From NCBI GenBank assembly GCA_021730285.1, contig CP082962.1:4411501-4475500 (forward strand): a stretch of 64,000 nucleotides of DNA, written 5' to 3'. This DNA is from Desulfovibrio sp. JY (GTDB taxonomy: Bacteria > Desulfobacterota > Desulfovibrionia > Desulfovibrionales > Desulfovibrionaceae). Below the pieces are notes generated by a model. It was not told the DNA's origin. It made no database searches and worked only from the letters and a program-made list of their open reading frames with translations. Shown here in pieces: positions 1 to 64,000 of this stretch (positions are counted from its first letter, which is position 1; every line of letters begins with the position of its first letter). The position numbers were made by a program, and so were the translations under genes.

Positions 1-589
1 GCTTGGGGCGGCTCAAGGCGAATTGCCATACGAAGTCGGCCTCGGTGGTGCCGTTGAGGTGCATATGCAGTTCGACAAGCCCCTCCCGGACGGCAAGGTC
101 TTCCAAAAACGCGTTTTGCCCAGGGGGCAAAGTGGCATGAGAGAACGTCTGTAGCAGCATCTGTTCCCAGGTCGCGTATTCGCCGTCCCAGCGGGCACGA
201 GGCCTCACTGTGTCGCTGGCAGCCTGAGAGACTCCAAATTGCAGCCAAGCGGCCACGCTGGCCAAAACTACTGGGGACATTGTCGTCAGCAAATTTTGCC
301 AGTCAGCGAGACGCTCCTCGCGGACATACAGCTTGTCCCCACGAAACCTGAGATGGCCCTCGGCCAAATTCTGCAGACTGACGCGCACGGCCTGCCCTAC
401 GGAAGGGACATCATCCAGGGCAGCTTGCAAGCGATGCCTAATGGCGTGATCAGGCTGCCGTGTCTCAATGCGGCGTTCCGCCAGCAAGACACTGGTCTTA
501 AACGCATCCAGGCGAGAGAATACATTCCGAAGGTAGATCGCCAGAATGTATTGATCAGTCAAGAAAATGCGATGAATACGTTCCGGCAT
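1..589 (-). CDS. rdrB: RdrB-like adenosine deaminase, N-terminal part (cut by window edge)
   Basis: An open frame starts at the ATG 589-587 and has no stop before the left edge (196 codons seen). Residues 172-180 read LVELHMHLNG, the metal-binding H-x-H of the adenosine/AMP deaminase superfamily (H175, H177 here), preceded by about 170 residues without a recognised fold. In RADAR systems RdrB is a large divergent adenosine deaminase with a long N-terminal part, encoded directly after the ATPase RdrA; together they deaminate adenosine or ATP during phage infection. The ATG lies two bases after the stop of the upstream ATPase gene, so the two are very probably co-translated. The rdrB name is inferred from the motif plus the partner; most of the catalytic domain lies outside the window. 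Confidence 0.72.
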   Translation of the reverse strand, partial: MPERIHRIFLTDQYILAIYLRNVFSRLDAFKTSVLLAERRIETRQPDHAIRHRLQAALDDVPSVGQAVRVSLQNLAEGHLRFRGDKLYVREERLADWQNLLTTMSPVVLASVAAWLQFGVSQAASDTVRPRARWDGEYATWEQMLLQTFSHATLPPGQNAFLEDLAVREGLVELHMHLNGTTEADFVWQFALSRPK

Positions 590-591
590 GG

Positions 592-3500
592 CTACGCAGG
601 AAGCTGATTGGGTTCTCGATTCATCTTAGGAAGAATGATGCTAGCGAAATTCGGAAGCAACTGTTTCACAAACCGGGAAGATGTGGGCTTAAGCCTGCTA
701 CTAGGATAATACAATTTTTCCAAAGGCATCCATAAATCATATATTTTATACTTATCGACCTCCGACTCAATGCCCTTTACGTCGAGTATTTTCGCGTATG
801 CACATATGTCTGTGCTATAGTCCTTCAACATCTTTTTGTATGTGTCAGACCAAGAATTTTCCTCAAAGTAACTCAATTGCGCAGTAGATGGCCCGGCATA
901 TGAGTATGACAAGATACCCCCCCTCATAGTTGTATCTGACAAACCATCTCCCTCAACCGCACGACCACACATCATGTTCAAAGGCTTGTACATATTAATA
1001 GATCGGCATCTATCTTTCGACGAGTCCGCATAAACAACTTCAAGAGACTTGATGCATTTAACGTATGGTAGCTTTCCACCACAGCACTGACTTGAATGGA
1101 TAATGTGTTGATTAAAAACATTGTAAGTATATCCATGCATGATTTTAGTGGGAGCCCGCAAAAACAGCCCCCACAGGGGACAACTAAAAAGCATTCTAAA
1201 CAACCTAAAATCCTCTGAGTATTCAGTTGTGCCCTCTCTTATTTCCTCATTCTGCTCTTGCTCATAGGGATCTTCATTTTCGTCATAAGCAATGTCACAA
1301 GTAATTATGGGATCTTCCGACTCAAATTCAAAAGGCTTAGCCAAACCAAGCACGGCAAGATTTCGGGAAAAAATTCGATCAGAAGTAACTGGATTAGCCA
1401 GAGTCACACGCTCGGTCCCGGTGTCAACGCCCAGATGAAGATATTCCTCAACTAGCACGGCATTAAAAAAAGCAATTATACATCTATGCAGATATCGGCC
1501 AACAGGCGCTTTATCTATCGGGATGGCATTGTCGATGGACACTAGGGTGTAACAAAATCGAGTCATCGCCTTGGACCAAACTGCGACTGGCACCGGTCGC
1601 ACCTGCTTTTTCCAATAGTTACCCCACAAAACTAAGTTCTTAATGAAATTTTCTGCCTCCTCGGCATATCCCATATCATAAAATATATCATCAACATCTT
1701 CTGCGACGATTGCACTAAGCGTTTGTTTTATTCTTGCCGATTTCTCTCCAGAAACTGGAGCGAAACCGAATACAGGATAAGATCGCAGCTGAGCCATATC
1801 TTCTATTTTATTACGAAATACCTTCACTTGTTCGTCAAACGACAAAGGTCCTGAACCACCAAGCGACAACAACTCAACCACTGCACCTATAATACTAAAT
1901 ATAGACACAAAAGTAAATTCACCACCGGAAGCAACAACCTTAGAGAATGGCAATCTTGCGTATTTTTTTTGCCATGATTTTATATAGTTCCTATAAGAAG
2001 AAGTACCTAGCGTCCCAAACTTCATCTTTTTCGCTGAACTATCACTTGGATTTTGTTGAATGTAACTGACGGAAAATCGAGCCACTTTAAGACTGTTAGC
2101 AATATCGGTCAGTCCGACATGCTTGACGTACTCCAGGACATCATCCTTGCCGCTCCAGCTCATCAACTCCTTAGTAAGGCTTACCTTCAGCATATATTCC
2201 AACCACAAAGCTGGATTGCTGGTCATCGCTTCTGCCCAGCAAGCTCCGAGAGCCAGCATGGCGTCGTTGGCCGCCTGTTCCGTAAACTCAGGAAGCAGAC
2301 GAACTCCATGCTGAAACATACCATGCTTATGTAAATTCGTGATCAGGTCGCCAAACGATTGGGCTGAACCGATGCCTTGAATCTGATGAGTGGTAAAGCC
2401 AAGACGATGCAACGGGACATAGAAAATCTTTGCCAGTCCGGCATGAAAGGACTTCCTGGCAGGACTGGCCACCTTGGCTGGACTGATACCCTCGGCTGGG
2501 CCTAGCTTATCACCTCCCTTGGCGGCATCCGGCTTCACTTCCCATGAATCATCCGCAATCGAGCTATAGCACCTAAGAATCTCCACAACCGTACGAGCGG
2601 GATGGTCGGCAAGTACTCTGGCATAAACTTCAACTTCCGCTGACGAGCGATAGAACAGGCACTCTTTGACAATATATTTCAACACCATCAAGACATCTAT
2701 GGCGACCTCTTTAGGGCCAACACTCTTGTTAACAAGAATACTTGTATCGACTCCACGCAGGTATTCTCCAAAGTTCAAGATATCTACCATGTTGCTTGGT
2801 TTAGCAACTTTCATAAGATACTGTCCGGTCAATTGATCTACTATACCTATGAGCTCATTTTCTCTCTCAGTATTACGGACATCATCCTTAGAATACTTTA
2901 GATTCAAATCAAATTGCTTCATCTGCTCTTTACGAACTACTGTTTCGTAAAGTCCAATATCTCCTGAAAGGAGCACAATCAACTCAGGTGTCGTCAAGTA
3001 TTTTCTGATAACTTCAAGCACTTTCCACCCAGAGTCTATACGAGTATCAATATCATCAAACACTAGAACAAATACATCTCTTCCTATTAATGCCAAGCTA
3101 TCATGTATAATATTACGAAAATCGCGTTCAAAATCACGTCCATGCTTGGCCTTGCTGATGCCCTCATGCAGCAGGAACTGCTCGTCCTCCCAAGAAACAT
3201 CGGGGTTTTTCCCATTTCCGTTGTCGAATTCACCGACAACCTGCAGTCCCTTGGCCAGTCTGCGTAACTTTTCCTGCCATGACTCGTACCGTTGGTCGGA
3301 ATGTTCCTCTAAAGAGGAGCAACGCTTCTTTCTGTGATCATCGACGGCCTGATAAATTCGCTGCAGAATTGTCAGCAACACCACTTCCCTGTCCCCCAGA
3401 AACGTGGGATCTATGACATCCAAGCAGTGAAAATTCTCCTTGGGAGCTAAGCCGTAATCACCTTTGGGCAAGAGTCCCTTGACCCCCTCGCTGTCTAATA

Positions 3501-3762
3501 TTTTTAAAACACTAAGCACGAACGTAGATTTCCCCACACCTCGCTGCCCGTTGATGGTGATCACGTCGTGAGTGCGTACAGGGAGCCCCTTGTTATTACT
3601 ATTAAGTGCTCTGACGTAATCTTCGCGGCGCTTTAGGATGTCGCCAATAAGCCGGGCAATGGTGCGCAGGGCCGGCTGATGAATAAGCTCTTCGGCTTTT
3701 AGGGCATTGGCTTCTCTGGATTGGGCAAGATCGATGACGACTTCACCATTTGCGCTGGACAT
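592..3762 (-). CDS. rdrA: RdrA-like P-loop ATPase (1056 aa)
   Basis: Large soluble ATPase. Walker A is GQRGVGKST at residues 72-80, Walker B FVLVFDDID at 231-239, followed by a strand LIVLLSGD (261-268) typical of KAP/STAND-like NTPases; a segment LDVIDPT precedes Walker B. The remaining 750 residues show no domain I recognise. RADAR RdrA proteins have this layout: N-terminal ATPase and a long C-terminal region that assembles with RdrB. The start ATG at 3762 has AGGAGC at 3768-3773. The gene is clearly AT-richer than everything to the right of the tRNA and uses many A/T-ending codons, which suggests horizontal acquisition. Alternative reading: a generic defence ATPase of another system; the deaminase-like partner downstream argues for RADAR. 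Confidence 0.75.
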   Translation of the reverse strand: MSSANGEVVIDLAQSREANALKAEELIHQPALRTIARLIGDILKRREDYVRALNSNNKGLPVRTHDVITINGQRGVGKSTFVLSVLKILDSEGVKGLLPKGDYGLAPKENFHCLDVIDPTFLGDREVVLLTILQRIYQAVDDHRKKRCSSLEEHSDQRYESWQEKLRRLAKGLQVVGEFDNGNGKNPDVSWEDEQFLLHEGISKAKHGRDFERDFRNIIHDSLALIGRDVFVLVFDDIDTRIDSGWKVLEVIRKYLTTPELIVLLSGDIGLYETVVRKEQMKQFDLNLKYSKDDVRNTERENELIGIVDQLTGQYLMKVAKPSNMVDILNFGEYLRGVDTSILVNKSVGPKEVAIDVLMVLKYIVKECLFYRSSAEVEVYARVLADHPARTVVEILRCYSSIADDSWEVKPDAAKGGDKLGPAEGISPAKVASPARKSFHAGLAKIFYVPLHRLGFTTHQIQGIGSAQSFGDLITNLHKHGMFQHGVRLLPEFTEQAANDAMLALGACWAEAMTSNPALWLEYMLKVSLTKELMSWSGKDDVLEYVKHVGLTDIANSLKVARFSVSYIQQNPSDSSAKKMKFGTLGTSSYRNYIKSWQKKYARLPFSKVVASGGEFTFVSIFSIIGAVVELLSLGGSGPLSFDEQVKVFRNKIEDMAQLRSYPVFGFAPVSGEKSARIKQTLSAIVAEDVDDIFYDMGYAEEAENFIKNLVLWGNYWKKQVRPVPVAVWSKAMTRFCYTLVSIDNAIPIDKAPVGRYLHRCIIAFFNAVLVEEYLHLGVDTGTERVTLANPVTSDRIFSRNLAVLGLAKPFEFESEDPIITCDIAYDENEDPYEQEQNEEIREGTTEYSEDFRLFRMLFSCPLWGLFLRAPTKIMHGYTYNVFNQHIIHSSQCCGGKLPYVKCIKSLEVVYADSSKDRCRSINMYKPLNMMCGRAVEGDGLSDTTMRGGILSYSYAGPSTAQLSYFEENSWSDTYKKMLKDYSTDICAYAKILDVKGIESEVDKYKIYDLWMPLEKLYYPSSRLKPTSSRFVKQLLPNFASIILPKMNREPNQLPA

Positions 3763-3951
3763 GAGGGGCTCCTGAAGTTGAACAGGCTATTTCGGCAACC
3801 AGTTTATCGCCCAAACGAAACAATTCAAAGAGAAATTTATCAGTCGATATATGGGCAAAAGAACCACCAACAGTACCCGCAAATTCTGCAGAAGCACTAT
3901 CCTCTTTCCCAAAAGGATGGACAGGAGATGGACAGAATCTCCCCCAAACGC
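3763..3951 (-). other. leader region of the ATPase gene
   Basis: About 190 AT-rich bases between the tRNA terminator and the ATPase start. They must hold the promoter of the two-gene operon unless it lies further upstream, but I find no convincing -35/-10 pair. Short open frames here on both strands overlap the terminator or the tRNA and lack ribosome binding sites. Confidence 0.4.
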
Positions 3952-3984
3952 AAAAAGGGTTGGACCCATTCAGTCCAACCCCTT
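3952..3984 (-). terminator. rho-independent terminator of tRNA-Arg
   Basis: Read on the minus strand: stem AAGGGGTTGGAC / GTCCAACCCTT with one bulged base, 7-nt loop, then five T (3956-3952). It begins 8 bases after the CCA end of the tRNA. Confidence 0.85.
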
Positions 3985-3991
3985 GAAATTA

Positions 3992-4068
<77 letters not shown>

Positions 4069-4213
4069 AGGGCAAGCGCATGAAACGATGTTCATGCAGC
4101 TTTCAGCTTGACCCGGACACGGGCCTGTCGCCACCAGCTAACATGGCGAAATTCAAAACTTATCTTTTCTGACCAATTCTTGCGAAGGCCGCTGTTTCGC
4201 GCCTCGGCACCAA

Positions 4214-4241
4214 TTGACGCGCGCCGAACAAATTTTATTAT
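4214..4241 (+). promoter_or_regulatory. candidate sigma-70 promoter for htrA
   Basis: TTGACG (4214-4219), 16-bp spacer, TATTAT (4236-4241), within an otherwise gene-free stretch 4069-4486. It would give a 5' leader of roughly 240 nt before the htrA start. No heat-shock or extracytoplasmic sigma motif was seen. Confidence 0.5.
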
Positions 4242-4486
4242 TTGCCGAAGCGAAACTTGTCAATAAATCGGCATGCCAGACAAACGACAAGACGACATCG
4301 GGACACGGGCCCAACCGATGCCCCGAAACGGAAAAGTCCACGGACCCGGTTTACAACAACCTCGTACGGCGTATAACGAATAGCATCGCCACAAACCCCG
4401 AAACCTTCCGGTACGCGCCGGAAATCGCATCACCGCCCGGACCGGCTCCACAAGGAGAGCCCCCGGCAATGACGCAGGAGTCCACC

Positions 4487-5947
4487 ATGGCCAAACGCAT
4501 CCTCGCTCCCCTCACCGCCGCCCTGCTCTTTCTGGCCTGGGCCAGCCTGGCCGCGGCGCGCATCCCCCTGCCGGACATCACCGAACTGGTCGAGAAGGCC
4601 GGGCCGGCAGTCGTGAACATCTCCACCACCAAGACCATCAAGGCCCAGGAAAACATGCGCGACCTCTTCGAGCAGTTTCATAAGCGCGGTGGCGGGCCTA
4701 TGGACGATTTCTTCGACCAGTTCCAAAAATTCTTCGGCCCCCAGGGACGCGGCGGCGGGCACCCCTACAAGCAGCGCTCGCTGGGCTCCGGTTTCGTCAT
4801 CTCCGCCGACGGCTACATCGTGACCAACAACCACGTCATCGACAATGCCGACGAGGTGAAGGTCCAGTTCAAGGATAACGAAACCCCGGTCAAGGCCAAG
4901 ATCGTCGGCCGCGACCCGGAAACCGACCTGGCCCTGCTCAAGGTCGACGGCAAGTCGAACCTGCCCTACCTGGAGTTCGGCGACTCCTCCAAGCTCAAGG
5001 TCGGCGCCTGGGTGCTGGCCATCGGCAACCCCTTCGGCCTGGAAAACACCGTCACCCTGGGCATCGTCAGCGCCAAGGGCCGCATCATCGGCGCCGGGCC
5101 CTTCGACAACTTCATCCAGACCGACGCCTCCATCAACCCCGGCAACTCCGGCGGTCCGCTGATCGACCTCGACGGCAAGGTCGTGGGCATCAACACCGCC
5201 ATCGTGGCCTCGGGCCAGGGCATCGGCTTCGCCATCCCGTCCGACATGGCCAAAAACGTCATCGAACAGCTGCGCCAGGGCAAGTCCGTCAAGCGCGGCT
5301 GGCTCGGCGTCACCATCCAGGACATCGACGCGAATACGGCCAAGGCCCTCGGCATGGACAACACCAAGGGCGCCCTGGTCACCTCGGTCATCGAAGGACA
5401 GCCCGCCGCCAAGGCCGGCCTGAAAAGCGGCGACGTCATCACCGCCATCGCCGGCGAGAAGGTGGACAATTCCAACGAGCTGCTGCGCCGCGTGGCCGCG
5501 CTGAAGCCCGGCGAATCGACGGAAATGACGCTCCTGCGCAAGGGCTCGCCGGTCACCGTCTCCGTCACCCTGGGCCAGCGCGATGCCAAGAAACTGGCCG
5601 AACAGCGCGGCCAGGGCATGGAAGGCGACGAGTCCGGACCGGAAAACGCCACCACTGTCATCGGCATGTCCCTGCGCCCCGTCAGCGGCAAGGAGGCCAA
5701 GGCCCTCGGCATGGACAAGGCGCGCGGCCTGCTGATAACGGATGTCGCGGACGGTTCCGAGGCCGAGCAATCCGACGTGCGCCCGGGCGACGTGGTGCTC
5801 GAAGTCAACCAGCAGCCGGTTTCCACCCCCGAGGAATTCAAGAAGGTGGTGGACACCGACGGCAAGAAGAAGGGCGTCGTCATGCTGCAGATCAAGCGGC
5901 AGCGCCAGACCATCTTCCGGACCGTGCCCCTGAAGGAATCCAAATAA
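4487..5947 (+). CDS. degP: HtrA/DegP-type periplasmic serine protease
   Basis: 486-aa Do-family protease that degrades or refolds misfolded envelope proteins. A signal peptide spans about residues 1-24 (MAKR, then a Leu/Ala core ending SLAAA). The chymotrypsin-like domain carries the triad His116 (TNNHVI), Asp147 (ETDLALL) and Ser221 (GNSGGP); two PDZ domains follow at about 285-380 and 395-480. I chose ATG 4487 because AGGAG lies at 4476-4480, 6 nt upstream, and the signal peptide starts there; an in-frame ATG at 4469 and a much longer open frame upstream lack these. It stands alone between the tRNA and ispE. Confidence 0.93.
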   Translation: MAKRILAPLTAALLFLAWASLAAARIPLPDITELVEKAGPAVVNISTTKTIKAQENMRDLFEQFHKRGGGPMDDFFDQFQKFFGPQGRGGGHPYKQRSLGSGFVISADGYIVTNNHVIDNADEVKVQFKDNETPVKAKIVGRDPETDLALLKVDGKSNLPYLEFGDSSKLKVGAWVLAIGNPFGLENTVTLGIVSAKGRIIGAGPFDNFIQTDASINPGNSGGPLIDLDGKVVGINTAIVASGQGIGFAIPSDMAKNVIEQLRQGKSVKRGWLGVTIQDIDANTAKALGMDNTKGALVTSVIEGQPAAKAGLKSGDVITAIAGEKVDNSNELLRRVAALKPGESTEMTLLRKGSPVTVSVTLGQRDAKKLAEQRGQGMEGDESGPENATTVIGMSLRPVSGKEAKALGMDKARGLLITDVADGSEAEQSDVRPGDVVLEVNQQPVSTPEEFKKVVDTDGKKKGVVMLQIKRQRQTIFRTVPLKESK

Positions 5948-5960
5948 CCAATCGCCCGCA

Positions 5961-5984
5961 GGCGCGGGGGACCTCCCCCGCGCC
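5961..5984 (+). terminator. hairpin between htrA and ispE
   Basis: Perfect 11-bp inverted repeat GGCGCGGGGGA / TCCCCCGCGCC with a 2-nt loop, 14 nt after the htrA stop. There is no T run, so it is a transcript-end or processing hairpin rather than a textbook terminator. Confidence 0.5.
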
Positions 5985-6006
5985 CGCGGCATGACAGGCT
6001 CGCCCC

Positions 6007-6897
6007 ATGGCCTTGCTCCCCCACTGCGCCGAAGAAACCGCCCTCCCCGTTCCCTGCAAGGTCAATTTGCGCCTTGCCGTCGGCCCGCGTCGCGCCGACG
6101 GATACCACGACATCGAAACTTTTTTCCTGCCCCTGCCCGAACCGTGCGACGCCTTTTTCATCCGGCGCTTCGACGAGCCGGGCGACATTGATTTCTCCTG
6201 CTCCGACCCGGATCTGGAAACCGACGACAACCTGGTGGTGCGGGCCTACCGCGCCTTTGCCGCGGCCACGGGTTTTTCCCCGCGGCTCGAAGCGGGACTC
6301 AAGAAACGCATTCCCCACGGCGCGGGCCTTGGCGGCGGCTCCTCGGACGCGGCCGTCATGCTGCGCTACCTAAACGACCGGGCCGGCGACGACGCCCTGG
6401 CCGAACCCGACCTTTCCGCCCTGGCCCTGACCCTTGGCGCCGATATCCCCTTTTTCCTCCTCGGCGCGCCGGCCGTGGCCACCGGCGTCGGGGAACGCCT
6501 CGTTCCCACCGACCCGGGGCTGACCGGCTGGCACGCGGCCGTGGTCTGCGCCCACTGCCGGGTTCCCACGGCCTGGGCCTATGCCGCACTGGACGCCGCC
6601 AGAACTTTCCCCGTCAAACCCGGGGCCAAGCTCTTGACAAGCGTTTTTGACACTAATAGAAGGGCGTTTTGCGTGACCGGAGCGCCACTGCGAAACGATT
6701 TTGAACCCGTCGTATTCGCCGCCCACCCGGAACTCGGGCGGGTCAAGGAACGCCTGCTGGCCCTCGGGGCGGCGGGCGCCCTTCTTTCCGGCACGGGTTC
6801 CGCGGTGTTCGGACTCTTCAGGCAGCGCCAATCGGCCGTTTTGGCCCTGGCCGATCTGTCCGGAAGCGGTCCCCGCACCTTTCTCGCGTCGCTGTAG
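6007..6897 (+). CDS. ispE: 4-diphosphocytidyl-2-C-methyl-D-erythritol kinase
   Basis: 296-aa GHMP-family kinase of the non-mevalonate (MEP) isoprenoid pathway; it phosphorylates the 2-hydroxyl of CDP-methylerythritol using ATP. The N-terminal substrate motif is PCKVNLRLAVG with a following RADGYHDI, and the glycine-rich ATP loop is IPHGAGLGGGSSDAA at about residues 101-115. A GSGSAVFGLF-like C-terminal segment is also typical (here GTGSAVFGLF). The ribosome binding site is weak. In this bacterial group ispE is followed, as here, by tRNA-Gln, prs, rplY and pth. Confidence 0.94.
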   Translation: MALLPHCAEETALPVPCKVNLRLAVGPRRADGYHDIETFFLPLPEPCDAFFIRRFDEPGDIDFSCSDPDLETDDNLVVRAYRAFAAATGFSPRLEAGLKKRIPHGAGLGGGSSDAAVMLRYLNDRAGDDALAEPDLSALALTLGADIPFFLLGAPAVATGVGERLVPTDPGLTGWHAAVVCAHCRVPTAWAYAALDAARTFPVKPGAKLLTSVFDTNRRAFCVTGAPLRNDFEPVVFAAHPELGRVKERLLALGAAGALLSGTGSAVFGLFRQRQSAVLALADLSGSGPRTFLASL

Positions 6898-6956
6898 GCG
6901 GCGCGGCACGGATCACCGCGAATGAATGTATCCGCCCCCTGGGCGGAACGGCATGC

Positions 6957-7032
6957 TGGGGCGTCGCCAAGTAGGTAAGGCACGGGGTTTTGGTCCCCGC
7001 ATTCGTGGGTTCGAGTCCTACCGCCCCAGCCA
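6957..7032 (+). tRNA. tRNA-Gln(TTG)
   Basis: Cloverleaf with acceptor TGGGGCG/CGCCCCA, discriminator G and encoded CCA (7030-7032). The anticodon stem CGGGG/CCCCG encloses TTTTGGT, anticodon TTG. T arm GTGGGTTCGAGTCCTAC. 76 nt. Confidence 0.97.
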
Positions 7033-7117
7033 TATTCCAGAAGCAACCCGGCCCGTCGGCGACGGCGGTCCCGCCGCCCGGCCATCCCGGCGGCCCATAC
7101 CTTCCCAGAGGCCCGGC

Positions 7118-8062
7118 ATGGCGCAAGGCGATCTGAAAATACTGACCGGAACATCCAATCCCGTCCTGGCCGCAGCCATCTGCGACCACCTCGGCTGCAC
7201 CCTGCTCCCGGCCAAAGTCGGCACGTTCAGCGACGGCGAGATCCGCGTCGAGATCGGCGCCAACGTCCGTGGCTGCGATATCTTCGTGGTTCAGTCCACC
7301 TCCTATCCGGTCAACTACAACCTGATGGAGCTGTGCCTGATCCTCGACGCCTTAAAGCGCGCCAGCGCCCAGCGCGTCACCGCCGTGGTCCCCTACTACG
7401 GCTACGCCCGCCAGGACCGCAAAGTGGCCCCGCGCGCGCCGATTTCCGCCAAGCTCGTGGCCGATTTCCTCACCATCGCCGGCATGAACCGCCTGCTCAC
7501 CATCGACCTGCACGCCGGCCAGATCCAGGGCTTTTTCAACCTGCCCGTGGACAATCTTTTTTCCGCTCCGATCATGGCCGAATATTTCAAGGAATTTTCC
7601 GGGGAAAACGTCTGCGTGGTGTCCCCCGACGCCGGCGGCGTGGAGCGGGCCCGGGCCTTCGCCAAGCGCCTGGGCGGTAGCCTCGCCATCATCGACAAGC
7701 GCCGCGACGCCCCCAACCAGGCCCAGGCCATGCACGTCATCGGCGACGTCACCGACAAGCTGTGCGTGGTGCTCGACGACATGATCGACACCGCCGGCAC
7801 CATGTGCCAGGCCGGCACCGTGCTGCTCGAAAACGGCGCCCGCGAAGTCATGGCCGCCGCCACCCACGCCGTGCTCTCCGGCCCGGCCATCGAGCGCCTG
7901 GAGGCCTCGCCCTTTACCCAGATCGTCACCACCAACACCATTCCGCTCAATGAAACGGCCAAGGCCTGTTCCAAGATCAAGGTCCTGTCCATCGCCGGAC
8001 TGCTGGCCAAAGCCATCCACAACATCCACACCGAATCCTCGGTGAGTGTGCTTTTCACGTAG
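7118..8062 (+). CDS. prs: ribose-phosphate pyrophosphokinase (PRPP synthetase)
   Basis: 314-aa enzyme making PRPP from ribose 5-phosphate and ATP, for purine, pyrimidine, histidine and tryptophan synthesis. The start [15 protein letters not shown] matches the family N-terminus; an open frame extends upstream through the tRNA but is not coding. Motifs: [20 protein letters not shown] (ATP-binding flexible region), [11 protein letters not shown] (catalytic His segment), and the PRPP loop [11 protein letters not shown]. Length and motifs match class I bacterial Prs. It is followed after 66 nt by rplY. Confidence 0.96.
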
Positions 8063-8128
8063 ATGCCGGCCATACGCCGCCTGACCCAAAATCATATTTC
8101 GCCCACGGGCGCAAAGGAGATACCCGCC

Positions 8129-8761
8129 ATGAAAGAGACCCTTTCCCTCGCCGTCAAGACCCGCTCGGGCTTTGGCAAGGGGGCCAACCGGAAGCTGCGT
8201 GCCACGGGCATGGTCCCCGGTATCTATTACGACGACACCGGAGCCAACATCCCGGTCATGGTCGATCACCTTCCGCTGCAAAAGCTCTACGCCAAGACCG
8301 CTTCCTCCCACGTCTTCGAGCTCAAGATCGCTTCCGACGCCGGTGAGGAGACCAAGCCGTCCCTGCTGTGGAAGGTCGAGCACCACCCGACCAAGCCCCG
8401 CATCACCCACGTGGACTTCTACGGCGTGGATCTGACCAAGGCCATCCGCGTGCACATTCCCGTGGTCGTGACCGGCAAGGCCAAGGGCCAGGTCGCGGGC
8501 GGCGCCCTGGAAGTCTACCGCGAATCCATCGAGGTCATCTGTCTGCCCCTGGCCATTCCGGACAAGGTGGTCATCGACATCACCGACCTCGGCGTCAACG
8601 AAAGCGTCCAGATCGCCGATGTGGCCCTGCCCGAGGGCGTCAAGGCGGTTTACGAGGACAACTTCTCGCTGCTGGCCGTTGTCACGCCCGAGGCCGAGGA
8701 TGAAGGGGAGGAAGAAGCCGCGGAAACGCCGGCTGCCGCCCCGGCCGCTGAAGAGGCCTAA
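8129..8761 (+). CDS. rplY: 50S ribosomal protein L25, CTC-type
   Basis: 210-aa long form of L25 (TL5/CTC). The N-terminal 5S-rRNA-binding domain begins MKETLSLAVKTRSGFGKG, with R-x-x-G-x-V-P-G-I-Y; a C-terminal beta domain with PLAIPDKVVIDITDLGVNES follows, and the tail is acidic and Ala-rich (EAEDEGEEEAAETP). ATG 8129 was chosen for the strong AAAGGAGA at 8113-8120; an in-frame upstream extension lacks similarity to the family. A clear terminator follows. Confidence 0.95.
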   Translation: MKETLSLAVKTRSGFGKGANRKLRATGMVPGIYYDDTGANIPVMVDHLPLQKLYAKTASSHVFELKIASDAGEETKPSLLWKVEHHPTKPRITHVDFYGVDLTKAIRVHIPVVVTGKAKGQVAGGALEVYRESIEVICLPLAIPDKVVIDITDLGVNESVQIADVALPEGVKAVYEDNFSLLAVVTPEAEDEGEEEAAETPAAAPAAEEA

Positions 8762-8792
8762 CCAGACGCACGCCAACGGCATCGCGCCTTTC

Positions 8793-8837
8793 GGGCGGGA
8801 CGCGCCACCGGAATTCCGGGTGCGTCCCGCCCTTTTT
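8793..8837 (+). terminator. rho-independent terminator after rplY
   Basis: GGGCGGGACGC (8793-8803) pairs perfectly with GCGTCCCGCCC (8822-8832), followed by TTTTT. It lies 36 nt before pth, so pth may need its own promoter or readthrough. Confidence 0.92.
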
Positions 8838-8872
8838 GACGCCGCTGCCACTACCCGGGAAAAAAGCGACCC

Positions 8873-9496
8873 ATGGCTGTTTCCGCCCTTATCGTTGGCC
8901 TTGGCAATCCCGGCCCCCGCTATGCCGCCACGCGGCACAATTTCGGCTTCATGGCCGTCGACGCCCTGATCGCCCGGGCGCGCGAACTCGGCGGCGCGCC
9001 CAAGGCGGCCATGACCTCCCACAAGGACATGGACGCCGTCGCCATCGCCCTGCCCGTGCTGCCGGGCGGCGCGTTCGCCCAGTTCGTGTGCGTCAAGCCC
9101 CTGACCTACATGAACTTAAGCGGCCGGGCCGTGCGTGCGGCCATGGCCTTTTACAAGCTCGCTCCAACCGACGTCCTGGCCATCCACGACGAACTCGACC
9201 TGCCGCTCGGGCGCATGCGGGCCAAGCGCGGCGGCGGCAACGCCGGGCACAACGGCCTCAAATCCCTGACCCAGGAGCTCGGCAGTCCGGATTTCGTCCG
9301 GCTGCGCCTGGGCATCGGCCGGCCCGAGCCGGGACGCGACGTGGCCGGTTACGTGCTCGAGCCCTTTCGCAGCGAGGAAATGGCCGTGGTGCGCCAGATC
9401 CTGCCGGCCGCCGTGGACGCCGTTTTCACCTATTTCGAGGATGGCCTGGAGACGGCGATGAGCCGGGCCGGGGCTTTTACCGCCGTATCCGGCTGA
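8873..9496 (+). CDS. pth: peptidyl-tRNA hydrolase
   Basis: 207-aa enzyme that cleaves the ester bond of peptidyl-tRNA dropped from ribosomes. It shows the N-terminal family pattern VGLGNPGPRYAATRHNFGF, with Asn11 and catalytic His22, the tRNA-binding NLSGR-x-V region, and HDELDLPLGRMR with the conserved Asp. GNAGHNGLKS holds the conserved His/Asn. The length is normal. The order rplY-pth is conserved in many bacteria. Confidence 0.96.
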   Translation: MAVSALIVGLGNPGPRYAATRHNFGFMAVDALIARARELGGAPKAAMTSHKDMDAVAIALPVLPGGAFAQFVCVKPLTYMNLSGRAVRAAMAFYKLAPTDVLAIHDELDLPLGRMRAKRGGGNAGHNGLKSLTQELGSPDFVRLRLGIGRPEPGRDVAGYVLEPFRSEEMAVVRQILPAAVDAVFTYFEDGLETAMSRAGAFTAVSG

Positions 9497-9566
9497 AAAG
9501 AAGGCCCGATTTCCCGCCCGGCGAGCCATATTCCCCCCCAGGCTTCGAGCTTCACGACCGAATGCG

Positions 9567-9595
9567 TGGACACATGGCGGCAAGTGCGCTATTTT
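9567..9595 (+). promoter_or_regulatory. candidate promoter for carD
   Basis: TGGACA (9567-9572), 17-bp spacer, TATTTT (9590-9595), 57 nt before the carD start in the pth-carD gap. Moderate match only. Confidence 0.35.
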
Positions 9596-9652
9596 GGCTC
9601 CTAGACGGCAATCGTGCATGCATGATGCGCGATTTCCGAAAGGAGTCGAACG

Positions 9653-10165
9653 GTGTTTTCCGAGGAACAACTTGTCGTGTATCCGGCCCAGGGAGTGGGC
9701 AGGGTCGAACGTATCGAGACCCAGGTAATCGGCGGGACCTCGGCTGATTTCTTTATCGTTCGTATCCTCAGCAACAACGTCACGCTCATGGTGCCGGTGG
9801 CCAACGCCGAAAACGTGGGCCTGCGTCCGCTCTGTACGGCCGAGCAAGGACTGGCCATTATCGAGTCCCTCAAAGACCGGTCGGATTTTACCGGCTATAC
9901 CGGTCAAAACTGGAATCGCCGTTACCGCGAATATTCCGAAAAACTGAAAAGCGGCGACCTGGCCGACGTGGCCTATGTGCTCAAGGAACTGCTTTTGATC
10001 GGCCAGAACAAGGAACTCTCCTTTGGCGAGCGCCGATTGCTCGAACAGGCCACGAGCCTTTTGACCCTGGAGCTGGCCCTGGCCCTGGACAAGGACCAGC
10101 AGGAAATCAAGGACGTCATCAACGAAATCTTCGCCGACGTGCTGGCTCCGAAACCCGAGGAATGA
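9653..10165 (+). CDS. carD: CarD/CdnL-family transcription regulator
   Basis: 170-aa protein with the CarD/CdnL/TRCF RNA-polymerase-interaction domain: a short barrel starting FSEEQLVVYPAQGVGRVE, then an all-helical C-terminal half. Members bind the RNA polymerase beta subunit and stabilise open complexes at rRNA and other promoters. The start is a GTG with AAAGGAG at 9639-9645, seven bases upstream. It sits between pth and rho, all on the plus strand. Confidence 0.9.
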   Translation: MFSEEQLVVYPAQGVGRVERIETQVIGGTSADFFIVRILSNNVTLMVPVANAENVGLRPLCTAEQGLAIIESLKDRSDFTGYTGQNWNRRYREYSEKLKSGDLADVAYVLKELLLIGQNKELSFGERRLLEQATSLLTLELALALDKDQQEIKDVINEIFADVLAPKPEE

Positions 10166-10207
10166 TCCGGGAGGACGGCTCTTTTCGAACAAGGGCCGCC
10201 CGTACGC

Positions 10208-10235
10208 TTGACAGACCCCGGAAAATGTATATGGA
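10208..10235 (+). promoter_or_regulatory. candidate sigma-70 promoter for rho
   Basis: Perfect -35 TTGACA (10208-10213), 16-bp spacer, TATGGA (10230-10235). The start of rho is about 280 nt further on; the gap 10166-10521 has no other gene. Long leaders with rho autoregulation are known in other bacteria, but no specific rut site was identified here. Confidence 0.5.
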
Positions 10236-10521
10236 TCGTTCCAGGCCGTTGTCGGTCTGTCCCCCACTGCCCTGGTCCCCGTAAAAAAGCGAGTTTATGC
10301 CGTTTCCCCTGTGGAGCGGCCCCACTGAACTCACGCTGCATCGGGTTTTTTCTTTCACTTCAATACGCGCCTCTTTGCGCCGGGCTATTTCTGTGAGCAA
10401 CGCACCAAAACGCCGTGGACGTCCGCCCCAGTCCCCACCCCCTCCTGCACCTTCCGATCCCGTCGAAAGCGACGACATCCTGCAACCACCTTCAGCGAAA
10501 CCGGGCCTGATGGAGACGTCT

Positions 10522-11769
10522 ATGAACCTCTCCGAACTGAAGCTTAAGAGCATGCCCGAGTTGATGGACCTGGCCGTCCAATACAACGTCGAAAATCCCA
10601 ACGGCATGCGCAAGCAGGAGCTGATCTTCGCCCTGCTGCAAAGCTGCGCCTCGCAAAACGGGGCCATTTTCGGCGAAGGCGTGCTGGAAATCCTGCCCGA
10701 CGGCTTCGGATTTCTGCGTTCGCCCATGTACAGCTACATGCCGGGTCCCGACGACATCTACGTCTCGCCCTCCCAGATCCGCCGCTTCGGCCTGCGCAAG
10801 GGCGACGTGGTCTCCGGCCAGATCCGCCCGCCCAAGGAAGGCGAACGCTACTTCGCCCTCCTGCGCGTGGGCGAGATCGGCTTCGCCCCGCCCGAGGCCT
10901 CGCGAAACCTGGTGCTCTTCGACAACCTGACGCCGCTTTACCCCGACAAGCGCTACGTCATGGAAAACGGGGCGGAAAACTATTCGTCCCGGGTCATCGA
11001 TCTCCTGACCCCCATCGGCCATGGCCAGCGCGGCATCATCGTCGCCCCGCCCCGCACCGGCAAGACCATGCTGCTGCAGACCATCGCCAACTCCATCAAC
11101 GCCAACCGCCCCGACGTCTTCCTCATCGTCCTCCTGATCGACGAACGCCCCGAGGAAGTCACGGACATGGAACGCACGGTCAAGGCCGAGGTCGTCTCCT
11201 CCACCTTCGACGAACCGCCCCAGCGCCATGTGCAGGTCGCCGAGATGGTCATCGAAAAGGCCAAGCGGCTCGTCGAGCGCAAGATCGACGTGGTCATCCT
11301 GCTCGACAGCATCACCCGCCTCGGCCGCGCCTACAACGCCGTGACCCCCTCGTCCGGACGCGTGCTTTCCGGCGGCCTGGACGCCAACGCCCTGCAGCGG
11401 CCCAAGCGCTTTTTCGGCGCGGCCCGCAATATCGAGGGCGGCGGATCGCTGACCATCATCGCCACGGCGCTCATCGACACCGGCTCCCGCATGGACGAAG
11501 TCATTTTCGAGGAGTTCAAGGGCACCGGCAACATGGAAATCTATCTGGACCGTCATTTGGCCGAAAAGCGCGTCTTCCCGGCCATCGACATCAACCGGTC
11601 CGGCACGCGCAAGGAAGAACTGCTGCTCGAAACCGACGTGCTCAACCGCGTCTGGATCCTGCGCAAGCTGCTCGCCCCCATGAGCCCCATCGACTCCATG
11701 GAGTTCTTGCTCGACAAGATGCGCGGCAGCAAGACCAACCGCGAATTCCTCGACCTCATGAACAGATGA
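10522..11769 (+). CDS. rho: transcription termination factor Rho
   Basis: 415-aa hexameric RNA helicase that ends transcripts. The N-terminal Rho domain begins [18 protein letters not shown]; the RNA-binding cold-shock-like domain holds [11 protein letters not shown] and [13 protein letters not shown]. Walker A is APPRTGKT at residues 175-182, Walker [11 protein letters not shown], and the Q-loop region [20 protein letters not shown] is present. I chose ATG 10522 (GGAG at 10512-10515, length as in E. coli Rho). A GTG at 10393 would add 43 residues rich in Pro and Arg (RRGRPP) but lacks a ribosome binding site. Confidence 0.95.
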
Positions 11770-11790
11770 CCGGGGAAGGCCCCGGTTTTT
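11769..11790 (+). terminator. rho-independent terminator after rho
   Basis: ACCGGGG / CCCCGGT perfect 7-bp stem with AAGG tetraloop and TTTT, beginning at the last base of the stop codon. Confidence 0.88.
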
Positions 11791-11799
11791 CACCCGCCC

Positions 11800-11829
11800 G
11801 GGGAGCGGCCGGCCCGCCGGCCGTTCCCC
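11800..11829. repeat. strong hairpin upstream of bepA-like gene
   Basis: 14-bp inverted repeat with one mismatch or wobble (GGGGAGCGGCCGGC / GCCGGCCGTTCCCC) and a 2-nt loop. There is no T run; it could stabilise the end of the rho transcript. Confidence 0.45.
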
Positions 11830-11935
11830 CCTCGCCGGGATTTTGCGCCCGCCTGCTCGAAAGCCGTATATTAAACATGGGTTAGGGAAACGCCTCCGAC
11901 TTTCCTTCCCGCCTGTATCGGGATATGTACCGGCC

Positions 11936-13405
11936 ATGTCCGTCCAACGCTTCCGCTTCGTGCCGGGCGGGTCCCGGCGTCTGGCCGCAGCCCTGGCCGC
12001 CGTCTTTTTCTTTGTGACCGCGGTCCTTGTCCCTGCGGCCCAGGCCAGCTTTTTCTCCTTTGACCTCAAGGACGAGCGCGAACTCGGTGAGAAGTTCAAT
12101 GCGCTGATCCGCGCCCGGATGCCGCTGATCGAAGACACCGAGGTCAACGACTACATCCAGGGCATCATCAACCGGCTGGTGCGGGTCAAGCCGCCCATGG
12201 CCTTTCCCATCACCCTCGGCGTCATCAACAACAACGCCGTCAACGCCTTTGCCGGCCCGGCCGGCTACGTCTTCGTCTACACCGGCCTGCTGCTCCAGAT
12301 GGATCACGAATCCGAGGTGGCCGGCGTCCTGGCCCACGAACTGGGCCACGTCAGCCAGCAGCACATCGCCAAGCGCATGGGCGAAATGCAGGCCCTGTCC
12401 ATCGGCCAACTCGTCGGCGTCCTGGCCGGCGTGATCCTCGGCCAGACCACCGGCAACCGCGACCTCGGCAGCGCCGTGGCCATAGGCAGCCAGGCGGCCT
12501 CGGCCCATGCCTACCTGAAATATTCCCGCGACGACGAGCGCGAGGCCGACCAGGTCGGCATGAACACCCTCGTCGCCGCCGGCTACCGGCCCCAGGGGCT
12601 CGTCGACGCCTTCGAAACCATGCGCCGGCTGCGCTTCATGCAGGGCGGCGGCATCATTCCCACCTACTTAAGCACCCACCCCGGCCTCGAGGAACGCATG
12701 GGCTACCTGAGGGACCGGCTGAAGCTGCTGCCCAAAAACGTGCTCGACCGCAAGGACGACGACGTGGCCTTCAAGCGGGCCCAGATGCTGGTGCGCGCCC
12801 GCTACACCGATCCCAAGAACGCGGTGGCCTATTTCCGCAAGCTCGGGGACAAGGCCACCTGCCTGGACAAGCTCGGGCTGGCCATCGCCCTGTCCCGGTC
12901 CCTGGCCGACATGAGCCAGGCCAAACCGGCCTTCGAGACGGCGCTGGCCTGCGGCGGCAACGATGCGCTGGTGCTGCGCGAGTCGGGCCGGTATTTCCTG
13001 AAGATTCGCGATTTCGCCCGGGCCAAAAGCCTGCTCCAGGCGGCCCTGCGGCAAAATCCCCGGGATATCGACGCCAACTACGAATACGGCCGCATGCTGG
13101 CCCAGGAAGGCAACTACAAGGAGGCCGTGCGCTACCTGGACCAGGTGCGCATGCGCGTGCCGGAGAACCCGGAAATCCGCGCCCTCTACGGACAAATTCT
13201 CGGCCAGGCCGGCGACATCTTCCACGCCTACCTCAACCTCACCTACGCCGCCATCTACGAGAACAACCCCCGCCAGGCCAAATTCCAGATGGACAAGGCC
13301 AAGGCCGCGGCCAAAAGCGACGACGACCGCCGCGAACTGGCCCGGCTCGAACAGACCATGAAAAAACGTTCGGCCTACTGGAAGAAATCGCTTTTGGGAA
13401 ATTAG
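11936..13405 (+). CDS. bepA: BepA-like M48 metallopeptidase with TPR repeats
   Basis: 489-aa periplasmic zinc peptidase related to BepA/YfgC, an outer-membrane protein quality-control protease. An N-terminal signal peptide (Arg-rich start, hydrophobic 15-35, cleavage near AQA-S) is followed by the M48 domain with zinc motif HELGH at residues 134-138 and the downstream ligand segment DDEREADQVG. The C-terminal third (from about 270) consists of tetratricopeptide-like helices (ANYEYGRMLAQEGNYKEA). ATG 11936 was chosen for the signal peptide; an in-frame start at 11843 would add 31 uncharacteristic residues. The gene is monocistronic and ends at a bidirectional terminator. Confidence 0.85.
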   Translation: MSVQRFRFVPGGSRRLAAALAAVFFFVTAVLVPAAQASFFSFDLKDERELGEKFNALIRARMPLIEDTEVNDYIQGIINRLVRVKPPMAFPITLGVINNNAVNAFAGPAGYVFVYTGLLLQMDHESEVAGVLAHELGHVSQQHIAKRMGEMQALSIGQLVGVLAGVILGQTTGNRDLGSAVAIGSQAASAHAYLKYSRDDEREADQVGMNTLVAAGYRPQGLVDAFETMRRLRFMQGGGIIPTYLSTHPGLEERMGYLRDRLKLLPKNVLDRKDDDVAFKRAQMLVRARYTDPKNAVAYFRKLGDKATCLDKLGLAIALSRSLADMSQAKPAFETALACGGNDALVLRESGRYFLKIRDFARAKSLLQAALRQNPRDIDANYEYGRMLAQEGNYKEAVRYLDQVRMRVPENPEIRALYGQILGQAGDIFHAYLNLTYAAIYENNPRQAKFQMDKAKAAAKSDDDRRELARLEQTMKKRSAYWKKSLLGN

Positions 13406-13433
13406 CGCCGGAGCCCGAGGGGAAAGGCCTTTC

Positions 13434-13479
13434 AAACGCGAGCGGGGACGCCCTTCATAGGACGTCCCCGCTCGCGTTT
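13434..13479. terminator. bidirectional terminator between convergent genes
   Basis: Perfect 17-bp inverted repeat (AAACGCGAGCGGGGACG at 13434-13450 with its complement at 13463-13479), 12-nt loop, with T-ending arms on both strands. It separates the bepA-like gene from the convergent CBS-domain gene. Confidence 0.85.
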
Positions 13480-13505
13480 CGACGTTCTTCCGTCCTCTCC
13501 CGGCC

Positions 13506-14162
13506 CTAGTCCCTCGTCCAGGAAAGCACCTGACAGTTTTTTTCCAGAAGCGTGTGCAGTTCGCGTTCGCGGGTTTCCGGCAGGCCCTGGATGCGGATGG
13601 AGACGTCGCGGCGCGAGGGGTCGGCCCGGTCGTAGGAGGACAGGATGCTGATGATGCGGGCCTCGTGGCCGCGCAGGGCGTCGAGCACGGGCTTGAGGCT
13701 CCCCTCGGCCGTGCCCAGGCGCAGCCCGATCTGAATCCCGCCCTGGTCGATGCCGGTGATGGACACGAGCAGCCGGAAGATGTCGGTGTCCGTGATGATG
13801 CCCACCACCTTGCTGTCGGCGTCGATGACAGGGAGGCTGCCTATCTTGAGGTCGCGCATGATCAGCGCCGCCCGCTCCACCGTGTCCGTGGGCCGGAGGA
13901 AGCGCGGCGATTTGGTCATGATGTTTTTGACCTTCATCTCCGAGAGCAGATAGGTCAGTTCGTACATGTCCAGGGAGGTGGCGTCCGAAGGCGAGGCCGC
14001 CTTGAGGTCGCGCTCGGCCACGATGCCGATGAGCTTGCCGTCCTTGTCCACGACGGGCAGGCGGCGGATTTTGCGTTCGCGCATCATTCGCCCGGCCTTG
14101 ATCATGGACACGTCCCCGGTCGCCGTAACGACGTTTCGCGACATCCAATCCCCGACGAGCAT
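13506..14162 (-). CDS. CBS-domain pair protein with C-terminal ACT-like domain
   Basis: 218-aa cytosolic protein. Two CBS domains (about 1-60 and 75-130; MSRNVVTATGD and MTKSPRFLRPTDTVE) normally bind adenine nucleotides. The last 80 residues (IQIGLRLGTAEGSLKPVLDAL...VSIRIQG) resemble an ACT-type ligand domain. It is the last gene of the gabT-liv run, 67 nt after livF, and has AAGGAGC before its ATG. This placement suggests an energy- or amino-acid-sensing accessory of the transporter; no catalytic domain is present. Confidence 0.8.
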   Translation of the reverse strand: MLVGDWMSRNVVTATGDVSMIKAGRMMRERKIRRLPVVDKDGKLIGIVAERDLKAASPSDATSLDMYELTYLLSEMKVKNIMTKSPRFLRPTDTVERAALIMRDLKIGSLPVIDADSKVVGIITDTDIFRLLVSITGIDQGGIQIGLRLGTAEGSLKPVLDALRGHEARIISILSSYDRADPSRRDVSIRIQGLPETRERELHTLLEKNCQVLSWTRD

Positions 14163-14229
14163 GCTGTCTGGCTCCTTGCGCTAAAGGTGAGGCGGACCGG
14201 ACCGCGCGGCCCGGCCCGCCGGGATATCG

Positions 14230-14940
14230 TCAAATGCCCAGATAGGCCGTCTTGATGTGCGGGTTTTCGAGCAGCTGCGCGGCCTCGCCGGCAAGGGCCA
14301 CCCGGCCGTGCTCCAGCACGTAGCCCCGGTCGGACAGCTTCAGCGAATGATTCACGTCCTGTTCGACCAGAAGCACGGTGGTGCCGGTGTCGGCGATCTT
14401 GCGCAGCGTTTCGAAGATGGACTTGACCAGGATCGGGGCCAGGCCGAGCGACGGCTCGTCGAGCATGAGCAACCCCGGCAGGGCCATCAGCCCCCGGCCG
14501 ATGGCCACCATCTGTTGTTCGCCGCCGGAAAGGGTCATGGCCATCTGTTCCTGGCGCTCGAGCAGGCGCGGCAGAAGCGCATGCACCTGGCGCAAGGTTT
14601 TCTCGCGCTCCTTGTAGGCCCGTGGCGTATAGGCGCCGATGGCCAGGTTTTCGGCCACGGTCATGAGCGAAAAAAGCCGCCGCCCCTCGGGCACCTGGAC
14701 GATGCCGCGCTCGACGATGCGTTCGGGGGGCAGGTTCTGGATGGGCTCGCCCTTGAAGCGAATAATGCCCGAAGTTGGGGAAAGCAGGCCGGAGATGGTC
14801 TTGAGCAAGGTGGACTTGCCCGCGCCGTTGCCGCCGATGATGCTGACGACCTCGCCCTCCTCCACGGTCAGGGACAGGTCGTTTATGACCTGGACGTCGC
14901 CGTAGGCCACGTCGATATGTTCCACGCTAAGCAGCGTCAT
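14230..14940 (-). CDS. livF: branched-chain-amino-acid-type ABC transporter ATPase LivF
   Basis: 236-aa ABC ATPase of the HAAT family. Walker A GGNGAGKST (about 35-43), signature LSGGEQQM, Walker B GLLMLDEPS, H-loop region LLVEQDVNHSL. The start ATG overlaps the end of livG by 14 nt, with GGGAGG in front. It forms the importer with LivG, LivH, LivM and the binding protein LivK; the substrate is probably an amino acid, and the gabT linkage hints at 4-aminobutyrate or a similar omega-amino acid. Confidence 0.93.
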   Translation of the reverse strand: MTLLSVEHIDVAYGDVQVINDLSLTVEEGEVVSIIGGNGAGKSTLLKTISGLLSPTSGIIRFKGEPIQNLPPERIVERGIVQVPEGRRLFSLMTVAENLAIGAYTPRAYKEREKTLRQVHALLPRLLERQEQMAMTLSGGEQQMVAIGRGLMALPGLLMLDEPSLGLAPILVKSIFETLRKIADTGTTVLLVEQDVNHSLKLSDRGYVLEHGRVALAGEAAQLLENPHIKTAYLGI

Positions 14941-15655
14941 AGTCGCCTCCCAGGTAGGCCTTGATGACGTTCTCGTCCCTGGTCACCTCTTCGGGGGTGC
15001 CCTCGGCGATCTTCTGGCCGAACTGGACCACGGCCACCCGGTCGGACAGGGCCATGACGGCGCGCATGATGTGCTCGATGACGAAGACCGTCACGCCCCG
15101 GTCGCGCAGCCCCCTAATGACGGCGATCATGTCGTCGACCTCGGTCGGGCGCAGGCCGGCCATGACCTCGTCGAGCAGCAGCAGCTCGGGGTCGGTGGCC
15201 AGGGCCTTGCCGATCTCCAGGCGCTTGCGGTCGGCGATGGTAAGGTTGCCGGCCAGACGGTCGCGCAGGTGGTCGAGCCCCAGGATGGCCATGACCTCCT
15301 CGGCCTTCTCGCGGGCCTTGTGGGTCGTTTCGTTATGCAGGAAGGCGCCGACCATGACATTATAGAGGACCGTCTTGGAGCCGAAGGGCTTGACGATCTG
15401 GAAGGTGCGGGCCAGCCCCATCTTGCACAAGTCCCAGGGCTTGCGGCCGTTTATGACCTCCCCCTTGAAGCGGATGGTCCCCTCGGTCGGCGCGTAGACG
15501 CCGGCCACGAGGTTAAATACCGTGGACTTGCCCGCCCCGTTTGGGCCGATAAGGGCCATGATCTCGCCTTTGGCGATATGCAGGTCCAGGGCGCTGACCG
15601 CCGTCAGGCCGCCGAAGTTCTTGGTCAGGGCCGTTATTTCCAGGATGTTGCTCAT
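14927..15655 (-). CDS. livG: branched-chain-amino-acid-type ABC transporter ATPase LivG
   Basis: 242-aa ABC ATPase. Walker A GPNGAGKST, Q-loop RTFQIVKPF typical of LivG, signature-like LTIADRKRLEIGKAL and Walker B LLLLDEVMAGL; C-terminal LivG tail EGTPEEVTRDENVIKAYLG. The signature reads LTIADRK instead of LSGGQ, a common LivG variation. ATG 15655 overlaps the livM stop (ATGA), so the two are translationally coupled. A longer open frame upstream is the shadow of livM. Confidence 0.93.
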   Translation of the reverse strand: MSNILEITALTKNFGGLTAVSALDLHIAKGEIMALIGPNGAGKSTVFNLVAGVYAPTEGTIRFKGEVINGRKPWDLCKMGLARTFQIVKPFGSKTVLYNVMVGAFLHNETTHKAREKAEEVMAILGLDHLRDRLAGNLTIADRKRLEIGKALATDPELLLLDEVMAGLRPTEVDDMIAVIRGLRDRGVTVFVIEHIMRAVMALSDRVAVVQFGQKIAEGTPEEVTRDENVIKAYLGGDYDAA

Positions 15656-16668
15656 GCGGCTTCTCCCTTGGGGGCGTCGTCGCGGGTGATCTTGCGGGCT
15701 ATTTTGTCGTAGGCGGCGGCCAGCGGCGCGGTCAGGCCCTGCGGCTTGTAGAGCATGACCAGGATGAGGATGAGGCCGAAGATGACCAGGTGCAGGCCCG
15801 GCAGCATGTCGCTTAGGTAGATGCGGGTGAACTCGTTTAAGGGCCGCAGCACCAGCGCGCCGATGACCGGGCCGGCGATGGTGCCCCGGCCGCCGATGAG
15901 CGCGATAAAGGCGATCTCGAAGGAGAGGTCCAGGCCCATGAGCCCCTTGGGATAGAAGTAGAGCATGAGCTGGGCGTAGAAGGTGCCGGCCAGGGCGGTG
16001 AAAAAGCAGGACAGGGCCATGGCCAGCAGCTTGTAGTTGGCCACGTTGACGCCGAGCGCCCCGGCCGCTTCCGGCTCCTCGCCGCCGGCGGCCAGGTAGT
16101 AGCCGATCTTGGACCGGGAGATGACCCAGGTCAGCGCCAGGACGAGGACGAGCATGACGAGGATGATGTAATAATAGGGCAGCTTGGACATGAACTGGTA
16201 GCTCCAGAACGAGCCCTGCTTGAGCGGAATGAGAAGTCCCCGGGGACCGTTTATGTGCAGCGGTCCGAGGTAGTTGATGTTTTCGACGATGACCCGGATG
16301 CCCTCGGCAAAGGCGATGGTGCACAGGCAGAAATAGGCCCCGCGCAGCCGGAAGGTGGGGAGTCCCATGATGATGCCGACGATGGCGGCCAGCACCCCGC
16401 CGACCAGCATGCCGAGCCAGGGCGAAACGCCGTATTGCAGGGTCAGGATGGTCGAGGTGTAGGCCCCGATGCCGACGAAGACGGAATGCCCGAGAGGCAG
16501 CACGCCGGCAAAGCCGCCGACCAGGTTCCACGACGTGGTCAGGTAGGCGTAGAAAAAGAGCAAAATGAGAATTTGCAGGTAGGTTGGCGAGGTGACCACC
16601 AGCGGCAGCCCGAAGGCGACCAGGGCGGCCAGGCCCAGAAGCGACGTGTCGAGTTGTTTTCGGCTCAC
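15652..16668 (-). CDS. livM: branched-chain-amino-acid-type ABC permease LivM
   Basis: 338-aa permease with about nine hydrophobic segments. The conserved LivM block GHSVFVGIGAY...LP and the EAA-like loop ALIGGRGTIAGPVIGA are present. The start GTG at 16668 is preceded by GGAGG (16676-16680), better than the upstream in-frame TTG at 16686. It starts 11 nt after livH ends and overlaps livG. Confidence 0.93.
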   Translation of the reverse strand: MSRKQLDTSLLGLAALVAFGLPLVVTSPTYLQILILLFFYAYLTTSWNLVGGFAGVLPLGHSVFVGIGAYTSTILTLQYGVSPWLGMLVGGVLAAIVGIIMGLPTFRLRGAYFCLCTIAFAEGIRVIVENINYLGPLHINGPRGLLIPLKQGSFWSYQFMSKLPYYYIILVMLVLVLALTWVISRSKIGYYLAAGGEEPEAAGALGVNVANYKLLAMALSCFFTALAGTFYAQLMLYFYPKGLMGLDLSFEIAFIALIGGRGTIAGPVIGALVLRPLNEFTRIYLSDMLPGLHLVIFGLILILVMLYKPQGLTAPLAAAYDKIARKITRDDAPKGEAA

Positions 16669-16679
16669 GATGTCCCCTC

Positions 16680-17564
16680 CTACCAATCCTGTTTGTTGCC
16701 GAAAAAACCCGAGGGTTTTACGAACAAAATAATAAGGAAAATTGCGTAGATGATTGCTTCGGTCCAGGTCGAGGCCATAAACTGGGAAAAGACCGATTCG
16801 ACAAGACCGATCACCAGGCCGCCGAGCAGCGCCCCGGGAATGCTGCCGAGCCCGCCGAGCACCACGATGATGAACGCCCGGATGTCGAAGACCACGCCCA
16901 CCGAGGGATAGACGTAGTAAAACGGGATGAGCACGCAGCCGGCGATGCCGGCGATGGCCGTGCCGAGGCCAAAGGCGATGTTGTAGACCTTGTACTGGTC
17001 GATGCCCATAAGGTTGGCCGCCTCGCGGTCAAGGGCGGTGGCCCGAAGCGCCATGCCGATCTTGGTCTTGCGCATGAAAAGGGCCAGCCCCACGGCGGTC
17101 AGGATCGCCACCACGAAGCCGGAAAATTTCGGGATCGAGACGATATACGGCCCCAGCGCCATGGACTTGTTGGAAATGGCCGTGCGCACGGTGCGGTACT
17201 CGGCGCCGAAGCACATGAGCGCCAGGTTGTCGAGGACGTACCAGACGCCGGTGGTGACGATGATGACCGTCGCCGGCTCGCGCACTTCCCGCTCGGACTT
17301 GAACACGGGCTTTATCACCACGTCCTGGAGATAGTAGCCGAAGAAATAGAGGATTGGTGGAACGATAATAAGGGCCAGGTACGGGTGGATGCCCGTGAGC
17401 TTGATCAGCCAGTAGGCGCTGAACATGCCGACCATCAGCAGGGAGCCGTGGGCGAAGTTGATCACCTTCATCACCCCGAAGATCAGGGTGAGTCCGAGGG
17501 CGGTCAGCCCGTACATGGCGCCCATCATGAGGCCGTTTATGATTGACTGTATCACCTCGGTCAT
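16680..17564 (-). CDS. livH: branched-chain-amino-acid-type ABC permease LivH
   Basis: 294-aa permease with about eight membrane helices. It has the LivH N-terminus (MMGAMYGLTALGLTLIFGVM and INFAHGSLLMVG) and the late loop VVLGGLGSIPGALLGG. The partner of LivM. It lies 72 nt downstream of livK, across a strong hairpin. Confidence 0.94.
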   Translation of the reverse strand: MTEVIQSIINGLMMGAMYGLTALGLTLIFGVMKVINFAHGSLLMVGMFSAYWLIKLTGIHPYLALIIVPPILYFFGYYLQDVVIKPVFKSEREVREPATVIIVTTGVWYVLDNLALMCFGAEYRTVRTAISNKSMALGPYIVSIPKFSGFVVAILTAVGLALFMRKTKIGMALRATALDREAANLMGIDQYKVYNIAFGLGTAIAGIAGCVLIPFYYVYPSVGVVFDIRAFIIVVLGGLGSIPGALLGGLVIGLVESVFSQFMASTWTEAIIYAIFLIILFVKPSGFFGNKQDW

Positions 17565-17586
17565 GAGGCCTTCTCTCCGGACGTTT

Positions 17587-17619
17587 GCTCCGGACCGCCG
17601 GGAGGCGGCGATCCGGAGC
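17587..17619 (-). terminator. intra-operon hairpin between livK and livH
   Basis: GCTCCGGA / TCCGGAGC outer stem with an inner GCC/GGC pairing and no T run. Such hairpins after a binding-protein gene often stabilise its mRNA and lower expression of the membrane genes. Confidence 0.55.
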
Positions 17620-17636
17620 GTTTGCGGCTTGCGGGG

Positions 17637-18884
17637 TTACTTGTTGGCCGGGAAGACCGGGGTGTAGCCAGCACGACGGGCGGACTTCGGCCACACGGTC
17701 ACGCGCTGGGGCTTGCCGTCGACCTTGGCCACCTGGACGATGACGATGCCGGCATTCTTGTTCTGGCCGTTCTTGTCGAACTCGACGCCGTCGTAGGAGA
17801 CAATCATGGCCGGGCCGGTGGTCAGCTTGGTGGTGGCCAGGGCCTCGCGAAGCTTGGCCGGGTCGGTGGAGGCGGCGCGTTCCAGGGAGTCGGCGATGAC
17901 GTACATGGAGGCGTAGGCGTCCACGGATTCGCCGGTCATGTCATAGCCGTACTTCTTCTTGAACTTGGCGTTGGTTTCCTTGGCCCCGGGCTTGTTGACG
18001 TCGGTGTTCCACTCGACCTCGTCGAAAAAGCCCATGGCGTTGTCGCCGGTATTCTCCAGGAACTTGGGATCGGCATGGCCGCCGCCGCTGGTCAGCACGA
18101 CCTTGGGCTTGAGCTGCATTTCGGCCATGGTGTTGGTGAGAAGGATGGCGTCGGCGGCGTTGGAGACGAGCATCACGATGTCGGGATTGGCGGCCTTAAG
18201 CTTGGTCACGACCGGGGTCAGGTCCGTGGCCGTGGACGGATAGGGCTCGTCGAGCACGACCTTGTAGCCGTCCTTTTCGGCCAGCTTGCGCCACTTCTCG
18301 GCAAAGCCGGTGCCCCAGTCGCCGTTTTCGAAGACAAAGGCGATGGTATTGAGCTTGGTGCCGGTTTCCGCCTGCATGTCCTTGAGGAAACGGAACTGGT
18401 CGCGCACCCACCAGGAATCCTTGGCGGCCACGCGGAAGATGTTCTTGAAACCGCGCTCGGTGATGGTGTCGCGAACGGCCACGGGCACGACAAAGGGGAT
18501 GCCGTAACGCTCGGCGACCTGGGTGGCCGGATAGGTGACGGCGGAGTTCCAGCAGCCGGTCAGGATGTTGACCTTCTCGGTGTTGATGAGCCGCTCGGTC
18601 TCGCTGACGCCAACCGTGGGGTCGGACTTGCTGTCGGCATAGACGAGGTCGAGCTTGGCCCCGCCTAAGGACTTGATGCCGCCGGCAGCATTTATTTCCT
18701 CGATGGCCATTTCCCGGGCCTGCTTGCCCTGGACGCCGACCGAGGCCGACGGGCCGGACATGGGCTCGACGTTGCCGATCTTGATCACCTTGTCAGCGGC
18801 AGCGGCCGGCGATGCGGCCAGGAAAAGCCCCAGCGCCGCGGCCAGGCAGCAGGCTACCAGCGATCGTTTACCCTGCGATTTCAT
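17637..18884 (-). CDS. livK: periplasmic amino-acid-binding protein (LivK family)
   Basis: 415-aa type I periplasmic binding protein. The signal peptide (KRSLVACCLAAALGLFLAASPAAAA) ends near residue 30. The mature start VIKIGNVEPMSGPSASVG is the family hallmark, with later blocks NILTGCWNSAVTYPATQVAERYGIPFV and YDMTGESVDAYASMYVIAD. It supplies substrate to LivHMGF. It starts 42 nt after the gabT stop, so it is probably in the same transcript, under the sigma-54 promoter upstream of gabT. Confidence 0.93.
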   Translation of the reverse strand: MKSQGKRSLVACCLAAALGLFLAASPAAAADKVIKIGNVEPMSGPSASVGVQGKQAREMAIEEINAAGGIKSLGGAKLDLVYADSKSDPTVGVSETERLINTEKVNILTGCWNSAVTYPATQVAERYGIPFVVPVAVRDTITERGFKNIFRVAAKDSWWVRDQFRFLKDMQAETGTKLNTIAFVFENGDWGTGFAEKWRKLAEKDGYKVVLDEPYPSTATDLTPVVTKLKAANPDIVMLVSNAADAILLTNTMAEMQLKPKVVLTSGGGHADPKFLENTGDNAMGFFDEVEWNTDVNKPGAKETNAKFKKKYGYDMTGESVDAYASMYVIADSLERAASTDPAKLREALATTKLTTGPAMIVSYDGVEFDKNGQNKNAGIVIVQVAKVDGKPQRVTVWPKSARRAGYTPVFPANK

Positions 18885-18926
18885 GCAATACCCCTTGGTT
18901 GACGGTTGCTGTCGGTCGGGCCTCGT

Positions 18927-20252
18927 CTATTTGCCGAGGTTTTTTGAAACCTCGCGGATGCCGCGTTCCATGATGTCCAGGCCGCGCGCGAGCTGCTCAT
19001 CGGTGATGACCAGCGGCATGAGCACGCGGATGCAGTTGCCGAAGTTGCCGCAGGAAAGCACGAGCAGGCCATTGTCCTGGCAGTACTTGACCACGCCCTT
19101 GGCCGCTTCGGGACAGGGCGTCTTGGTCGCCCGGTCGGAGACGAACTCCAGGGCGCGCATGGCCCCAAGGCCCCGGGCGTCGCCGATGACGGGGAATTCG
19201 TCCTTCCAGGCCTCGAACCGGGTTTTGAGCGTGTCGCCCAGGCGCACGGCCGCGCCCAGGAGGTCGTCCTGCTCGAAGGCGTCCATGACGGCGAGGCCGG
19301 CCCGGCAGGCCAGCGGGTTGCCGCCGTAGGTGCCGCCGATGCCGCCGACATGGACGGAATCCATGATGTCCGCCTTGCCGATGACGCCGGCCAGGGGCAG
19401 GCCGCCGCCCATGCTCTTGGCCACGCTCATGAGGTCGGGCTCCACGCCGAAGTGCTCCATGGCGAAAAGCTTGGAGGTGCGGCCGAAGCCGGACTGGACC
19501 TCGTCGGCCACGAACACGATGCCGAACTCGTCGCAGATGGCCCGAAGCTTCACGAAGAATTCCGCCGGCGGCACGACGAAGCCGCCCTCGCCCTGGACCG
19601 GTTCGGCGATGATGCAGGCGATCTGTTCGGCGGCGGCGGTGCCGATGAAAAATTCGCGCATCTTGTCGGCGCAGGCCACGCCGCAGTCGGGATAGGAAAG
19701 TCCCAGCGGGCAGCGGTAGCAGTAGGCGTAGTACGGGTACTGGTAGACTTCCGCAGCCATGGGGCCGAAGGCGTACTTGTAGGGCTTGACCTTGCTGGTG
19801 AGGCTCATGGCCAGAAGCGTGCGGCCGTGGAAGGCGTTCTTCATGGACACAGCGCCGGGGCGGCCGGTGTGGCAGCGGGCGATTTTAACCGTGTTTTCCA
19901 CGGCTTCGGAACCGCTATTGACAAAAAGGGCTTTTTTCGGGGCATCGCCGGCGGCGGCCTCGCACACCCGACGGGCCAGCTCCACGTACGGCTCGTACAT
20001 GGTGATCATGGAGCAGGTGTGGAGGTACTTGTCGGCCTGATCCTTGATGGCGGCCACGACGCGCGGGTGGCAGTGGCCGACGTTTAAGACGCCGATGCCG
20101 CCGACGAAATCGATGAATTCGCGGCCGGCGACATCCCGCAGCAAGGCGCCCTGGGCGGATTCGACGTAGAAGGGCGTGCCGTTGGGGTGGCCCTTGGGAA
20201 CATAACGTTCACGCAACGCTTGCAGTTGGCTCGCCTTGTCAGTGGTGTTCAC
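18927..20252 (-). CDS. gabT: 4-aminobutyrate-type class III aminotransferase
   Basis: 441-aa PLP enzyme moving the amino group of 4-aminobutyrate (or a related omega-amino acid) to a 2-oxoacid, giving succinate semialdehyde. The PLP lysine is Lys279 in SVAKSMGGGLPL; Asp250 lies in VADEVQSGFGRT; NSGSEAVENTVKIAR binds cofactor phosphate; HGRTLLAMSL is present. GTG 20252 is preceded by GAGGA; the 22-residue upstream extension from 20318 is unlike the family. A CPLGLSYPDC insert with several Cys is seen at about 181-195. Linkage to gabD and an amino-acid importer supports GABA catabolism, though other omega-amino acids are possible. Confidence 0.88.
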   Translation of the reverse strand: MNTTDKASQLQALRERYVPKGHPNGTPFYVESAQGALLRDVAGREFIDFVGGIGVLNVGHCHPRVVAAIKDQADKYLHTCSMITMYEPYVELARRVCEAAAGDAPKKALFVNSGSEAVENTVKIARCHTGRPGAVSMKNAFHGRTLLAMSLTSKVKPYKYAFGPMAAEVYQYPYYAYCYRCPLGLSYPDCGVACADKMREFFIGTAAAEQIACIIAEPVQGEGGFVVPPAEFFVKLRAICDEFGIVFVADEVQSGFGRTSKLFAMEHFGVEPDLMSVAKSMGGGLPLAGVIGKADIMDSVHVGGIGGTYGGNPLACRAGLAVMDAFEQDDLLGAAVRLGDTLKTRFEAWKDEFPVIGDARGLGAMRALEFVSDRATKTPCPEAAKGVVKYCQDNGLLVLSCGNFGNCIRVLMPLVITDEQLARGLDIMERGIREVSKNLGK

Positions 20253-20329
20253 GGAGCATCCTCGAAGTTGACGGTTGGGGGCAAAATCGCCGGTCTGCCA
20301 TGAAGACCTAAACGTCAACTCGTTCTCGG

Positions 20330-20345
20330 AGCAAAAAACACGCCA
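20330..20345 (-). promoter_or_regulatory. sigma-54 promoter (-24/-12) of gabT
   Basis: On the minus strand: TGGCGTG, TTTT, TTGCT, that is GG-N10-GC with one mismatch to TGGCAYG-N4-TTGCW. Transcription would start near 20318, 66 nt before the gabT GTG. The adjacent gene encodes a sigma-54 activator. The surrounding gap 20253-20678 is AT-rich. Confidence 0.8.
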
Positions 20346-20416
20346 GCCGATTCTTTTTAAAAAGATATTTAATTTTAGTATGTTATAAAACAGCCTTCCC
20401 GTTCAGGTTCCACGTC

Positions 20417-20434
20417 TGATTCGTTAATGAATCG
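20417..20434. promoter_or_regulatory. activator-site palindrome 1
   Basis: TGATTC-GTTAAT-GAATCG, copy 1 of a TGATTC-N6-RAATCA motif, about 75 bp upstream of the -24 element. Confidence 0.6.
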
Positions 20435-20474
20435 CCAAATTTGTTAAAACAATTACAGAACAGGAAGTTACCCT

Positions 20475-20492
20475 TGATTCAATTATAAATCA
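20475..20492. promoter_or_regulatory. activator-site palindrome 2
   Basis: TGATTC-AATTAT-AAATCA, copy 2, about 130 bp upstream of the -24 element, in the usual range for enhancer-binding proteins. Confidence 0.6.
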
Positions 20493-20663
20493 AAAGAAAC
20501 CCGCCCACCGGCCGCAGCCAAGGGACGCCCGGAAAACACCAGGCACCGGGCCGGCGGGCCAGATTGCAACGAAAACGGCAAACGTAGCGGGATGGTTGTG
20601 GAAAGACGCCTGCTGCACGATCGAAAGAGGTATCCCGCCGGAGGCGCGGCGGCGGGAAGAAGC

Positions 20664-20681
20664 TGATTCAGAAGTGAATCA
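20664..20681. promoter_or_regulatory. activator-site palindrome 3
   Basis: TGATTC-AGAAGT-GAATCA, a perfect copy overlapping the stop codon of the activator gene. A further TGATT-like half-site follows within the gene end. Confidence 0.5.
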
Positions 20682-22382
20682 ATCCCGATTCAGGGCGTAC
20701 CGTTTGAGCTTGCGTACCACGGTTGCCTGGCTCACGCCAAGATAGGCGGCCATCTCCCGGGTCGTGCGACAGGCGGTCATGGCTTCGCGCAGCCGGCGCA
20801 GGTTCGTCTGGTCCGTGGACTCGGCCAGACTGCGCGGCGCGGCGTCCGCCCCGCCCTCCCCGGCGTCTCCGGCGAGCGCCTCCTCCAGGGCGTCGGTGAG
20901 GTCGTCGTCCTCGCTCATGACGAAGGCCTTCTGGATCAGGCTCACCAGCTCGCGCACGTTGCCCGGAAAATCGTGGGCCTCGAGCAGGCGCATGGCCTTG
21001 GCCGAAAGGCGCTTGGCCTTGCCGTGGCGGACGTTTTGCTGGGCCAGGTAGAATTCGGCCAGGCCGAAGATATCCTCGCGGCGCTCGCGCAAAGGCAGGA
21101 TGCGCACCACGAAGGTGTTGAGCCGGTAGTAGAGATCCTTGCGGAAAAGCCGCCGCTCCACCAGGGACTCCATGTCGCAGTTGGTGGCCGCCACCACCCG
21201 GCATTCCACCACCCGGGACTCGGCCCCGCCCAGGCGGCGCAACTCGTGGTCGTCGAGGTACTTGAGCAGCTTGGCCTGGACCGAGAGCGGAATGTCGCCC
21301 ACCTCGTCGAGAAAAAGCGTGCCGCCCATGGCCAGCTCGATAAGCCCCGCCTTGCCGCTTTCCCGGGCTCCGGTGAAGGCCCCCCTCTCGTAGCCGAAGA
21401 TCTCCGCCTCGAAGAGGTTTTCCGGCACCGCCGGGCAGTTGATCTGGATAAAGGGCTTCTTGGCCCGGGGGCTGACCTGATGCAGGAATTTGGCGAGCAG
21501 CCCCTTGCCCGTGCCGGATTCGCCAAGGAGCAGGATGCGCGTCACGTCCATCTGGGCGAGCTTCAAAAGCGTGCGCAAGGTCCGCTGCATCTGCGGACTG
21601 CGGGCCACGATGTCCTTCTGGGACAGCTCGTAGAGAGAGAGTTCGGCCAACTCGCTGCGGTAGCGCTCCTCCACCTTGCGGGCGTGCTGCAAGCCCTGGC
21701 GCAGGTTGTTGAGCTCGGTCACGTCGCGCTCGTTGACCACCACCAGGGCCACATGGCCGTCGGCGTCGAGCACGGGCGAGGCCGTGACCAGCAATTGTTT
21801 GCCCGTGCGGGTGATGTGCTGGATCATGCTGGCCTGCTTCTTGGTGGCCATGACCTCCACCGTGGCCGAGCGGTCCACCATGCCGTCGGCCACGATGCAG
21901 GCGACGTCCTTGCCGATGTAGGCGGCGGCCTCGATGGAATTGAGCCGCTCCGAGGCGGCGTTGATCTCCAGGATCACGCCCTCGCCCGTACAGATCCAGA
22001 TGCCGTCGGACACCGAATCGAGCACCGAACGCAGCTGGTCGTCCACCACCGGGCCGCAGCCGCCCTGCGGGTCGCCGCACAGGATCGACGCACCGACGAC
22101 GCGGCCATCCGGGCCGGCGATGGGCGTGATGCGGGCCGTGCGGACGTTGCCGGCCACGGCGAACGTGGCGCAGGCACCGTGCCCGCTGGCCAGGCAGCCG
22201 GCCGCGGCCTGCCACAGGTCGGGACGCACCAGGGGCAAGGCGACGCCCGGGGCGGCCGTCTCCGGCCCAAGCAGGTTTCTGGCCGCCGGATTGGCCATGA
22301 CCACCCGGCCGTCGGCGTCCACGGCGAGCAGAGCGCCGGTCAGCGCGCGCAGGATGTCGGCGTCGGTGAAGGGGGCTGGCAT
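20679..22382 (-). CDS. PAS-containing sigma-54-dependent activator
   Basis: 567-aa enhancer-binding protein. Two PAS-like domains (about 5-100 and 120-235; the second has DGIWICTGEGVILEINAASE) precede an AAA+ domain with Walker A GESGTGKG, the sigma-54 contact loop GAFTGA, Walker B GGTLFLDEVG and the arginine-finger region LYYRLNTF. The C-terminal helix-turn-helix is of Fis type (TREMAAYLGVSQATVVRKLKRY). I chose ATG 22382, where PAS homology begins; a longer frame upstream is Arg/Cys-rich and unconvincing. Lying next to a sigma-54 promoter with three palindromes, it probably senses the amine substrate and switches on gabT-liv. Confidence 0.88.
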   Translation of the reverse strand: MPAPFTDADILRALTGALLAVDADGRVVMANPAARNLLGPETAAPGVALPLVRPDLWQAAAGCLASGHGACATFAVAGNVRTARITPIAGPDGRVVGASILCGDPQGGCGPVVDDQLRSVLDSVSDGIWICTGEGVILEINAASERLNSIEAAAYIGKDVACIVADGMVDRSATVEVMATKKQASMIQHITRTGKQLLVTASPVLDADGHVALVVVNERDVTELNNLRQGLQHARKVEERYRSELAELSLYELSQKDIVARSPQMQRTLRTLLKLAQMDVTRILLLGESGTGKGLLAKFLHQVSPRAKKPFIQINCPAVPENLFEAEIFGYERGAFTGARESGKAGLIELAMGGTLFLDEVGDIPLSVQAKLLKYLDDHELRRLGGAESRVVECRVVAATNCDMESLVERRLFRKDLYYRLNTFVVRILPLRERREDIFGLAEFYLAQQNVRHGKAKRLSAKAMRLLEAHDFPGNVRELVSLIQKAFVMSEDDDLTDALEEALAGDAGEGGADAAPRSLAESTDQTNLRRLREAMTACRTTREMAAYLGVSQATVVRKLKRYALNRD

Positions 22383-22714
22383 GGAAGGTCCGCGAAAAAT
22401 TTTTTTTCGGGGCGCGGCAAACGCGCCGTATCCCTGGCCGTAAACTGGCACACAAGCGCCTTCGGAGGCAACCGCGACATCTCCGTCACAGCCGTTGCAG
22501 CGGGGTGAAAAAGACTGCGCGACTCTTGCGCGCCGGACGTGTCCGGGCTTATACGCCTGGACCCAATGGCCCCCCGGGGCTGTCGCGCGCCGCTGCCTGA
22601 CGCACGAAGTATACACTATCTTATTGATTTTTTTATTATTACGGCAGCAGTTACATCTCTGCACGCGACGAACCCGGGCGTCAAACGCGTCAACGCACCA
22701 ACAGGGGGAAGATC
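22383..22714 (+). other. divergent control region of activator and gabD
   Basis: 332 bases without a gene between two divergently transcribed genes. An AT-rich tract at 22605-22640 is the likeliest promoter area for gabD. No TGATTC-N6-GAATCA palindrome and no convincing -24/-12 element are seen here. Confidence 0.4.
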
Positions 22715-24169
22715 ATGTTGCAGCTTTCCAATCCGCACCTTTTCCGCGAAGCCTGCCTTGTCAACGGCCAATGGGTCGCGGCGGCCGGCGGCGAGACCAT
22801 GGACGTGACCAACCCCGCCGACGGGTCCTTGGTCGGCCGTGTGCCCAAGCTTTCCGAGAAGGAGATCGAGGGCGTCATCGCGGCGGCGAGTGCGGCCTTT
22901 CGGCCCTGGGCGGCCCTGGCCGCGCCCCAGCGCGCGGCGGTTCTGGAAAAATGGCACGGCCTGATTCTGGAGGCCGCCGACGATCTGGCGACCATCCTCA
23001 CCACCGAGCAGGGAAAGCCGCTCGCCGAGGCCAAGGGCGAGATCATGTACGCGGCGTCTTTCATCAAGTGGTTCGCCGAGGAAGCCCGCCGGGTCTACGG
23101 CGACGTGATCCCCGCGCCCACGGCCGACAAGCGCCTCATTGTGCTCAAGCAACCGGTCGGCGTCACCGCCGCCATCACGCCCTGGAACTTCCCGGCCGCC
23201 ATGATCACGAGAAAGGCCGGACCGGCGCTGGCCGCCGGCTGCACCATGATCGTGCGCCCGGCCGCCCAGACGCCCTTCACCGCCCTGGCCCTGGCCGAAC
23301 TGGCCGTGCAGGCCGGCGTGCCGGCCGGCGTGTTCCAGGTCGTCACCGGCTCCTCGCGCGCCATCGGCGCAGTGCTGACGGCCAGCGACACCGTGCGCAA
23401 GCTGTCTTTCACCGGCTCGACAGAGGTCGGCCGCCTGCTCATGGCCCAGTGCGCCCCGACCATCAAGCGCATCTCCCTGGAGCTTGGCGGCAACGCCCCC
23501 TTCATCGTCTTCGACGACGCCGACCTCGACGCCGCCGTGGCCGGGGCCATCGCCTCGAAATACCGCAATGCCGGCCAAACCTGCGTGTGCGCCAACCGGC
23601 TCTACGTCCAGTCCGGGGTCTACGACGCCTTCGCCAAAAAGCTCGCCGCCGCCGTGGCCGCCATGCCCATCGGCCGGGGCGACGCGCCGGGCGTCCAGAT
23701 CGGCCCCATGATCGACGCCAAGGCTGTGGAAAAAGTGGAAAGCCACATCGCCGACGCCGTCTCCAAAGGCGCGAAAGTGGCCCTTGGCGGCAAGCGCCAT
23801 GCCCTCGGCGGCAGCTTTTTCGAGCCCACCATCCTGACCGGCGTGACGCGCGAGATGCGCGTGGCCCGCGAGGAGACCTTCGGCCCCCTGGCCCCGCTTT
23901 TCCGCTTCGAGACCGAAGAGGAAGTCCTCGCCGCGGCCAACGACACGGAGTACGGCCTGGCCGCCTACTTCTACACGGAAAACGCCGGCCGGGTCTGGCG
24001 GGTGGCCGAGGGCCTGGAATACGGCCTGGTCGGCCACAACACCGGACTGGTCTCCAACGAAGTCGCCCCCTTCGGCGGCGTCAAACAGTCCGGCATAGGC
24101 CGCGAAGGCTCCAAGTACGGCATCGACGAATACCTGGAGATCAAATACGTCTGCAGCTGTATTGGGTAA
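22715..24169 (+). CDS. gabD: succinate-semialdehyde dehydrogenase-type aldehyde dehydrogenase
   Basis: 484-aa NAD(P)-dependent aldehyde dehydrogenase. Catalytic Cys290 lies in NAGQTCVCANR and Glu256 in LELGGNAPFIV; the Rossmann loop is FTGSTEVGR and the oxyanion Asn is in TPWNFP. The Cys-x-Cys at 290/292 (CVC) matches the redox-switch pair described in GabD enzymes. It would oxidise the semialdehyde made by GabT to succinate. The ribosome binding site AGGGGGAAG lies at 22702-22710. It is transcribed away from the regulator and ends at a hairpin. Confidence 0.9.
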   Translation: MLQLSNPHLFREACLVNGQWVAAAGGETMDVTNPADGSLVGRVPKLSEKEIEGVIAAASAAFRPWAALAAPQRAAVLEKWHGLILEAADDLATILTTEQGKPLAEAKGEIMYAASFIKWFAEEARRVYGDVIPAPTADKRLIVLKQPVGVTAAITPWNFPAAMITRKAGPALAAGCTMIVRPAAQTPFTALALAELAVQAGVPAGVFQVVTGSSRAIGAVLTASDTVRKLSFTGSTEVGRLLMAQCAPTIKRISLELGGNAPFIVFDDADLDAAVAGAIASKYRNAGQTCVCANRLYVQSGVYDAFAKKLAAAVAAMPIGRGDAPGVQIGPMIDAKAVEKVESHIADAVSKGAKVALGGKRHALGGSFFEPTILTGVTREMRVAREETFGPLAPLFRFETEEEVLAAANDTEYGLAAYFYTENAGRVWRVAEGLEYGLVGHNTGLVSNEVAPFGGVKQSGIGREGSKYGIDEYLEIKYVCSCIG

Positions 24170-24188
24170 GAGGGAAAGAAATGATGAT

Positions 24189-24229
24189 GCGAGAGGGGAA
24201 ACCCTTTGAAAAGGGTTCTCCCCTCTCGC
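24189..24229. terminator. class B hairpin repeat, terminator of gabD
   Basis: Near-perfect inverted repeat, left arm GCGAGAGGGGAAACCCTT, right arm AAGGGTTCTCCCCTCTCGC, then CTCTCCCTTTCCTAAAC and a T-rich tail to 24260. It sits between two convergent genes and is one copy of a family found at 30.6, 49.7, 51.0 and 54.1 kb. Confidence 0.8.
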
Positions 24230-24379
24230 GCTCTCCCTTTCCTAAACTTTTTTCTTTTTTATCAATGGGATAATAGCGTATCCTGCCTGCGGTTCAATCG
24301 GCACGAAAAAGGGCTGCGCCAACGTGACGCAACCCTTCGCGTCTCCTGTGGCGTCCGCGTGATCGCGGAGAAAAGCGGC

Positions 24380-25465
24380 TTATTTGGTCAGCACGAGGAC
24401 CGAGGCGGTCGTACCGACCCGAAGCGCCACTTCCTGCGGTTTTTTCGTGATATGCACCCGCACCGGCACGCGTTGGGCCAGCCGGATCCATTCGAATGTC
24501 GGGCTGATGGAAGGCAGCAAGTCCTGTCCGGTCGAACCGTCCTCCTGGGCGATGCCCTGGCCGATGCTCTCCACCACCCCGGTAAGCGGCGTTTCCGGGT
24601 AGGACATGAGCGTCACCACGGCCTTGTCGCCTTTTCGGATATTGTTGATGACGGTTTCCCGAAAATAGCCGGCGACCCAGAAGCTTGACGCGTCGACCAG
24701 GGCCAGAAGCGGCTGGTTGGCCACGGCCTGGCTTCCCAGGCGCAGATTCAGATTCGTGACATACCCGTTAACCGGCGCCCTGACCTTGGTGAATTCGAGA
24801 TTCAGCTTGGCCTGCTCCCACTGGGCGACCGCCTCCCGCAAATGCGGATTGTTTTCGCCCGGCGCGCCCAGGGCCGCCTTGGCCTGCGCCAGTTCCGCGC
24901 TGGCCTGGAGCTTGGCCGCGCCCGCCTTGTCGAGCTGGGTTTCGGCCTGATTCAGGGACGCCTGAGCGGTGATGGCGCTTTCCTGACTCAGATCGAAATC
25001 CCGTCTGGCGATAGTGCCGTTGTCCACAAGGGTTTTGTTGCGGCCCAGGTCCTTGTGCACTTCCTCGGAATGCGCCTTGGCGCTGGTCACGCCGAAGGAG
25101 GCGTTGCGCACCGTGGTGCGACTTTGCTCCAACGCCGCCTCCGCGCTTTTGACCTGGGCTTCCAGGTTCCTGATCTCGTCGCGGGTCTTGTCCAGATTGG
25201 CCCGGGCCTGATCCAACGCCGCCTGGTACGTCCGAGGATCGATCTCGAAGAGCACATCCCCCTTGTGGACGAACTGGTTGTCGATGACGGGCAGGTTCAC
25301 GAGGGGCCCTGAGACCCGCGGCGCGATTTGGACGATGTTGGCCCGGACCTTTCCGTCCCGTGTCCAGGGATCGAGCATGTACTGGCGGTACTTGAAGACG
25401 ACCATGCCCAGGGCGGCCATAACGACCACCGTGGTGAGAAGCACTTTCCAGGAACGCAATTTCAT
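24380..25465 (-). CDS. HlyD/EmrA/AaeA-like membrane fusion protein
   Basis: 361-aa periplasmic adaptor. One N-terminal anchor helix (about 8-25), then the lipoyl-like half VRANIVQIAPRVSGPLVNLPV, a long helical hairpin (about 85-190, LDQARANLDKTRDEIRNLEA) and the second half with FTKVRAPVNGYVTNLNLRLG. ATG 25465 has AAGGTGA in front. It is the last gene of an aaeB-aaeX-aaeA-like operon, five bases after the DUF1656 gene. The likely role is export of aromatic acids or other hydrophobic anions. Confidence 0.88.
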   Translation of the reverse strand: MKLRSWKVLLTTVVVMAALGMVVFKYRQYMLDPWTRDGKVRANIVQIAPRVSGPLVNLPVIDNQFVHKGDVLFEIDPRTYQAALDQARANLDKTRDEIRNLEAQVKSAEAALEQSRTTVRNASFGVTSAKAHSEEVHKDLGRNKTLVDNGTIARRDFDLSQESAITAQASLNQAETQLDKAGAAKLQASAELAQAKAALGAPGENNPHLREAVAQWEQAKLNLEFTKVRAPVNGYVTNLNLRLGSQAVANQPLLALVDASSFWVAGYFRETVINNIRKGDKAVVTLMSYPETPLTGVVESIGQGIAQEDGSTGQDLLPSISPTFEWIRLAQRVPVRVHITKKPQEVALRVGTTASVLVLTK

Positions 25466-25470
25466 GGATG

Positions 25471-25683
25471 TCACCTTATAAAAAGCAGGGATTCTATCGC
25501 CCCGGTCAAAATGACGACCAGGGAGAGAAACACGAGGGGGGGCGCGGCAAAAAACCGGGAAAGCCGGTATCGGGTCAGGGCCCGGGTCAACCAATAGGAC
25601 AGCAGCAGGCCAAGACCGCCCGCCACCAGCATGGGCGGCAGAAAAACCCCGGCCAGATTGACTTCATACGGTGAGGACAACAT
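25471..25683 (-). CDS. DUF1656 (AaeX-like) small membrane protein
   Basis: 70-aa protein with two hydrophobic segments (VFLPPMLVAGGLGLLLSYW and the C-terminal LVFLSLVVILTGAIESLLF). The N-terminus EVNLAGVFLPP is the DUF1656 signature. ATG 25683 follows AAGGA closely. It sits between the FUSC-family gene and the membrane fusion gene, the standard aaeX position. Its biochemical role in such pumps is unknown. Confidence 0.88.
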   Translation of the reverse strand: MLSSPYEVNLAGVFLPPMLVAGGLGLLLSYWLTRALTRYRLSRFFAAPPLVFLSLVVILTGAIESLLFIR

Positions 25684-25703
25684 TTCCTTCTCCTTCGTCC
25701 GGT

Positions 25704-27905
25704 TCAAAAACGGGCTTCGCGCCACAAGCCCCAATCGATGTCCGCCGCCAGGCCGGCATGGGTGACGAGCGCCTTGTACAGCCTTCGGTAACTGCCGAGC
25801 AGCCGGTAGGCGCTGGCGTACTCATCCTCCGAGAACCCTTCCGGGATGGCGCGCAAGGTCCATTCCAGTTGCGTTTCCATGGCCGCCAGCCGCAACCGCA
25901 GCATGCCCGGGGAATCGACGTCGAAAAGCCCACGCGCCCAGGGCCCGAGCAATTCCGTAATGGCCGAGGCCCATTGCCCCACTTCGTCGGCGCAATACCG
26001 CCAGAGCGGTTGGGGGCGCTTTCCGGCATCGGCAAGCATCTTGAAGCGATAGGTGATGGTATTGAGGCTCGCCACCAAAGCGACGACCTTTTCCGGCGGA
26101 TTGGCGGCCATCAACTCGTAATCGATGCCCGCGGCCCAACCGCCGACCTTGCCAACCGAGGTCTGCATGGCCCCGAGCAAAGGCGAAACGCTCCGCTTCC
26201 CGGCATCACGACCGGGGGATGGCCCGAAAATGGAGGCGACACGCTCGGCCTGGCGGAAGAAACGGGTCGTGACGCGCATGAACATCTTCTCCGGCCGCAG
26301 GGAAAAGGGAATGACGGACACCGCCCCGGCAAAAATCATGCTGCCAAGCATCGCCATGGCGTTATTGGCAAAGACGGCAAAATCGTACTGCTGCTGCGAC
26401 TGCATATTGGTAAGCATGATAAACGGAATAATGGCGGCCATCTTCAGCATGGTCGCACGTGGGTCCCAAAAGACGTAATAAATGATGACCGTAAAAATAA
26501 AGAGCAGTATGGAGAGTTCGAAATAGCCGGAGAGACGCGGCATAACGAAGACGTAAAGCAAACTGGCCAATATGACGCCTACGCTGTTGGCAAAAATGAA
26601 CTTCGGCCAGTTCATTTGCGGCGTCATCAACCCGATTAAAGCGTGCACGCCAACAAATACGACAAACATCATATCACCCGGTGGATCGATATAGATCCAG
26701 GCCAGCGCGCCCAGCCAGAGGCTGGCCATGATGCGTATGGCGGCCGCGAAGCTGTCGCCGTCGGCGCGGCGCGCGACGGCCGCGGGGAGCTGCGGCGGCT
26801 TGATGCGTTCGCGCGGCGGCAGCCGGATGATCCGCAGGCAATCGCCGATGTCGAAGCTGAGGCGCTCGACCCGCGCCAGGGTATGGACGACATCGCGCAG
26901 GGCCGTCTGCTGGAAATGCGGCAAGGCCGCGAACAAGCCCTTGTCGATGACCAGTTCCACCCGGGGAGGAACCGCCGGCGGATTTTCGTTTTCCTCGAAC
27001 ACGGTCAGTTTCGCCAGACGTTGCCGCAGCGCCTGGCGAAACGTCGGCAGGGCCGGCACCAGGGCGACGATGTCGCACCCGGCCAGTTCGGGCAGCTCCT
27101 CCCGCCAAAGCTCCAGGGTCTCCATCATGTCCTGGCACAAGGCGACCAGTTGCCACCACCACCCCTTGGCCTCGTGGATTTCGAATTGCTCCGTCTCGGC
27201 CGCATAGAGCCGCCGCTTCCATTGACTGAGAAGCTGCGCCTCCAGGCTGTACCAGTTCTCCGCGCCGTTCGGGGCATCCGGATGCAACATTCTGGAAAAA
27301 TGGTGGTCCGCTATTTTCGCCTGGACGCCAAAAAGGCTTTTGACCAGGCGCTCGACATCGGAGGCACACTGTTGCGGCCAGATAAAAACCGAGACGATCG
27401 CATACACGATGATGCCGAGCGCCGTCTCCTCCATGCGGACAGTAGCCGTATAAAAGACCTGCTGCGAGCCGCCCGCCACATTGGCTCCGATAAGAATGGC
27501 GACATAGCTGGTGATGAACCAGAAATACACATAACGGGATATGGTGATTCGGTAGGCGCAAAACCCCATGACCAACGACAGGAATCCGATGAACGCCCAG
27601 CGCTCTTGGGGAAACAGGCTTACGCACAGTATGCCGAGAATGCCGCCGAGCAGGGTCCCGAGCAAACGGTGCGCGCCCTTGTTGATGGATTCGCCGACAG
27701 TCGGCATACTGACCACCGCCACGGCGAGGCCGGCCCAATACGGATTGGTCCACCCCATGCCCATGGCCAGGCCGCAGGCGATGCTGAGCGCCAGACCTGT
27801 TTTGACGGCTTCCCGAAACGGAAGCGAAAGCTGCGACATACGTCTTCGTGCCTCAACCGGCGGATGGCTTTGTCCGGACGCCACCCTGCCGGGTTGACTG
27901 TTCAT
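25704..27905 (-). CDS. AaeB-like FUSC-family efflux protein
   Basis: 733-aa inner-membrane protein. It has an N-terminal block of about five to six helices starting near residue 30 (AVKTGLALSIACGLAMGMGWTNP), a cytosolic region (about 180-410), and a second helical block (about 415-545) in the FUSC/p-hydroxybenzoate efflux arrangement, then a soluble tail. It pairs with the downstream DUF1656 and HlyD-like proteins. The start is ATG 27905, or possibly ATG 27839, where homology begins. It is divergent from a TetR regulator 400 bp away. Confidence 0.85.
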   Translation of the reverse strand: MNSQPGRVASGQSHPPVEARRRMSQLSLPFREAVKTGLALSIACGLAMGMGWTNPYWAGLAVAVVSMPTVGESINKGAHRLLGTLLGGILGILCVSLFPQERWAFIGFLSLVMGFCAYRITISRYVYFWFITSYVAILIGANVAGGSQQVFYTATVRMEETALGIIVYAIVSVFIWPQQCASDVERLVKSLFGVQAKIADHHFSRMLHPDAPNGAENWYSLEAQLLSQWKRRLYAAETEQFEIHEAKGWWWQLVALCQDMMETLELWREELPELAGCDIVALVPALPTFRQALRQRLAKLTVFEENENPPAVPPRVELVIDKGLFAALPHFQQTALRDVVHTLARVERLSFDIGDCLRIIRLPPRERIKPPQLPAAVARRADGDSFAAAIRIMASLWLGALAWIYIDPPGDMMFVVFVGVHALIGLMTPQMNWPKFIFANSVGVILASLLYVFVMPRLSGYFELSILLFIFTVIIYYVFWDPRATMLKMAAIIPFIMLTNMQSQQQYDFAVFANNAMAMLGSMIFAGAVSVIPFSLRPEKMFMRVTTRFFRQAERVASIFGPSPGRDAGKRSVSPLLGAMQTSVGKVGGWAAGIDYELMAANPPEKVVALVASLNTITYRFKMLADAGKRPQPLWRYCADEVGQWASAITELLGPWARGLFDVDSPGMLRLRLAAMETQLEWTLRAIPEGFSEDEYASAYRLLGSYRRLYKALVTHAGLAADIDWGLWREARF

Positions 27906-28101
27906 GCCAAGGACCTGGCGGGCCGGGCCGCCGCATGTCCCCGGGAACGCCCCCGGGATGGCAACACGCGCACACGATGCACGCGCGCCCCACGGCGTGT
28001 TCCCTTTTTGCCCTTGTGGCCTTTTCCTTTGTAAAATCGGTAGGTCTGGTCAGATATTCCGAGATCGATTCCGAATGGTATAAGGCTGTGGGTCAACTTC
28101 T

Positions 28102-28137
28102 TCTACGGGTGTAGACCTCTTTTGACGGAATGTCTAC
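28102..28137. promoter_or_regulatory. candidate TetR operator and promoter
   Basis: Three half-sites: TCTAC (28102), GTAGA (28111) and TCTAC (28133). They form GTAGAC-N15-GTCTAC and an overlapping TCTAC-N4-GTAGA palindrome. A -35-like TTGACG (28122-28127) lies inside, with TACATT 17 bp on. It lies in the 396-bp gap between the efflux operon and tetR, as expected for an autoregulated repressor. Confidence 0.45.
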
Positions 28138-28301
28138 GTTCGTATACATTAAAAATCTGCTACGCAACCGGGTACCAACGCACGGGGCCGCACCGCGAGA
28201 ACCGCACACCGCCAAGGCTCTCGGGCGGCAAGACCAGAAGCCCCGCGCACACCACAGCCAGCGGGACGGCCCAGGCCGTTTCCAGGCTGCCGGAAAAAGT
28301 C

Positions 28302-28916
28302 GTGGAAAACACAATAAAGGCCGCACCGAAACAATCGCCCCAACGGCATCGCAACGCCCAGGCCACGCGTCAGGCGATTTTGGACTCGGCGCGCCTGGCC
28401 TTTACGCGTTTCGGCTACGACGGCGTCGGGGTGCGGGAAATCGCCAAGGACGCCGGCGTGACGGCGATGCTCGTCAATCGCTATTTCGGCTCGAAGGAAT
28501 TGCTGTTCCAGGAGGTCGTCGAGGTGACGCTGTCCGGGCCCGGCGTCTTAAGCGAGATCATCAAGCCCGGGGACGATCCCGCGACATTGAGCCGGAATGT
28601 GGCCGCCCGCCTCATCGCCAAATCCGTGCCCGGCCTGACCCCGGACGGCATCCTGATCCTGCTGCGCTCGGCGGCGAACAAGCAGGCGGCGACGATCCTG
28701 CGGGAAAACGCCTTGCGCTACCTCAAACCGGTGGCCGACCAGTTCCAGGGAGCCATGCCCGAGATGCGGACCGCCATGCTGCTGTCGATCATCGCCGGCT
28801 TCCAGCTCATGCGCCAGATCATCGCCCTGCCGGGGCTGGCCGAGGCAAACCCCGACGACCTGACGGCCCAGCTCGAAGCCCTGATCCGCTGCCTTGCCGA
28901 GGCCAGGGAGAAATAG
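28302..28916 (+). CDS. TetR-family transcription regulator
   Basis: 204-aa repressor-type protein. The N-terminal helix-turn-helix is ILDSARLAFTRFGYDGVGVREIAKDAGVT followed by NRYFGSKELLFQEVV (about 22-70). The C-terminal ligand domain resembles the TetR_C type (SVPGLTPDGILILLRSAAN). I used GTG 28302; the frame extends upstream to 28122 but that part is low-complexity and covers the promoter. It is divergent from the AaeB-like operon, which it probably represses. Confidence 0.85.
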   Translation: MENTIKAAPKQSPQRHRNAQATRQAILDSARLAFTRFGYDGVGVREIAKDAGVTAMLVNRYFGSKELLFQEVVEVTLSGPGVLSEIIKPGDDPATLSRNVAARLIAKSVPGLTPDGILILLRSAANKQAATILRENALRYLKPVADQFQGAMPEMRTAMLLSIIAGFQLMRQIIALPGLAEANPDDLTAQLEALIRCLAEAREK

Positions 28917-29070
28917 CCCGGCGCCATCCAGGCCGCCTCCCGATTCCGGCAGAGCGGCCGCTGCGAACGCCTTTTGGGGCGGCTTCGAAAACGAAATAGC
29001 GTCTTCTTCGTGGCCGCCATCCCCAGTGCGCCGTCCGGGAACCGAGACAAGCCTTCGGTCCCAGGCGACG

Positions 29071-30591
29071 CTACGCCATGTCTTTCCCCAAACGCCCTTC
29101 GGACGGAAGCCGACTGCCAACGGAGCCGTCCTGCGCCTCGGCCAGCCGCAAGACCACATCGTAGGCCGCCAGATACAAAAAGGCATAGCGGGAGACGAAG
29201 GACGTCAGGTCGTAGTCCACCAGACCGTGGATGGCCAACTCCGACACCACGGCCGTCAGCGTGGCGAAGAACATGACCAGGGTGAAATCCCTGGAGGCGC
29301 GAAAACCGTCGGGCGGCCGCAACAGCCAGATTTCATAGCGGTCAAACACCGGCCTGCCCCGCCAGATGAAGGTAACGATCCAAAAGGCGAGCAGAAACAG
29401 GCCGAAGATGCCCATGTCGAAGAAAAAGGCCAGATAGAGGTTGTGCACCTCGAAGACCTTGACGTGATAGGTGAATCCGCCCGCGCCAAGTCCGCCCAGA
29501 AGCGTGCCCGGCTCCTCGCCCATGTCGCGAAACCCCGCCTTCCAGATCTTGAAGCGCGTGGACAGGCCGGTGGCGTCGCTATCGCTGCTCGACGAGGCCT
29601 TCTTCTTGCTGAAAAGCAGTTCGCCGGTATAGCCGAAGCCCACCATGAGCCGGTCGATGTACTCGGGCGTGGTCACGAGAATGCCGACCACCAGCACCAC
29701 GACAAAGAGCGTCGTTTTCTTGAGGAACCGCCGCCGGGTCAGGGGATGGACCAGCAAAAAAAGCACCGCCGCGCCGAGAAAGCCGAGCAGCGCCCCGCGA
29801 CTGGCCGGCAGCAGCATGGTGCAGAAAAAATACATCGCGGCCAGGGCCCACACGATGCGGCGCCCCACGGTCCGGGCCAGCACGGCATAGCCGGCGGCCA
29901 GGATGCTGGCCACGGCGAGAAGGCCCGCGCTCTGGTTCCAGGATTCGATACCCCCGGCCCGGATCGTGTAGAAATGCAGTTCCAGGGCCAACTTCGAGGT
30001 GAAGTAGCGGTGCAGGTCATAGCTGTAGGTCGTTGCGGCGATGACGCCCGCCGAGGTCATCAGGGCGCTGGCCATGACCGTCTTGAAAAGAATGTCGGCC
30101 TTGCGCTCGCTATCCACGAGCAGGACCACGCAATAGTACAGGGCGACATTGAGAACGAGCCGGAACACGTTGGCCACGCCCCAGTAGAAATGCGGCGTCC
30201 ACAGCAAGGTCAGGACCTCGACGCAGAAAATGAGCAAGATGACCGGCAGAAACGATGAAGCCACCTTCAGTCGCTGCCTGTGCAGGGCCGCCTGGCCCAG
30301 TATCCCCAGGCAGGTGCAGCCAAGCGGTATGTAGTAGGGATAAAAATGGATCTGTAGGGTGTTGACCACCAGGTAAAAGGCGTTGGCGGTCGCGATGATC
30401 AGGGTGAACACCGTCACCATCAGCCCGAAGACAGGGCTGACCATGGAGGACACACCCAGGGCCAGCACGGCCAGACCGGAAAGGCTGGCCCACCAGGGGA
30501 CCTCCCACAGCACCGCCGCGACAAGCAGCAGCAGCGCCGCAGCCAGCACAATGCACGTCCGTTGGATCGATGTTTGCGGGTATGTTGCCAA
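29071..30591 (-). CDS. Wzy/O-antigen-ligase-family membrane protein
   Basis: About 506 aa with roughly eleven to twelve hydrophobic segments and a long central loop holding the Wzy-C signature region (WNQSAGLLAVASILAAGYAVL...PASRGALLGFLGA, then the periplasmic loop with STRFKIWKAGFRDMGEEPGTLLGGLGAG and VHNLYLAFFFDMG). These proteins polymerise or ligate lipid-linked polysaccharide repeat units at the periplasmic face. The start is uncertain: the frame opens at a TTG (30591) without a clear ribosome binding site. Neighbouring genes suggest exopolysaccharide assembly. Confidence 0.82.
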   Translation of the reverse strand: MATYPQTSIQRTCIVLAAALLLLVAAVLWEVPWWASLSGLAVLALGVSSMVSPVFGLMVTVFTLIIATANAFYLVVNTLQIHFYPYYIPLGCTCLGILGQAALHRQRLKVASSFLPVILLIFCVEVLTLLWTPHFYWGVANVFRLVLNVALYYCVVLLVDSERKADILFKTVMASALMTSAGVIAATTYSYDLHRYFTSKLALELHFYTIRAGGIESWNQSAGLLAVASILAAGYAVLARTVGRRIVWALAAMYFFCTMLLPASRGALLGFLGAAVLFLLVHPLTRRRFLKKTTLFVVVLVVGILVTTPEYIDRLMVGFGYTGELLFSKKKASSSSDSDATGLSTRFKIWKAGFRDMGEEPGTLLGGLGAGGFTYHVKVFEVHNLYLAFFFDMGIFGLFLLAFWIVTFIWRGRPVFDRYEIWLLRPPDGFRASRDFTLVMFFATLTAVVSELAIHGLVDYDLTSFVSRYAFLYLAAYDVVLRLAEAQDGSVGSRLPSEGRLGKDMA

Positions 30592-30611
30592 TATTGTAAT
30601 GCAAAGGGGAT

Positions 30612-30655
30612 GCGAGAGGGGAAACCCTTTAAAAAAGGATTCTCCCCTCCCGCGC
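30612..30655. repeat. class B hairpin repeat
   Basis: TGCGAGAGGGGAAACCCTT, A-rich loop, AAGGATTCTCCCCTCCCGCG, then CTCCCCTTCCTCAC and TTTTT on the plus strand. It resembles the copy at 24189. It lies between two minus-strand genes, and its minus-strand reading lacks a good T run. Confidence 0.7.
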
Positions 30656-30697
30656 GCTCCCCTTCCTCACATTTTTACCGGTGCGGCCATGCCATCA

Positions 30698-32896
30698 CTA
30701 CGGGGTCGTCGCGCCCGGAGCGGTCCCTCCGCAGTCCTGCGGACACACACCCTTGGAACGCTCGAAATCATCACACACGCCGTCGCCGCATTTGCCGGCC
30801 GGCTTGCCGGACAGGCCAGCCCCGCCGCCGGACGCGCTCATGGGGGCAGCGGGCGCATACGAACTTCCCCCGGATGGTTGGCCCGTCGTACTCCCGCAGT
30901 CCTGCGGGCACACGCCATGGGAGCGTTCGAAGTCGTCGCAGATCCCGTCGCCGCACTTGCCGGCCGGCTTGCCGGACAGGCCGGCCCCGCCGCCGGACGC
31001 GCCCATGGGGGCCGCGGGCGCATACGCGCTTCCCCCGGACGGTTGCCCCGTCGTAGTCCCACAATCCTGCGGGCACACGCCATGGGAACGCTCGAAATCA
31101 TCACACACGCCGTCGCCGCATTTGCCGGTCGGCGCGCCGGAAACGCCCGGCCGAGACGACGTGGAAGGGGGCAGCGGCGAGGCTCCGGACGGCGCCAGGG
31201 GAGCGGCGGGCGCGCCTTGGGGCGCGTGTCCCCGGCAGGCGGCCAGCTCCTCGGGGGTCACCGTGCCGTCGCCGTTGGCGTCGCATTCGCGGCCGGTATG
31301 GCAATAGTTGAAATAGGCCAGGTCGATCAGGCCGCAGCCCTCAGGCCGGGACTGTCCGGCGTCGCAGCGATTTTGCCGGCGCAGTTCGCGGATCGGGTCG
31401 CAGGGGCCAGCCCCGGGCGCGGGTTTGTAGGCCGCGATGGCCCGCTCGGCCGCCTTGGCCTCGTTCGAAAACCAGGTGGGCAGCCAGTGATCGCTTGTGT
31501 CCGGGTCAAGCAGGTCCACGGCGTAACCCATGATGCCGCCCAGGCTTTTGACGCCATAGCCCAGGGCGGTGATGTAGTTGATTTGCTCGGGAGTCTCCCA
31601 GCGGCCGTTTACCGGCGTGCGCTGGGGACTGTTTTCCGCCGCCACCAGGGCCAGCTTGCCCTGCCGGACGATGCCCTCCACGGAATGGAGAATGGTGTAG
31701 AACTGGTTGACCTCGTGAAAAAGCGGCCTTCCGAAGAGCGGATGCGGGTTGAAAAAGATGCCGTCGATGTCCGGCTGTTGCCGGGCGCTGGCCCGGGCCC
31801 GGGCATTGAAAAGGAGCACATGGCGCGCATCGAGCTTTTTGATCAGCCCGGCGTAATAGGCCGTGTCCGATTCCCTTGCCTGGACGCGGAAGGCGTAGAA
31901 ATCCATTCCCTTGGCCGTCAGCACCGTGGCCGGATCGATGCCGCGATCGATGGCCGGGTCCGGAAAAGGCGCCCGGGAAAAGGCGGCCGGGTCGCGCACA
32001 AGCTCTTGCGGAGGCGGCGTGCGGAACTTGGCCAGGGACACGCCGGGATCGTTCCAGGCCCGGCGCAGGGCCGCGTCGGAGCCGTATTTGCGCCGCAACC
32101 AGTCCCGGAAACGGGTAGTGAAATCCGACGAATAATCGGTGAACATCATGGGCTTGCGGCCAAGGCCACGGCCGCCGCCGGGCGCGTCCACAACGATGTA
32201 GTTGGGACCGTAGGCATCCTCGCCGGTGGGTCCCAGGCCAAAGGCCCAGCCGACAAGGGCCGGATGCGTCCGGTAGCGCGCGACCAGGGCCGAAAGAAAC
32301 GGCGTGTAATCGCGGCGCACGGCCAGACTGCCCATGCTGGGGTTGCCATAGGCCGTGCCATAGGCGTCGGTCTCGCACAGGGCGCAGCGGGAATGCTCCT
32401 GATAGCCCGCGTTGGCGGGAAATCCCTGTTCGGCCAGCCACCACCCGGGCAGAAAGTGGTTGAGGGAGGTCTTGACCACCACCCCGACCCCGCGCGACCG
32501 GGCGTAGTCCATGAAGGCATCGAAGGGAGCGAAATCGTAGACCTTGGCGGGATTGGCCGGACGCCTGGCCGCGCCGTCCACATCGCCCCACCAGATGCTC
32601 GCCATGACCACCCGCACCCCTTGGGCAACGGCCGTATCGACCACGCGCCGCATGGCCGCGACCCAGCGGGGGTCCCGGTAATCCGGCTGGTTGGGTATCG
32701 GACGCCCCTTGGAGGGATAGTAGTAGACCTCGTAAAATCCCGTGGCGGGAGCCTCCCGGCCGTCCACGACAAGCCGGGGCAGGCCGTTTACGATACGCAC
32801 GGCGCTGTCCGCCGCCAGACTCTCGCCGGGCGCGCCAGGCCCCAGGCAGGACAACGCCGCCACGGCCAACAGGATATGAAAAAGCTTCGTGCGCAT
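30698..32896 (-). CDS. secreted GH42-like protein with EF-hand and cysteine modules
   Basis: 732-aa exported protein. The signal peptide MRTKLFHILLAVAALSC ends near residue 30. The region about 35-500 looks like a TIM-barrel glycoside hydrolase of the GH42 type (GFYEVYYYPS, VVMASIWWGD, GWAFGLGPTGEDAYGP with a candidate acid Glu, LVAAENSPQ). Then comes an EF-hand loop DANGDGTVTPEEL (about 539-551), and from 591 two 55-residue repeats plus a partial third, each with CGDGVCDDFERSHGVCPQDC, joined by Gly/Ser/Pro/Ala linkers. GGAGG precedes ATG 32896. Likely role: trimming or binding of extracellular polysaccharide; hydrolase activity is unproven. Confidence 0.75.
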   Translation of the reverse strand: MRTKLFHILLAVAALSCLGPGAPGESLAADSAVRIVNGLPRLVVDGREAPATGFYEVYYYPSKGRPIPNQPDYRDPRWVAAMRRVVDTAVAQGVRVVMASIWWGDVDGAARRPANPAKVYDFAPFDAFMDYARSRGVGVVVKTSLNHFLPGWWLAEQGFPANAGYQEHSRCALCETDAYGTAYGNPSMGSLAVRRDYTPFLSALVARYRTHPALVGWAFGLGPTGEDAYGPNYIVVDAPGGGRGLGRKPMMFTDYSSDFTTRFRDWLRRKYGSDAALRRAWNDPGVSLAKFRTPPPQELVRDPAAFSRAPFPDPAIDRGIDPATVLTAKGMDFYAFRVQARESDTAYYAGLIKKLDARHVLLFNARARASARQQPDIDGIFFNPHPLFGRPLFHEVNQFYTILHSVEGIVRQGKLALVAAENSPQRTPVNGRWETPEQINYITALGYGVKSLGGIMGYAVDLLDPDTSDHWLPTWFSNEAKAAERAIAAYKPAPGAGPCDPIRELRRQNRCDAGQSRPEGCGLIDLAYFNYCHTGRECDANGDGTVTPEELAACRGHAPQGAPAAPLAPSGASPLPPSTSSRPGVSGAPTGKCGDGVCDDFERSHGVCPQDCGTTTGQPSGGSAYAPAAPMGASGGGAGLSGKPAGKCGDGICDDFERSHGVCPQDCGSTTGQPSGGSSYAPAAPMSASGGGAGLSGKPAGKCGDGVCDDFERSKGVCPQDCGGTAPGATTP
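30729..31135 (-). repeat. 165-bp tandem coding repeats
   Basis: Copies start at 30729, 30894 and 31059 (period 165 bp, 55 codons). The first two are full length and nearly identical; the third keeps only the cysteine module. They encode the C-terminal cysteine domains of the secreted protein. Confidence 0.9.
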
Positions 32897-33022
32897 CACG
32901 CTCCTCCGAACCGGCCCCATGGACGGTTCCCGACTGGCGTCATGTCCTCGAACGCCATCCCGGGAGATTGCGAGGACAACACGTTCGTGTCTTGCAAGGG
33001 GCGCGGCCCCTGATACGGCTCT

Positions 33023-34477
33023 CTAGCCCACGGCAACGGCGAGCTGCCGTTCCAGAGGGGCCGAGGTCGAAAAATCCAGCGAGCCCGGAAAGCCGCTCGA
33101 AACGAGTTCCCGCCCCGCCGTCAGGTCCTTGCCCAGAAAGCCGGTAAAATCGTAGCCGTACCACACGGCCCGAAACACGTTGTTGGCCCTGCCCTGCCCG
33201 TCGCCCGGGACCGCCTGCCCCTGGCCGAGCAGGCCTCTGTCGGTGTCGGGGTTGACGTATTTCCAGACCACGTTGCCGGCCGTATCCACCTCTTCGAAGG
33301 TGCCGGATGCGCCGAGGGTGACAAGCGTATTGCCGCTCGGCAGGCGCTGGGCTCCGGAAACGTAGGCGGAATAGAACTCCGGATCGTCGTATTGGGGATA
33401 GGTCCAGACGATTTCCGGGTCGGCAAAGGAGCCGTCCGCCTTCTTCAGGTAATTCCCCTCCTCGTCCACGGGCAGGCGCAGCTCGAGCACGTGGGAATAT
33501 TCGCCGTCCGGGTTCTGCCAGCCATTGTCGAACACCAGGATGTCGCCGGCCCCGGGCAGGCCCTCGGCGATCCACTGGGCGTCGTGCTGGCCGTGGAAAA
33601 GCTGGTCCGAGGCGTCGCCGGCACCGGCGGCCTGGGGATTGCCGAAACGGTAGAGCAGGTCGCCGCCGTGGCCGGAATTCCCGCCGCTATGCCCGGCGGC
33701 TTCGGCCGTGGTGGTGCTGTGGTCGATGACCCAGACCTCGTTTAAGGTGTGCACGCTGATGAGGATCCGGTCGGTTTGCGCATCGTAGTCCACGGCGTTG
33801 ACGTGGGTCCAGTCCGGGTCGGCCTCGCCGGTGCCCTTGACCGGCGTGCCGGTGTAATTGATGTCTATGCGCTCGGGATGGTCCGCGACCACGCCGTAGT
33901 TGGGCAGGCCGGGATTGATGTCCTGGATGAGGTGGTCGAAGGCATGCCATTCCCACACCTTCACGCCGGAGGTGGGGCCCGTCTTCTGGATCTCCGCGAT
34001 GCTGTCGACGAGCAGCCCGCCCGAGGAGAGCGTCGCCGGGTCGCGCCCGGCGGCCATGGCCTCGGCGCTCGATTTGTGCTTCCAGGAAACGATCAGGATG
34101 TTGCCGCCCGGCATGACGCAGACGTCATGATGCTGGCTGTAGTCGTCGCCGATGTATTCGTAGCTCCAGACGAGATTGCCGGCCCAGTCGTACTCCTCGA
34201 TCATGCCTCCCGAAGAGGCGTGGAGCGACAGGCTGTATTGGTTGAGATAGGCGATGCCGGTGCGCAACAGGTCGCCGTTGGCCAAGAGATAGGCCGGCCC
34301 GGCCGAGGTATAGTCGCTGGTCCAGGAATTGACGACCCGTCCCTGGTTGTCGAGCAGATACGTGCCATAGCCGAGCATGGTGTCATACAGGGTCAGCCCG
34401 GCGTCGGAAAAGGCGCTGTTCGTGAAGAGCCCGACAGTCTGGGCACCCACGTTCACGTTGGTTTTCGTATCAGGCAT
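33023..34477 (-). CDS. arylsulfotransferase-like beta-propeller protein
   Basis: 484-aa protein of the ASST type. Repeated blade motifs are visible: YLLDNQGRVVNSW, IEEYDWAGNLVWSYEY, DTAGNVVWKYVNP; conserved His-containing strands are DYSQHHDVCVMPGGNILI, DWTHVNAVDYD and FHGQHDAQWI. ASST enzymes move sulfate between phenolic compounds through a catalytic His. No N-terminal signal peptide is visible (MPDTKTNVNVGAQTVGLF), unusual for a family that is often periplasmic. It lies between the secreted hydrolase-like gene and the divergent Wzz-like gene. Sulfation of an exopolymer is only a guess. Confidence 0.72.
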   Translation of the reverse strand: MPDTKTNVNVGAQTVGLFTNSAFSDAGLTLYDTMLGYGTYLLDNQGRVVNSWTSDYTSAGPAYLLANGDLLRTGIAYLNQYSLSLHASSGGMIEEYDWAGNLVWSYEYIGDDYSQHHDVCVMPGGNILIVSWKHKSSAEAMAAGRDPATLSSGGLLVDSIAEIQKTGPTSGVKVWEWHAFDHLIQDINPGLPNYGVVADHPERIDINYTGTPVKGTGEADPDWTHVNAVDYDAQTDRILISVHTLNEVWVIDHSTTTAEAAGHSGGNSGHGGDLLYRFGNPQAAGAGDASDQLFHGQHDAQWIAEGLPGAGDILVFDNGWQNPDGEYSHVLELRLPVDEEGNYLKKADGSFADPEIVWTYPQYDDPEFYSAYVSGAQRLPSGNTLVTLGASGTFEEVDTAGNVVWKYVNPDTDRGLLGQGQAVPGDGQGRANNVFRAVWYGYDFTGFLGKDLTAGRELVSSGFPGSLDFSTSAPLERQLAVAVG

Positions 34478-34478
34478 G

Positions 34479-34502
34479 CTCGTTTTTTAAAGCCAAAACG
34501 AG
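34479..34502. promoter_or_regulatory. 8-bp inverted repeat before the ASST-like gene
   Basis: CTCGTTTT-N8-AAAACGAG directly upstream of the start codon, in the divergent gap 34478-34694. Possible operator or leader hairpin; function unknown. Confidence 0.35.
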
Positions 34503-34694
34503 GTCGTGTCACGGGAAAACTGGCTTGACCGGGATCGCCTGACAACGCGGGGACAGGCACCGTCGGCACGTCCCCCGCCGGAGCCTCGCCTTGCCTAACC
34601 CGCTCGAATTCCCTAAAGACGCGTTATGCGCATCGGCCCGAGACGGACATGCCCGCCAGCAAACGCCCGACGCGGCATCCCGGCGGGCTGACCC

Positions 34695-36893
34695 ATGGAA
34701 CTGCGCCACTTTCTGCGCCTGCTCTGGCGACGTCGGCGGCCGATGTTTTGGGCCTTCGCGCCCGTCTTCCTCACCCTGGCCATCCTCGCCCTGCTCGCCG
34801 AACCCCAATACGTCGCCACGGCCAAGGTCTTCCTCGGCCATTCCCCCAACAAGGCCAGCCTGCTGGCCCAGTTGACCCTGAGTTCGACGACGCAAAACGC
34901 CGCCTCCCTCACCGCCACCGAGCGCGACAGCTACGAAACGTTGGCCAATACCGCGCTGGTGTTGCGGCCGCTGATCGACGAAGAGCACCTGACCCGCAAG
35001 CGCAAGTCCTTACAGGTTCTCGAACTCGTGCCCTTCGTGCGCGGGTTCATCGACCGCTTCTGGCCCCGGCTCGGCCGGCGCGACCTGACCTATGAGGAAC
35101 TGGCCAACAAGTCGCTCGTCCACATGCTCTTCCCCCGGCCCTACGTCGCGGCGGCCATGGTGGAGGATGCCGACATCCTGGAATTTACCGCCTCGGCCGG
35201 GTCCATGGAGCGCTCCATCGCCCTGGCCAACGCCGCCGCCCGGTCATTCATGGCCCGCGAAAACGCCATGCGCCAGGAAGAATGCCGCGCCCTGGCCCAG
35301 GCGGCGGCAAACGCCCTGCCCCGGGCCCGGGCCGAGTACGCGAAACGCCTGGCCGCGGAAAGCGCGATACGCCGCCAGGAAAAGGCCGTGGACCTGTCCC
35401 AGGAAGCCAAACAGATCGTCACCCGCTCCTTCCTCCTGACCGGCGACCGCGACGCCAACCGCCTCGCCCTGCTCAAGGCCCGGGCCATGGCGGAGAGTGC
35501 GGCCGCGCAGCTGGCCGGCCAGCCGCAGCTTAAAAAGGCCACGACCGTCAGCCAGCGCTCGGAGACCGTCGACAGCATCAAGACGACCCTGCGCGACCTG
35601 TACCTGGACAGGGCCTCGGCCCTGACGCGGCTGACCGCCGCCCATCCCGCCGTCAAGGAGATCGAGGCCAAGATCGCCGAAGCCAAGCGCCGGCTCAAAA
35701 ACGAGGCGTTGCGGGTTTTCGGCTCCGAAACCGCGTCCCAGAGCCAGACATCCCGCTTTCTGCACGAGCGTCTGGCCGCATACACGGCCGAACTCGCCGG
35801 TTGCGAGTCCCAGGACGCGGCCTATGCCACGCTCCTGGCCGAACTGGACAAAACCGTCCGGGCCTATCCCGGCCGTGCGGCCGCCGTGGCCCTGGCCGGC
35901 AGCCAGGTCAAGGCGGCCCAGACCTTTCTGTCGAACCTCAGCCAGTTGCACGCGGCGGCCGTCCTCGGCCAGCACCTGAACCTGTCCCTGGCCCGCATGG
36001 CCGAACCGGCCGCCATGCCGGACAAGATCGACGAGCACATACGGCCGAGGCTGTCGTTCATGCTGGCCCTGGGCCTTGCCCTGGGCGTGTTTCTGGCCCT
36101 GGCCACGGCGCTTGTGGCCGAGTACGTCGATGCGGCCGTGACGCGTCCGAAGTCCCTGGTCATGGCCGAATGCTTCGGCCTCCCCGCCATGCCCCGGGGC
36201 GACCGTGGGCTTCGGACCCAGGCATTTCGCCGCCTGCGCGAGGCCCTTTTTCCCGGGAAAGGCACCGACCCGCGTTGCCTCCTGGTCACCGCGCCGGCCC
36301 AGACGGACGGCGAATCGTCCCTGGAACTGGCCCTGGGGCTGGCCACGGCCCTGGCCCGAAGCGGCCGGCGGACCGTGCTGGCGGATACCCGCCTGGGCAA
36401 CGACGCCTCGGGACGGCTGGCCGGCGTCGGCCCGGGGCCGGGACTGGCCGGCGCGCTGGCCGGGGAAACGTCTATCGAGGAAGCCCTCGTGCCCCAGGCC
36501 CAAAAGGACCTGTTCGTGCTGCCGTCCGGCAGGCCGCCGTCCTCCCCCCAAGACGCCGACCGTCTCTTCGATGGCCCGCGACTGGACACGGCGCTTTCCC
36601 GGCTGGCCGAAACCTTCGAGGCCGTGGTCCTTTGCGCCGCGCCTGTGGCGGGCTCGGGCGACGCCTTGCGTCTGGCCCGGTCGGCCGACGCCGTGCTTCT
36701 GGTCGTCACCCGGGGCCGGACGCCGCGCTGCGCCCTGGCCGATGCCGTCGCCCGGATGCAGGCCGCCTCGGCCAGGACGCCCCGGATCGTCTTTTTCGAC
36801 GCGCAACAGGACGCGCCCACGATCCGCCAGGGATGGAAGGCGCTTCGAAACCGCTTTTTTCAAAAGTGGCTGCGGGAGGGGAAAACCATATAA
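34695..36893 (+). CDS. Wzz/BY-kinase-type polysaccharide co-polymerase with degenerate kinase domain
   Basis: 732-aa protein. TM1 lies at about 16-35 and TM2 at about 453-478, with a long periplasmic coiled-coil region between them (Ala/Glu/Lys-rich helices), as in Wzz-type chain-length regulators. The cytosolic part from about 510 aligns with bacterial tyrosine kinases, but Walker A reads TAPAQTDGESS (Glu540 where the essential Lys should be), Walker A' reads VLADTRLG, and the Walker B position reads VVLCAAPV without Asp. There is no C-terminal tyrosine cluster. It is probably a structural regulator without kinase activity. Confidence 0.82.
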   Translation: MELRHFLRLLWRRRRPMFWAFAPVFLTLAILALLAEPQYVATAKVFLGHSPNKASLLAQLTLSSTTQNAASLTATERDSYETLANTALVLRPLIDEEHLTRKRKSLQVLELVPFVRGFIDRFWPRLGRRDLTYEELANKSLVHMLFPRPYVAAAMVEDADILEFTASAGSMERSIALANAAARSFMARENAMRQEECRALAQAAANALPRARAEYAKRLAAESAIRRQEKAVDLSQEAKQIVTRSFLLTGDRDANRLALLKARAMAESAAAQLAGQPQLKKATTVSQRSETVDSIKTTLRDLYLDRASALTRLTAAHPAVKEIEAKIAEAKRRLKNEALRVFGSETASQSQTSRFLHERLAAYTAELAGCESQDAAYATLLAELDKTVRAYPGRAAAVALAGSQVKAAQTFLSNLSQLHAAAVLGQHLNLSLARMAEPAAMPDKIDEHIRPRLSFMLALGLALGVFLALATALVAEYVDAAVTRPKSLVMAECFGLPAMPRGDRGLRTQAFRRLREALFPGKGTDPRCLLVTAPAQTDGESSLELALGLATALARSGRRTVLADTRLGNDASGRLAGVGPGPGLAGALAGETSIEEALVPQAQKDLFVLPSGRPPSSPQDADRLFDGPRLDTALSRLAETFEAVVLCAAPVAGSGDALRLARSADAVLLVVTRGRTPRCALADAVARMQAASARTPRIVFFDAQQDAPTIRQGWKALRNRFFQKWLREGKTI

Positions 36894-37081
36894 GCCCCGT
36901 CACATGGACAACTTCCTTGCCGGTATGGTATTTCCCGTATCCTCCCCCCTGGTTGCTTCTCCTTGGAGGATGCAAGGATGGATGGCGCTCCCGGCGCCTT
37001 CCGTCGCCCGGAAGCGATGGGCATGCGGAGAGACCATAAATGCGCCCAAATCCTGGGCTCGGGCCGTAATGAGGATTACCC

Positions 37082-39355
37082 ATGAAAGCCTTCTTCTCCG
37101 GCTCCATTCACAAAAACCTGACCTTCCTCGTCCTGCTGGTCGCCCTGCCGGCCATGGCGCTTGGCGCCTACACCATGCTCGAAAGCCGCCTGCACGCCGA
37201 GCGGGACGCCAGGCAAAACACGATGAACCTCCTGCGCAGCCTGACGTCCATGCAGACCGGCATCGTCAGCGAAGCCAGGCTGCTGCTCACGACACTAGGA
37301 CATCTCCCCGAAGTGAAAATCGGCTACCGGGCGGCCTGCAACCAGCGTTTCACCGTGCTGCTCGGCGAGCATCCCGAGTTGTCCAACATCTTTCTGACCG
37401 ACAAATCCGGCATCGTCATCGCTTCGGGCCTGCCGGCCTTTCTCGGCAAGGACCTCTCGGACCGGTTTTATTTCAAGGAGGCCATGGCCAGTCGGAAATT
37501 CAGCGCGGGAGTTTTCAATGTCGGACGGGCCTCGGGCCTGCCCATCCAGGTCTTCGCCCTCCCCGTCGGGGACGGGGAATCGCGGTATGTCGGCGTCATC
37601 GGCGATTCCTTCAAGCTGCAATTCTATCACAAGTTCCTCGACAAGCTGGATGTGCCGCCCCAGGCCTGGGTGGGCCTCTACGACCGCAACGGCCTGCGCA
37701 TGCTGTCCTATCCGTCGGATACGACACGTCCCCTGGGCGAACCCCTGGAGGCGGCCTTGTGGCGGCGCATCGACGAAGCCCCGGCGGACGAAGGAATGCT
37801 CGACGACCACCGACAGGACGGAAAGCGTTACCTGCTGGCCTATGCCCGGCTGCGTCTGCGACCGACGGAGCCGCCCTACGCGACCCTCGTCGTTTCCATG
37901 GACTGGCAGGATACCTTCCGGGAGGCCCGCAATCGGTTTATCCGCTCCATGGCGCTGATGGCCCTGGTGGTGGCGGTGACGCTGCTTGTCGCCCGGCGCA
38001 TGGGCCGGGTGGCGGTTCTGGCCGGCCTCGACAGCCTCATGGACGCGTCGGACCGCCTGGGCAAAGGGGACCTGGCCGCCCGGGCCCAGGCCGATTCCGG
38101 CAGCCTGGAAATCCGGCGGCTTGCCGCGACGTTTAACGACATGGCCCAGGGCCTCGAGACGCGGGACGCGGCGTTGCGGCTGCGGGACCGGGAACTGGCC
38201 AAAATACAAAATCTGCTCAACAACATCCTCGAATCCATGCCCTCGGCCATCATCGCCCTGGACGAAGACGGGCTTGTGACCCATTTCAACGGCAGCGCCC
38301 AGGCCATGTGCGCCCTGTCGCCGGAAAAGGCCATGGGCCGACCGCCGGCCGATGTCCTGCCGCTGCTGTCGGCCCATCTGGACAAGCTGCAACTGGCCCT
38401 GCGCCAGCGGCAGGTCCAGCGCGTGGAGCACGAGCACCTGCGTCTTAACGGTATGGAGCACCTTTTCGACCTCCAGTTCTATCCGCTGGTGGCCAATGGC
38501 GTAAACGGCGCGGTCATCCGCCTCGACGACGTCACGGAACGCGAGCGCCTGCGCGAAATGATGATCCAATCGGAAAAGATGGCCTCGGTCGGGGGACTGG
38601 CCGCCGGCATGGCCCACGAGATCAACAACCCGCTCAGTTCCATCCTCCAGGCGGCCCAGGTCTGCCTCATGCAGTGCGACCCGGCCATCGAGGCCAACCG
38701 CACGGCCGCATTGGAGTGCGACTGCACCATCGAGGCCGTGGGGTGCTACATGGAGCGGCGGCGCATCGTGAAATTCCTGGAAGGCATCCGGGACGCGGGC
38801 AAGCGGGCGGCCCAGATCGTGTCCAGCATGCTGGAGTTCTCCCGCAAAAGCGACTCGCGCCGGGCCCCCGCGGACATAAACGCGGTCCTCGAGCACAGCC
38901 TGGCCCTGGCCGCCACGGATTACGATCTGAAAAAGAAGTACGACTTCCGACACATCGACATCGTCCGGGACTATGCCCCCGACCTCCCGGAAATCCAATG
39001 CATCCGGACCGAAGTCGAGCAGGTCCTGCTCAACCTGTTCAAAAACGCCGCCCAGGCCATGTCCGCCAGCCCCGCTCCCGGCCGCAAGCCGGCCATCACC
39101 GTGCGGACCCGGCTGCGGGACGACCATGTGCGCATCGAGGTGGGCGACAACGGCCCGGGCATGGAGGAACTCGTCCGCACCCGGGTGTTCGAACCCTTCT
39201 TCACCACCAAGGAGCCTGGCGAAGGCACGGGGCTCGGACTGTCCGTTTCCTATTTCATCATCACCACCAACCACGGCGGCACGATCCGGGTGGACTCCCA
39301 ACCGGGGCAGGGAGCCACCTTCATCATCGAACTGCCGCTTGCGGGGCGCGCATGA
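37082..39355 (+). CDS. membrane histidine kinase with dCache, HAMP and PAS domains
   Basis: 757-aa sensor kinase. TM1 at about 14-32, a periplasmic Cache-type domain (35-280, NIFLTDKSGIVIASGLPAFLGKDLSDR), TM2 about 283-302, HAMP (to 360), and PAS (380-490, ESMPSAIIALDEDGLVTHFNGSA). The HisKA domain has phospho-acceptor His512 (GMAHEINNPLSS) and the HATPase has N box LLNLFKNAAQAM and GDNGPGM. A cysteine-bearing insert (C546, C548, C555) follows the H box. Its stop overlaps the start of the next gene (ATGA). Confidence 0.92.
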   Translation: MKAFFSGSIHKNLTFLVLLVALPAMALGAYTMLESRLHAERDARQNTMNLLRSLTSMQTGIVSEARLLLTTLGHLPEVKIGYRAACNQRFTVLLGEHPELSNIFLTDKSGIVIASGLPAFLGKDLSDRFYFKEAMASRKFSAGVFNVGRASGLPIQVFALPVGDGESRYVGVIGDSFKLQFYHKFLDKLDVPPQAWVGLYDRNGLRMLSYPSDTTRPLGEPLEAALWRRIDEAPADEGMLDDHRQDGKRYLLAYARLRLRPTEPPYATLVVSMDWQDTFREARNRFIRSMALMALVVAVTLLVARRMGRVAVLAGLDSLMDASDRLGKGDLAARAQADSGSLEIRRLAATFNDMAQGLETRDAALRLRDRELAKIQNLLNNILESMPSAIIALDEDGLVTHFNGSAQAMCALSPEKAMGRPPADVLPLLSAHLDKLQLALRQRQVQRVEHEHLRLNGMEHLFDLQFYPLVANGVNGAVIRLDDVTERERLREMMIQSEKMASVGGLAAGMAHEINNPLSSILQAAQVCLMQCDPAIEANRTAALECDCTIEAVGCYMERRRIVKFLEGIRDAGKRAAQIVSSMLEFSRKSDSRRAPADINAVLEHSLALAATDYDLKKKYDFRHIDIVRDYAPDLPEIQCIRTEVEQVLLNLFKNAAQAMSASPAPGRKPAITVRTRLRDDHVRIEVGDNGPGMEELVRTRVFEPFFTTKEPGEGTGLGLSVSYFIITTNHGGTIRVDSQPGQGATFIIELPLAGRA

Positions 39356-39729
39356 CCGGCCATCCCATCACCATTCTCGTCGTCGACGACGAGGAGACCA
39401 TCCGCGAAAGCCTGCAGATTTTCCTGGAGGCCCGGGGATGGGACGTGCTGACGGCGGCAAGCGCCGAGCAGGCCCTGGAGGTCCTGGCCAGCCGGCCCCT
39501 GGACGGAGCCATCGTGGACATCCGCCTGCCGGGCCAAAGCGGCGACGCCATGATCCTCACCGCCGCCCCGCGCTATCCCGCCGTGAAATGGGTCATCTGC
39601 ACCGGCTCCATGGAATTCGCCCCCGGGCCCGAACTGACCGCCGTCGGCGTGACGGCGCAGGACGTTTTCACCAAACCCGTCGCCGATATGGGGCTGCTCG
39701 CGGACCGGCTCGAGCAGCTTCTGCGATAA
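39352..39729 (+). CDS. single-domain response regulator
   Basis: 125-aa receiver only. The acidic pair DDEE, phospho-acceptor Asp in GAIVDIRLPG, Thr in VICTGSM and Lys in VFTKPV are all present. ATG overlaps the kinase stop by four bases, so it is most likely the direct partner of the upstream kinase. It has no output domain, which suggests a relay or protein-interaction role. Confidence 0.9.
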   Translation: MTGHPITILVVDDEETIRESLQIFLEARGWDVLTAASAEQALEVLASRPLDGAIVDIRLPGQSGDAMILTAAPRYPAVKWVICTGSMEFAPGPELTAVGVTAQDVFTKPVADMGLLADRLEQLLR

Positions 39730-39741
39730 AGGACCTCGCCC

Positions 39742-40863
39742 ATGACCGCTGCCTCCGTCCGCATCCTGACCATCGACGACGAGGACATGATCCGGGAAAC
39801 TATCGCCGTCTACCTGGAGAACAGGGGGTTTGCCGTCTTCGAGGCCGCCAACGGCCGGGAAGGGCTGGAACGGTTTCTCGCCGAGCGCCCCGATCTGGTC
39901 CTGGTGGATTTGCGCATGCCGGAAATGGACGGCCTGGACGTCCTGGCCAGGATACGGGACGTCTCCCCGGACACCCCCACCATCGTGGTCTCCGGCACGG
40001 GGGTCTTGCAGGACGCCATCGAGGCCATCAAGCGCGGCGCCTGGGACTATGTGACCAAACCCATCCAGGACATGGCGGTCCTGGGCCTGTCCGTGGACAA
40101 GGCCCTGGAACGGGCCAGGCTGTTGCGCGAAAACAAGGCCTACCAGGAAAATCTCGAGGCCCTGGTGCACGAGCGAACGGCCGAGGTGGAAAACACCCGC
40201 CGCCAGATCATGCAGCGCTTAAGCCGCGCCGCCGAGTTCAAGGACAACGAGACCGGCCGGCATGTCGTTCGCGTGGGCGAGATCAGCGCCCTGATCGGGC
40301 GGGCCGTGGGCCTGTCCCCGGAAGAATGCGACATGCTGCGGGAATGCGCCCCCCTGCACGACCTCGGCAAGATCGGCATCCCCGACGCCATCCTGCTCAA
40401 GCCCGGCCCGCTGACGTCCGAGGAGTGGGAAGTCATGAAACGCCACTGCCTGTTCGGCTGCGAAATTCTCGGTCCGCTCGGCAGCCTCAAGGATGCCAAG
40501 GCCTGGTGCTCGGACCCCCTGGCGCCGACGCGCGGCATGGACCACAATCCGCTGCTCAACCTGGCCAGGACCCTGGCCCTGCTGCATCACGAACGCTGGG
40601 ACGGCCAGGGCTATCCCTTTGGCCTGCGCGGGGAGGACATCCCCCTCGAAGCACGCATTGTGGCCGTGGTGGACGTCTACGATGCCCTGCGGAGCTCCCG
40701 GGCCTACAAGAAAGCCTTTTCGGTGGAGGCAAGCCTGGGAATTCTGCGCCAAGGGGCCGGGACCCAGTTCGATCCGCAGATCGTGGAGGTCTTTTTCGCG
40801 CATCTCGATGCCATCCGGGACATCCGCAACAAGTGGAAGGACGAGGAGGAGAAGGGATCATGA
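39742..40863 (+). CDS. response regulator with HD-GYP domain
   Basis: 373-aa regulator. Receiver at 1-125 (LTIDDEDMIRET, LVLVDLRMPEMDG, VSGTG, VTKP), a short coiled linker, then HD-GYP (about 155-345) with LHDLGKIGIPD, LLHHERWDGQGYP and VVDVYDALRSSRAYK. All metal-binding and GYP residues look intact, so it should hydrolyse cyclic di-GMP when phosphorylated. It starts 12 nt after the receiver gene and overlaps the next kinase by ATGA. Confidence 0.92.
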   Translation: MTAASVRILTIDDEDMIRETIAVYLENRGFAVFEAANGREGLERFLAERPDLVLVDLRMPEMDGLDVLARIRDVSPDTPTIVVSGTGVLQDAIEAIKRGAWDYVTKPIQDMAVLGLSVDKALERARLLRENKAYQENLEALVHERTAEVENTRRQIMQRLSRAAEFKDNETGRHVVRVGEISALIGRAVGLSPEECDMLRECAPLHDLGKIGIPDAILLKPGPLTSEEWEVMKRHCLFGCEILGPLGSLKDAKAWCSDPLAPTRGMDHNPLLNLARTLALLHHERWDGQGYPFGLRGEDIPLEARIVAVVDVYDALRSSRAYKKAFSVEASLGILRQGAGTQFDPQIVEVFFAHLDAIRDIRNKWKDEEEKGS

Positions 40864-43244
40864 GCGAAAAAAAAGACGCCGGCCCACCGCAGCCCCCCGG
40901 TGTCCCGTCCGGCCGGGAAACGGGCGCGCCCGCCGCGTCGCCCCCCTACGTTCGGGACGAACTGGCGCTTTTCCACGCCCTGCTGGACCGCGCCAACGAT
41001 CCCATCTTCCTGGTGGATACCCATTCCGGGGTGTTGCTCGAGGCCAACCAGGCCGCCATCGACCTGCTGGGGCTCAGCAAGGTGGACCAGGCCTGGAGAT
41101 CCCTGCTGCAAAATTTCAGCGTGGTCCGGCATGCCCCGCTGTCCCAGGGCCTCGACGACGTTCCCGAGGGGGAAACCCACGAAGTCGCCTACACCGACCG
41201 GTCGGGCGTCGGGCGGTTGTTCGAGCTGACGCTCAGCACCATGCGCATCGACGGCCATCGCTACACCGTGGGCGTGGCCCGCGACATCACCACGCGCAAG
41301 GAGACCGAATGCGCCCTGCGCCACCGGGAACAACAGCTGCGGACGTTTTTCGAGACCGCGCCGGTCGGCATCTTCACCACCACGACGTCGGGACGCCACC
41401 TGTTTTCCAATGCGGCCAACGCGCGCATCCATGGCTACGCTTCCCCGGAGGCGTTCCAGCAGGCCGTCGGAGAGGAGGTCGTCAGCCTCTATGTCGATCC
41501 CGACGAGCGCAAGGAATTCCTGGAACGGCTCAAGCGCGACGGCGCGGTGGAAAGCTTCGAAACCCGACACAGGAAAAAAGACGGCTCCATCATCTGGATC
41601 GCCGTCTGGGCCAAGCTGGGCCAGATTTCGGATGACGGGGAAGGCCACATCGAAGGATTTTGCATCGACATCACCGAACGCAAGAAAGCCGTGCAGGAAA
41701 TCCGGGAGGCCAGGGAATACCTCAACAGCATCGTCAACACCATCGGCGATCCGATATTCGTGAAAAACGAGCAGCATCGTTTCATGCTGGCCAACGACGC
41801 CCTGTGCGCGCTCATGGGGCGGCCCCGGGAGGAAATCCTGGGCCGCACGGACATGAATTTTTTCCCCCATGACCAGGTGAACGCGTTCTGGAAGGTGGAC
41901 GATTTGCTGCTCGCCACCGGCCTGCAAAACGTCAGCGAAGAGAGCCTGACCGACGGGCGTGGGGTACTGCGTACCATTGTCACCAAGAAAACCCGCTATG
42001 TCGATGCACTGGGCCAAAGAAGCGTGGTCGGCGTCATCCGCGACATCACCGAACGCAAGCGGATGGAGCGCAGCCTCGAAGCCTCGGAGGAGAAGTTTCG
42101 CAGCATCGTGGAATCCTCGCCCACGGCCATGTTTTTTTATCACCTGGAGCCGGACGACAGGCTGCTGCTGACCGGGGCCAACCCGGCGGCCGACGCGCTT
42201 ATGGGCCTGCGGCACCAGACCTTTATCGGCAAGCCTCTGGAAGACGTGTTTCCAGGCCTCGCCCGCACGCCCTACCCCGCCCTGTACCGGCAAGTGGCCC
42301 GGGGGGACGTCGGCGCCCAGTCCTACGAGGCCCCCTACCAGGACGAGCGCCTGTCGGGGCACCATGACGTCCGCGTCTTTCGCACCGGGCCGGACGCCAT
42401 CGTCGTGGACATCCTCGACGTCACCGAACGCCTGCGGCTCCAGGAGATGATGGTCCAGTCGGAAAAGATGGCCTCGGTGGGGGGGCTGGCCGCCGGCATG
42501 GCCCACGAGATCAACAACCCCCTCAGTTCCATCCTCCAGGCGGCCCAGGTCTGCCTCATGCAGCTCGATCCCGCCCTGCCCGCCAACCAGGACGGCGCGA
42601 TTTCGTGCGGGTGCAGCATCGAGGCCGTGCGCTGTTACCTTGAGAAACGCCGCGTGTTCAAATTCCTCGCGGGCATCCAGGAGGCGGGCAAACGCGCGGC
42701 AACCATCGTCGCCAGCATGCTGGAGTTCTCCCGCAAAAGCGAATCCCGGCGGGCCCCGGCCGACATCAACGCCGTCCTGGAGCGCGGCGTGGAGCTGGCC
42801 TCCACGGATTACGATCTGAAAAAGAACTACGATTTCCGCCACATCAACATCATACGCCGCTACGCCGAGGATCTGCCCGAGGTCACCTGCACGCGCACCG
42901 AGATCGAGCAGGTGGTCCTGAACCTCTTAAAAAACGCCGCCCAGGCCATGGACGGCCATCCGCCGGCCGAGGGCGAGCCGACCATCGTTCTCGAGACATC
43001 GCGGACCGATACGGGAGTGCGCATCGAGGTGACCGACAACGGCCCGGGCATGGCCGATCCGGTGCGTCGTCGGGTGTTCGAGCCGTTTTTCACCACCAAG
43101 GAACCGGGACTCGGCACCGGGCTCGGGCTGGCCGTGTCCTACTTCATCATCACCGCCAATCACGGCGGGGCCATCCGCGTGGAATCCGAGCCGGGCAAGG
43201 GCGCGACCTTCATCATCGAACTGCCTGCGGAGCGGTGGCCATGA
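40860..43244 (+). CDS. cytosolic multi-PAS histidine kinase
   Basis: 794-aa soluble kinase with four PAS/PAC units (about 35-150, 155-285, 290-410, 415-530; examples DRANDPIFLVDTHSGVLLEAN and FETAPVGIFTTTTSG), then HisKA with His549 in GMAHEINNPLSS and a complete HATPase (NLLKNAAQAM, TDNGPGM, GTGLGL). The kinase core closely resembles that of the dCache kinase at 37 kb, including the cysteine insert (C583, C585, C592). The frame is open much further upstream, but that part shadows other genes. Confidence 0.92.
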   Translation: MSEKKDAGPPQPPGVPSGRETGAPAASPPYVRDELALFHALLDRANDPIFLVDTHSGVLLEANQAAIDLLGLSKVDQAWRSLLQNFSVVRHAPLSQGLDDVPEGETHEVAYTDRSGVGRLFELTLSTMRIDGHRYTVGVARDITTRKETECALRHREQQLRTFFETAPVGIFTTTTSGRHLFSNAANARIHGYASPEAFQQAVGEEVVSLYVDPDERKEFLERLKRDGAVESFETRHRKKDGSIIWIAVWAKLGQISDDGEGHIEGFCIDITERKKAVQEIREAREYLNSIVNTIGDPIFVKNEQHRFMLANDALCALMGRPREEILGRTDMNFFPHDQVNAFWKVDDLLLATGLQNVSEESLTDGRGVLRTIVTKKTRYVDALGQRSVVGVIRDITERKRMERSLEASEEKFRSIVESSPTAMFFYHLEPDDRLLLTGANPAADALMGLRHQTFIGKPLEDVFPGLARTPYPALYRQVARGDVGAQSYEAPYQDERLSGHHDVRVFRTGPDAIVVDILDVTERLRLQEMMVQSEKMASVGGLAAGMAHEINNPLSSILQAAQVCLMQLDPALPANQDGAISCGCSIEAVRCYLEKRRVFKFLAGIQEAGKRAATIVASMLEFSRKSESRRAPADINAVLERGVELASTDYDLKKNYDFRHINIIRRYAEDLPEVTCTRTEIEQVVLNLLKNAAQAMDGHPPAEGEPTIVLETSRTDTGVRIEVTDNGPGMADPVRRRVFEPFFTTKEPGLGTGLGLAVSYFIITANHGGAIRVESEPGKGATFIIELPAERWP

Positions 43245-44743
43245 GCGCCCGGCGGCCGACGCTTCTGACCATCGACGACGAGGACATGATCCGCGAGACG
43301 ATCGCCGTCTATATGGAGAACCGGGGGTTCACCGTGTTCGAGGCCCCGGACGGCCGACGCGGACTGGAGCTGTTTCTGGAAAAACGGCCCGATCTGGTCC
43401 TGGTCGATCTGCGCATGCCGGAAATGGACGGGCTGGAAGTCCTGGCCAGACTCCGGGACATCGCTCCGGGCACGCCGACCATCGTGGTCTCCGGCACCGG
43501 GGTCCTCTCCGACGCCGTCGAGGCCGTCAAACGCGGGGCCTGGGATTACATCATCAAACCCATCCAGGACATGGCCATCCTGGGGCTGGCCGTGGACAAG
43601 GCCCTGGAGCGGGCCGACCTGAAGCGGGCCGTGCGCCAGGCCGAACAGCGCTACTCCTCTCTGGTGCAAAACATCCCGCTGCTCATCTTCGGTCTGACCG
43701 AGGGGCTGCGCCTGGAATTCGTCAACCAGGGCTGCCGGACGCTTTTGGGCTACACCCGGGCGGAGGCCCTGGCCGAACCGGACTGGCTGCTGCGGCGCAT
43801 CGATCCCGAACAGCGCGACTGGGTGCGCGGCAAGCTCGAGGAATGTCTGGGCGATTGTTCCCGGTCCTTTTCCCGCCAGTGCAAGCTGCTCCACAAAAGC
43901 GGCCGGACCGTGCACGGCGTGCTCAAATCCATCCCGGTTTCCAGTTGCACCGGCCACGAGCCCCGGTTGCGGGTCGAAGGCTGCATCATGGACATCGGCG
44001 ACCGTATGCTTCTGGAGAAGGTGCTCGTCCAAAAAGAAAAGATCCACACCCTGGGGGCCATTTCCGCCGAAGTGGCCCATGAGATTCGCAATCCCCTCAT
44101 GGCCATCGGCGGGTTCGCCAAGCGGCTGACGCGAAAAATGCCGGAGCTCGAGGAAGCCGCCATCATCCTGGAGGAAGCAGGCCGGCTGGAGCGCTTCGTC
44201 AATCGCATCCGGGACTATCTCAATCCGGTGCGCCAGCATCCGGTGCCGGTGGTCGTGGCCGATGTGGTGCGCGACTGTCTGGCGCTGCTGGCGCCGGAAC
44301 TGACCGGGGCTGGCGTGACGCCCCGTCTCGACCTGGAGGCGGCGGCCGTCGTGGTCCGGGAGGACCCGGACATCCTGTCCCAGGTGGTGATAAACCTCAT
44401 CCGCTGCACTTTGACAGCCCTGCCGCCCCGGGGGGGCATGTGGCTGACGGCCCGTGGCGGCGAGGGGTTCGTCCATCTGGAGATCGGCGGGGATCAGGCC
44501 CATCCCGTGGCGGATGCGGAAAAGGTCTTTTTGCCGTTCGACGCGGGCGGGGAGACGATCGGGCTTCCGGTCTGCTTCCGTCTCATGCGCAGCATGGGCG
44601 GGGCGTTGCGGTTCGAGCAGCAAGACGGCAGGGGCTGGTTCATCATGTCGGTGATGACGGCCGAGACCCGGCAGACAACGAACGGCGCCGAGATGGCAGG
44701 CGGGGATGCGGCGGTTCAAACGCCAGGCACGGAAGCGCAATAG
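43241..44743 (+). CDS. receiver-PAS-histidine kinase hybrid with eroded ATPase
   Basis: 500-aa protein. The receiver (1-125) is close in sequence to that of the HD-GYP regulator (LTIDDEDMIRETIAVYMENRGF). A PAS-like region (135-255) is followed by HisKA with His280 in EVAHEIRNPLMAIGG. In the C-terminal ATPase the N box reads QVVINLIRCTLTAL and the usual D-x-G-x-G is replaced by IGGDQAH, with no clear G2 box. It may receive phosphate but not make it. It overlaps the upstream kinase stop (ATGA) with GGAG 8 nt upstream. Confidence 0.88.
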   Translation: MSARRPTLLTIDDEDMIRETIAVYMENRGFTVFEAPDGRRGLELFLEKRPDLVLVDLRMPEMDGLEVLARLRDIAPGTPTIVVSGTGVLSDAVEAVKRGAWDYIIKPIQDMAILGLAVDKALERADLKRAVRQAEQRYSSLVQNIPLLIFGLTEGLRLEFVNQGCRTLLGYTRAEALAEPDWLLRRIDPEQRDWVRGKLEECLGDCSRSFSRQCKLLHKSGRTVHGVLKSIPVSSCTGHEPRLRVEGCIMDIGDRMLLEKVLVQKEKIHTLGAISAEVAHEIRNPLMAIGGFAKRLTRKMPELEEAAIILEEAGRLERFVNRIRDYLNPVRQHPVPVVVADVVRDCLALLAPELTGAGVTPRLDLEAAAVVVREDPDILSQVVINLIRCTLTALPPRGGMWLTARGGEGFVHLEIGGDQAHPVADAEKVFLPFDAGGETIGLPVCFRLMRSMGGALRFEQQDGRGWFIMSVMTAETRQTTNGAEMAGGDAAVQTPGTEAQ

Positions 44744-44745
44744 CC

Positions 44746-44780
44746 GCATGCGATCGGCGCCAACAACGTCGATCGCATGC
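44746..44780. terminator. inverted repeat between convergent genes
   Basis: Perfect 11-bp arms GCATGCGATCG / CGATCGCATGC with a 13-nt loop, starting three bases after the hybrid kinase stop and facing queC. There is no T run. Confidence 0.5.
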
Positions 44781-44858
44781 GCCCGGCTCTGACACGCCCC
44801 CCCGGTTTTTCAGCCGGCAGAGGCTGCCATGTCCGAGAGACCCGGGTTCGTTCCCCGC

Positions 44859-45554
44859 TCACCGATATCGGGTGGGGTCGGGAATGCCGGCCTCGGCAAA
44901 GCCCTTCTTGCGCAAAAGGCAGCTGTCGCAACGCCCGCAGGCAAGGCCCGAAGGATCGGGGTCGTAGCAGGAATGGGTGAGCCCGTAATCCACGCCGAGC
45001 CGCGTGCCCAGGCGCACGATGTCGGCCTTGGTCAGGTGCAAAAGCGGCGTGTGGATGGTGATGTGCAAGTGCCCTTCCACCGCCTCCTTGACCGCCAGGT
45101 TGGCCATGGCCTCGAAGGCGGCCACGAACTCCGGCCGGCAGTCCGGATAGCCGGAATAATCCAGGGCGTTGACGCCGATGTAGATGTCCTGCGCGCCGAG
45201 CACCTCGGCCCAGCCAAGGGCCATGGACAGGAAGATGGTATTGCGCGCCGGCACGTAGGTGACCGGGATTTCCGCCTCCATGGCGGCCACGTCGCGGTCC
45301 TTGGGCACGGCGATGTCGGCCGTCAGCGCCGAGCCGCCAATGGCCCCGAGCGGCAGGGGCAAAATGAGATGGGCGGCAACGTCCATGGCCGCGGCCACGC
45401 GTTTTGCCGCCTCGAGTTCCACCTCGTGGCGCTGGCCGTAGGCAAAGCTTAGGGCGCAGGGCGAAAATCCCTGCTCGCGGGCCACGGCCAGGCAGGTCGT
45501 GGAATCGAGCCCGCCCGAAAAAAGCACCACCGCCTTTTTTCCCGGCATCGTCAT
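44859..45554 (-). CDS. queC: 7-cyano-7-deazaguanine synthase
   Basis: 231-aa ATP-dependent enzyme turning 7-carboxy-7-deazaguanine into preQ0. PP-loop motif [11 protein letters not shown] at the N-terminus; [18 protein letters not shown] and [15 protein letters not shown] are family blocks; the zinc site is C-x-x-x-x-x-x-C-GRCDSC near the C-terminus. ATG 45554 is preceded by GAGGA. It is last in queD-queE-queC, 10 nt after queE. Confidence 0.95.
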
Positions 45555-45564
45555 ATCGCGTTCC

Positions 45565-46197
45565 TCATACGCCCCGGGCCTCGGGGCTCCAGATGTATTT
45601 GTGCAGTTGCAAGGCCAGCCTGGCCCGGGACGCGTCGGCCACCATCCAGGCGGCCAGTTCGGCGGGATCGAGCCGGCCGGCAACGGGTGAAAAATGGACG
45701 ATGTTTCCGGCCGGCACGCGGCGGGCCACCTCCCGGGCAAAACAGTAATCCTCGCGCCCGGCCAGCACGAACTTGACTTCGTCGCGGGGCCGCAGCCGGT
45801 CCAGGTTGGCGTAGTCGTTTTTTCCTTCCATGCCGCTGCCCGGGCATTTGACGTCCATGACCGCGATCACCCGGGGATCAAGGACACCGATGTCCAGGCT
45901 GCCGTTGGTCTCGACCAGCACGGTCGCCCCGGCGTCGGCCAGGGAGGCGGCCAGAGCCGGCGTTTGCGGGTCCAGCAGCGGCTCCCCGCCGGTCAGCTCC
46001 ACGAGCGGCAGCCCGAGGGCCAGAAGTTTTTGCCGCGCCTCGTCCGGGGACATGGGCGCAAACGAGGCGGTCGCGTAGCGCGTGTCGCACCAGGAACAGT
46101 CCAGATTGCAGCCGGACAGGCGCAAAAAGGCGCAGGGATAGCCGGCGTAGCTCGACTCGCCCTGGATGCTGGCGAAAATTTCGTGGACCCTAAGCAT
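45565..46197 (-). CDS. queE: 7-carboxy-7-deazaguanine synthase (radical SAM)
   Basis: 210-aa radical SAM enzyme converting 6-carboxytetrahydropterin to carboxydeazaguanine. It has the N-terminal [16 protein letters not shown], the cluster motif [13 protein letters not shown] (C-x3-C-x2-C) and [13 protein letters not shown] 46197 shares one base with the queD stop, so translation is coupled. Length and motifs are normal. Confidence 0.95.
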
Positions 46198-46571
46198 CAG
46201 ACGTCTTCCGTATAGCTGGCCACAAGCCCCTTGCTTTCCTCCACCGTCACCCGCGCCAGATGCACCCGGTCGTCTTCCAGCCGAGGGCGCACCTCGCCGA
46301 ATATCCAGGCCGCGATGACCTCGGCCGTGGGCGGCGAGAGCTCGGGAATGTCGTTTAGGCAGGCATGGTCGAGCCGGGCGAAAACCGCGTCCAGGGCGGC
46401 GCGGATGTCCAGGAAATCGGCCACCATGCCGTGCTCGAGGCGTGTGGCGACAAGGTGGAGCGTGACCGCGAAGTTGTGGCCGTGCATGGACGCGCAGGGC
46501 CCGGGATGGCCGGGAAGCCTGTGGGCGGCGCTGAAGGAACCGGAAACGGTGACGGCGTAGGTACCGGGCAT
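46197..46571 (-). CDS. queD: 6-carboxy-5,6,7,8-tetrahydropterin synthase
   Basis: 124-aa enzyme using dihydroneopterin triphosphate. Zinc ligands His17 (SAAHRL) and the pair in MHGHNF; the catalytic Cys is in GPCASMHGH; a C-terminal VTVEESKG segment carries the conserved Glu. First gene of the operon; the 116-bp gap to the divergent queF holds both promoters, but I see no preQ1 riboswitch there. Confidence 0.95.
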   Translation of the reverse strand: MPGTYAVTVSGSFSAAHRLPGHPGPCASMHGHNFAVTLHLVATRLEHGMVADFLDIRAALDAVFARLDHACLNDIPELSPPTAEVIAAWIFGEVRPRLEDDRVHLARVTVEESKGLVASYTEDV

Positions 46572-46687
46572 GGACGTTCTCCCCCAAGACGTTGAACATG
46601 AAGGGCAGGCACGTTAGGAAGGCCTTCTTTTCCTGTCAATCCCGCAATGACCGATCCCGGCCCGACCCGGCCGTCAAGGAGTCCCCA

Positions 46688-47107
46688 ATGCCCACACCGA
46701 AAGACGACGTAAGCACGCTTAAGACCCTCGGCCAGGGAGCGACGCGCTACCCGCGCACCGTCACCCCGTCCCTGCTGGAGACCTTTCCCAACGCCTACCC
46801 CGACCGGCGCTACGAGGTGACCTTTTCCAGCGAGGAATTCACGAGCCTGTGCCCCAAGACCGGCCAGCCCGACTTCGGCCGCGTCAGCATCCGCTACGTG
46901 CCGGGGGCGCGCTGCATCGAGTCGAAATCGCTCAAGCTCTACCTTTTCAGCTACCGCGACGAGGGCACGTTCATGGAGACGCTGACCAACCGCATCCTGG
47001 ACGATCTGGTTGCGGCCTGCGATCCGCTGGAGATGGAGGTCACGGGCGAATTCGCCGCCCGGGGCGGCATCACGATCACGGTCGCGGCCCACTACGTCCG
47101 GAAATGA
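46688..47107 (+). CDS. queF: NADPH-dependent preQ0 reductase, short form
   Basis: 139-aa unimodular QueF reducing preQ0 to preQ1. The catalytic Cys is in SLCPKTGQPDFG with the following Asp; the QueF motif region is ESKSLKLYLFSYRDEGTFMETLTN. ATG 46688 follows AAGGAG (46676-46681). It is divergent from queD-queE-queC, so the steps from 6-carboxytetrahydropterin to preQ1 are encoded here; the transglycosylase Tgt is not in the window. Confidence 0.96.
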   Translation: MPTPKDDVSTLKTLGQGATRYPRTVTPSLLETFPNAYPDRRYEVTFSSEEFTSLCPKTGQPDFGRVSIRYVPGARCIESKSLKLYLFSYRDEGTFMETLTNRILDDLVAACDPLEMEVTGEFAARGGITITVAAHYVRK

Positions 47108-47113
47108 CCTCCC

Positions 47114-47146
47114 GCCGGCCGGTTTTCAGGGCTTGCCCCGGCCGGC
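47114..47146. terminator. hairpin between queF and the phosphatase gene
   Basis: GCCGGCCGG / CCGGCCGGC with a 15-nt loop, overlapping the end of the convergent phosphatase gene. The plus-strand arm is followed by no T run. Confidence 0.4.
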
Positions 47147-48055
47147 CAGCCACGCCTGCCACAAAAGCGGCTGCGCCCCGGGATTGGCCCTGGCGTAGTC
47201 GTAAAACCGACGCAAGAAGGCCAGCCGGTCTTCGGCCAACCGCGCCTTTTCGTATTTGCCCGAAACGTCGGTTAGATCCGCACCCCCAAGGAGCCACTGC
47301 CGGCGCAGGATGTCCTCGAAGGAGACCTGCCCGGCATTGGCCAGCATGTCGTCCATGGCCATGAACGTCGTGGTGCGGCCCCGACCCGCCCGGCAATGGA
47401 AATGGAGCCATACGCCCGGCTCGAGCGTCCGGTAGAAGCGCAAGAACCGGTCCACGGCCGCATCGTCCGGCCGGGTGTGGTCGGAAACCGCCACCCGAAA
47501 CGTGCCGATGCCCAGCGCCGCCAGGGCATCAGCCTCGCTTCGCGCCGCGGCCGGTCCCATCGTGACCGTGACAGGGGGCTTTTTTTTGCCCGTGGCCGGG
47601 TCCTTGCGATGATCCTCCACGGCCACGGCCGGCTTTTCGTCGATGCCGGCGAGCAGCGAAGCCTCAGCTGCGGCCACGGCCGGCGCGCGCTCGCCCGGAT
47701 TGCCCTGATTTTGCGGCGCATACCAGGACACGGCCGCTTCGCCCAGCATGCCGTGGGATTCCCGACGCAAATCGACCACCGTCACCGGCCCCGGCAGATT
47801 GGCGGCCAGCACGCCCAGTTGGCCGGGGGAAAATTCGGCGCTGCCGGAAATGCGCAGGCCGTCCAGTCCGGTCCGGGACGGCGCGGGGCCGGACTCCCGG
47901 CGAAACGGAAACGCACAGGTGCGGAAATTACGCGGCAGAATTTTCCCGGCCGACGCGTCCAGACTGAGCACCGGTCCGGACGCGTCCCTGGCCGCCCAGA
48001 CCGGCGCGGCGCAGGCGAGAACAAGGGCCAAAAGCAAGGAAAAACGGATTTTCAT
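47126..48055 (-). CDS. secreted phytase-like protein tyrosine phosphatase
   Basis: 309-aa exported phosphatase. Signal peptide about 1-21 (LLLALVLACAAPVWA). The P-loop is HCRAGRGRT with nucleophile Cys221 and Arg227; the general-acid loop is VSDHTRP with Asp192. A HGMLGEAAVSWYAP segment upstream matches the PTP-like inositol phosphatase (PhyA of Selenomonas) family layout. Substrates could be inositol phosphates or phosphoproteins in the periplasm. It is monocistronic and convergent with queF. Confidence 0.85.
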   Translation of the reverse strand: MKIRFSLLLALVLACAAPVWAARDASGPVLSLDASAGKILPRNFRTCAFPFRRESGPAPSRTGLDGLRISGSAEFSPGQLGVLAANLPGPVTVVDLRRESHGMLGEAAVSWYAPQNQGNPGERAPAVAAAEASLLAGIDEKPAVAVEDHRKDPATGKKKPPVTVTMGPAAARSEADALAALGIGTFRVAVSDHTRPDDAAVDRFLRFYRTLEPGVWLHFHCRAGRGRTTTFMAMDDMLANAGQVSFEDILRRQWLLGGADLTDVSGKYEKARLAEDRLAFLRRFYDYARANPGAQPLLWQAWLAGRGKP

Positions 48056-48149
48056 GGAGCCTCAATAGCCTGTATCGACACGTCTGCAAAGCGTGCGCGC
48101 CCTGTGGCATGAAAGCTGCTTTGAAAAAAAGCCATCAGGGAGGATGATC

Positions 48150-48314
48150 ATGTTCGCACCAAGCATCCAGTTGGAATACGTCAGCTTTTATGTTCCGGAC
48201 GAAGACGTGTGGCGTGAGGAGACCGTCAAGGTTCCGTCCCGCCCCGAGACCGGCCAGGAATGCACCTTCGCGGACGAGGATTTCGAGGCGTTCTGCCGGC
48301 GCTCGCTCCTCTAA
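48150..48314 (+). CDS. small hypothetical acidic protein (54 aa)
   Basis: Short open frame MFAPSIQLEYVSFYVPDE... rich in Glu/Asp and ending CRRSLL. AGGGAGG lies at 48137-48143, six bases before ATG 48150 (an ATG at 48144 is also possible). No family recognised and no membrane segment. It precedes a tiny lipoprotein gene on the same strand. Confidence 0.55.
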   Translation: MFAPSIQLEYVSFYVPDEDVWREETVKVPSRPETGQECTFADEDFEAFCRRSLL

Positions 48315-48437
48315 AATATCCCGCTGGCGGAACAGGCCCGCGTGCCTTGGCAGGGAGGACGGCTTCCGGTTACAAGACGGAAAAAGCGCATCCGGCGTAA
48401 CCCGGACGCGCTCGCAACGTCACCAGACGGAGGTCCC

Positions 48438-48593
48438 ATGAAACGCCTGCTCTGCCTGCTGGCCCTTTTGGCCTTTGCCGTGACGGCCATGGGGTGTCCG
48501 CCCCACCGCCACCACCACCCGGTCCCGCCCACACCGCCGGGCGCGGTCATGCCCCATCCCGGCCCGGGCCACCCCGCCCCGCCGCATCCGTAG
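48438..48593 (+). CDS. tiny His/Pro-rich lipoprotein (51 aa)
   Basis: Signal MKRLLCLLALLAFAVTAMGC with a lipobox-like TAMGC at the end, followed by about 30 residues almost entirely Pro, His and Gly (HRHHH, PHPGPGHPAPPHP). GGAGG lies five bases before ATG 48438. The His-rich tail could bind transition metals at the membrane surface; this is inference from composition. Confidence 0.65.
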   Translation: MKRLLCLLALLAFAVTAMGCPPHRHHHPVPPTPPGAVMPHPGPGHPAPPHP

Positions 48594-48610
48594 GACCTTT
48601 TTAGGAAGGA

Positions 48611-48672
48611 AACCTGGGGGGAAACCTTTCTGGAGAAAGGTTCTCCCCCCAGGCCCCCCTTCCAAAGACTTT
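48611..48672. repeat. composite hairpin repeat, left part (class A), cut by the IS
   Basis: AACCTGGGGGGAAACCTTTC, short loop, AAAGGTTCTCCCCCCAGG, then CCCCCCTTCCAAAGACTTT. It matches the intact copy at 53984 closely. The sequence resumes at 49706 on the other side of the insertion element. Confidence 0.85.
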
Positions 48673-49705
48673 CCTGGTTACGCACAATCCTCAGCCAGTT
48701 TGAGCAACCTGTAAGGCATGGGCGGTGTTCGCAAGGAGACCCAGGCCAACCGCGTGAGCATTGTCGCCAAGTCATAACGGCGATTGAATCGATATCCGAA
48801 CGAGGCCAGATAGCGCGGCACGTGCTTGCCTCTCACGGCACGATATGTCCCCAATAATGCTGACTTCACATTGCCAAGCATGGTGTTGACCCACTTAAAT
48901 ACTGAGTCCTGCACAGCCTTGCGGCCACTGTCTTGAACGGGTTCGTGCCGACAGCCCGCAGCCTGGACCTCGGAAAAACATGGCAACCGGTCCGTCACCA
49001 CCAATGTCCCGGAACGCAAGATTTTCTGAGATGCCCGCTGCACCTCATTGCGCCGAAATCCTTTGACTCGGCACAGCTTCATCTTGTGTGGTTGTCCACT
49101 CTTTGTCGTTTCAACTGCCGCTATAAACGGAATTTTTCCTGGGGCACCACGTCCACGTTTCCCACCGCGTCGTTTGCCGCCAAGGTAAGCATCGTCCATC
49201 TCTACGCGGCCGGTGAGACGTTGCTGGTGTTCACGTTCGAGCATGACCTGCATCAGCTTGTGAGAAATTTTCCAGGCCGTCGTTTGCGTGACACCAAGTC
49301 TGCGAGCTAATTCGACACTGGAGATGCCGCCCTTGCTCTGAGTGAGGTGATAAATGGCGCGGAACCACTTCTTGAGGGGAACTTTAGTGGAAGCGAAGAT
49401 TGTGCCAGCGGTCACCGAAGTCTGCGTACGGCAATGTGAGCACTGAAAGAGCCGTCGCCTGCCAACAATAAGCAGCGAGTACTTATCCCTGCCGCAAATT
49501 GGACAAACGAAGCCTTCGGGCCAACGCCATTGCACGAGGTGGGCCCAACATTTATCCTCGGTGCCGAATTGCGCCTCAAAGGCATCTTCGCTCATACCCT
49601 TCTGGAATTGCACAATGTTTCTTGCCATATCCAGCGCCTCCAACCCCCAGAAAATACACAAAACAATGATCGCTGACAATTAGCTGATGATTGTATGTAA
49701 GCAGG
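48673..49705 (-). mobile_element. IS1595-type insertion sequence
   Basis: 1033-bp element. Imperfect terminal inverted repeats: the left end starts CCTGGTTACGCACAATC, and the right end (minus strand) starts CCTGCTTACATACAATC, with similarity continuing about 27 bp. The 8-bp direct repeat AAGACTTT flanks it at 48665-48672 and 49706-49713. One full-length transposase gene fills it. Removing the element and one repeat copy restores the intact composite hairpin sequence seen at 53984. Confidence 0.92.
48678..49628 (-). CDS. IS1595-family transposase
   Basis: 316-aa DDE-type transposase. An N-terminal zinc ribbon (CPICGRDKYSLL...FQCSHCRTQTS, about 42-68) is followed by a helix-turn-helix region (SSVELARRLGVTQTTAWKISHKL) and the catalytic ISXO2-like domain starting VEMDDAYLGGKRRG, with later Asp in LVVTDRL and KWVNTMLGNVKSALLGTYR with the Glu/Asn-type third position. 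GGAGG precedes ATG 49628. It appears intact; the stop codon lies in the terminal repeat. Confidence 0.92.
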   Translation of the reverse strand: MARNIVQFQKGMSEDAFEAQFGTEDKCWAHLVQWRWPEGFVCPICGRDKYSLLIVGRRRLFQCSHCRTQTSVTAGTIFASTKVPLKKWFRAIYHLTQSKGGISSVELARRLGVTQTTAWKISHKLMQVMLEREHQQRLTGRVEMDDAYLGGKRRGGKRGRGAPGKIPFIAAVETTKSGQPHKMKLCRVKGFRRNEVQRASQKILRSGTLVVTDRLPCFSEVQAAGCRHEPVQDSGRKAVQDSVFKWVNTMLGNVKSALLGTYRAVRGKHVPRYLASFGYRFNRRYDLATMLTRLAWVSLRTPPMPYRLLKLAEDCA

Positions 49706-49805
49706 AAGACTTTTACCGATAACAGCTTGTCACCGTAAAAGTTTTTCGGAGGGGAGAGCGCGAGAGGGGGACACTTTTTTCAAAAAGGGTCCCCCTCTCG
49801 CATCG
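49706..49805. repeat. composite hairpin repeat, right part (class B), beyond the IS
   Basis: From the target duplication AAGACTTT into TACCGATAACAGCTTGTCAC, then a short inverted repeat with AAAAGTTTTT, GGAGGGGAGAGCGCGAGAG and the hairpin GAGAGGGGGACAC.../...GTCCCCCTCTCGC. It lies directly downstream of the convergent U32-like gene, so it probably served as a terminator for both sides. Confidence 0.85.
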
Positions 49806-49813
49806 CTTCTCCC

Positions 49814-50875
49814 TCAACACTTCCCATTCCCATAACGCGGCAGGGCCAGATCGCGCTCGGTGAGAAGCCGCGCGGCCAGTTCGCCGCAGTAACCGCATTC
49901 CCGGCACTGATGGCGGCAGCCGTTGGTGCGGTCGAAAAAATCCTCGGGCAAGGCGCTGTTGGGCAACTGGAACCGCCCCGAGAGCACTTCCTGGGTATCG
50001 AGCAGCCATAGCAGATTTCCGTCGAAACGGCCTTCCAGATAGGCCCGCACAATGGTGGCCAGATCCGCCGCCGGCCGGGTGCGACCACAAATCTTCAGAT
50101 AATCGGCCACGCCCTCCACCTGATGCATATCCTCCGGCCGGACGAACGGCGAGGCGAGCAGGCGCTCCGGGTGCTCGAAAAAAGCGCGCAGGCAGCCGAG
50201 ATTGCGGTTGAGGTCCGGCCCGACCGGGCAGGAAGCCAGCCGCGACAGGGCGATGTGGGCGTCGTGGGCATTTTTGTACGGGCAGGCGAAAAGGCAACCC
50301 TCGTTGGCCATAAGCCCGATGCGCAGGCCGGGATAGCGCTGCCGGGCCTCCCCGGCCACTTCGGCCAGACGCGCCGTATCGCGGTTGATGTCCCGGTCGA
50401 GGATCACCGTGTCGGTCGGGCGGAAGTGGGTATCCGCCGCGGCGTCGAGCACCGTGGCCAGCCGCTCGAACCGGTCCAGGCGGAAATTGATGCTCGGGAT
50501 GGCGGTCAGCGCCCCGGCCACGTCAGGGGCCATGTCGGAAAGGGCCATAAGCAGGTACTGGTCGGCGTAGACGATGCCCGTGATGGCCCCGGCCGCCAGG
50601 TACCCTTCGAGCAGCATGACCAGATCGCGCAGCCCGTCGCCGGCCAAGAGCTCCGGCGCGTGGAAGCTGGCATTCAAAAGCCCCAGGCGCGGCACGTCGG
50701 GCAGCGCCCGCAGCCCTTCGGCCAGCTCCTCCGGCGTGACCTCCCCCGCCCCGGGCAGACGGGCATCCGGCGTATCCTGACCAAGACGAAAATAGACGGC
50801 GGAAATGGACGGCGCATTGGCGGCAAGCAGGGCCGCGTACGCCGGATCAGGCAAAAAGGGGACCTCGAAACGCAT
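49814..50875 (-). CDS. U32-like protein with cysteine clusters
   Basis: 353-aa cytosolic protein that I place near peptidase family U32 (UbiU/UbiV/TrhP-like), on the TIM-barrel feel of the N-terminal half and the block VADYLKICGRTRP, like the LKIEGR motif of that family. Cysteines cluster: C194 and C198 (NEGCLFACPYKNAHD), C216, C228, C263, and C320, C324, C327, C330 (NGCRHQCRECGYC), enough for one or two Fe-S clusters. ATG 50875 has AAGGAG upstream. Such proteins modify RNA or hydroxylate ubiquinone; the exact role here is unknown. Confidence 0.6.
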   Translation of the reverse strand: MRFEVPFLPDPAYAALLAANAPSISAVYFRLGQDTPDARLPGAGEVTPEELAEGLRALPDVPRLGLLNASFHAPELLAGDGLRDLVMLLEGYLAAGAITGIVYADQYLLMALSDMAPDVAGALTAIPSINFRLDRFERLATVLDAAADTHFRPTDTVILDRDINRDTARLAEVAGEARQRYPGLRIGLMANEGCLFACPYKNAHDAHIALSRLASCPVGPDLNRNLGCLRAFFEHPERLLASPFVRPEDMHQVEGVADYLKICGRTRPAADLATIVRAYLEGRFDGNLLWLLDTQEVLSGRFQLPNSALPEDFFDRTNGCRHQCRECGYCGELAARLLTERDLALPRYGNGKC

Positions 50876-50971
50876 GGGGCACTCCTTGCCGCGCCTCATA
50901 CCCCGCCCCGGACGCGACAATTTCGCTATAATGTGAACGGTCGTTAACGGCAACCCAATTCGTTATGAAAA

Positions 50972-51035
50972 GGACAAGCGAGAGGGAAAATCCGTAACAG
51001 AGAAGGCTCCCTCTCTCACGTACTCCTTTCCTCAA
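50972..51035. repeat. diverged class B hairpin
   Basis: AAGCGAGAGGGAAAAT...AAGGCTCCCTCTCTCAC then TACTCCTTTCCTCAATTTCG. It is a weaker copy of the 24189 hairpin, in the divergent gap 50876-51215 between the U32-like gene and uvrA. Confidence 0.6.
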
Positions 51036-51085
51036 TTTCGTAATCATTTAAAGTGATAATTAAGCAACAATTCATTTTCCCTCGG

Positions 51086-51165
51086 GAGGTTCTGGAAAGG
51101 GGGTCCGGGGGAGAACCTTTCTTAAGAAAGGTTTCCCTCCCGCGCCTCCCAGACCTTGCCTTTGT
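51086..51165. repeat. class A hairpin, inverted copy, upstream of uvrA
   Basis: CTGGAAAGGGGGTCCGGGGG, AGAACCTTTCTTAAGAAAGGTTT, CCCTCCCGCGCC; it matches the reverse complement of the 53984 copy. The inner AACCTTTC/GAAAGGTT stem is perfect. It ends about 50 nt before the uvrA start. Confidence 0.7.
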
Positions 51166-51215
51166 TCCATTCGGGCTTATGTTGCCTGTTTGCCGCGACG
51201 GCTTTTGGAGGCATG

Positions 51216-53981
51216 ATGACCGAGGCTCCCCGTATCCACATTGAAGGCGCCCGCCAACACAATCTCAAGAACCTTACCCTCGATATCCCCCGCGACAAGC
51301 TGGTGGTGGTGTGCGGCCCGTCGGGGTCCGGCAAATCCACCCTGGCTTTCGACATCGTCTACGCCGAGGGCCAGCGGCGCTACGTGGAATCGCTTTCCGC
51401 CTACGCCCGGCAATTCCTGCCCCAGATGGACAAGCCGCAGGTGGACAAGATCGAGGGGCTGTCCCCGGCCATCTCGCTGGAGCAGCAGACCGCCACGCGC
51501 AATCCCCGCTCCACCGTGGGCACGGTAACAGAAATTTACGACTTTCTGCGCGTTTTTTTCGCGCGTCTGGGCAAGTCCCATTGCCCCAAGTGCGGCAAGC
51601 CCATCACCGCCCGCACCGCCGACGAGATCATAAGCGATGTGCTGGCCTTTCCCGAGGGCTCGAAAATTCTGCTTCTGGCCCCCCTGGTCGAGCACCAGAA
51701 AGGCACCCACGCCGATCGGCTGGGAAAGCTCAAGAGCCAGGGCTTCGCCCGGGTGCGCATCGGCGGCACGGTGGTGCCGCTGGAACCGTTGCCGGAGCTG
51801 GAGAAAAACAAGCGGCACACCATCGACCTTGTGGTGGACCGGCTGGTGGTGAAAGACGGCATCCGCTCCCGCCTGTCGGATTCGGTGGAGCTGGCCCTGG
51901 CCCAGGGCGACGGCCGGCTCATCGTGGCCGACCACGAGGGCAAGGCGGCCGACCGGATCTTTTCCACGGCCTCTTCCTGCGCGGACTGCAAGATCAGCGT
52001 GCCCAAGCCCTCGCCCCAGCTTTTTTCCTTCAACAGCCCCCAGGGCGCCTGCCCGGCCTGCTCGGGCCTCGGCACGGTGGACTATTTCGAGCCGGCCCTG
52101 CTCGCCCCCAACAAGGGCCTGTCCCTGGACGAAGGCGGCATCCTGCCCTGGAAAAGCGAACGCGCCCTGGCCCGCTACGCCCGCCGTCTGGAGAACCTGG
52201 GGGCGCGCCACGGATTTACCCTGCGAACCAAACTGGGCGAGTTCTCCCCCGAAGCCCGGCAGGCGCTTTTCTACGGCGACAAGGAATTCGGTTGGGACGG
52301 CGTGGTCCATCTGCTGGAGCACGGCCAGTCCTTCGGCTCGGTCTGGCGCGACGAGCTGGCCCGCTATCGCCAGTCCATGCCCTGCCCCACCTGCGCCGGA
52401 GCACGGCTGCGGCCGGAATCCCTGGCCGTGCGGGTGGACGAAAAAAACATCGCCGAATTCTGCGCCATGCCCATCGACCGGGCGCTACAGTGGCTGACGG
52501 GCCTGGCTTTTACCGGCTCGGAAGCGCTCATTGCCGAACCGCTGCTCAAGGAGCTCAACCATCGCTTGAAATTTCTTTCCGGCGTGGGGCTCGAGTACCT
52601 GTCGCTGTCGCGCAACATGGCCACGCTCTCCGGCGGCGAGGCCCAGCGCATCCGTCTGGCCGGCCAGCTCGGCTCGGGCCTCGTCGGCGTCACCTACGTC
52701 CTCGACGAACCGAGCATCGGGCTCCATCCCCGCGACAACGACCGGCTCCTCGGCACGCTGCGCCAGCTCCAAGGACGCGGCAACACCGTGCTCGTGGTGG
52801 AGCACGACGAGGCCACCATCCGGAGCGCCGACCACGTCATCGAGCTTGGCCCGGGATCGGGGCGGCTGGGCGGCGAGATCGTCTACCAGGGGTCCGTCGC
52901 CGGCATGCTGGCCGACAAGGAATCGCTTACCGGCAAGTACCTGCGCGGCGACGCCGTCTCGCCCCGGCCCGAGACGCGGCGCAAGGGCAAGGACGCCCTT
53001 GTCCTGCGCGGCGTGACCACCAACAACCTCAAGGGCATCGACGCGGAAATCCCGCTGGGCTGTCTGGTCTGCGTCACCGGCGTTTCGGGTTCGGGCAAAA
53101 GCTCGCTGGTCATGGACACGCTCTACAAGCACCTGGCCCTGGCCAAGGGCATCAAGGTGGACGCGCCCGGGAGCATCGGCGGCATCGAGGGGGCCGAGCT
53201 GGTGGAAAAGATCGTCAGCATCGACCAGACGCCCATCGGCCGCACGCCGCGTTCCAACCCTGCCACCTACACCAAGGTCTTCGACGAGATCCGCAACATC
53301 TTTTCCACCACCCCGGACGCCAAACGGCGTGGCTTCAAGCCCGGCCGGTTCAGCTTCAACGTCAAGGGCGGACGCTGCGAGGCCTGCGGCGGCGACGGCC
53401 AGATCCGGGTGGAAATGCACTTTCTGCCGGACATCTACGTCACCTGCGAGGTCTGCGGCGGCCTGCGCTACAACCGCGAGACCCTCGACGTGCGCTACAA
53501 GGGCCTCAACATCGCCGAGGTGCTGGACCTGACCGTGCGCCAGGCGCGGGAGTTCTTCGAAAACTATCCGGTGCTCGACCGGCGGCTGGCCGTGCTCGAA
53601 GAGGTGGGGCTGGAATACCTGCGCCTGGGCCAGCCGGCCACGACACTTTCCGGCGGCGAGGCCCAGCGCATCAAGATATCGCGCGAACTCGGCAAGCGCA
53701 GCCTGCCCGGGGCGCTCTACATCCTCGACGAGCCGACCACCGGCCTGCACATGCAGGAGGTGGGCAAGCTGATCCTGGTGCTGCACAAGCTGGTGGACAA
53801 AGGCGCGAGCGTGGTGGTCATCGAGCACAACACCGACGTCGTGGCGGCGGCGGACCACGTCATCGACCTCGGCCCCGGCGGCGGCGAGGCCGGCGGACGC
53901 ATCGTCGCCCAGGGCACGCCCGAGGAACTCATGGCCAACCCGGACTCGGTGACCGGCAGATTCCTGCCGGGAGGAAAATAA
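51216..53981 (+). CDS. uvrA: excinuclease ABC subunit A
   Basis: 921-aa damage-recognition ATPase of nucleotide excision repair. Two ABC modules: Walker [10 protein letters not shown] (34-42) and GVSGSGKSS; signatures [16 protein letters not shown] and [16 protein letters not shown]. Zinc modules CPKCGKP with CADCK, and CEACGGDGQ with CEVCGG. I took the second ATG of the ATGATG at 51213-51218, with TTTGGAGG just upstream. Slightly shorter than E. coli UvrA (940). It stands alone, flanked by hairpin repeats on both sides; no SOS box was identified. Confidence 0.96.
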
Positions 53982-53983
53982 GA

Positions 53984-54155
53984 AACTGGGGGGAAACCTT
54001 TCTGAAGAAAGGTTATCCCCCCAGGCCCCCTTTCCAAAGACTTTTAACGATAACAGCTTGTCACCGTTAAAAGTTTTTGGGAGGGGAGAGCGCGAGAGGG
54101 GAACCCTTTTTTCAAAAAGGGTTCCCCTCTCGCACCCTCTTTCCCCTTCCTAAAC
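53984..54155. repeat. intact composite hairpin repeat (class A plus B)
   Basis: Class A: AAACTGGGGGGAAACCTTTC / GAAAGGTTATCCCCCCAGG and CCCCTTTCCAAAGACTTTT. Linker: AACGATAACAGCTTGTCACC then GTTAAAAGTTTTTGGGAGGGG. Class B: GCGAGAGGGGAACCC...GGGTTCCCCTCTCGC followed by CTCTTTCCCCTTCCTAAAC. It fills the gap between uvrA and the convergent ferredoxin-fusion gene, giving strong stems in both directions. Confidence 0.88.
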
Positions 54156-54950
54156 AAAATACTCCGGCGCTTTCCTGTCCTTGCAGTTGGCGGCCAGCCG
54201 CGTGGCGATGGCCTGTATGGATGCGTCGGTCATCACCCGGGCTCCGGTCGGGCAGCCCTTCACGCAGGCGCAGCAACGGATGCAGGCCGTCTTGTCCGTG
54301 ACCACGCCGCTCTCTTCCAGGTGCACGCACCCCACGGGGCAGGCCGTGACGCACTGGCCGCAGCGCTCGCATTCGTCGGCCACGGTCTCCGGGGCAAGGC
54401 CGCCCGTTGTCGCGCCATCCCGGTACGGCATGTTTCCCGGCACGATCAGCGGGTCCATGGCCGCAGTCCCCGGCGAAGCGGCCAGCTTGGCGGCCACGGC
54501 CTGGCCGAATTCCCGGGCCAGGCGCAGATCGGCCGCATCCGGGCGTCCCACGGCAACCGGCGTGGCCGGAGTCGAGAAGGAATGTTCGCCAATGAACGCG
54601 CCGGCCCCGACCGGGAAAAAGCCGAGTTCCAGGGCCAGGTTGGACAACTCCAACAGCGCGTCCTCATAGGCCCTGTTGCCGTAGACAACGACCAACACGG
54701 CCGGGCCGCCCTTGCCCCGCAACGGGCGCAGACGCCGCACCGCCTCGGCCGGCAGCCGGCCGGCATAGACCGGCGAGCCGATGACGGTCAGCACGCCGCT
54801 GTCGCAGACGCCCTGCGCCTGGGCCTTCGGCCGCGTCAGATCAAATTTTTCGGCCTCGGGCCAGCTAAGACCCTGGGCAATACCCTCCAGGACCTTCTGG
54901 GTGGTCCCGGTCGGCGAGAAAGAAAAAAGCTTCGCCGCATCGATATGCAT
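54150..54950 (-). CDS. flavodoxin-like / 2[4Fe-4S] ferredoxin fusion (EFR1 type)
   Basis: 266-aa electron-transfer protein. Flavodoxin-like part about 1-165 (KLFSFSPTGTTQKVLEGIA is the FMN phosphate loop; VIGSPVYAGRLP; VVVYGNRAYEDALLEL). A C-terminal pair of clusters: CERCGQCVTACPVGCVH and CIRCCACVKGCPTGARV. ATG 54950 follows GGAGG. The upstream small membrane-protein gene may be co-transcribed. Likely an internal redox shuttle; no partner oxidoreductase is adjacent. Confidence 0.88.
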   Translation of the reverse strand: MHIDAAKLFSFSPTGTTQKVLEGIAQGLSWPEAEKFDLTRPKAQAQGVCDSGVLTVIGSPVYAGRLPAEAVRRLRPLRGKGGPAVLVVVYGNRAYEDALLELSNLALELGFFPVGAGAFIGEHSFSTPATPVAVGRPDAADLRLAREFGQAVAAKLAASPGTAAMDPLIVPGNMPYRDGATTGGLAPETVADECERCGQCVTACPVGCVHLEESGVVTDKTACIRCCACVKGCPTGARVMTDASIQAIATRLAANCKDRKAPEYFV

Positions 54951-55027
54951 CGTTCCCTCCGCGCCTCCGTGGCGCACCCGCAAGGCTCCCCCGCCCTCAG
55001 ATCGGACCGGGCAACCGATCCGCCGGG

Positions 55028-55204
55028 TTACAGATCGTCCTTGTCGTCCTTGTCGTCCTTGTCGATCTTTCCGGTCAGCCAATAGTCGATGGGATTGCTC
55101 TTGCCCGGATGGCGGTCCCTGTAGTTCTTGGCCCGTCTGTTGAAATACAGCAGAATGACGAAGCCGAGGGCGATAAAGACGAGCAGGAAAGCGCCGTTGC
55201 TCAT
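55028..55204 (-). CDS. small single-pass membrane protein with acidic tail (58 aa)
   Basis: Starts MSNGAFLLVFIALGFVILLYF, one hydrophobic helix, then a basic stretch (NRRAKNYRDRHPGK), and ends with the repeated acidic tail KDDKDDKDDL, which comes from a 9-nt direct repeat. The ribosome binding site AGGAGG lies five bases before ATG 55204. It precedes the flavodoxin-ferredoxin gene on the same strand by 77 nt. No family recognised; topology predicts a cytosolic tail. Confidence 0.7.
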   Translation of the reverse strand: MSNGAFLLVFIALGFVILLYFNRRAKNYRDRHPGKSNPIDYWLTGKIDKDDKDDKDDL

Positions 55205-55644
55205 GAGGGCCTCCTGGATGCTGGGACAGGTCGCGCGTGAGGCATGTGTTTGTCATTTTCTAGCGCAGCCCGCCCCCCCTGTACAGCCCGACGCCGGTTA
55301 TGCGCCATACGGACGTTGCCGCCCTTTCCCAGAAGCCGGACGATCGAACTCTTCCCCGGGCCATCGCGCCAGTCCCCCCCGATGTGACATTTCTCTCTGC
55401 CGCAGGCGAAAATACTGTCATTTTTGTTCAATCGTTATTCTTTTGGTGTCTTACGCCACCATGGCAGCCCACTGGGGAAGAACCCATACGGAATTAGGGC
55501 TTTTATATTTGACGGACTTTCGGTAATCGGAAGGACATTCTCTATTCGAAGGTCTTCTCGCTGCAACAAAACCGGTTTTTACATATAAGCTACAACAATA
55601 CGAGACACCAGATGAGGGTACCGGATATGTCCACCAGGTCCCCA

Positions 55645-55671
55645 TAAGAATTTTTCCGTTGCAGCCGATAG
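55645..55671 (+). promoter_or_regulatory. sigma-28 (FliA) promoter of the first chemoreceptor
   Basis: TAAG (55645-55648), exactly 15 bp, GCCGATAG (55664-55671), against consensus TAAA-N15-GCCGATAA. It lies 39 nt before the ATG of the chemoreceptor. The rest of the 506-base gap 55205-55710 shows no gene. Confidence 0.8.
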
Positions 55672-55710
55672 CCAAGAATATCCCCCCCTGCATATCCAAG
55701 GAGGTAAGCC

Positions 55711-58044
55711 ATGCGCCGCATAGGCATCAACGCTGTCCTGACCGTTGCCGTCATTCTCTCGCTTTTCGCCGGCATCGCCGCATTGATCGTGTACGTCTCC
55801 GTATCGACGTTTTCCATTTCGACAACATTGCAGAAGAACGCCCTCCAGCAATCGGCGAAAAGCACGGCCGATGTCCTCGGGATGTTTATCGAAAACACGA
55901 AGGATGCCACTGAGAATCTCGCCATCCTGCCCGTCATGATCGAGGCCCTGAACGGTTCTCCGGAACGCGCCAGCAATTTGTTTAAAATTTATATCAACAA
56001 TTCCGATACGTTAAACGCGGCCATACTCATCGGAACCGACGGCAAGCCCGTGGCCGGCGAGATCAAGGGCGGCAGTGCCCTGGCCGCCTCGTATGCCGAC
56101 AGAAACTACTTCAAGGCGATCATGGCGGGCCAGAAGGAGTTCGTCAGCGATAAGATCGTCAAGGGGAAGAGCAGCGAGGCCATGATCTTCGTTGTGGCCC
56201 AGGCCGTGAAGGATGCCGGCGGCAAGACCGTGGGTGTGGTCATCCTGTGCCCGGATTGGCTGAAATTCACCAAGAAATACATCGATCCCGTCCGATTCGG
56301 GGAAACCGGTTACGGATTCGTCTATGACACCGAGGGCTATACCATCGCCCATGCCCTGGACAAGTCACGGATTCTTTCCACGACAAACGATCGCACCCGG
56401 GGACAGCAGGCGGCGCGGCTCAAAAACGGCATCATCGATTACAGCTACAAGGGAGACACAAAGTACATGGCCGTGGCCGAGGTCCCCCAGACGGGTTGGA
56501 CGGTCTGCATGTCCGCCGCGGAATCCGAGATGTCGAACCTGGCCGCCGGACAGCGCAACATCCTGATTCTGGTCGGCGCGATCGTGCTGCTTGTCGTCGC
56601 GGCCGTCATCATCGTCTTCAACAAGCTGGTGGTCATCTCGCCGCTGACGGCCATCGGCCGGTTCACCGAAAAGGTCGCCAAGGGCGACCTGACCGCGCGC
56701 CTGTCCGGGAACTTCCGGTTCGAGCTGGCCGAACTGGCCCGAAACCTCGAGAGCATGGTGGCGGAGCTCAAAAACAAACTCGGCTTCTCCGAGGGCGTCA
56801 TGAAGGGCATCCCTACGCCCTGCGGCATCGTGGCCCCGGACTGCAACGTCCTCTGGGTCAACGACCACCTGTGCCGACTGCTGGAAAAAACCGGGACTCC
56901 CGAAAGCTACAAGGGACAGCGCTCGGGGTTGTTCTATTTAAACGACGACGCCAAGGAGACCTGCTCCGACAGGGCCATCCACGATCGCCGCGTCATCACC
57001 TCCGAAAACGAGTACGTCACCCCTTCGGGCAAAAAACTGCATATCAATGTCATCAGCACGCCCTTTTACGACATGGACGGCAACATGCTCGGCTCCATCT
57101 CCTTTTGGACCGACCAGACCGAAATCTACGAGCAGCAGCAGCGCATCGCCGCCCAAAACGCGTTGATGGCCGACGCCGCTTCCCGGGCGGCCGTCACCTC
57201 GGACCGCATGGCCTCGGCCTCCCAGGAGCTCTCGGCCCAGATCGAGCAGGCCAACCAGGGAGCCCAGGAACAAAACAACCGCGTCCAGGACACGGTCACG
57301 GCCGTGGAGGAAATGAACGCCACCATTCTGGAAGTGGCCAAAAACGCCGGCGACACCGCCCAGGGCGCCCAGACCGCCCGGGACAAGGCCCGCGAAGGCG
57401 CCGACCTCGTGGTCCAGGTGGTCGCGGCCGTGGGCACGGTCAGCGAAGCCTCGGCCAAGCTCAAGAACAACATGCGCGAGCTTGGCGAACAGGCCCACGG
57501 CATCGGCGCGGTGCTCGGCGTCATCTCCGACATCGCCGACCAGACGAACCTGCTGGCGCTCAATGCCGCCATCGAGGCCGCCCGAGCCGGCGAGGCCGGG
57601 CGCGGTTTCGCCGTGGTCGCCGACGAAGTGCGCAAGCTGGCCGAAAAGACCATGCACGCCACCAAGGAGGTCGGCGAGGCCATCACCGGCATCCAGCGCG
57701 GTACTTCCGAGACGGAACGCATGATGGACGAGGCGGCCGAGGCGGTCGGGCAGGCCACCGCCCTGGCCGAGCGCTCGGGCACGGCCCTGGCCGAGATCGT
57801 CTCCGTGGTCGAGTCCGCCGGTGATCAGGTCCGGGCCATCGCCACCGCCGCCGAACAGCAGTCGGCCACCTCGGAAGAGATCAACCGCTCCATCGAGGCC
57901 ATAAGCCGCATCGCCGCGGAAACCGCCGACGCCATGGGACAGTCCGCCCAGGCCATCACCGAAATGGCCGCCCAGGCCGAAAGCTTAAGCGCCCTTGTGG
58001 CCGAGATCGGCGGTTCAAGCGAAACGGCCGCCCTGCCCAAATAA
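55711..58044 (+). CDS. methyl-accepting chemotaxis protein with Cache and PAS domains
   Basis: 777-aa chemoreceptor. TM1 at about 9-31; periplasmic dCache domain 35-280 ([29 protein letters not shown]); TM2 about 284-306; HAMP 307-360; PAS about 365-475 ([20 protein letters not shown]); signalling domain 500-760 with the hairpin tip [35 protein letters not shown]. There is no CheR-binding pentapeptide at the C-terminus. AAGGAGGT precedes ATG 55711. A sigma-28 promoter links it to the motility regulon. Confidence 0.93.
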
Positions 58045-58066
58045 CGCGACCAGACACCGCCAACGA

Positions 58067-58107
58067 CGCCCGCCCGATCCGGTTCGCACGGATCGCGCGG
58101 GCGTTTT
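58067..58107 (+). terminator. terminator between the two chemoreceptor genes
   Basis: CGCCCGCCCGATCC (58067-58080) pairs with GGATCGCGCGGGCG (58090-58103), one mismatch, followed by TTTT. Confidence 0.85.
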
Positions 58108-58289
58108 CCTTTCCCAGGCCGGGCTGGCGCACGCGCGCCTATTTTTCCGTGTCATTATTCCGTTTACCATTGCCCCCATTGCCACGCTTCAGTGTTTTCG
58201 GATACATTTCCATTCGTTTTGCAACGAGGAACAATCCCGTTTCAAGAACGTGGCACGAGTCCTCACGACTTCAGTTCCGGGAGGCATCC

Positions 58290-60626
58290 ATGCGCAAGGG
58301 CAGCGTCAACACGGTCCTCACCTTGCTTGTGGCCGGCTTTGTGCTGGCCGCCGTTCTCATTCTGGTGATCTACGTTTCCCGTTCCTCCCACCGCATGGCC
58401 ACCGACCTTGAGCAGGATTCCCTGATCCAGATGGCCAAGTCCTCGACCCGGACCCTGGAACTCTATCTCCAGGACGCGGCCGATGTGGCCAGAGCGCTAG
58501 CCACCCAGGACGCGGTGGTGGCCGGGCTGTCCGGCGATCCGAATCGCGCCAGGGAGCGCTTCCACAATTACATCGAAAGTTACGGCAACTATTGGGCCAT
58601 CTTCGCCTTCGACGACAAGGGCATGATCGTGGCCGGCTTCAACGCCGCGGGCAAGGACATGACCGGCGGCAACCGGGCCGACCGCAGCTATGTGCGGGGC
58701 GTGCTCGGCGGCAAGGATATGGTCTTCACCGACAAGGTCCTAAGCGCCCGCAGCGGCGAAACCCTTATCTTCGTCGTGGCCAAGGCCGTGCGCTCCAAGG
58801 ACGGAAAGCTCCTCGGCGGCGTGGCCGTGTGTCCCAAATGGAACTTTTTCACCAAGGATTTCATCGATCCCCTGCGCTTCGGGCATCGCGGCTACGGATT
58901 CGTCGTCGACGCCTCGGGCGTCATCATCGCCCATGCCACGGACAAGAGCGTCCTGCTGCAAAACCTGTCGGACCAGCCCTTCATCCGGCAGGCCCTGGAG
59001 CAAAAAAACGGCCTCGTCTCCTACGAATGGAAAGGCGAACGCAAATACATGGCCGTAAGCCAGGTGCCGGCGACGGGCTGGCTGGTGTGCATGACCGCCT
59101 ACGAATCCGAAATGACGGCCCTGGCCACCAGCCAACGCAACATGCTGCTGCTTATCGGCGGCTTGGTCCTGGCGGCGGTGGTCATCGGCATCTCCCTGGC
59201 CAACCGGGCCCTGGTGCTGCGGCCGCTGGCCGCTGTGGAACGGTTCACGGAGGCGGTCACGGGGGGGAATCTGCAGGCCACTCTCGAGGGCACCTTCCGC
59301 TTCGAGCTGGCCCATCTGGCCGCCAATCTGCGCGGCATGGTGGCCGAGCTCAAAAACAAGCTCGGCTTCGCCGAAGGCGTCCTCAACAGTTTGCCCCTCC
59401 CGGCCACCATTCTCGATGGGGATCGCAAAATTCTCTGGGTCAACCAGCATTCCTGCGACCTGTTGGAAAAAAAAGATGCGCCGGAGTCATACGTGGGCAT
59501 GACCTCGGGGCAATTTATTCTGGGCGACAGTCAAAAAAGTCCGATCGTCGACAAGGCCGTCACGGAAAAAATCAAGATCGCCACGACCACGGACCTAGCC
59601 GCCCCTTCCGGCAAGATCTATCACATCGCGGTGGACGCCTCGCCTATCTACGACATGGACGGAAACTTTCTCGGTGGCATGGTCTTTTGGACCGATATGA
59701 CCGCCATAAAGCTCCAGCACCAACAGATCGAAGCGCAAAATGCCGCCATCTCCGACGCCGCTTCCCGGGCGGCCGTCACCTCGGACCGCATGGCCTCGGC
59801 CTCCCAGGAGCTCTCGGCCCAGATCGAGCAGGCCAACCAGGGAGCCCAGGAGCAAAACAACCGTGTCCAGGACACGGTCACGGCCGTGGAGGAAATGAAC
59901 GCCACCATCCTGGAAGTGGCCAAAAACGCCGGCGACACCGCCCAGGGCGCCCAGACCGCCCGGGACAAGGCCCGCGAAGGCGCCGACCTCGTGGTCCAGG
60001 TGGTCGCGGCCGTGGGCACGGTCAGCGAGGCCTCGGCCAAGCTCAAGGTCAACATGCGCGAGCTTGGCGAACAGGCCCACGGCATCGGCGCCGTGCTCGG
60101 CGTCATCTCCGACATCGCCGACCAGACGAACCTGCTCGCCCTCAATGCCGCCATCGAGGCCGCCCGGGCCGGCGAGGCCGGACGCGGCTTCGCCGTGGTG
60201 GCCGATGAAGTGCGCAAGCTGGCCGAAAAGACCATGCACGCCACCAAGGAGGTCGGCGAGGCCATCATCGGCATCCAGCACGGTACTTCCGAGACGGAAC
60301 GCATGATGGACGAGGCGGCCGAGGCGGTCGGGCAAGCCACCGCCCTGGCCGAACGCTCGGGCACGGCCCTGGCCGAGATCGTCTCCGTGGTCGAGTCCGC
60401 CGGTGATCAGGTCCGGGCCATCGCCACCGCCGCCGAACAGCAGTCGGCCACCTCGGAAGAGATCAACCGCTCCATCGAGGCCATAAGCCGCATCGCCGCG
60501 GAAACCGCCGACGCCATGGGACAGTCCGCGAAGGCCATCGCCGAAATGGCCGCCCAGGCCGAAAGCCTGAGCTCCCTGGTGGCCGAGATCAGCGGTTCAA
60601 GCGCCCAGACCGCCCTGCCGGCCTGA
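58290..60626 (+). CDS. methyl-accepting chemotaxis protein, paralogue
   Basis: 778-aa chemoreceptor with the same architecture: TM1 about 8-30, Cache domain (FAFDDKGMIVAGFNAAGKDMTGGNRADRSY), TM2 about 286-305, HAMP, PAS (PLPATILDGDRKILWVNQHS), and a signalling domain nearly identical to the upstream receptor. ATG 58290 has GGGAGG upstream; the frame opens earlier (58149) without support. Upstream of it I see no sigma-28 motif like the one before the first receptor. The sensory halves have diverged, so ligands probably differ. Confidence 0.93.
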   Translation: MRKGSVNTVLTLLVAGFVLAAVLILVIYVSRSSHRMATDLEQDSLIQMAKSSTRTLELYLQDAADVARALATQDAVVAGLSGDPNRARERFHNYIESYGNYWAIFAFDDKGMIVAGFNAAGKDMTGGNRADRSYVRGVLGGKDMVFTDKVLSARSGETLIFVVAKAVRSKDGKLLGGVAVCPKWNFFTKDFIDPLRFGHRGYGFVVDASGVIIAHATDKSVLLQNLSDQPFIRQALEQKNGLVSYEWKGERKYMAVSQVPATGWLVCMTAYESEMTALATSQRNMLLLIGGLVLAAVVIGISLANRALVLRPLAAVERFTEAVTGGNLQATLEGTFRFELAHLAANLRGMVAELKNKLGFAEGVLNSLPLPATILDGDRKILWVNQHSCDLLEKKDAPESYVGMTSGQFILGDSQKSPIVDKAVTEKIKIATTTDLAAPSGKIYHIAVDASPIYDMDGNFLGGMVFWTDMTAIKLQHQQIEAQNAAISDAASRAAVTSDRMASASQELSAQIEQANQGAQEQNNRVQDTVTAVEEMNATILEVAKNAGDTAQGAQTARDKAREGADLVVQVVAAVGTVSEASAKLKVNMRELGEQAHGIGAVLGVISDIADQTNLLALNAAIEAARAGEAGRGFAVVADEVRKLAEKTMHATKEVGEAIIGIQHGTSETERMMDEAAEAVGQATALAERSGTALAEIVSVVESAGDQVRAIATAAEQQSATSEEINRSIEAISRIAAETADAMGQSAKAIAEMAAQAESLSSLVAEISGSSAQTALPA

Positions 60627-60647
60627 CCGGCCCCCGCGCCGTAACGA

Positions 60648-60687
60648 AAACCGCCGCCGGGGATGCGACCATCCCTGGCGGCGGTTT
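60648..60687 (+). terminator. terminator after the second chemoreceptor
   Basis: 18-bp stem with one G-T wobble: AAACCGCCGCCGGGGATG / CATCCCTGGCGGCGGTTT, followed by GCATTTT. The remaining 240 bases to purD show no gene. Confidence 0.85.
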
Positions 60688-60927
60688 GCATTTTACGGGC
60701 ATTGCGGCTAGTTTTCCGCCGCCGGCCGCAGGCGTCGCGCAGACGGCAAGACGCCAACATTTTCCGCGACAACCCGGGAACGGATTCGCATTTTCCCGGC
60801 CTGGCGCGGCCTGAAAAGCGGCCGGACACAAGGGCATCGGGCCCCGGCAGGCGTATCCCGCGCGGGTGCGTCGCCCCTTGGGGCCGCCGGAGCCATCTTC
60901 CTTCCTCAGGCATCAAGGAGGCGCGGC

Positions 60928-62208
60928 ATGCGCATACTGGTGGTCGGCTCGGGCGGGCGCGAGCACGCCCTGGCCCGCACGCTTGTCAAAAGTCCCGACG
61001 TTTCGGCGGTTCTGGCCGCTCCGGGCAACGGCGGCACGGCCGCCATCGGCGAAAACGTTCCGGTTGCCGACACGGACGTGCCGGGGCTGGTGGCCCTGGC
61101 CAGGGATCGGGGCGTGGATTTCGTGGTGACCGGGCCGGAAGCGCCGCTGGTGGCGGGCTTGCGGGAAGCCATGGAATCGGCCGGTGTGGCCTGCTTCGGT
61201 CCGGACGCCTACGCGGCCGGGCTCGAGGGCAGCAAGGCCTTTGCCAAGGAGATCATGGAGGCCGCCGGCGTCCCCACCGCCGCCTACGAGACCTTTACCG
61301 ACGCCAAGGCCGCCAGGGCCTACATCGAGGGCCTGGGCCGGCCGGTGGTGGTCAAGGCCGACGGTCTGGCCGCCGGCAAGGGCGTCACCGTGGCCCGGGA
61401 CACGGCCGAAGCCCTGGCCGCCGTGGACGAGGCCCTTGTCAAAGGCGCCTTCGGCCAGGCCGGAGCCAAGGTGGTGGTCGAGGAGCTGCTCGTCGGCGAG
61501 GAGGCCTCGTTTCTGGCCTTTTGCGACGGCAAGACGGCCGTGCCCATGACCGCCTGCCAGGACCACAAGGCCGTCTTCGACGGCGACCGCGGCCCCAATA
61601 CCGGCGGCATGGGGGCCTACTGCCCGGCTCCGGTGCTGCCGGCGAAGGACTACGCCGCAACCTGCGAACTGGTCATCACCCCCATTTTGCGCGAGATGGA
61701 AAGGCGCGGCCATCCCTTCACCGGCATTCTCTATGCCGGGCTGATGATGACCGAGGCCGGCCCCAAGGTGCTCGAATACAACGTGCGCTTCGGCGATCCG
61801 GAATGCCAGCCGCTTCTGGCGCGTCTCGACAGCCCGCTGCAGCCCATCCTGGCCGCCTGCCGGGCCGGGACGCTGACGCCGGAACTCGTGCGCTGGTCGC
61901 GCCAAAGCGCCCTGTGCGTGGTCATGGCCGCACCGGGCTATCCCGGCAGCTACCCCAAGGGCATGGCCATCACCGGCATCGAGGCGGCCGAGGCCGACCC
62001 GGCCGTCACCGTCTACCAGGCCGGCACCAGACGCGAGGGGAATACCATCGTCACGTCCGGCGGCCGGGTGCTCGGCGTCACGGCCCTTGGCGACACCCTG
62101 GCCACAGCCAAGGACGCCGCCTACGCCGCCTGCGCCAAAATCGATTTCAAGGGAGCCTTTTACCGCCGCGACATCGGCGACAAGGGCCTCAAACGGGAGG
62201 AACGGTAA
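60928..62208 (+). CDS. purD: phosphoribosylamine-glycine ligase
   Basis: 426-aa ATP-grasp enzyme of purine synthesis (GAR synthetase). N-terminal VVGSGGREHALA; ATP-grasp blocks GSKAFAKEIMEAAGVPTA, PVVVKADGLAAGKGV and TGILYAGLMMTEAGPKVLEYNVRFGDPECQ; C-terminal GYPGSYPKG. AAGGAGG lies ahead of ATG 60928. The length is normal, and purE starts immediately after its stop codon. Confidence 0.96.
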   Translation: MRILVVGSGGREHALARTLVKSPDVSAVLAAPGNGGTAAIGENVPVADTDVPGLVALARDRGVDFVVTGPEAPLVAGLREAMESAGVACFGPDAYAAGLEGSKAFAKEIMEAAGVPTAAYETFTDAKAARAYIEGLGRPVVVKADGLAAGKGVTVARDTAEALAAVDEALVKGAFGQAGAKVVVEELLVGEEASFLAFCDGKTAVPMTACQDHKAVFDGDRGPNTGGMGAYCPAPVLPAKDYAATCELVITPILREMERRGHPFTGILYAGLMMTEAGPKVLEYNVRFGDPECQPLLARLDSPLQPILAACRAGTLTPELVRWSRQSALCVVMAAPGYPGSYPKGMAITGIEAAEADPAVTVYQAGTRREGNTIVTSGGRVLGVTALGDTLATAKDAAYAACAKIDFKGAFYRRDIGDKGLKREER

Positions 62209-62697
62209 ATGCGCGTGGCCATATTCATCGGCTCGATTTCCGACGAGGAAAAAATGCGTCCCTGTTCCAAGGTGCTCGATTCGTTGGGTATCGAGCACCG
62301 CTTCACCGTCACCTCGGCCCACCGCACCGTGGAGCGCACCGAGCGTCTCATCCGCGAATGCGAGGAAGCCGGCTGCCAGGTGTTCATCTGCGCCGCCGGA
62401 CTGGCCGCCCATCTGGCCGGAGCCGTGGCGGCGCGCACGGTCAAGCCCGTCATCGGCGTGCCGCTTTCCGCCTCGGGCTCGGCCCTTGGCGGCATGGACG
62501 CCATGCTGTCCACGGTGCAGATGCCCCCGGGCTTTCCGGTGGCCACGGTCGCCCTCGACGGCGCCGGCGCGAAAAACGCCGCCTGGCTCGCCGCCTCCAT
62601 TCTGGCCCTTGGCGATCCGACTCTGGTCGGCCGCATCACGGCCGCCCGCGAGGGATTCGCCAAGGACGTGGAAACCGCCGCGGCCAAACTGCGGTAA
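62209..62697 (+). CDS. purE: N5-carboxyaminoimidazole ribonucleotide mutase (PurE)
   Basis: 162-aa enzyme. The phosphate-binding start is IFIGSISDEEKMRPCSKVLDSL, with SAHRTVERT (conserved Ser-Ala-His) and VIGVPLSASGSALGGMDAMLSTVQMPPGFPVATVALDG. ATG directly follows the purD stop (TAA then ATG), so the pair is coupled. Whether it acts as the class I mutase (needs PurK) or the class II carboxylase cannot be settled here; purK is not in the window. Confidence 0.92.
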   Translation: MRVAIFIGSISDEEKMRPCSKVLDSLGIEHRFTVTSAHRTVERTERLIRECEEAGCQVFICAAGLAAHLAGAVAARTVKPVIGVPLSASGSALGGMDAMLSTVQMPPGFPVATVALDGAGAKNAAWLAASILALGDPTLVGRITAAREGFAKDVETAAAKLR

Positions 62698-62811
62698 CCC
62701 CCGCACACCAGCCAAGCCTGCCCCGGCCCGCCGCAATCGACACGGTGCGGCCGGGGCAGACACGTCAACGCCACACCGGCGTGGAGACGAAGCCGCACAC
62801 CGCCGCTTGGG

Positions 62812-62841
62812 CAAAAAAAAAGCCCGGATGTTTTCCGGGCT
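62812..62841 (-). terminator. terminator of the mucR-like gene
   Basis: On the minus strand AGCCCGGA, 5-nt loop, TCCGGGCT, then nine T (62820-62812 are CA-flanked A run on the plus strand). It starts 26 nt after the gene stop. Confidence 0.92.
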
Positions 62842-62866
62842 GTTACGGATGCGGCATGGTGGAGCG

Positions 62867-63274
62867 CTATTTTTTCACGCGCTTTTCCCAAAGCTTCATC
62901 TCTTTCATCTTCTTGCGGCGTTCCCGTTGCAGCTCCTTGCACACAAGCGGCATGCCCTTGGGATATCCCCACTTCTCGCGGTAGGTGTCCGGCGTAAGCC
63001 CGAACTTGCCCAGATGCTTCTTGGTGAGGATCTTGAACGACTTGCCCGATTCCAGGCAAATGATGCTGCGCTCGCGCACGGCCTTTTTCGGATCGACGGG
63101 CGGCGTGGGGGCCTCGGCTTCGGTACCGCCCGGCAAGGCGGTGCCGGCGGAGACAATACCGCGAATATCATCAGAGAGCCGCCGCACCATGGAGGTGATC
63201 TCCTCCTCGGTCATGTTGCGAACACTGGCCTGAGCCTTGACGATCTCCAACGCTTCTTTCAAAAAGTCTTCCAT
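62867..63274 (-). CDS. MucR/Ros-family transcription regulator
   Basis: 135-aa regulator. An N-terminal helix region (LKEALEIVKAQASVRNMTEEEI) precedes the MucR domain SIICLESGKSFKILTKKHLGKFGLTPDTYREKWGYPKGMPLVCKEL, with the LTPxxYRxKW signature. The first zinc-type Cys (IICLESG) is present without the usual second Cys two residues on. The C-terminus is basic. GAAGGAGAGG precedes ATG 63274. MucR proteins bind AT-rich promoter DNA; its own upstream region is AT-rich. Confidence 0.9.
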   Translation of the reverse strand: MEDFLKEALEIVKAQASVRNMTEEEITSMVRRLSDDIRGIVSAGTALPGGTEAEAPTPPVDPKKAVRERSIICLESGKSFKILTKKHLGKFGLTPDTYREKWGYPKGMPLVCKELQRERRKKMKEMKLWEKRVKK

Positions 63275-63331
63275 AGCCTCTCCTTCATACGATATATGTT
63301 AACGGCATCTCCATGCCATTTCTCTATACAT

Positions 63332-63360
63332 ATAATACAACATCATGCAAGGCAAGTTAA
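63332..63360 (-). promoter_or_regulatory. candidate promoter of the mucR-like gene
   Basis: Minus strand TTAACT (63360-63355), 17-bp spacer, TATTAT (63337-63332). The -10 is good, the -35 weak. It lies in the AT-rich gap 63275-63598, which otherwise has no supported gene. Confidence 0.4.
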
Positions 63361-63598
63361 AAAAAATACAGACTTTGTCACGACTTCTCCGTCGACACCA
63401 CAGCCTCTGCAAAAAAACAAGACAGACGCTGAAACGTGCTTCAGCGACGCTTGCACAATACACTATGGCACGCGTCCGAAGACGCCTGCTACGGAATGGG
63501 TTGCCTCGGCCGGCAAGAACTTACAAGATAGCGTCTGGCTGGATGCGACGTTCGTGAGCCATCGCAGCCGATGAGGCAAAACGTTTGCGGCGCGTCGG

Positions 63599-64000
63599 TT
63601 ATCGCCGGACAGACTCGGGTGTGCTGCCTGCAATATCCTTGCGCCAGCAGCCCTGGACATAGCGGACGCCAAGGCGCTTGTATTCCTGGCGCTGTCCGCC
63701 GGAACTCACGTCCTCGACCGCCACGTCCATCAGCAGGTTGTCGGCGAAGGACAGCACCGAGGCCAGCAACTCCCGACGCTTGGCCGTATCCCAGTGCCAC
63801 GGCATGCGCCGGGGGGCCACGCGCAGGATATCGGCCGGCAGCATCTCCATGAAACGCGCCGGCGGGTTCTCGAGGTCGAAACCGTCGAGAAGAATGCGCG
63901 CCCCGGCCCGCTTGCAGTCGAGCAGCAGATTCAGGGCCCGGCCCGGATCGCCGTAAAGCCCGGCCACGTCGAACATCAAAATGGCCCGCCCGGGGTCGAG
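63599..64000 (-). CDS. degenerate EAL-domain protein, C-terminal end (cut by window edge)
   Basis: The open frame enters from the right edge and ends at 63599; about 133 codons are visible. The sequence matches the last part of EAL (cyclic di-GMP phosphodiesterase) domains: ILLDGFDLENPPARFMEMLPADILRVAP at the place of the usual DDFGTGYSSL...DILKID, and EYKRLGVRYVQGCW in place of GVDYVQGY. The Asp-Asp pair reads Asp-Gly and the catalytic Lys segment reads RVA, so hydrolysis is unlikely from this domain. It may be a cyclic di-GMP sensor or a protein-binding domain. Confidence 0.7.
   Translation of the reverse strand, partial: LDPGRAILMFDVAGLYGDPGRALNLLLDCKRAGARILLDGFDLENPPARFMEMLPADILRVAPRRMPWHWDTAKRRELLASVLSFADNLLMDVAVEDVSSGGQRQEYKRLGVRYVQGCWRKDIAGSTPESVRR

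Follow-up and report, generated by a model that had tools for sequence, protein, structure and literature searches.

The rdrA-rdrB gene pair and its products

The stretch of DNA analysed here (the window) comprises 64,000 nucleotides of Desulfovibrio sp. JY and begins inside rdrB, which lies directly behind rdrA on the same strand (Table 1). In the host genome rdrB is intact (G000:C1:4409570-4412089; L002 5571-8090, minus strand) and encodes 839 residues without an internal stop. As described in the first-pass annotation, the two genes are 2 bp apart, with rdrA ending at 592, rdrB beginning at 589 and positions 590-591 separating two intact frames.

Table 1. Features at the rdrA-rdrB locus (positions are those of the window)
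Feature	Position	Strand	Remarks
rdrB, first 196 codons (adenosine deaminase)	1..589	-	ATG at 589; extends left of the window to G000:C1:4409570
rdrA (AAA+ ATPase, 1056 aa)	592..3762	-	ATG start; ORF, profile, PDB, structure model
Terminator-like hairpin and T run after tRNA-Arg	3954..3984	-	Consensus match
53-bp direct repeat, one element end	3989..4041	.	Covers the 3' half of tRNA-Arg
tRNA-Arg(CCT), integration target	3992..4068	-	230 bp upstream of rdrA

The rdrA product is indeed the P-loop ATPase that had been described, with GQRGVGKS at residues 72-79 and the Walker B motif FDDIDT at 235-240 of the ORF translation. All the AAA+ residues are present (Walker A G77, K78 and S79; Walker B D236 and D237; sensor 1 D268; sensor 2 R390). 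A search with the NCBIfam RdrA profile, which the annotation had proposed together with a structure prediction, matched the protein with E = 3e-37, and a sequence search of the PDB found the RdrA entries 8hr7 (4.5e-35, residues 60-806) and 8fnt (residues 5-806). In the AF2 monomer model (pLDDT 75.1, pTM 0.75) the predicted fold is that of RdrA: all 20 Foldseek matches in the PDB at E<=0.001 are RdrA, the best being 8hr8_A (1.2e-29; TM 0.74 by target length and 0.60 by query length), and the matches span about 1000 columns. Thus, as far as the model goes, the RdrA fold resembles the E. coli ring subunit across most of its length. The model includes a four-helix crown in region 125-226 (predicted helices 125-148, 157-178, 194-209 and 211-226) and a mostly alpha-helical C-terminal lobe, and the tail, from about 934 to 1056, is poorly predicted.

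In RdrB, the H-x-H motif LHMHLNG reported earlier occupies residues 174-180 and includes H175 and H177. The first-pass annotation had named a missing remainder of the deaminase site in the extended gene as an observation that would speak against its reading; the full-length gene encodes that remainder, with the motifs YHVGED, RIGHG and SDDPG. The adenosine-deaminase site is therefore complete, comprising the histidine tetrad H175, H177, H546 and H578, the catalytic glutamate E549 and the aspartate pair D784 and D785. The RdrA residues listed above align with E. coli G81, K82, T83, D221, D222, D253 and R377, and the RdrB histidines and glutamate with E. coli H152, H154, H498, E501 and H530, which are the catalytic residues named in PMC9994260. 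When the extended gene was searched against RdrB, as had also been suggested, the NCBIfam profile gave 1.1e-40 and the PDB entry 8fnw gave 3.3e-71, with residues 340-831 aligned, 161-204 weakly aligned and 1-160 unaligned.

The integrative element and its restriction genes

The gene pair is cargo of an integrative element of ~22.3 kb inserted in tRNA-Arg(CCT). The element has a tyrosine integrase, a MobA/MobL relaxase, exact 53-bp repeats and a lower GC content; the second, exact copy of the repeat (G000:C1:4393210-4393262) precedes the integrase frame by 127 bp. The identity of the att repeats over 53 bp suggests that the insertion is recent. This bears on the idea that the system is decaying and no longer works in an old element, as relatives in this family do show (in L026 RdrA lies in three frames; in L020 RdrA has 600 aa and no RdrB was detected in 19 kb). 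We regard decay as very unlikely here, given the identical repeats, the two open frames, the 2-bp junction and the catalytic residues in place.

Beyond rdrB, a type I restriction-modification (R-M) system and Mrr adjoin the pair in the order rdrA-rdrB-hsdR-hsdS-hsdM-mrr, all on the same strand, and the rdrB-hsdR gap is 17 bp if hsdR begins at an inner ATG. It is conceivable, with a low probability, that the six genes are transcribed together and that restriction and RdrA-RdrB are coupled layers of defence, the latter firing, for instance, upon failed or blocked restriction. As a regular partner, type I R-M is a weak candidate: among loci with at least 20 kb, genes for M plus S or R (similarity to the subunits of this locus or of E. 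coli at E<=1e-8) occur in 5/42 genome loci, a count without a background rate, and additionally in the present locus, in L022 and in both E. coli loci. Adjacency to a tRNA gene is not a habit of these systems either, as, of 96 loci, only the present one has a tRNA 2 kb or less from where rdrA starts. Transcription of rdrA from the tRNA promoter is less likely because of the terminator-like hairpin, itself a candidate by consensus match (the search found 2 in the region, with 0.9 +- 1.2 expected). A search of the minus strand ahead of rdrA revealed no promoter-like site.

Relationship to known RADAR systems

A pattern scan with the RdrB alignment, taking one genome per species, found 437 RdrB relatives; the best 80 among them were retained for inspection. 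As genome sets and criteria differ, this number yields no rate when set beside the count of the 2023 paper (PMC9994260), which gives 270 RADAR systems for about 38,000 genomes. In 75 of the 80 kept loci rdrB has an RdrA-like ORF, in a few cases a fragment, as its immediate neighbour on the same strand. All seven deaminase residues are found in 95/101 RdrB rows; of the six incomplete rows, three are truncated by the end of the locus, two carry N in place of D785, and the row from L106 is a short ORF. A scan of genome contigs with RdrA only gave 6 pattern matches and 0 relatives. In the phylum sample, NF041744 matched 7/395, including the window genome, with 0 above the cut-off; none of ten other RdrA-bearing genomes, which may not have been drawn in this sample, was among these matches.

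With Pfam only, A_deaminase is above the cut-off and AAA_16 below it, which would fit a housekeeping adenosine deaminase beside an unrelated P-loop ATPase with no role in defence. This can be practically dismissed, since the best ordinary ADA chain matches RdrB at 3.4e-6, far behind 8fnw, and since the RdrA fold is predicted, the two genes are paired in most relatives and they lie on a mobile element with restriction genes. The first-pass annotation had read the locus as RADAR, and in the libraries searched both proteins do match RADAR best. On account of the sequence matches of RdrA and RdrB, the predicted RdrA fold and the gene order, the locus is a distant member of RADAR, a known kind of defence and not a new one. 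Taken as a whole, it is very probably a complete two-gene RADAR of the E. coli-side branch, carried as element cargo in a Desulfovibrionaceae chromosome. The genome had rightly been called Desulfovibrio-like, as Desulfovibrio sp. A2, Halodesulfovibrio sp. and Candidatus Desulfovibrio gallistercoris belong to the same family. In the collection of papers searched we found none on RADAR in Desulfovibrio, although it may be listed elsewhere, e.g. in a supplementary table.

The closest known system is that of E. coli (RdrA 947 aa, RdrB 799 aa; PDB 8fnt, 8fnv, 8fnw, 8hr7-8hrc), which shares with the window the two-gene order, the AAA+ and deaminase motifs and the predicted RdrA fold, and falls on the same side in the RdrB tree. 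Type I R-M genes are neighbours in both E. coli loci inspected as well, namely L127, where the M gene is broken, and L128. Identity is only about 28% for RdrB and 22% for RdrA, values taken from the Pantoea copy L041 as a stand-in whose rdrB DNA is 89-95% identical to four E. coli copies. Moreover, the window RdrA is about 110 aa longer, and, unlike E. coli RADAR, the system sits in a relaxase-bearing element at tRNA-Arg. In the crown, of K150, E151 and R162 only E151 is identical (Y159, E160 and K171 in the window RdrA). Charge swaps at these E. coli residues harmed defence, according to PMC9994260; their columns are variable across the RdrA family.

The type described by NF041743 and NF041744, which we take to be that of Citrobacter rodentium, is represented in our set by Aliivibrio L038, which passes both cut-offs. 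It has the same two-gene architecture and active sites, but the window proteins fall far below the curated cut-offs (RdrA 128.5 against 600 bits for NF041743; RdrB 140 against 800 bits for NF041744) and are not filed there. In RdrB trees of 93 and 37 rows the window RdrB falls among the E. coli-side proteins and is separated from the Aliivibrio type with support 99; its branch is long (best identity 37-38% in the tree sets). The RdrA of Streptococcus suis (907 aa, PDB 8fnu) is much more distant: its fold is detectable with the window model (Foldseek 1.2e-8), and with profile A2 it scores 48.5 bits, compared with 618 bits for the RdrA of E. coli.

The suggestion that the locus may be a divergent subtype gains no support from the reasons offered for it, RdrA length and missing accessory genes. 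The window RdrA is long, as had been remarked against a size of roughly 900 aa, but not outside the range of its relatives: 89 complete RdrA-like ORFs, with start codons taken mechanically, have 770-1161 aa (median 932), and 20/89 have at least 1000 and 4/89 at least 1056, the window RdrA counted. Length is thus rejected as a mark of a subtype. The missed NCBIfam cut-offs are likewise no sign of one, because E. coli W284, which is of the solved type and whose RdrB matches the solved RdrB over 799/799 residues, scores alike (RdrA 129.8, RdrB 116 bits). Indeed, 6/6 E. coli-side RdrB scanned are under the cut-off (the window protein, L127, L039, L082, L052 and L103).

As for accessory genes, the SLATT accessory of RADAR is known as RdrC. 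Neither RdrC nor RdrD had been seen upstream, and this holds: the one ORF of at least 80 aa listed there, 3721-4083 on the plus strand, is unlikely to be an accessory gene because its start codon is TTG and it overlaps the tRNA gene as well as the beginning of rdrA. No SLATT gene stands beside rdrAB, whose neighbours are tRNA-Arg and hsdR, and none is annotated next to rdrAB in the E. coli loci L127 and L128. When the ORFs of 102 loci were searched by phmmer with two SLATT probes (E<=0.01), the sole match was one probe itself; other SLATT families and other accessories would escape a search resting on two proteins.

Proposed mode of action and significance

By analogy with E. coli, it is likely that phage infection triggers an RdrA-RdrB assembly which converts (d)ATP to (d)ITP. 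RdrA would form a heptamer whose helical crown docks onto a dodecameric RdrB shell, and would activate RdrB upon infection, with the C-terminal lobe as a possible sensor and with ATP hydrolysis. RdrB would then deaminate ATP and dATP to ITP and dITP, and these would poison the nucleotide pool, so that phage replication stops.

The C-terminal lobe and tail of RdrA have a mean identity of only 13-23% to relatives (52-54 of 54 rows), as opposed to 38-49% in the two Walker regions, and the segment beyond P862, at 194 aa, exceeds the median of 116, with 4/54 rows equally long or longer. Together with the long branch of rdrB, this could mean that the system is RADAR by descent with a changed trigger, the long lobe and tail sensing something else, or with another nucleotide as the preferred RdrB target. 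We consider such a change unlikely, as every catalytic residue is retained and as RADAR generally shows little conservation away from the ATPase site, according to PMC9994260; the window RdrA is therefore not singled out by it. The conversion of (d)ATP to (d)ITP remains our preferred reading.

With these results, a Desulfovibrionaceae genome is added to the carriers of a complete RADAR, here located on a mobile element. They also show that the branch of RADAR with the solved E. coli system is widespread, yet missed by the present NCBIfam cut-offs. What RADAR senses is called open in the 2023 paper (PMC9994260), and an RdrA that combines a long lobe with an intact ATPase core offers a useful starting point for this question.

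Sequence matches, catalytic residues and fold

The first-pass annotation had read the gene pair as RADAR-like, and this identity is confirmed by sequence matches, catalytic residues and the predicted RdrA fold. The host genome, from a member of the Desulfovibrio family, is one contig of 4,686,982 bases, of which the window covers bases 4411501-4475500. The RdrB fragment inside it gave weak matches only (NCBIfam, 0.0021; PADLOC, 0.03). The complete protein, from host locus L002, matched RdrB of NCBIfam (1.1e-40) and PADLOC (9.3e-33), passed the cut-off of Pfam A_deaminase and matched the solved E. coli RdrB in the PDB at 3.3e-71 over residues 340-831, with a weak stretch at 161-204; among ordinary adenosine deaminases in the PDB, none did better than 3.4e-6. 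RdrA matched NCBIfam RdrA (3e-37), PADLOC RdrA (2.2e-23) and solved RdrA (PDB, 4.5e-35, aligned residues 60-806 or 5-806).

Coordinates of the RADAR pair, its element and related loci
Feature	Coordinates	Strand	Remarks
rdrA ORF	window 592-3762	-	1056 aa
rdrB	L002 5571-8090 (complete)	-	839 aa, without internal stop; starts 2 bp past the rdrA stop, exits window at base 1
rdrA/rdrB/hsdR run	window 592-3762, L002 2776-8090		GC step 0.45, 0.56, 0.60
hsdS	L002 931-2775	-	HTH_3 at residues 559-612
53-bp exact repeat of tRNA-Arg(CCT) 3' half	4415489-4415541 (window 3989-4041)		one element end
53-bp exact repeat, second copy	4393210-4393262		127 bp before tyrosine integrase
Between repeats			integrase; MobA/MobL relaxase with helicase; TraD-like; ParA-like; DUF6753 proteins; Mrr-type nuclease; hsdM (486 aa); hsdS; hsdR; rdrB; rdrA
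L133, element in genome G266	G266:C7:128300-148290		
L131, Cetobacterium plasmid pair	844-6572		
L122, rdrAB (IMGVR_UViG_2846084083_000005)	6487-11771		
L126, viral contig pair	6116-10393		
L026, split RdrA (same family)	7365-10571		
L020, short RdrA (same family)	7059-8861		600 aa

The 2023 paper on the E. coli system (PMC9994260) names residues H152, H154, H498, E501 and H530 in RdrB and G81, K82, T83, D221, D222, D253 and R377 in RdrA. In the PDB match alignments their counterparts are H175, H177, H546, E549 and H578, and G77, K78, S79, D236, D237, D268 and R390. All seven deaminase residues are present in 95 of 101 aligned RdrB rows, a count that takes in duplicate records. Three of the other six rows are truncated by the locus end (L072, L075, L126) and one is a short ORF (L106); L053 and L107 have Asn at the position of D785, the second residue of the Asp-Asp pair, and perhaps differ in activity for that reason.

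AlphaFold2, given the window RdrA together with 54 others chosen from related loci (55 sequences), yielded a model with pLDDT 75.1 and pTM 0.75, in which the tail from about residue 934 onward is poorly predicted. All 20 Foldseek matches in the PDB at E<=0.001 were RdrA, comprising 19 chains from 8hr7, 8hr8, 8hra, 8hrb, 8fnt and 8fnw and the S. suis chain 8fnu_A (1.2e-8), with 8hr8_A at the top (1.2e-29, TM 0.74 by target, 1002 columns, rmsd 7.8). At the sequence level the C-terminal lobe is variable: the window RdrA averages 0.17 and 0.23 identity to aligned relatives there and 0.13 in the tail, compared with 0.38 and 0.49 for the two Walker regions. The segment past P862 is 194 aa long, where the median is 116, and 4 of 54 are equal or longer. 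In the crown, four helices are predicted (125-148, 157-178, 194-209 and 211-226). Charge swaps at the E. coli crown residues K150, E151 and R162 reduced or ablated defence (PMC9994260); the window protein has Y159, E160 and K171 there, which may be one sign of specific change, though these columns vary across the whole RdrA family.

Placement among RADAR systems

RdrB trees were built with FastTree (93 rows) and with IQ-TREE in quick mode (37 rows: 34 hand-picked and L129-L131). Before the FastTree run, duplicates or near-duplicates (L044, L071, L077, L116, L121) and RdrB ORFs below 640 aa (L075, L106, L126) were excluded. E. coli W284 (L127), whose RdrB aligns with 8fnw along all 799 residues (1653 bits) and whose RdrA matches 8hr7 over residues 26-895 (1131 bits), was used as a stand-in for the solved system. 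The window RdrB falls on the E. coli RADAR side, with split support of 99 in FastTree and in IQ-TREE. On the opposite side of both trees lie Aliivibrio L038 (annotated rdrB), L027, L028 and L125, joined in IQ-TREE by L129, L130 and L131; FastTree issued a warning about long branches that meet within the four opposite-side rows of its tree. The window RdrB is a long branch, its best identity being 37-38%, and it groups with L021, L024 and L081 at 90-92 in an open fork, so that its neighbours within the E. coli side are not well resolved.

A third RdrB group is formed by L028, from the window's own genus, L125 and Aureibacter L130, where a SLATT-domain gene follows rdrB. The Cetobacterium pair L131, annotated as hypothetical, has a very long RdrB branch (3.24), and we are unsure of its place in the tree.

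The first-pass annotation had also suggested that the pair may be a divergent subtype. Divergence in sequence is confirmed, but a new subtype was not borne out by any test made. Scores are below the curated NCBIfam cut-offs (RdrA, 128.5 of 600 bits; RdrB, 140 of 800 bits), a mark of novelty that we rejected because E. coli W284 misses them similarly (129.8 and 116). Since the four further E. coli-side RdrB that were scanned fall short as well (128-168 bits), whereas Aliivibrio L038 passes both cut-offs (780.6 and 969.6), this branch lies outside the coverage of the NCBIfam models; PADLOC scores show a similar pattern. Length was likewise rejected as an argument, as 1056 aa lies within the 770-1161 aa of relatives (median 932; 20 of 89 with at least 1000 aa and 4 of 89 with at least 1056), a set of 89 complete RdrA-like ORFs above 700 aa, with mechanical starts, in which RADAR of other types and some duplicate records are counted too. 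The window pair is RADAR of an already known kind, a new member of the E. coli side.

Proposed mechanism and transcription

According to the 2023 paper (PMC9994260), E. coli RdrA heptamers dock onto an RdrB dodecamer, (d)ATP is converted to (d)ITP upon phage infection, and both proteins are required, the trigger being unknown. Judging by kinship and conserved residues, the window system would most likely share this assembly, trigger and chemistry, with heptameric RdrA bound to dodecameric RdrB and (d)ATP turned into (d)ITP when phage infects. The titles of PDB entries 8hra and 8hrb mention an 'RNA-loading state', and thus the substrate question has a further side.

From rdrA to mrr, all six genes are encoded on one strand; rdrB and hsdR would be 17 bp apart if hsdR starts at its inner ATG, and a shared transcript would then be possible. 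GC content is 0.45 in rdrA, 0.56 in rdrB, 0.60 in hsdR and 0.64 in the remainder of the window; because it steps along one gene run, it hints at separate histories for the two RADAR genes or at rapid change in rdrA.

Spread and insertion site

Whole-genome search found RdrA in 11 of 288 family genomes, host included. Nine fall on the E. coli side, a placement given by the RdrB tree for eight and by RdrA score alone for G207; G200 (L027) has the Aliivibrio type and G264 (L028) the third group. Two same-family loci look decayed: in L026 RdrA is split over three frames beside an intact rdrB, and for the short RdrA of L020 no RdrB was detected in the 19 kb covered.

Scanning one genome per species with the RdrB alignment produced 498 pattern matches, 437 of which were relatives. 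The best 80 of the 437 were examined; in 75 of them RdrB has a same-strand RdrA-like ORF as its neighbour (a fragment in a few cases), the median gap being -1 bp. In three of the other five (L075, L086, L107) RdrB is at a contig end; L092 and L105 have no RdrA match in the 1.8 kb and 9.8 kb upstream, respectively. Among 5426 complete E. coli genomes, four carry an rdrB resembling that of Pantoea L041. Of 55 pattern matches in viral contigs, 5 loci were relatives. The rdrAB of L122, of E. coli type, sits in what looks like a lambdoid prophage: it is flanked by RecT-like/exonuclease genes and by a CI-like repressor, and genes for O-like and DnaB-like replication proteins come farther along. The RdrB of L123 and L124 are closely similar to that of L122. 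L126 holds, downstream of a Hoc-like head decoration gene, a far more distant RdrA/RdrB-like pair, its RdrB cut by the locus end, and is possibly RADAR carried by phage.

In the host, three more ORFs scanned between the 53-bp repeats had no Pfam match. HsdS bears a C-terminal helix-turn-helix domain, which is unusual in a specificity subunit. Integrases 81-85% identical to that of the host element occur in 6 of 13 other same-genus genomes examined, and in the four of those six regions compared (20 kb per region, ORFs of at least 110 aa, E<=1e-10) the integrase was in every case the sole match to host-element proteins. The G266 element, whose integrase is 82% identical, sits at the same tRNA-Arg(CCT)-tRNA-Gln locus, bounded on either side by a 20-nt repeat match. 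As these elements match by integrase alone and one shares the locus, the tRNA-Arg/tRNA-Gln site looks to be a hot spot at which cargo is exchanged, with RADAR as one load here.
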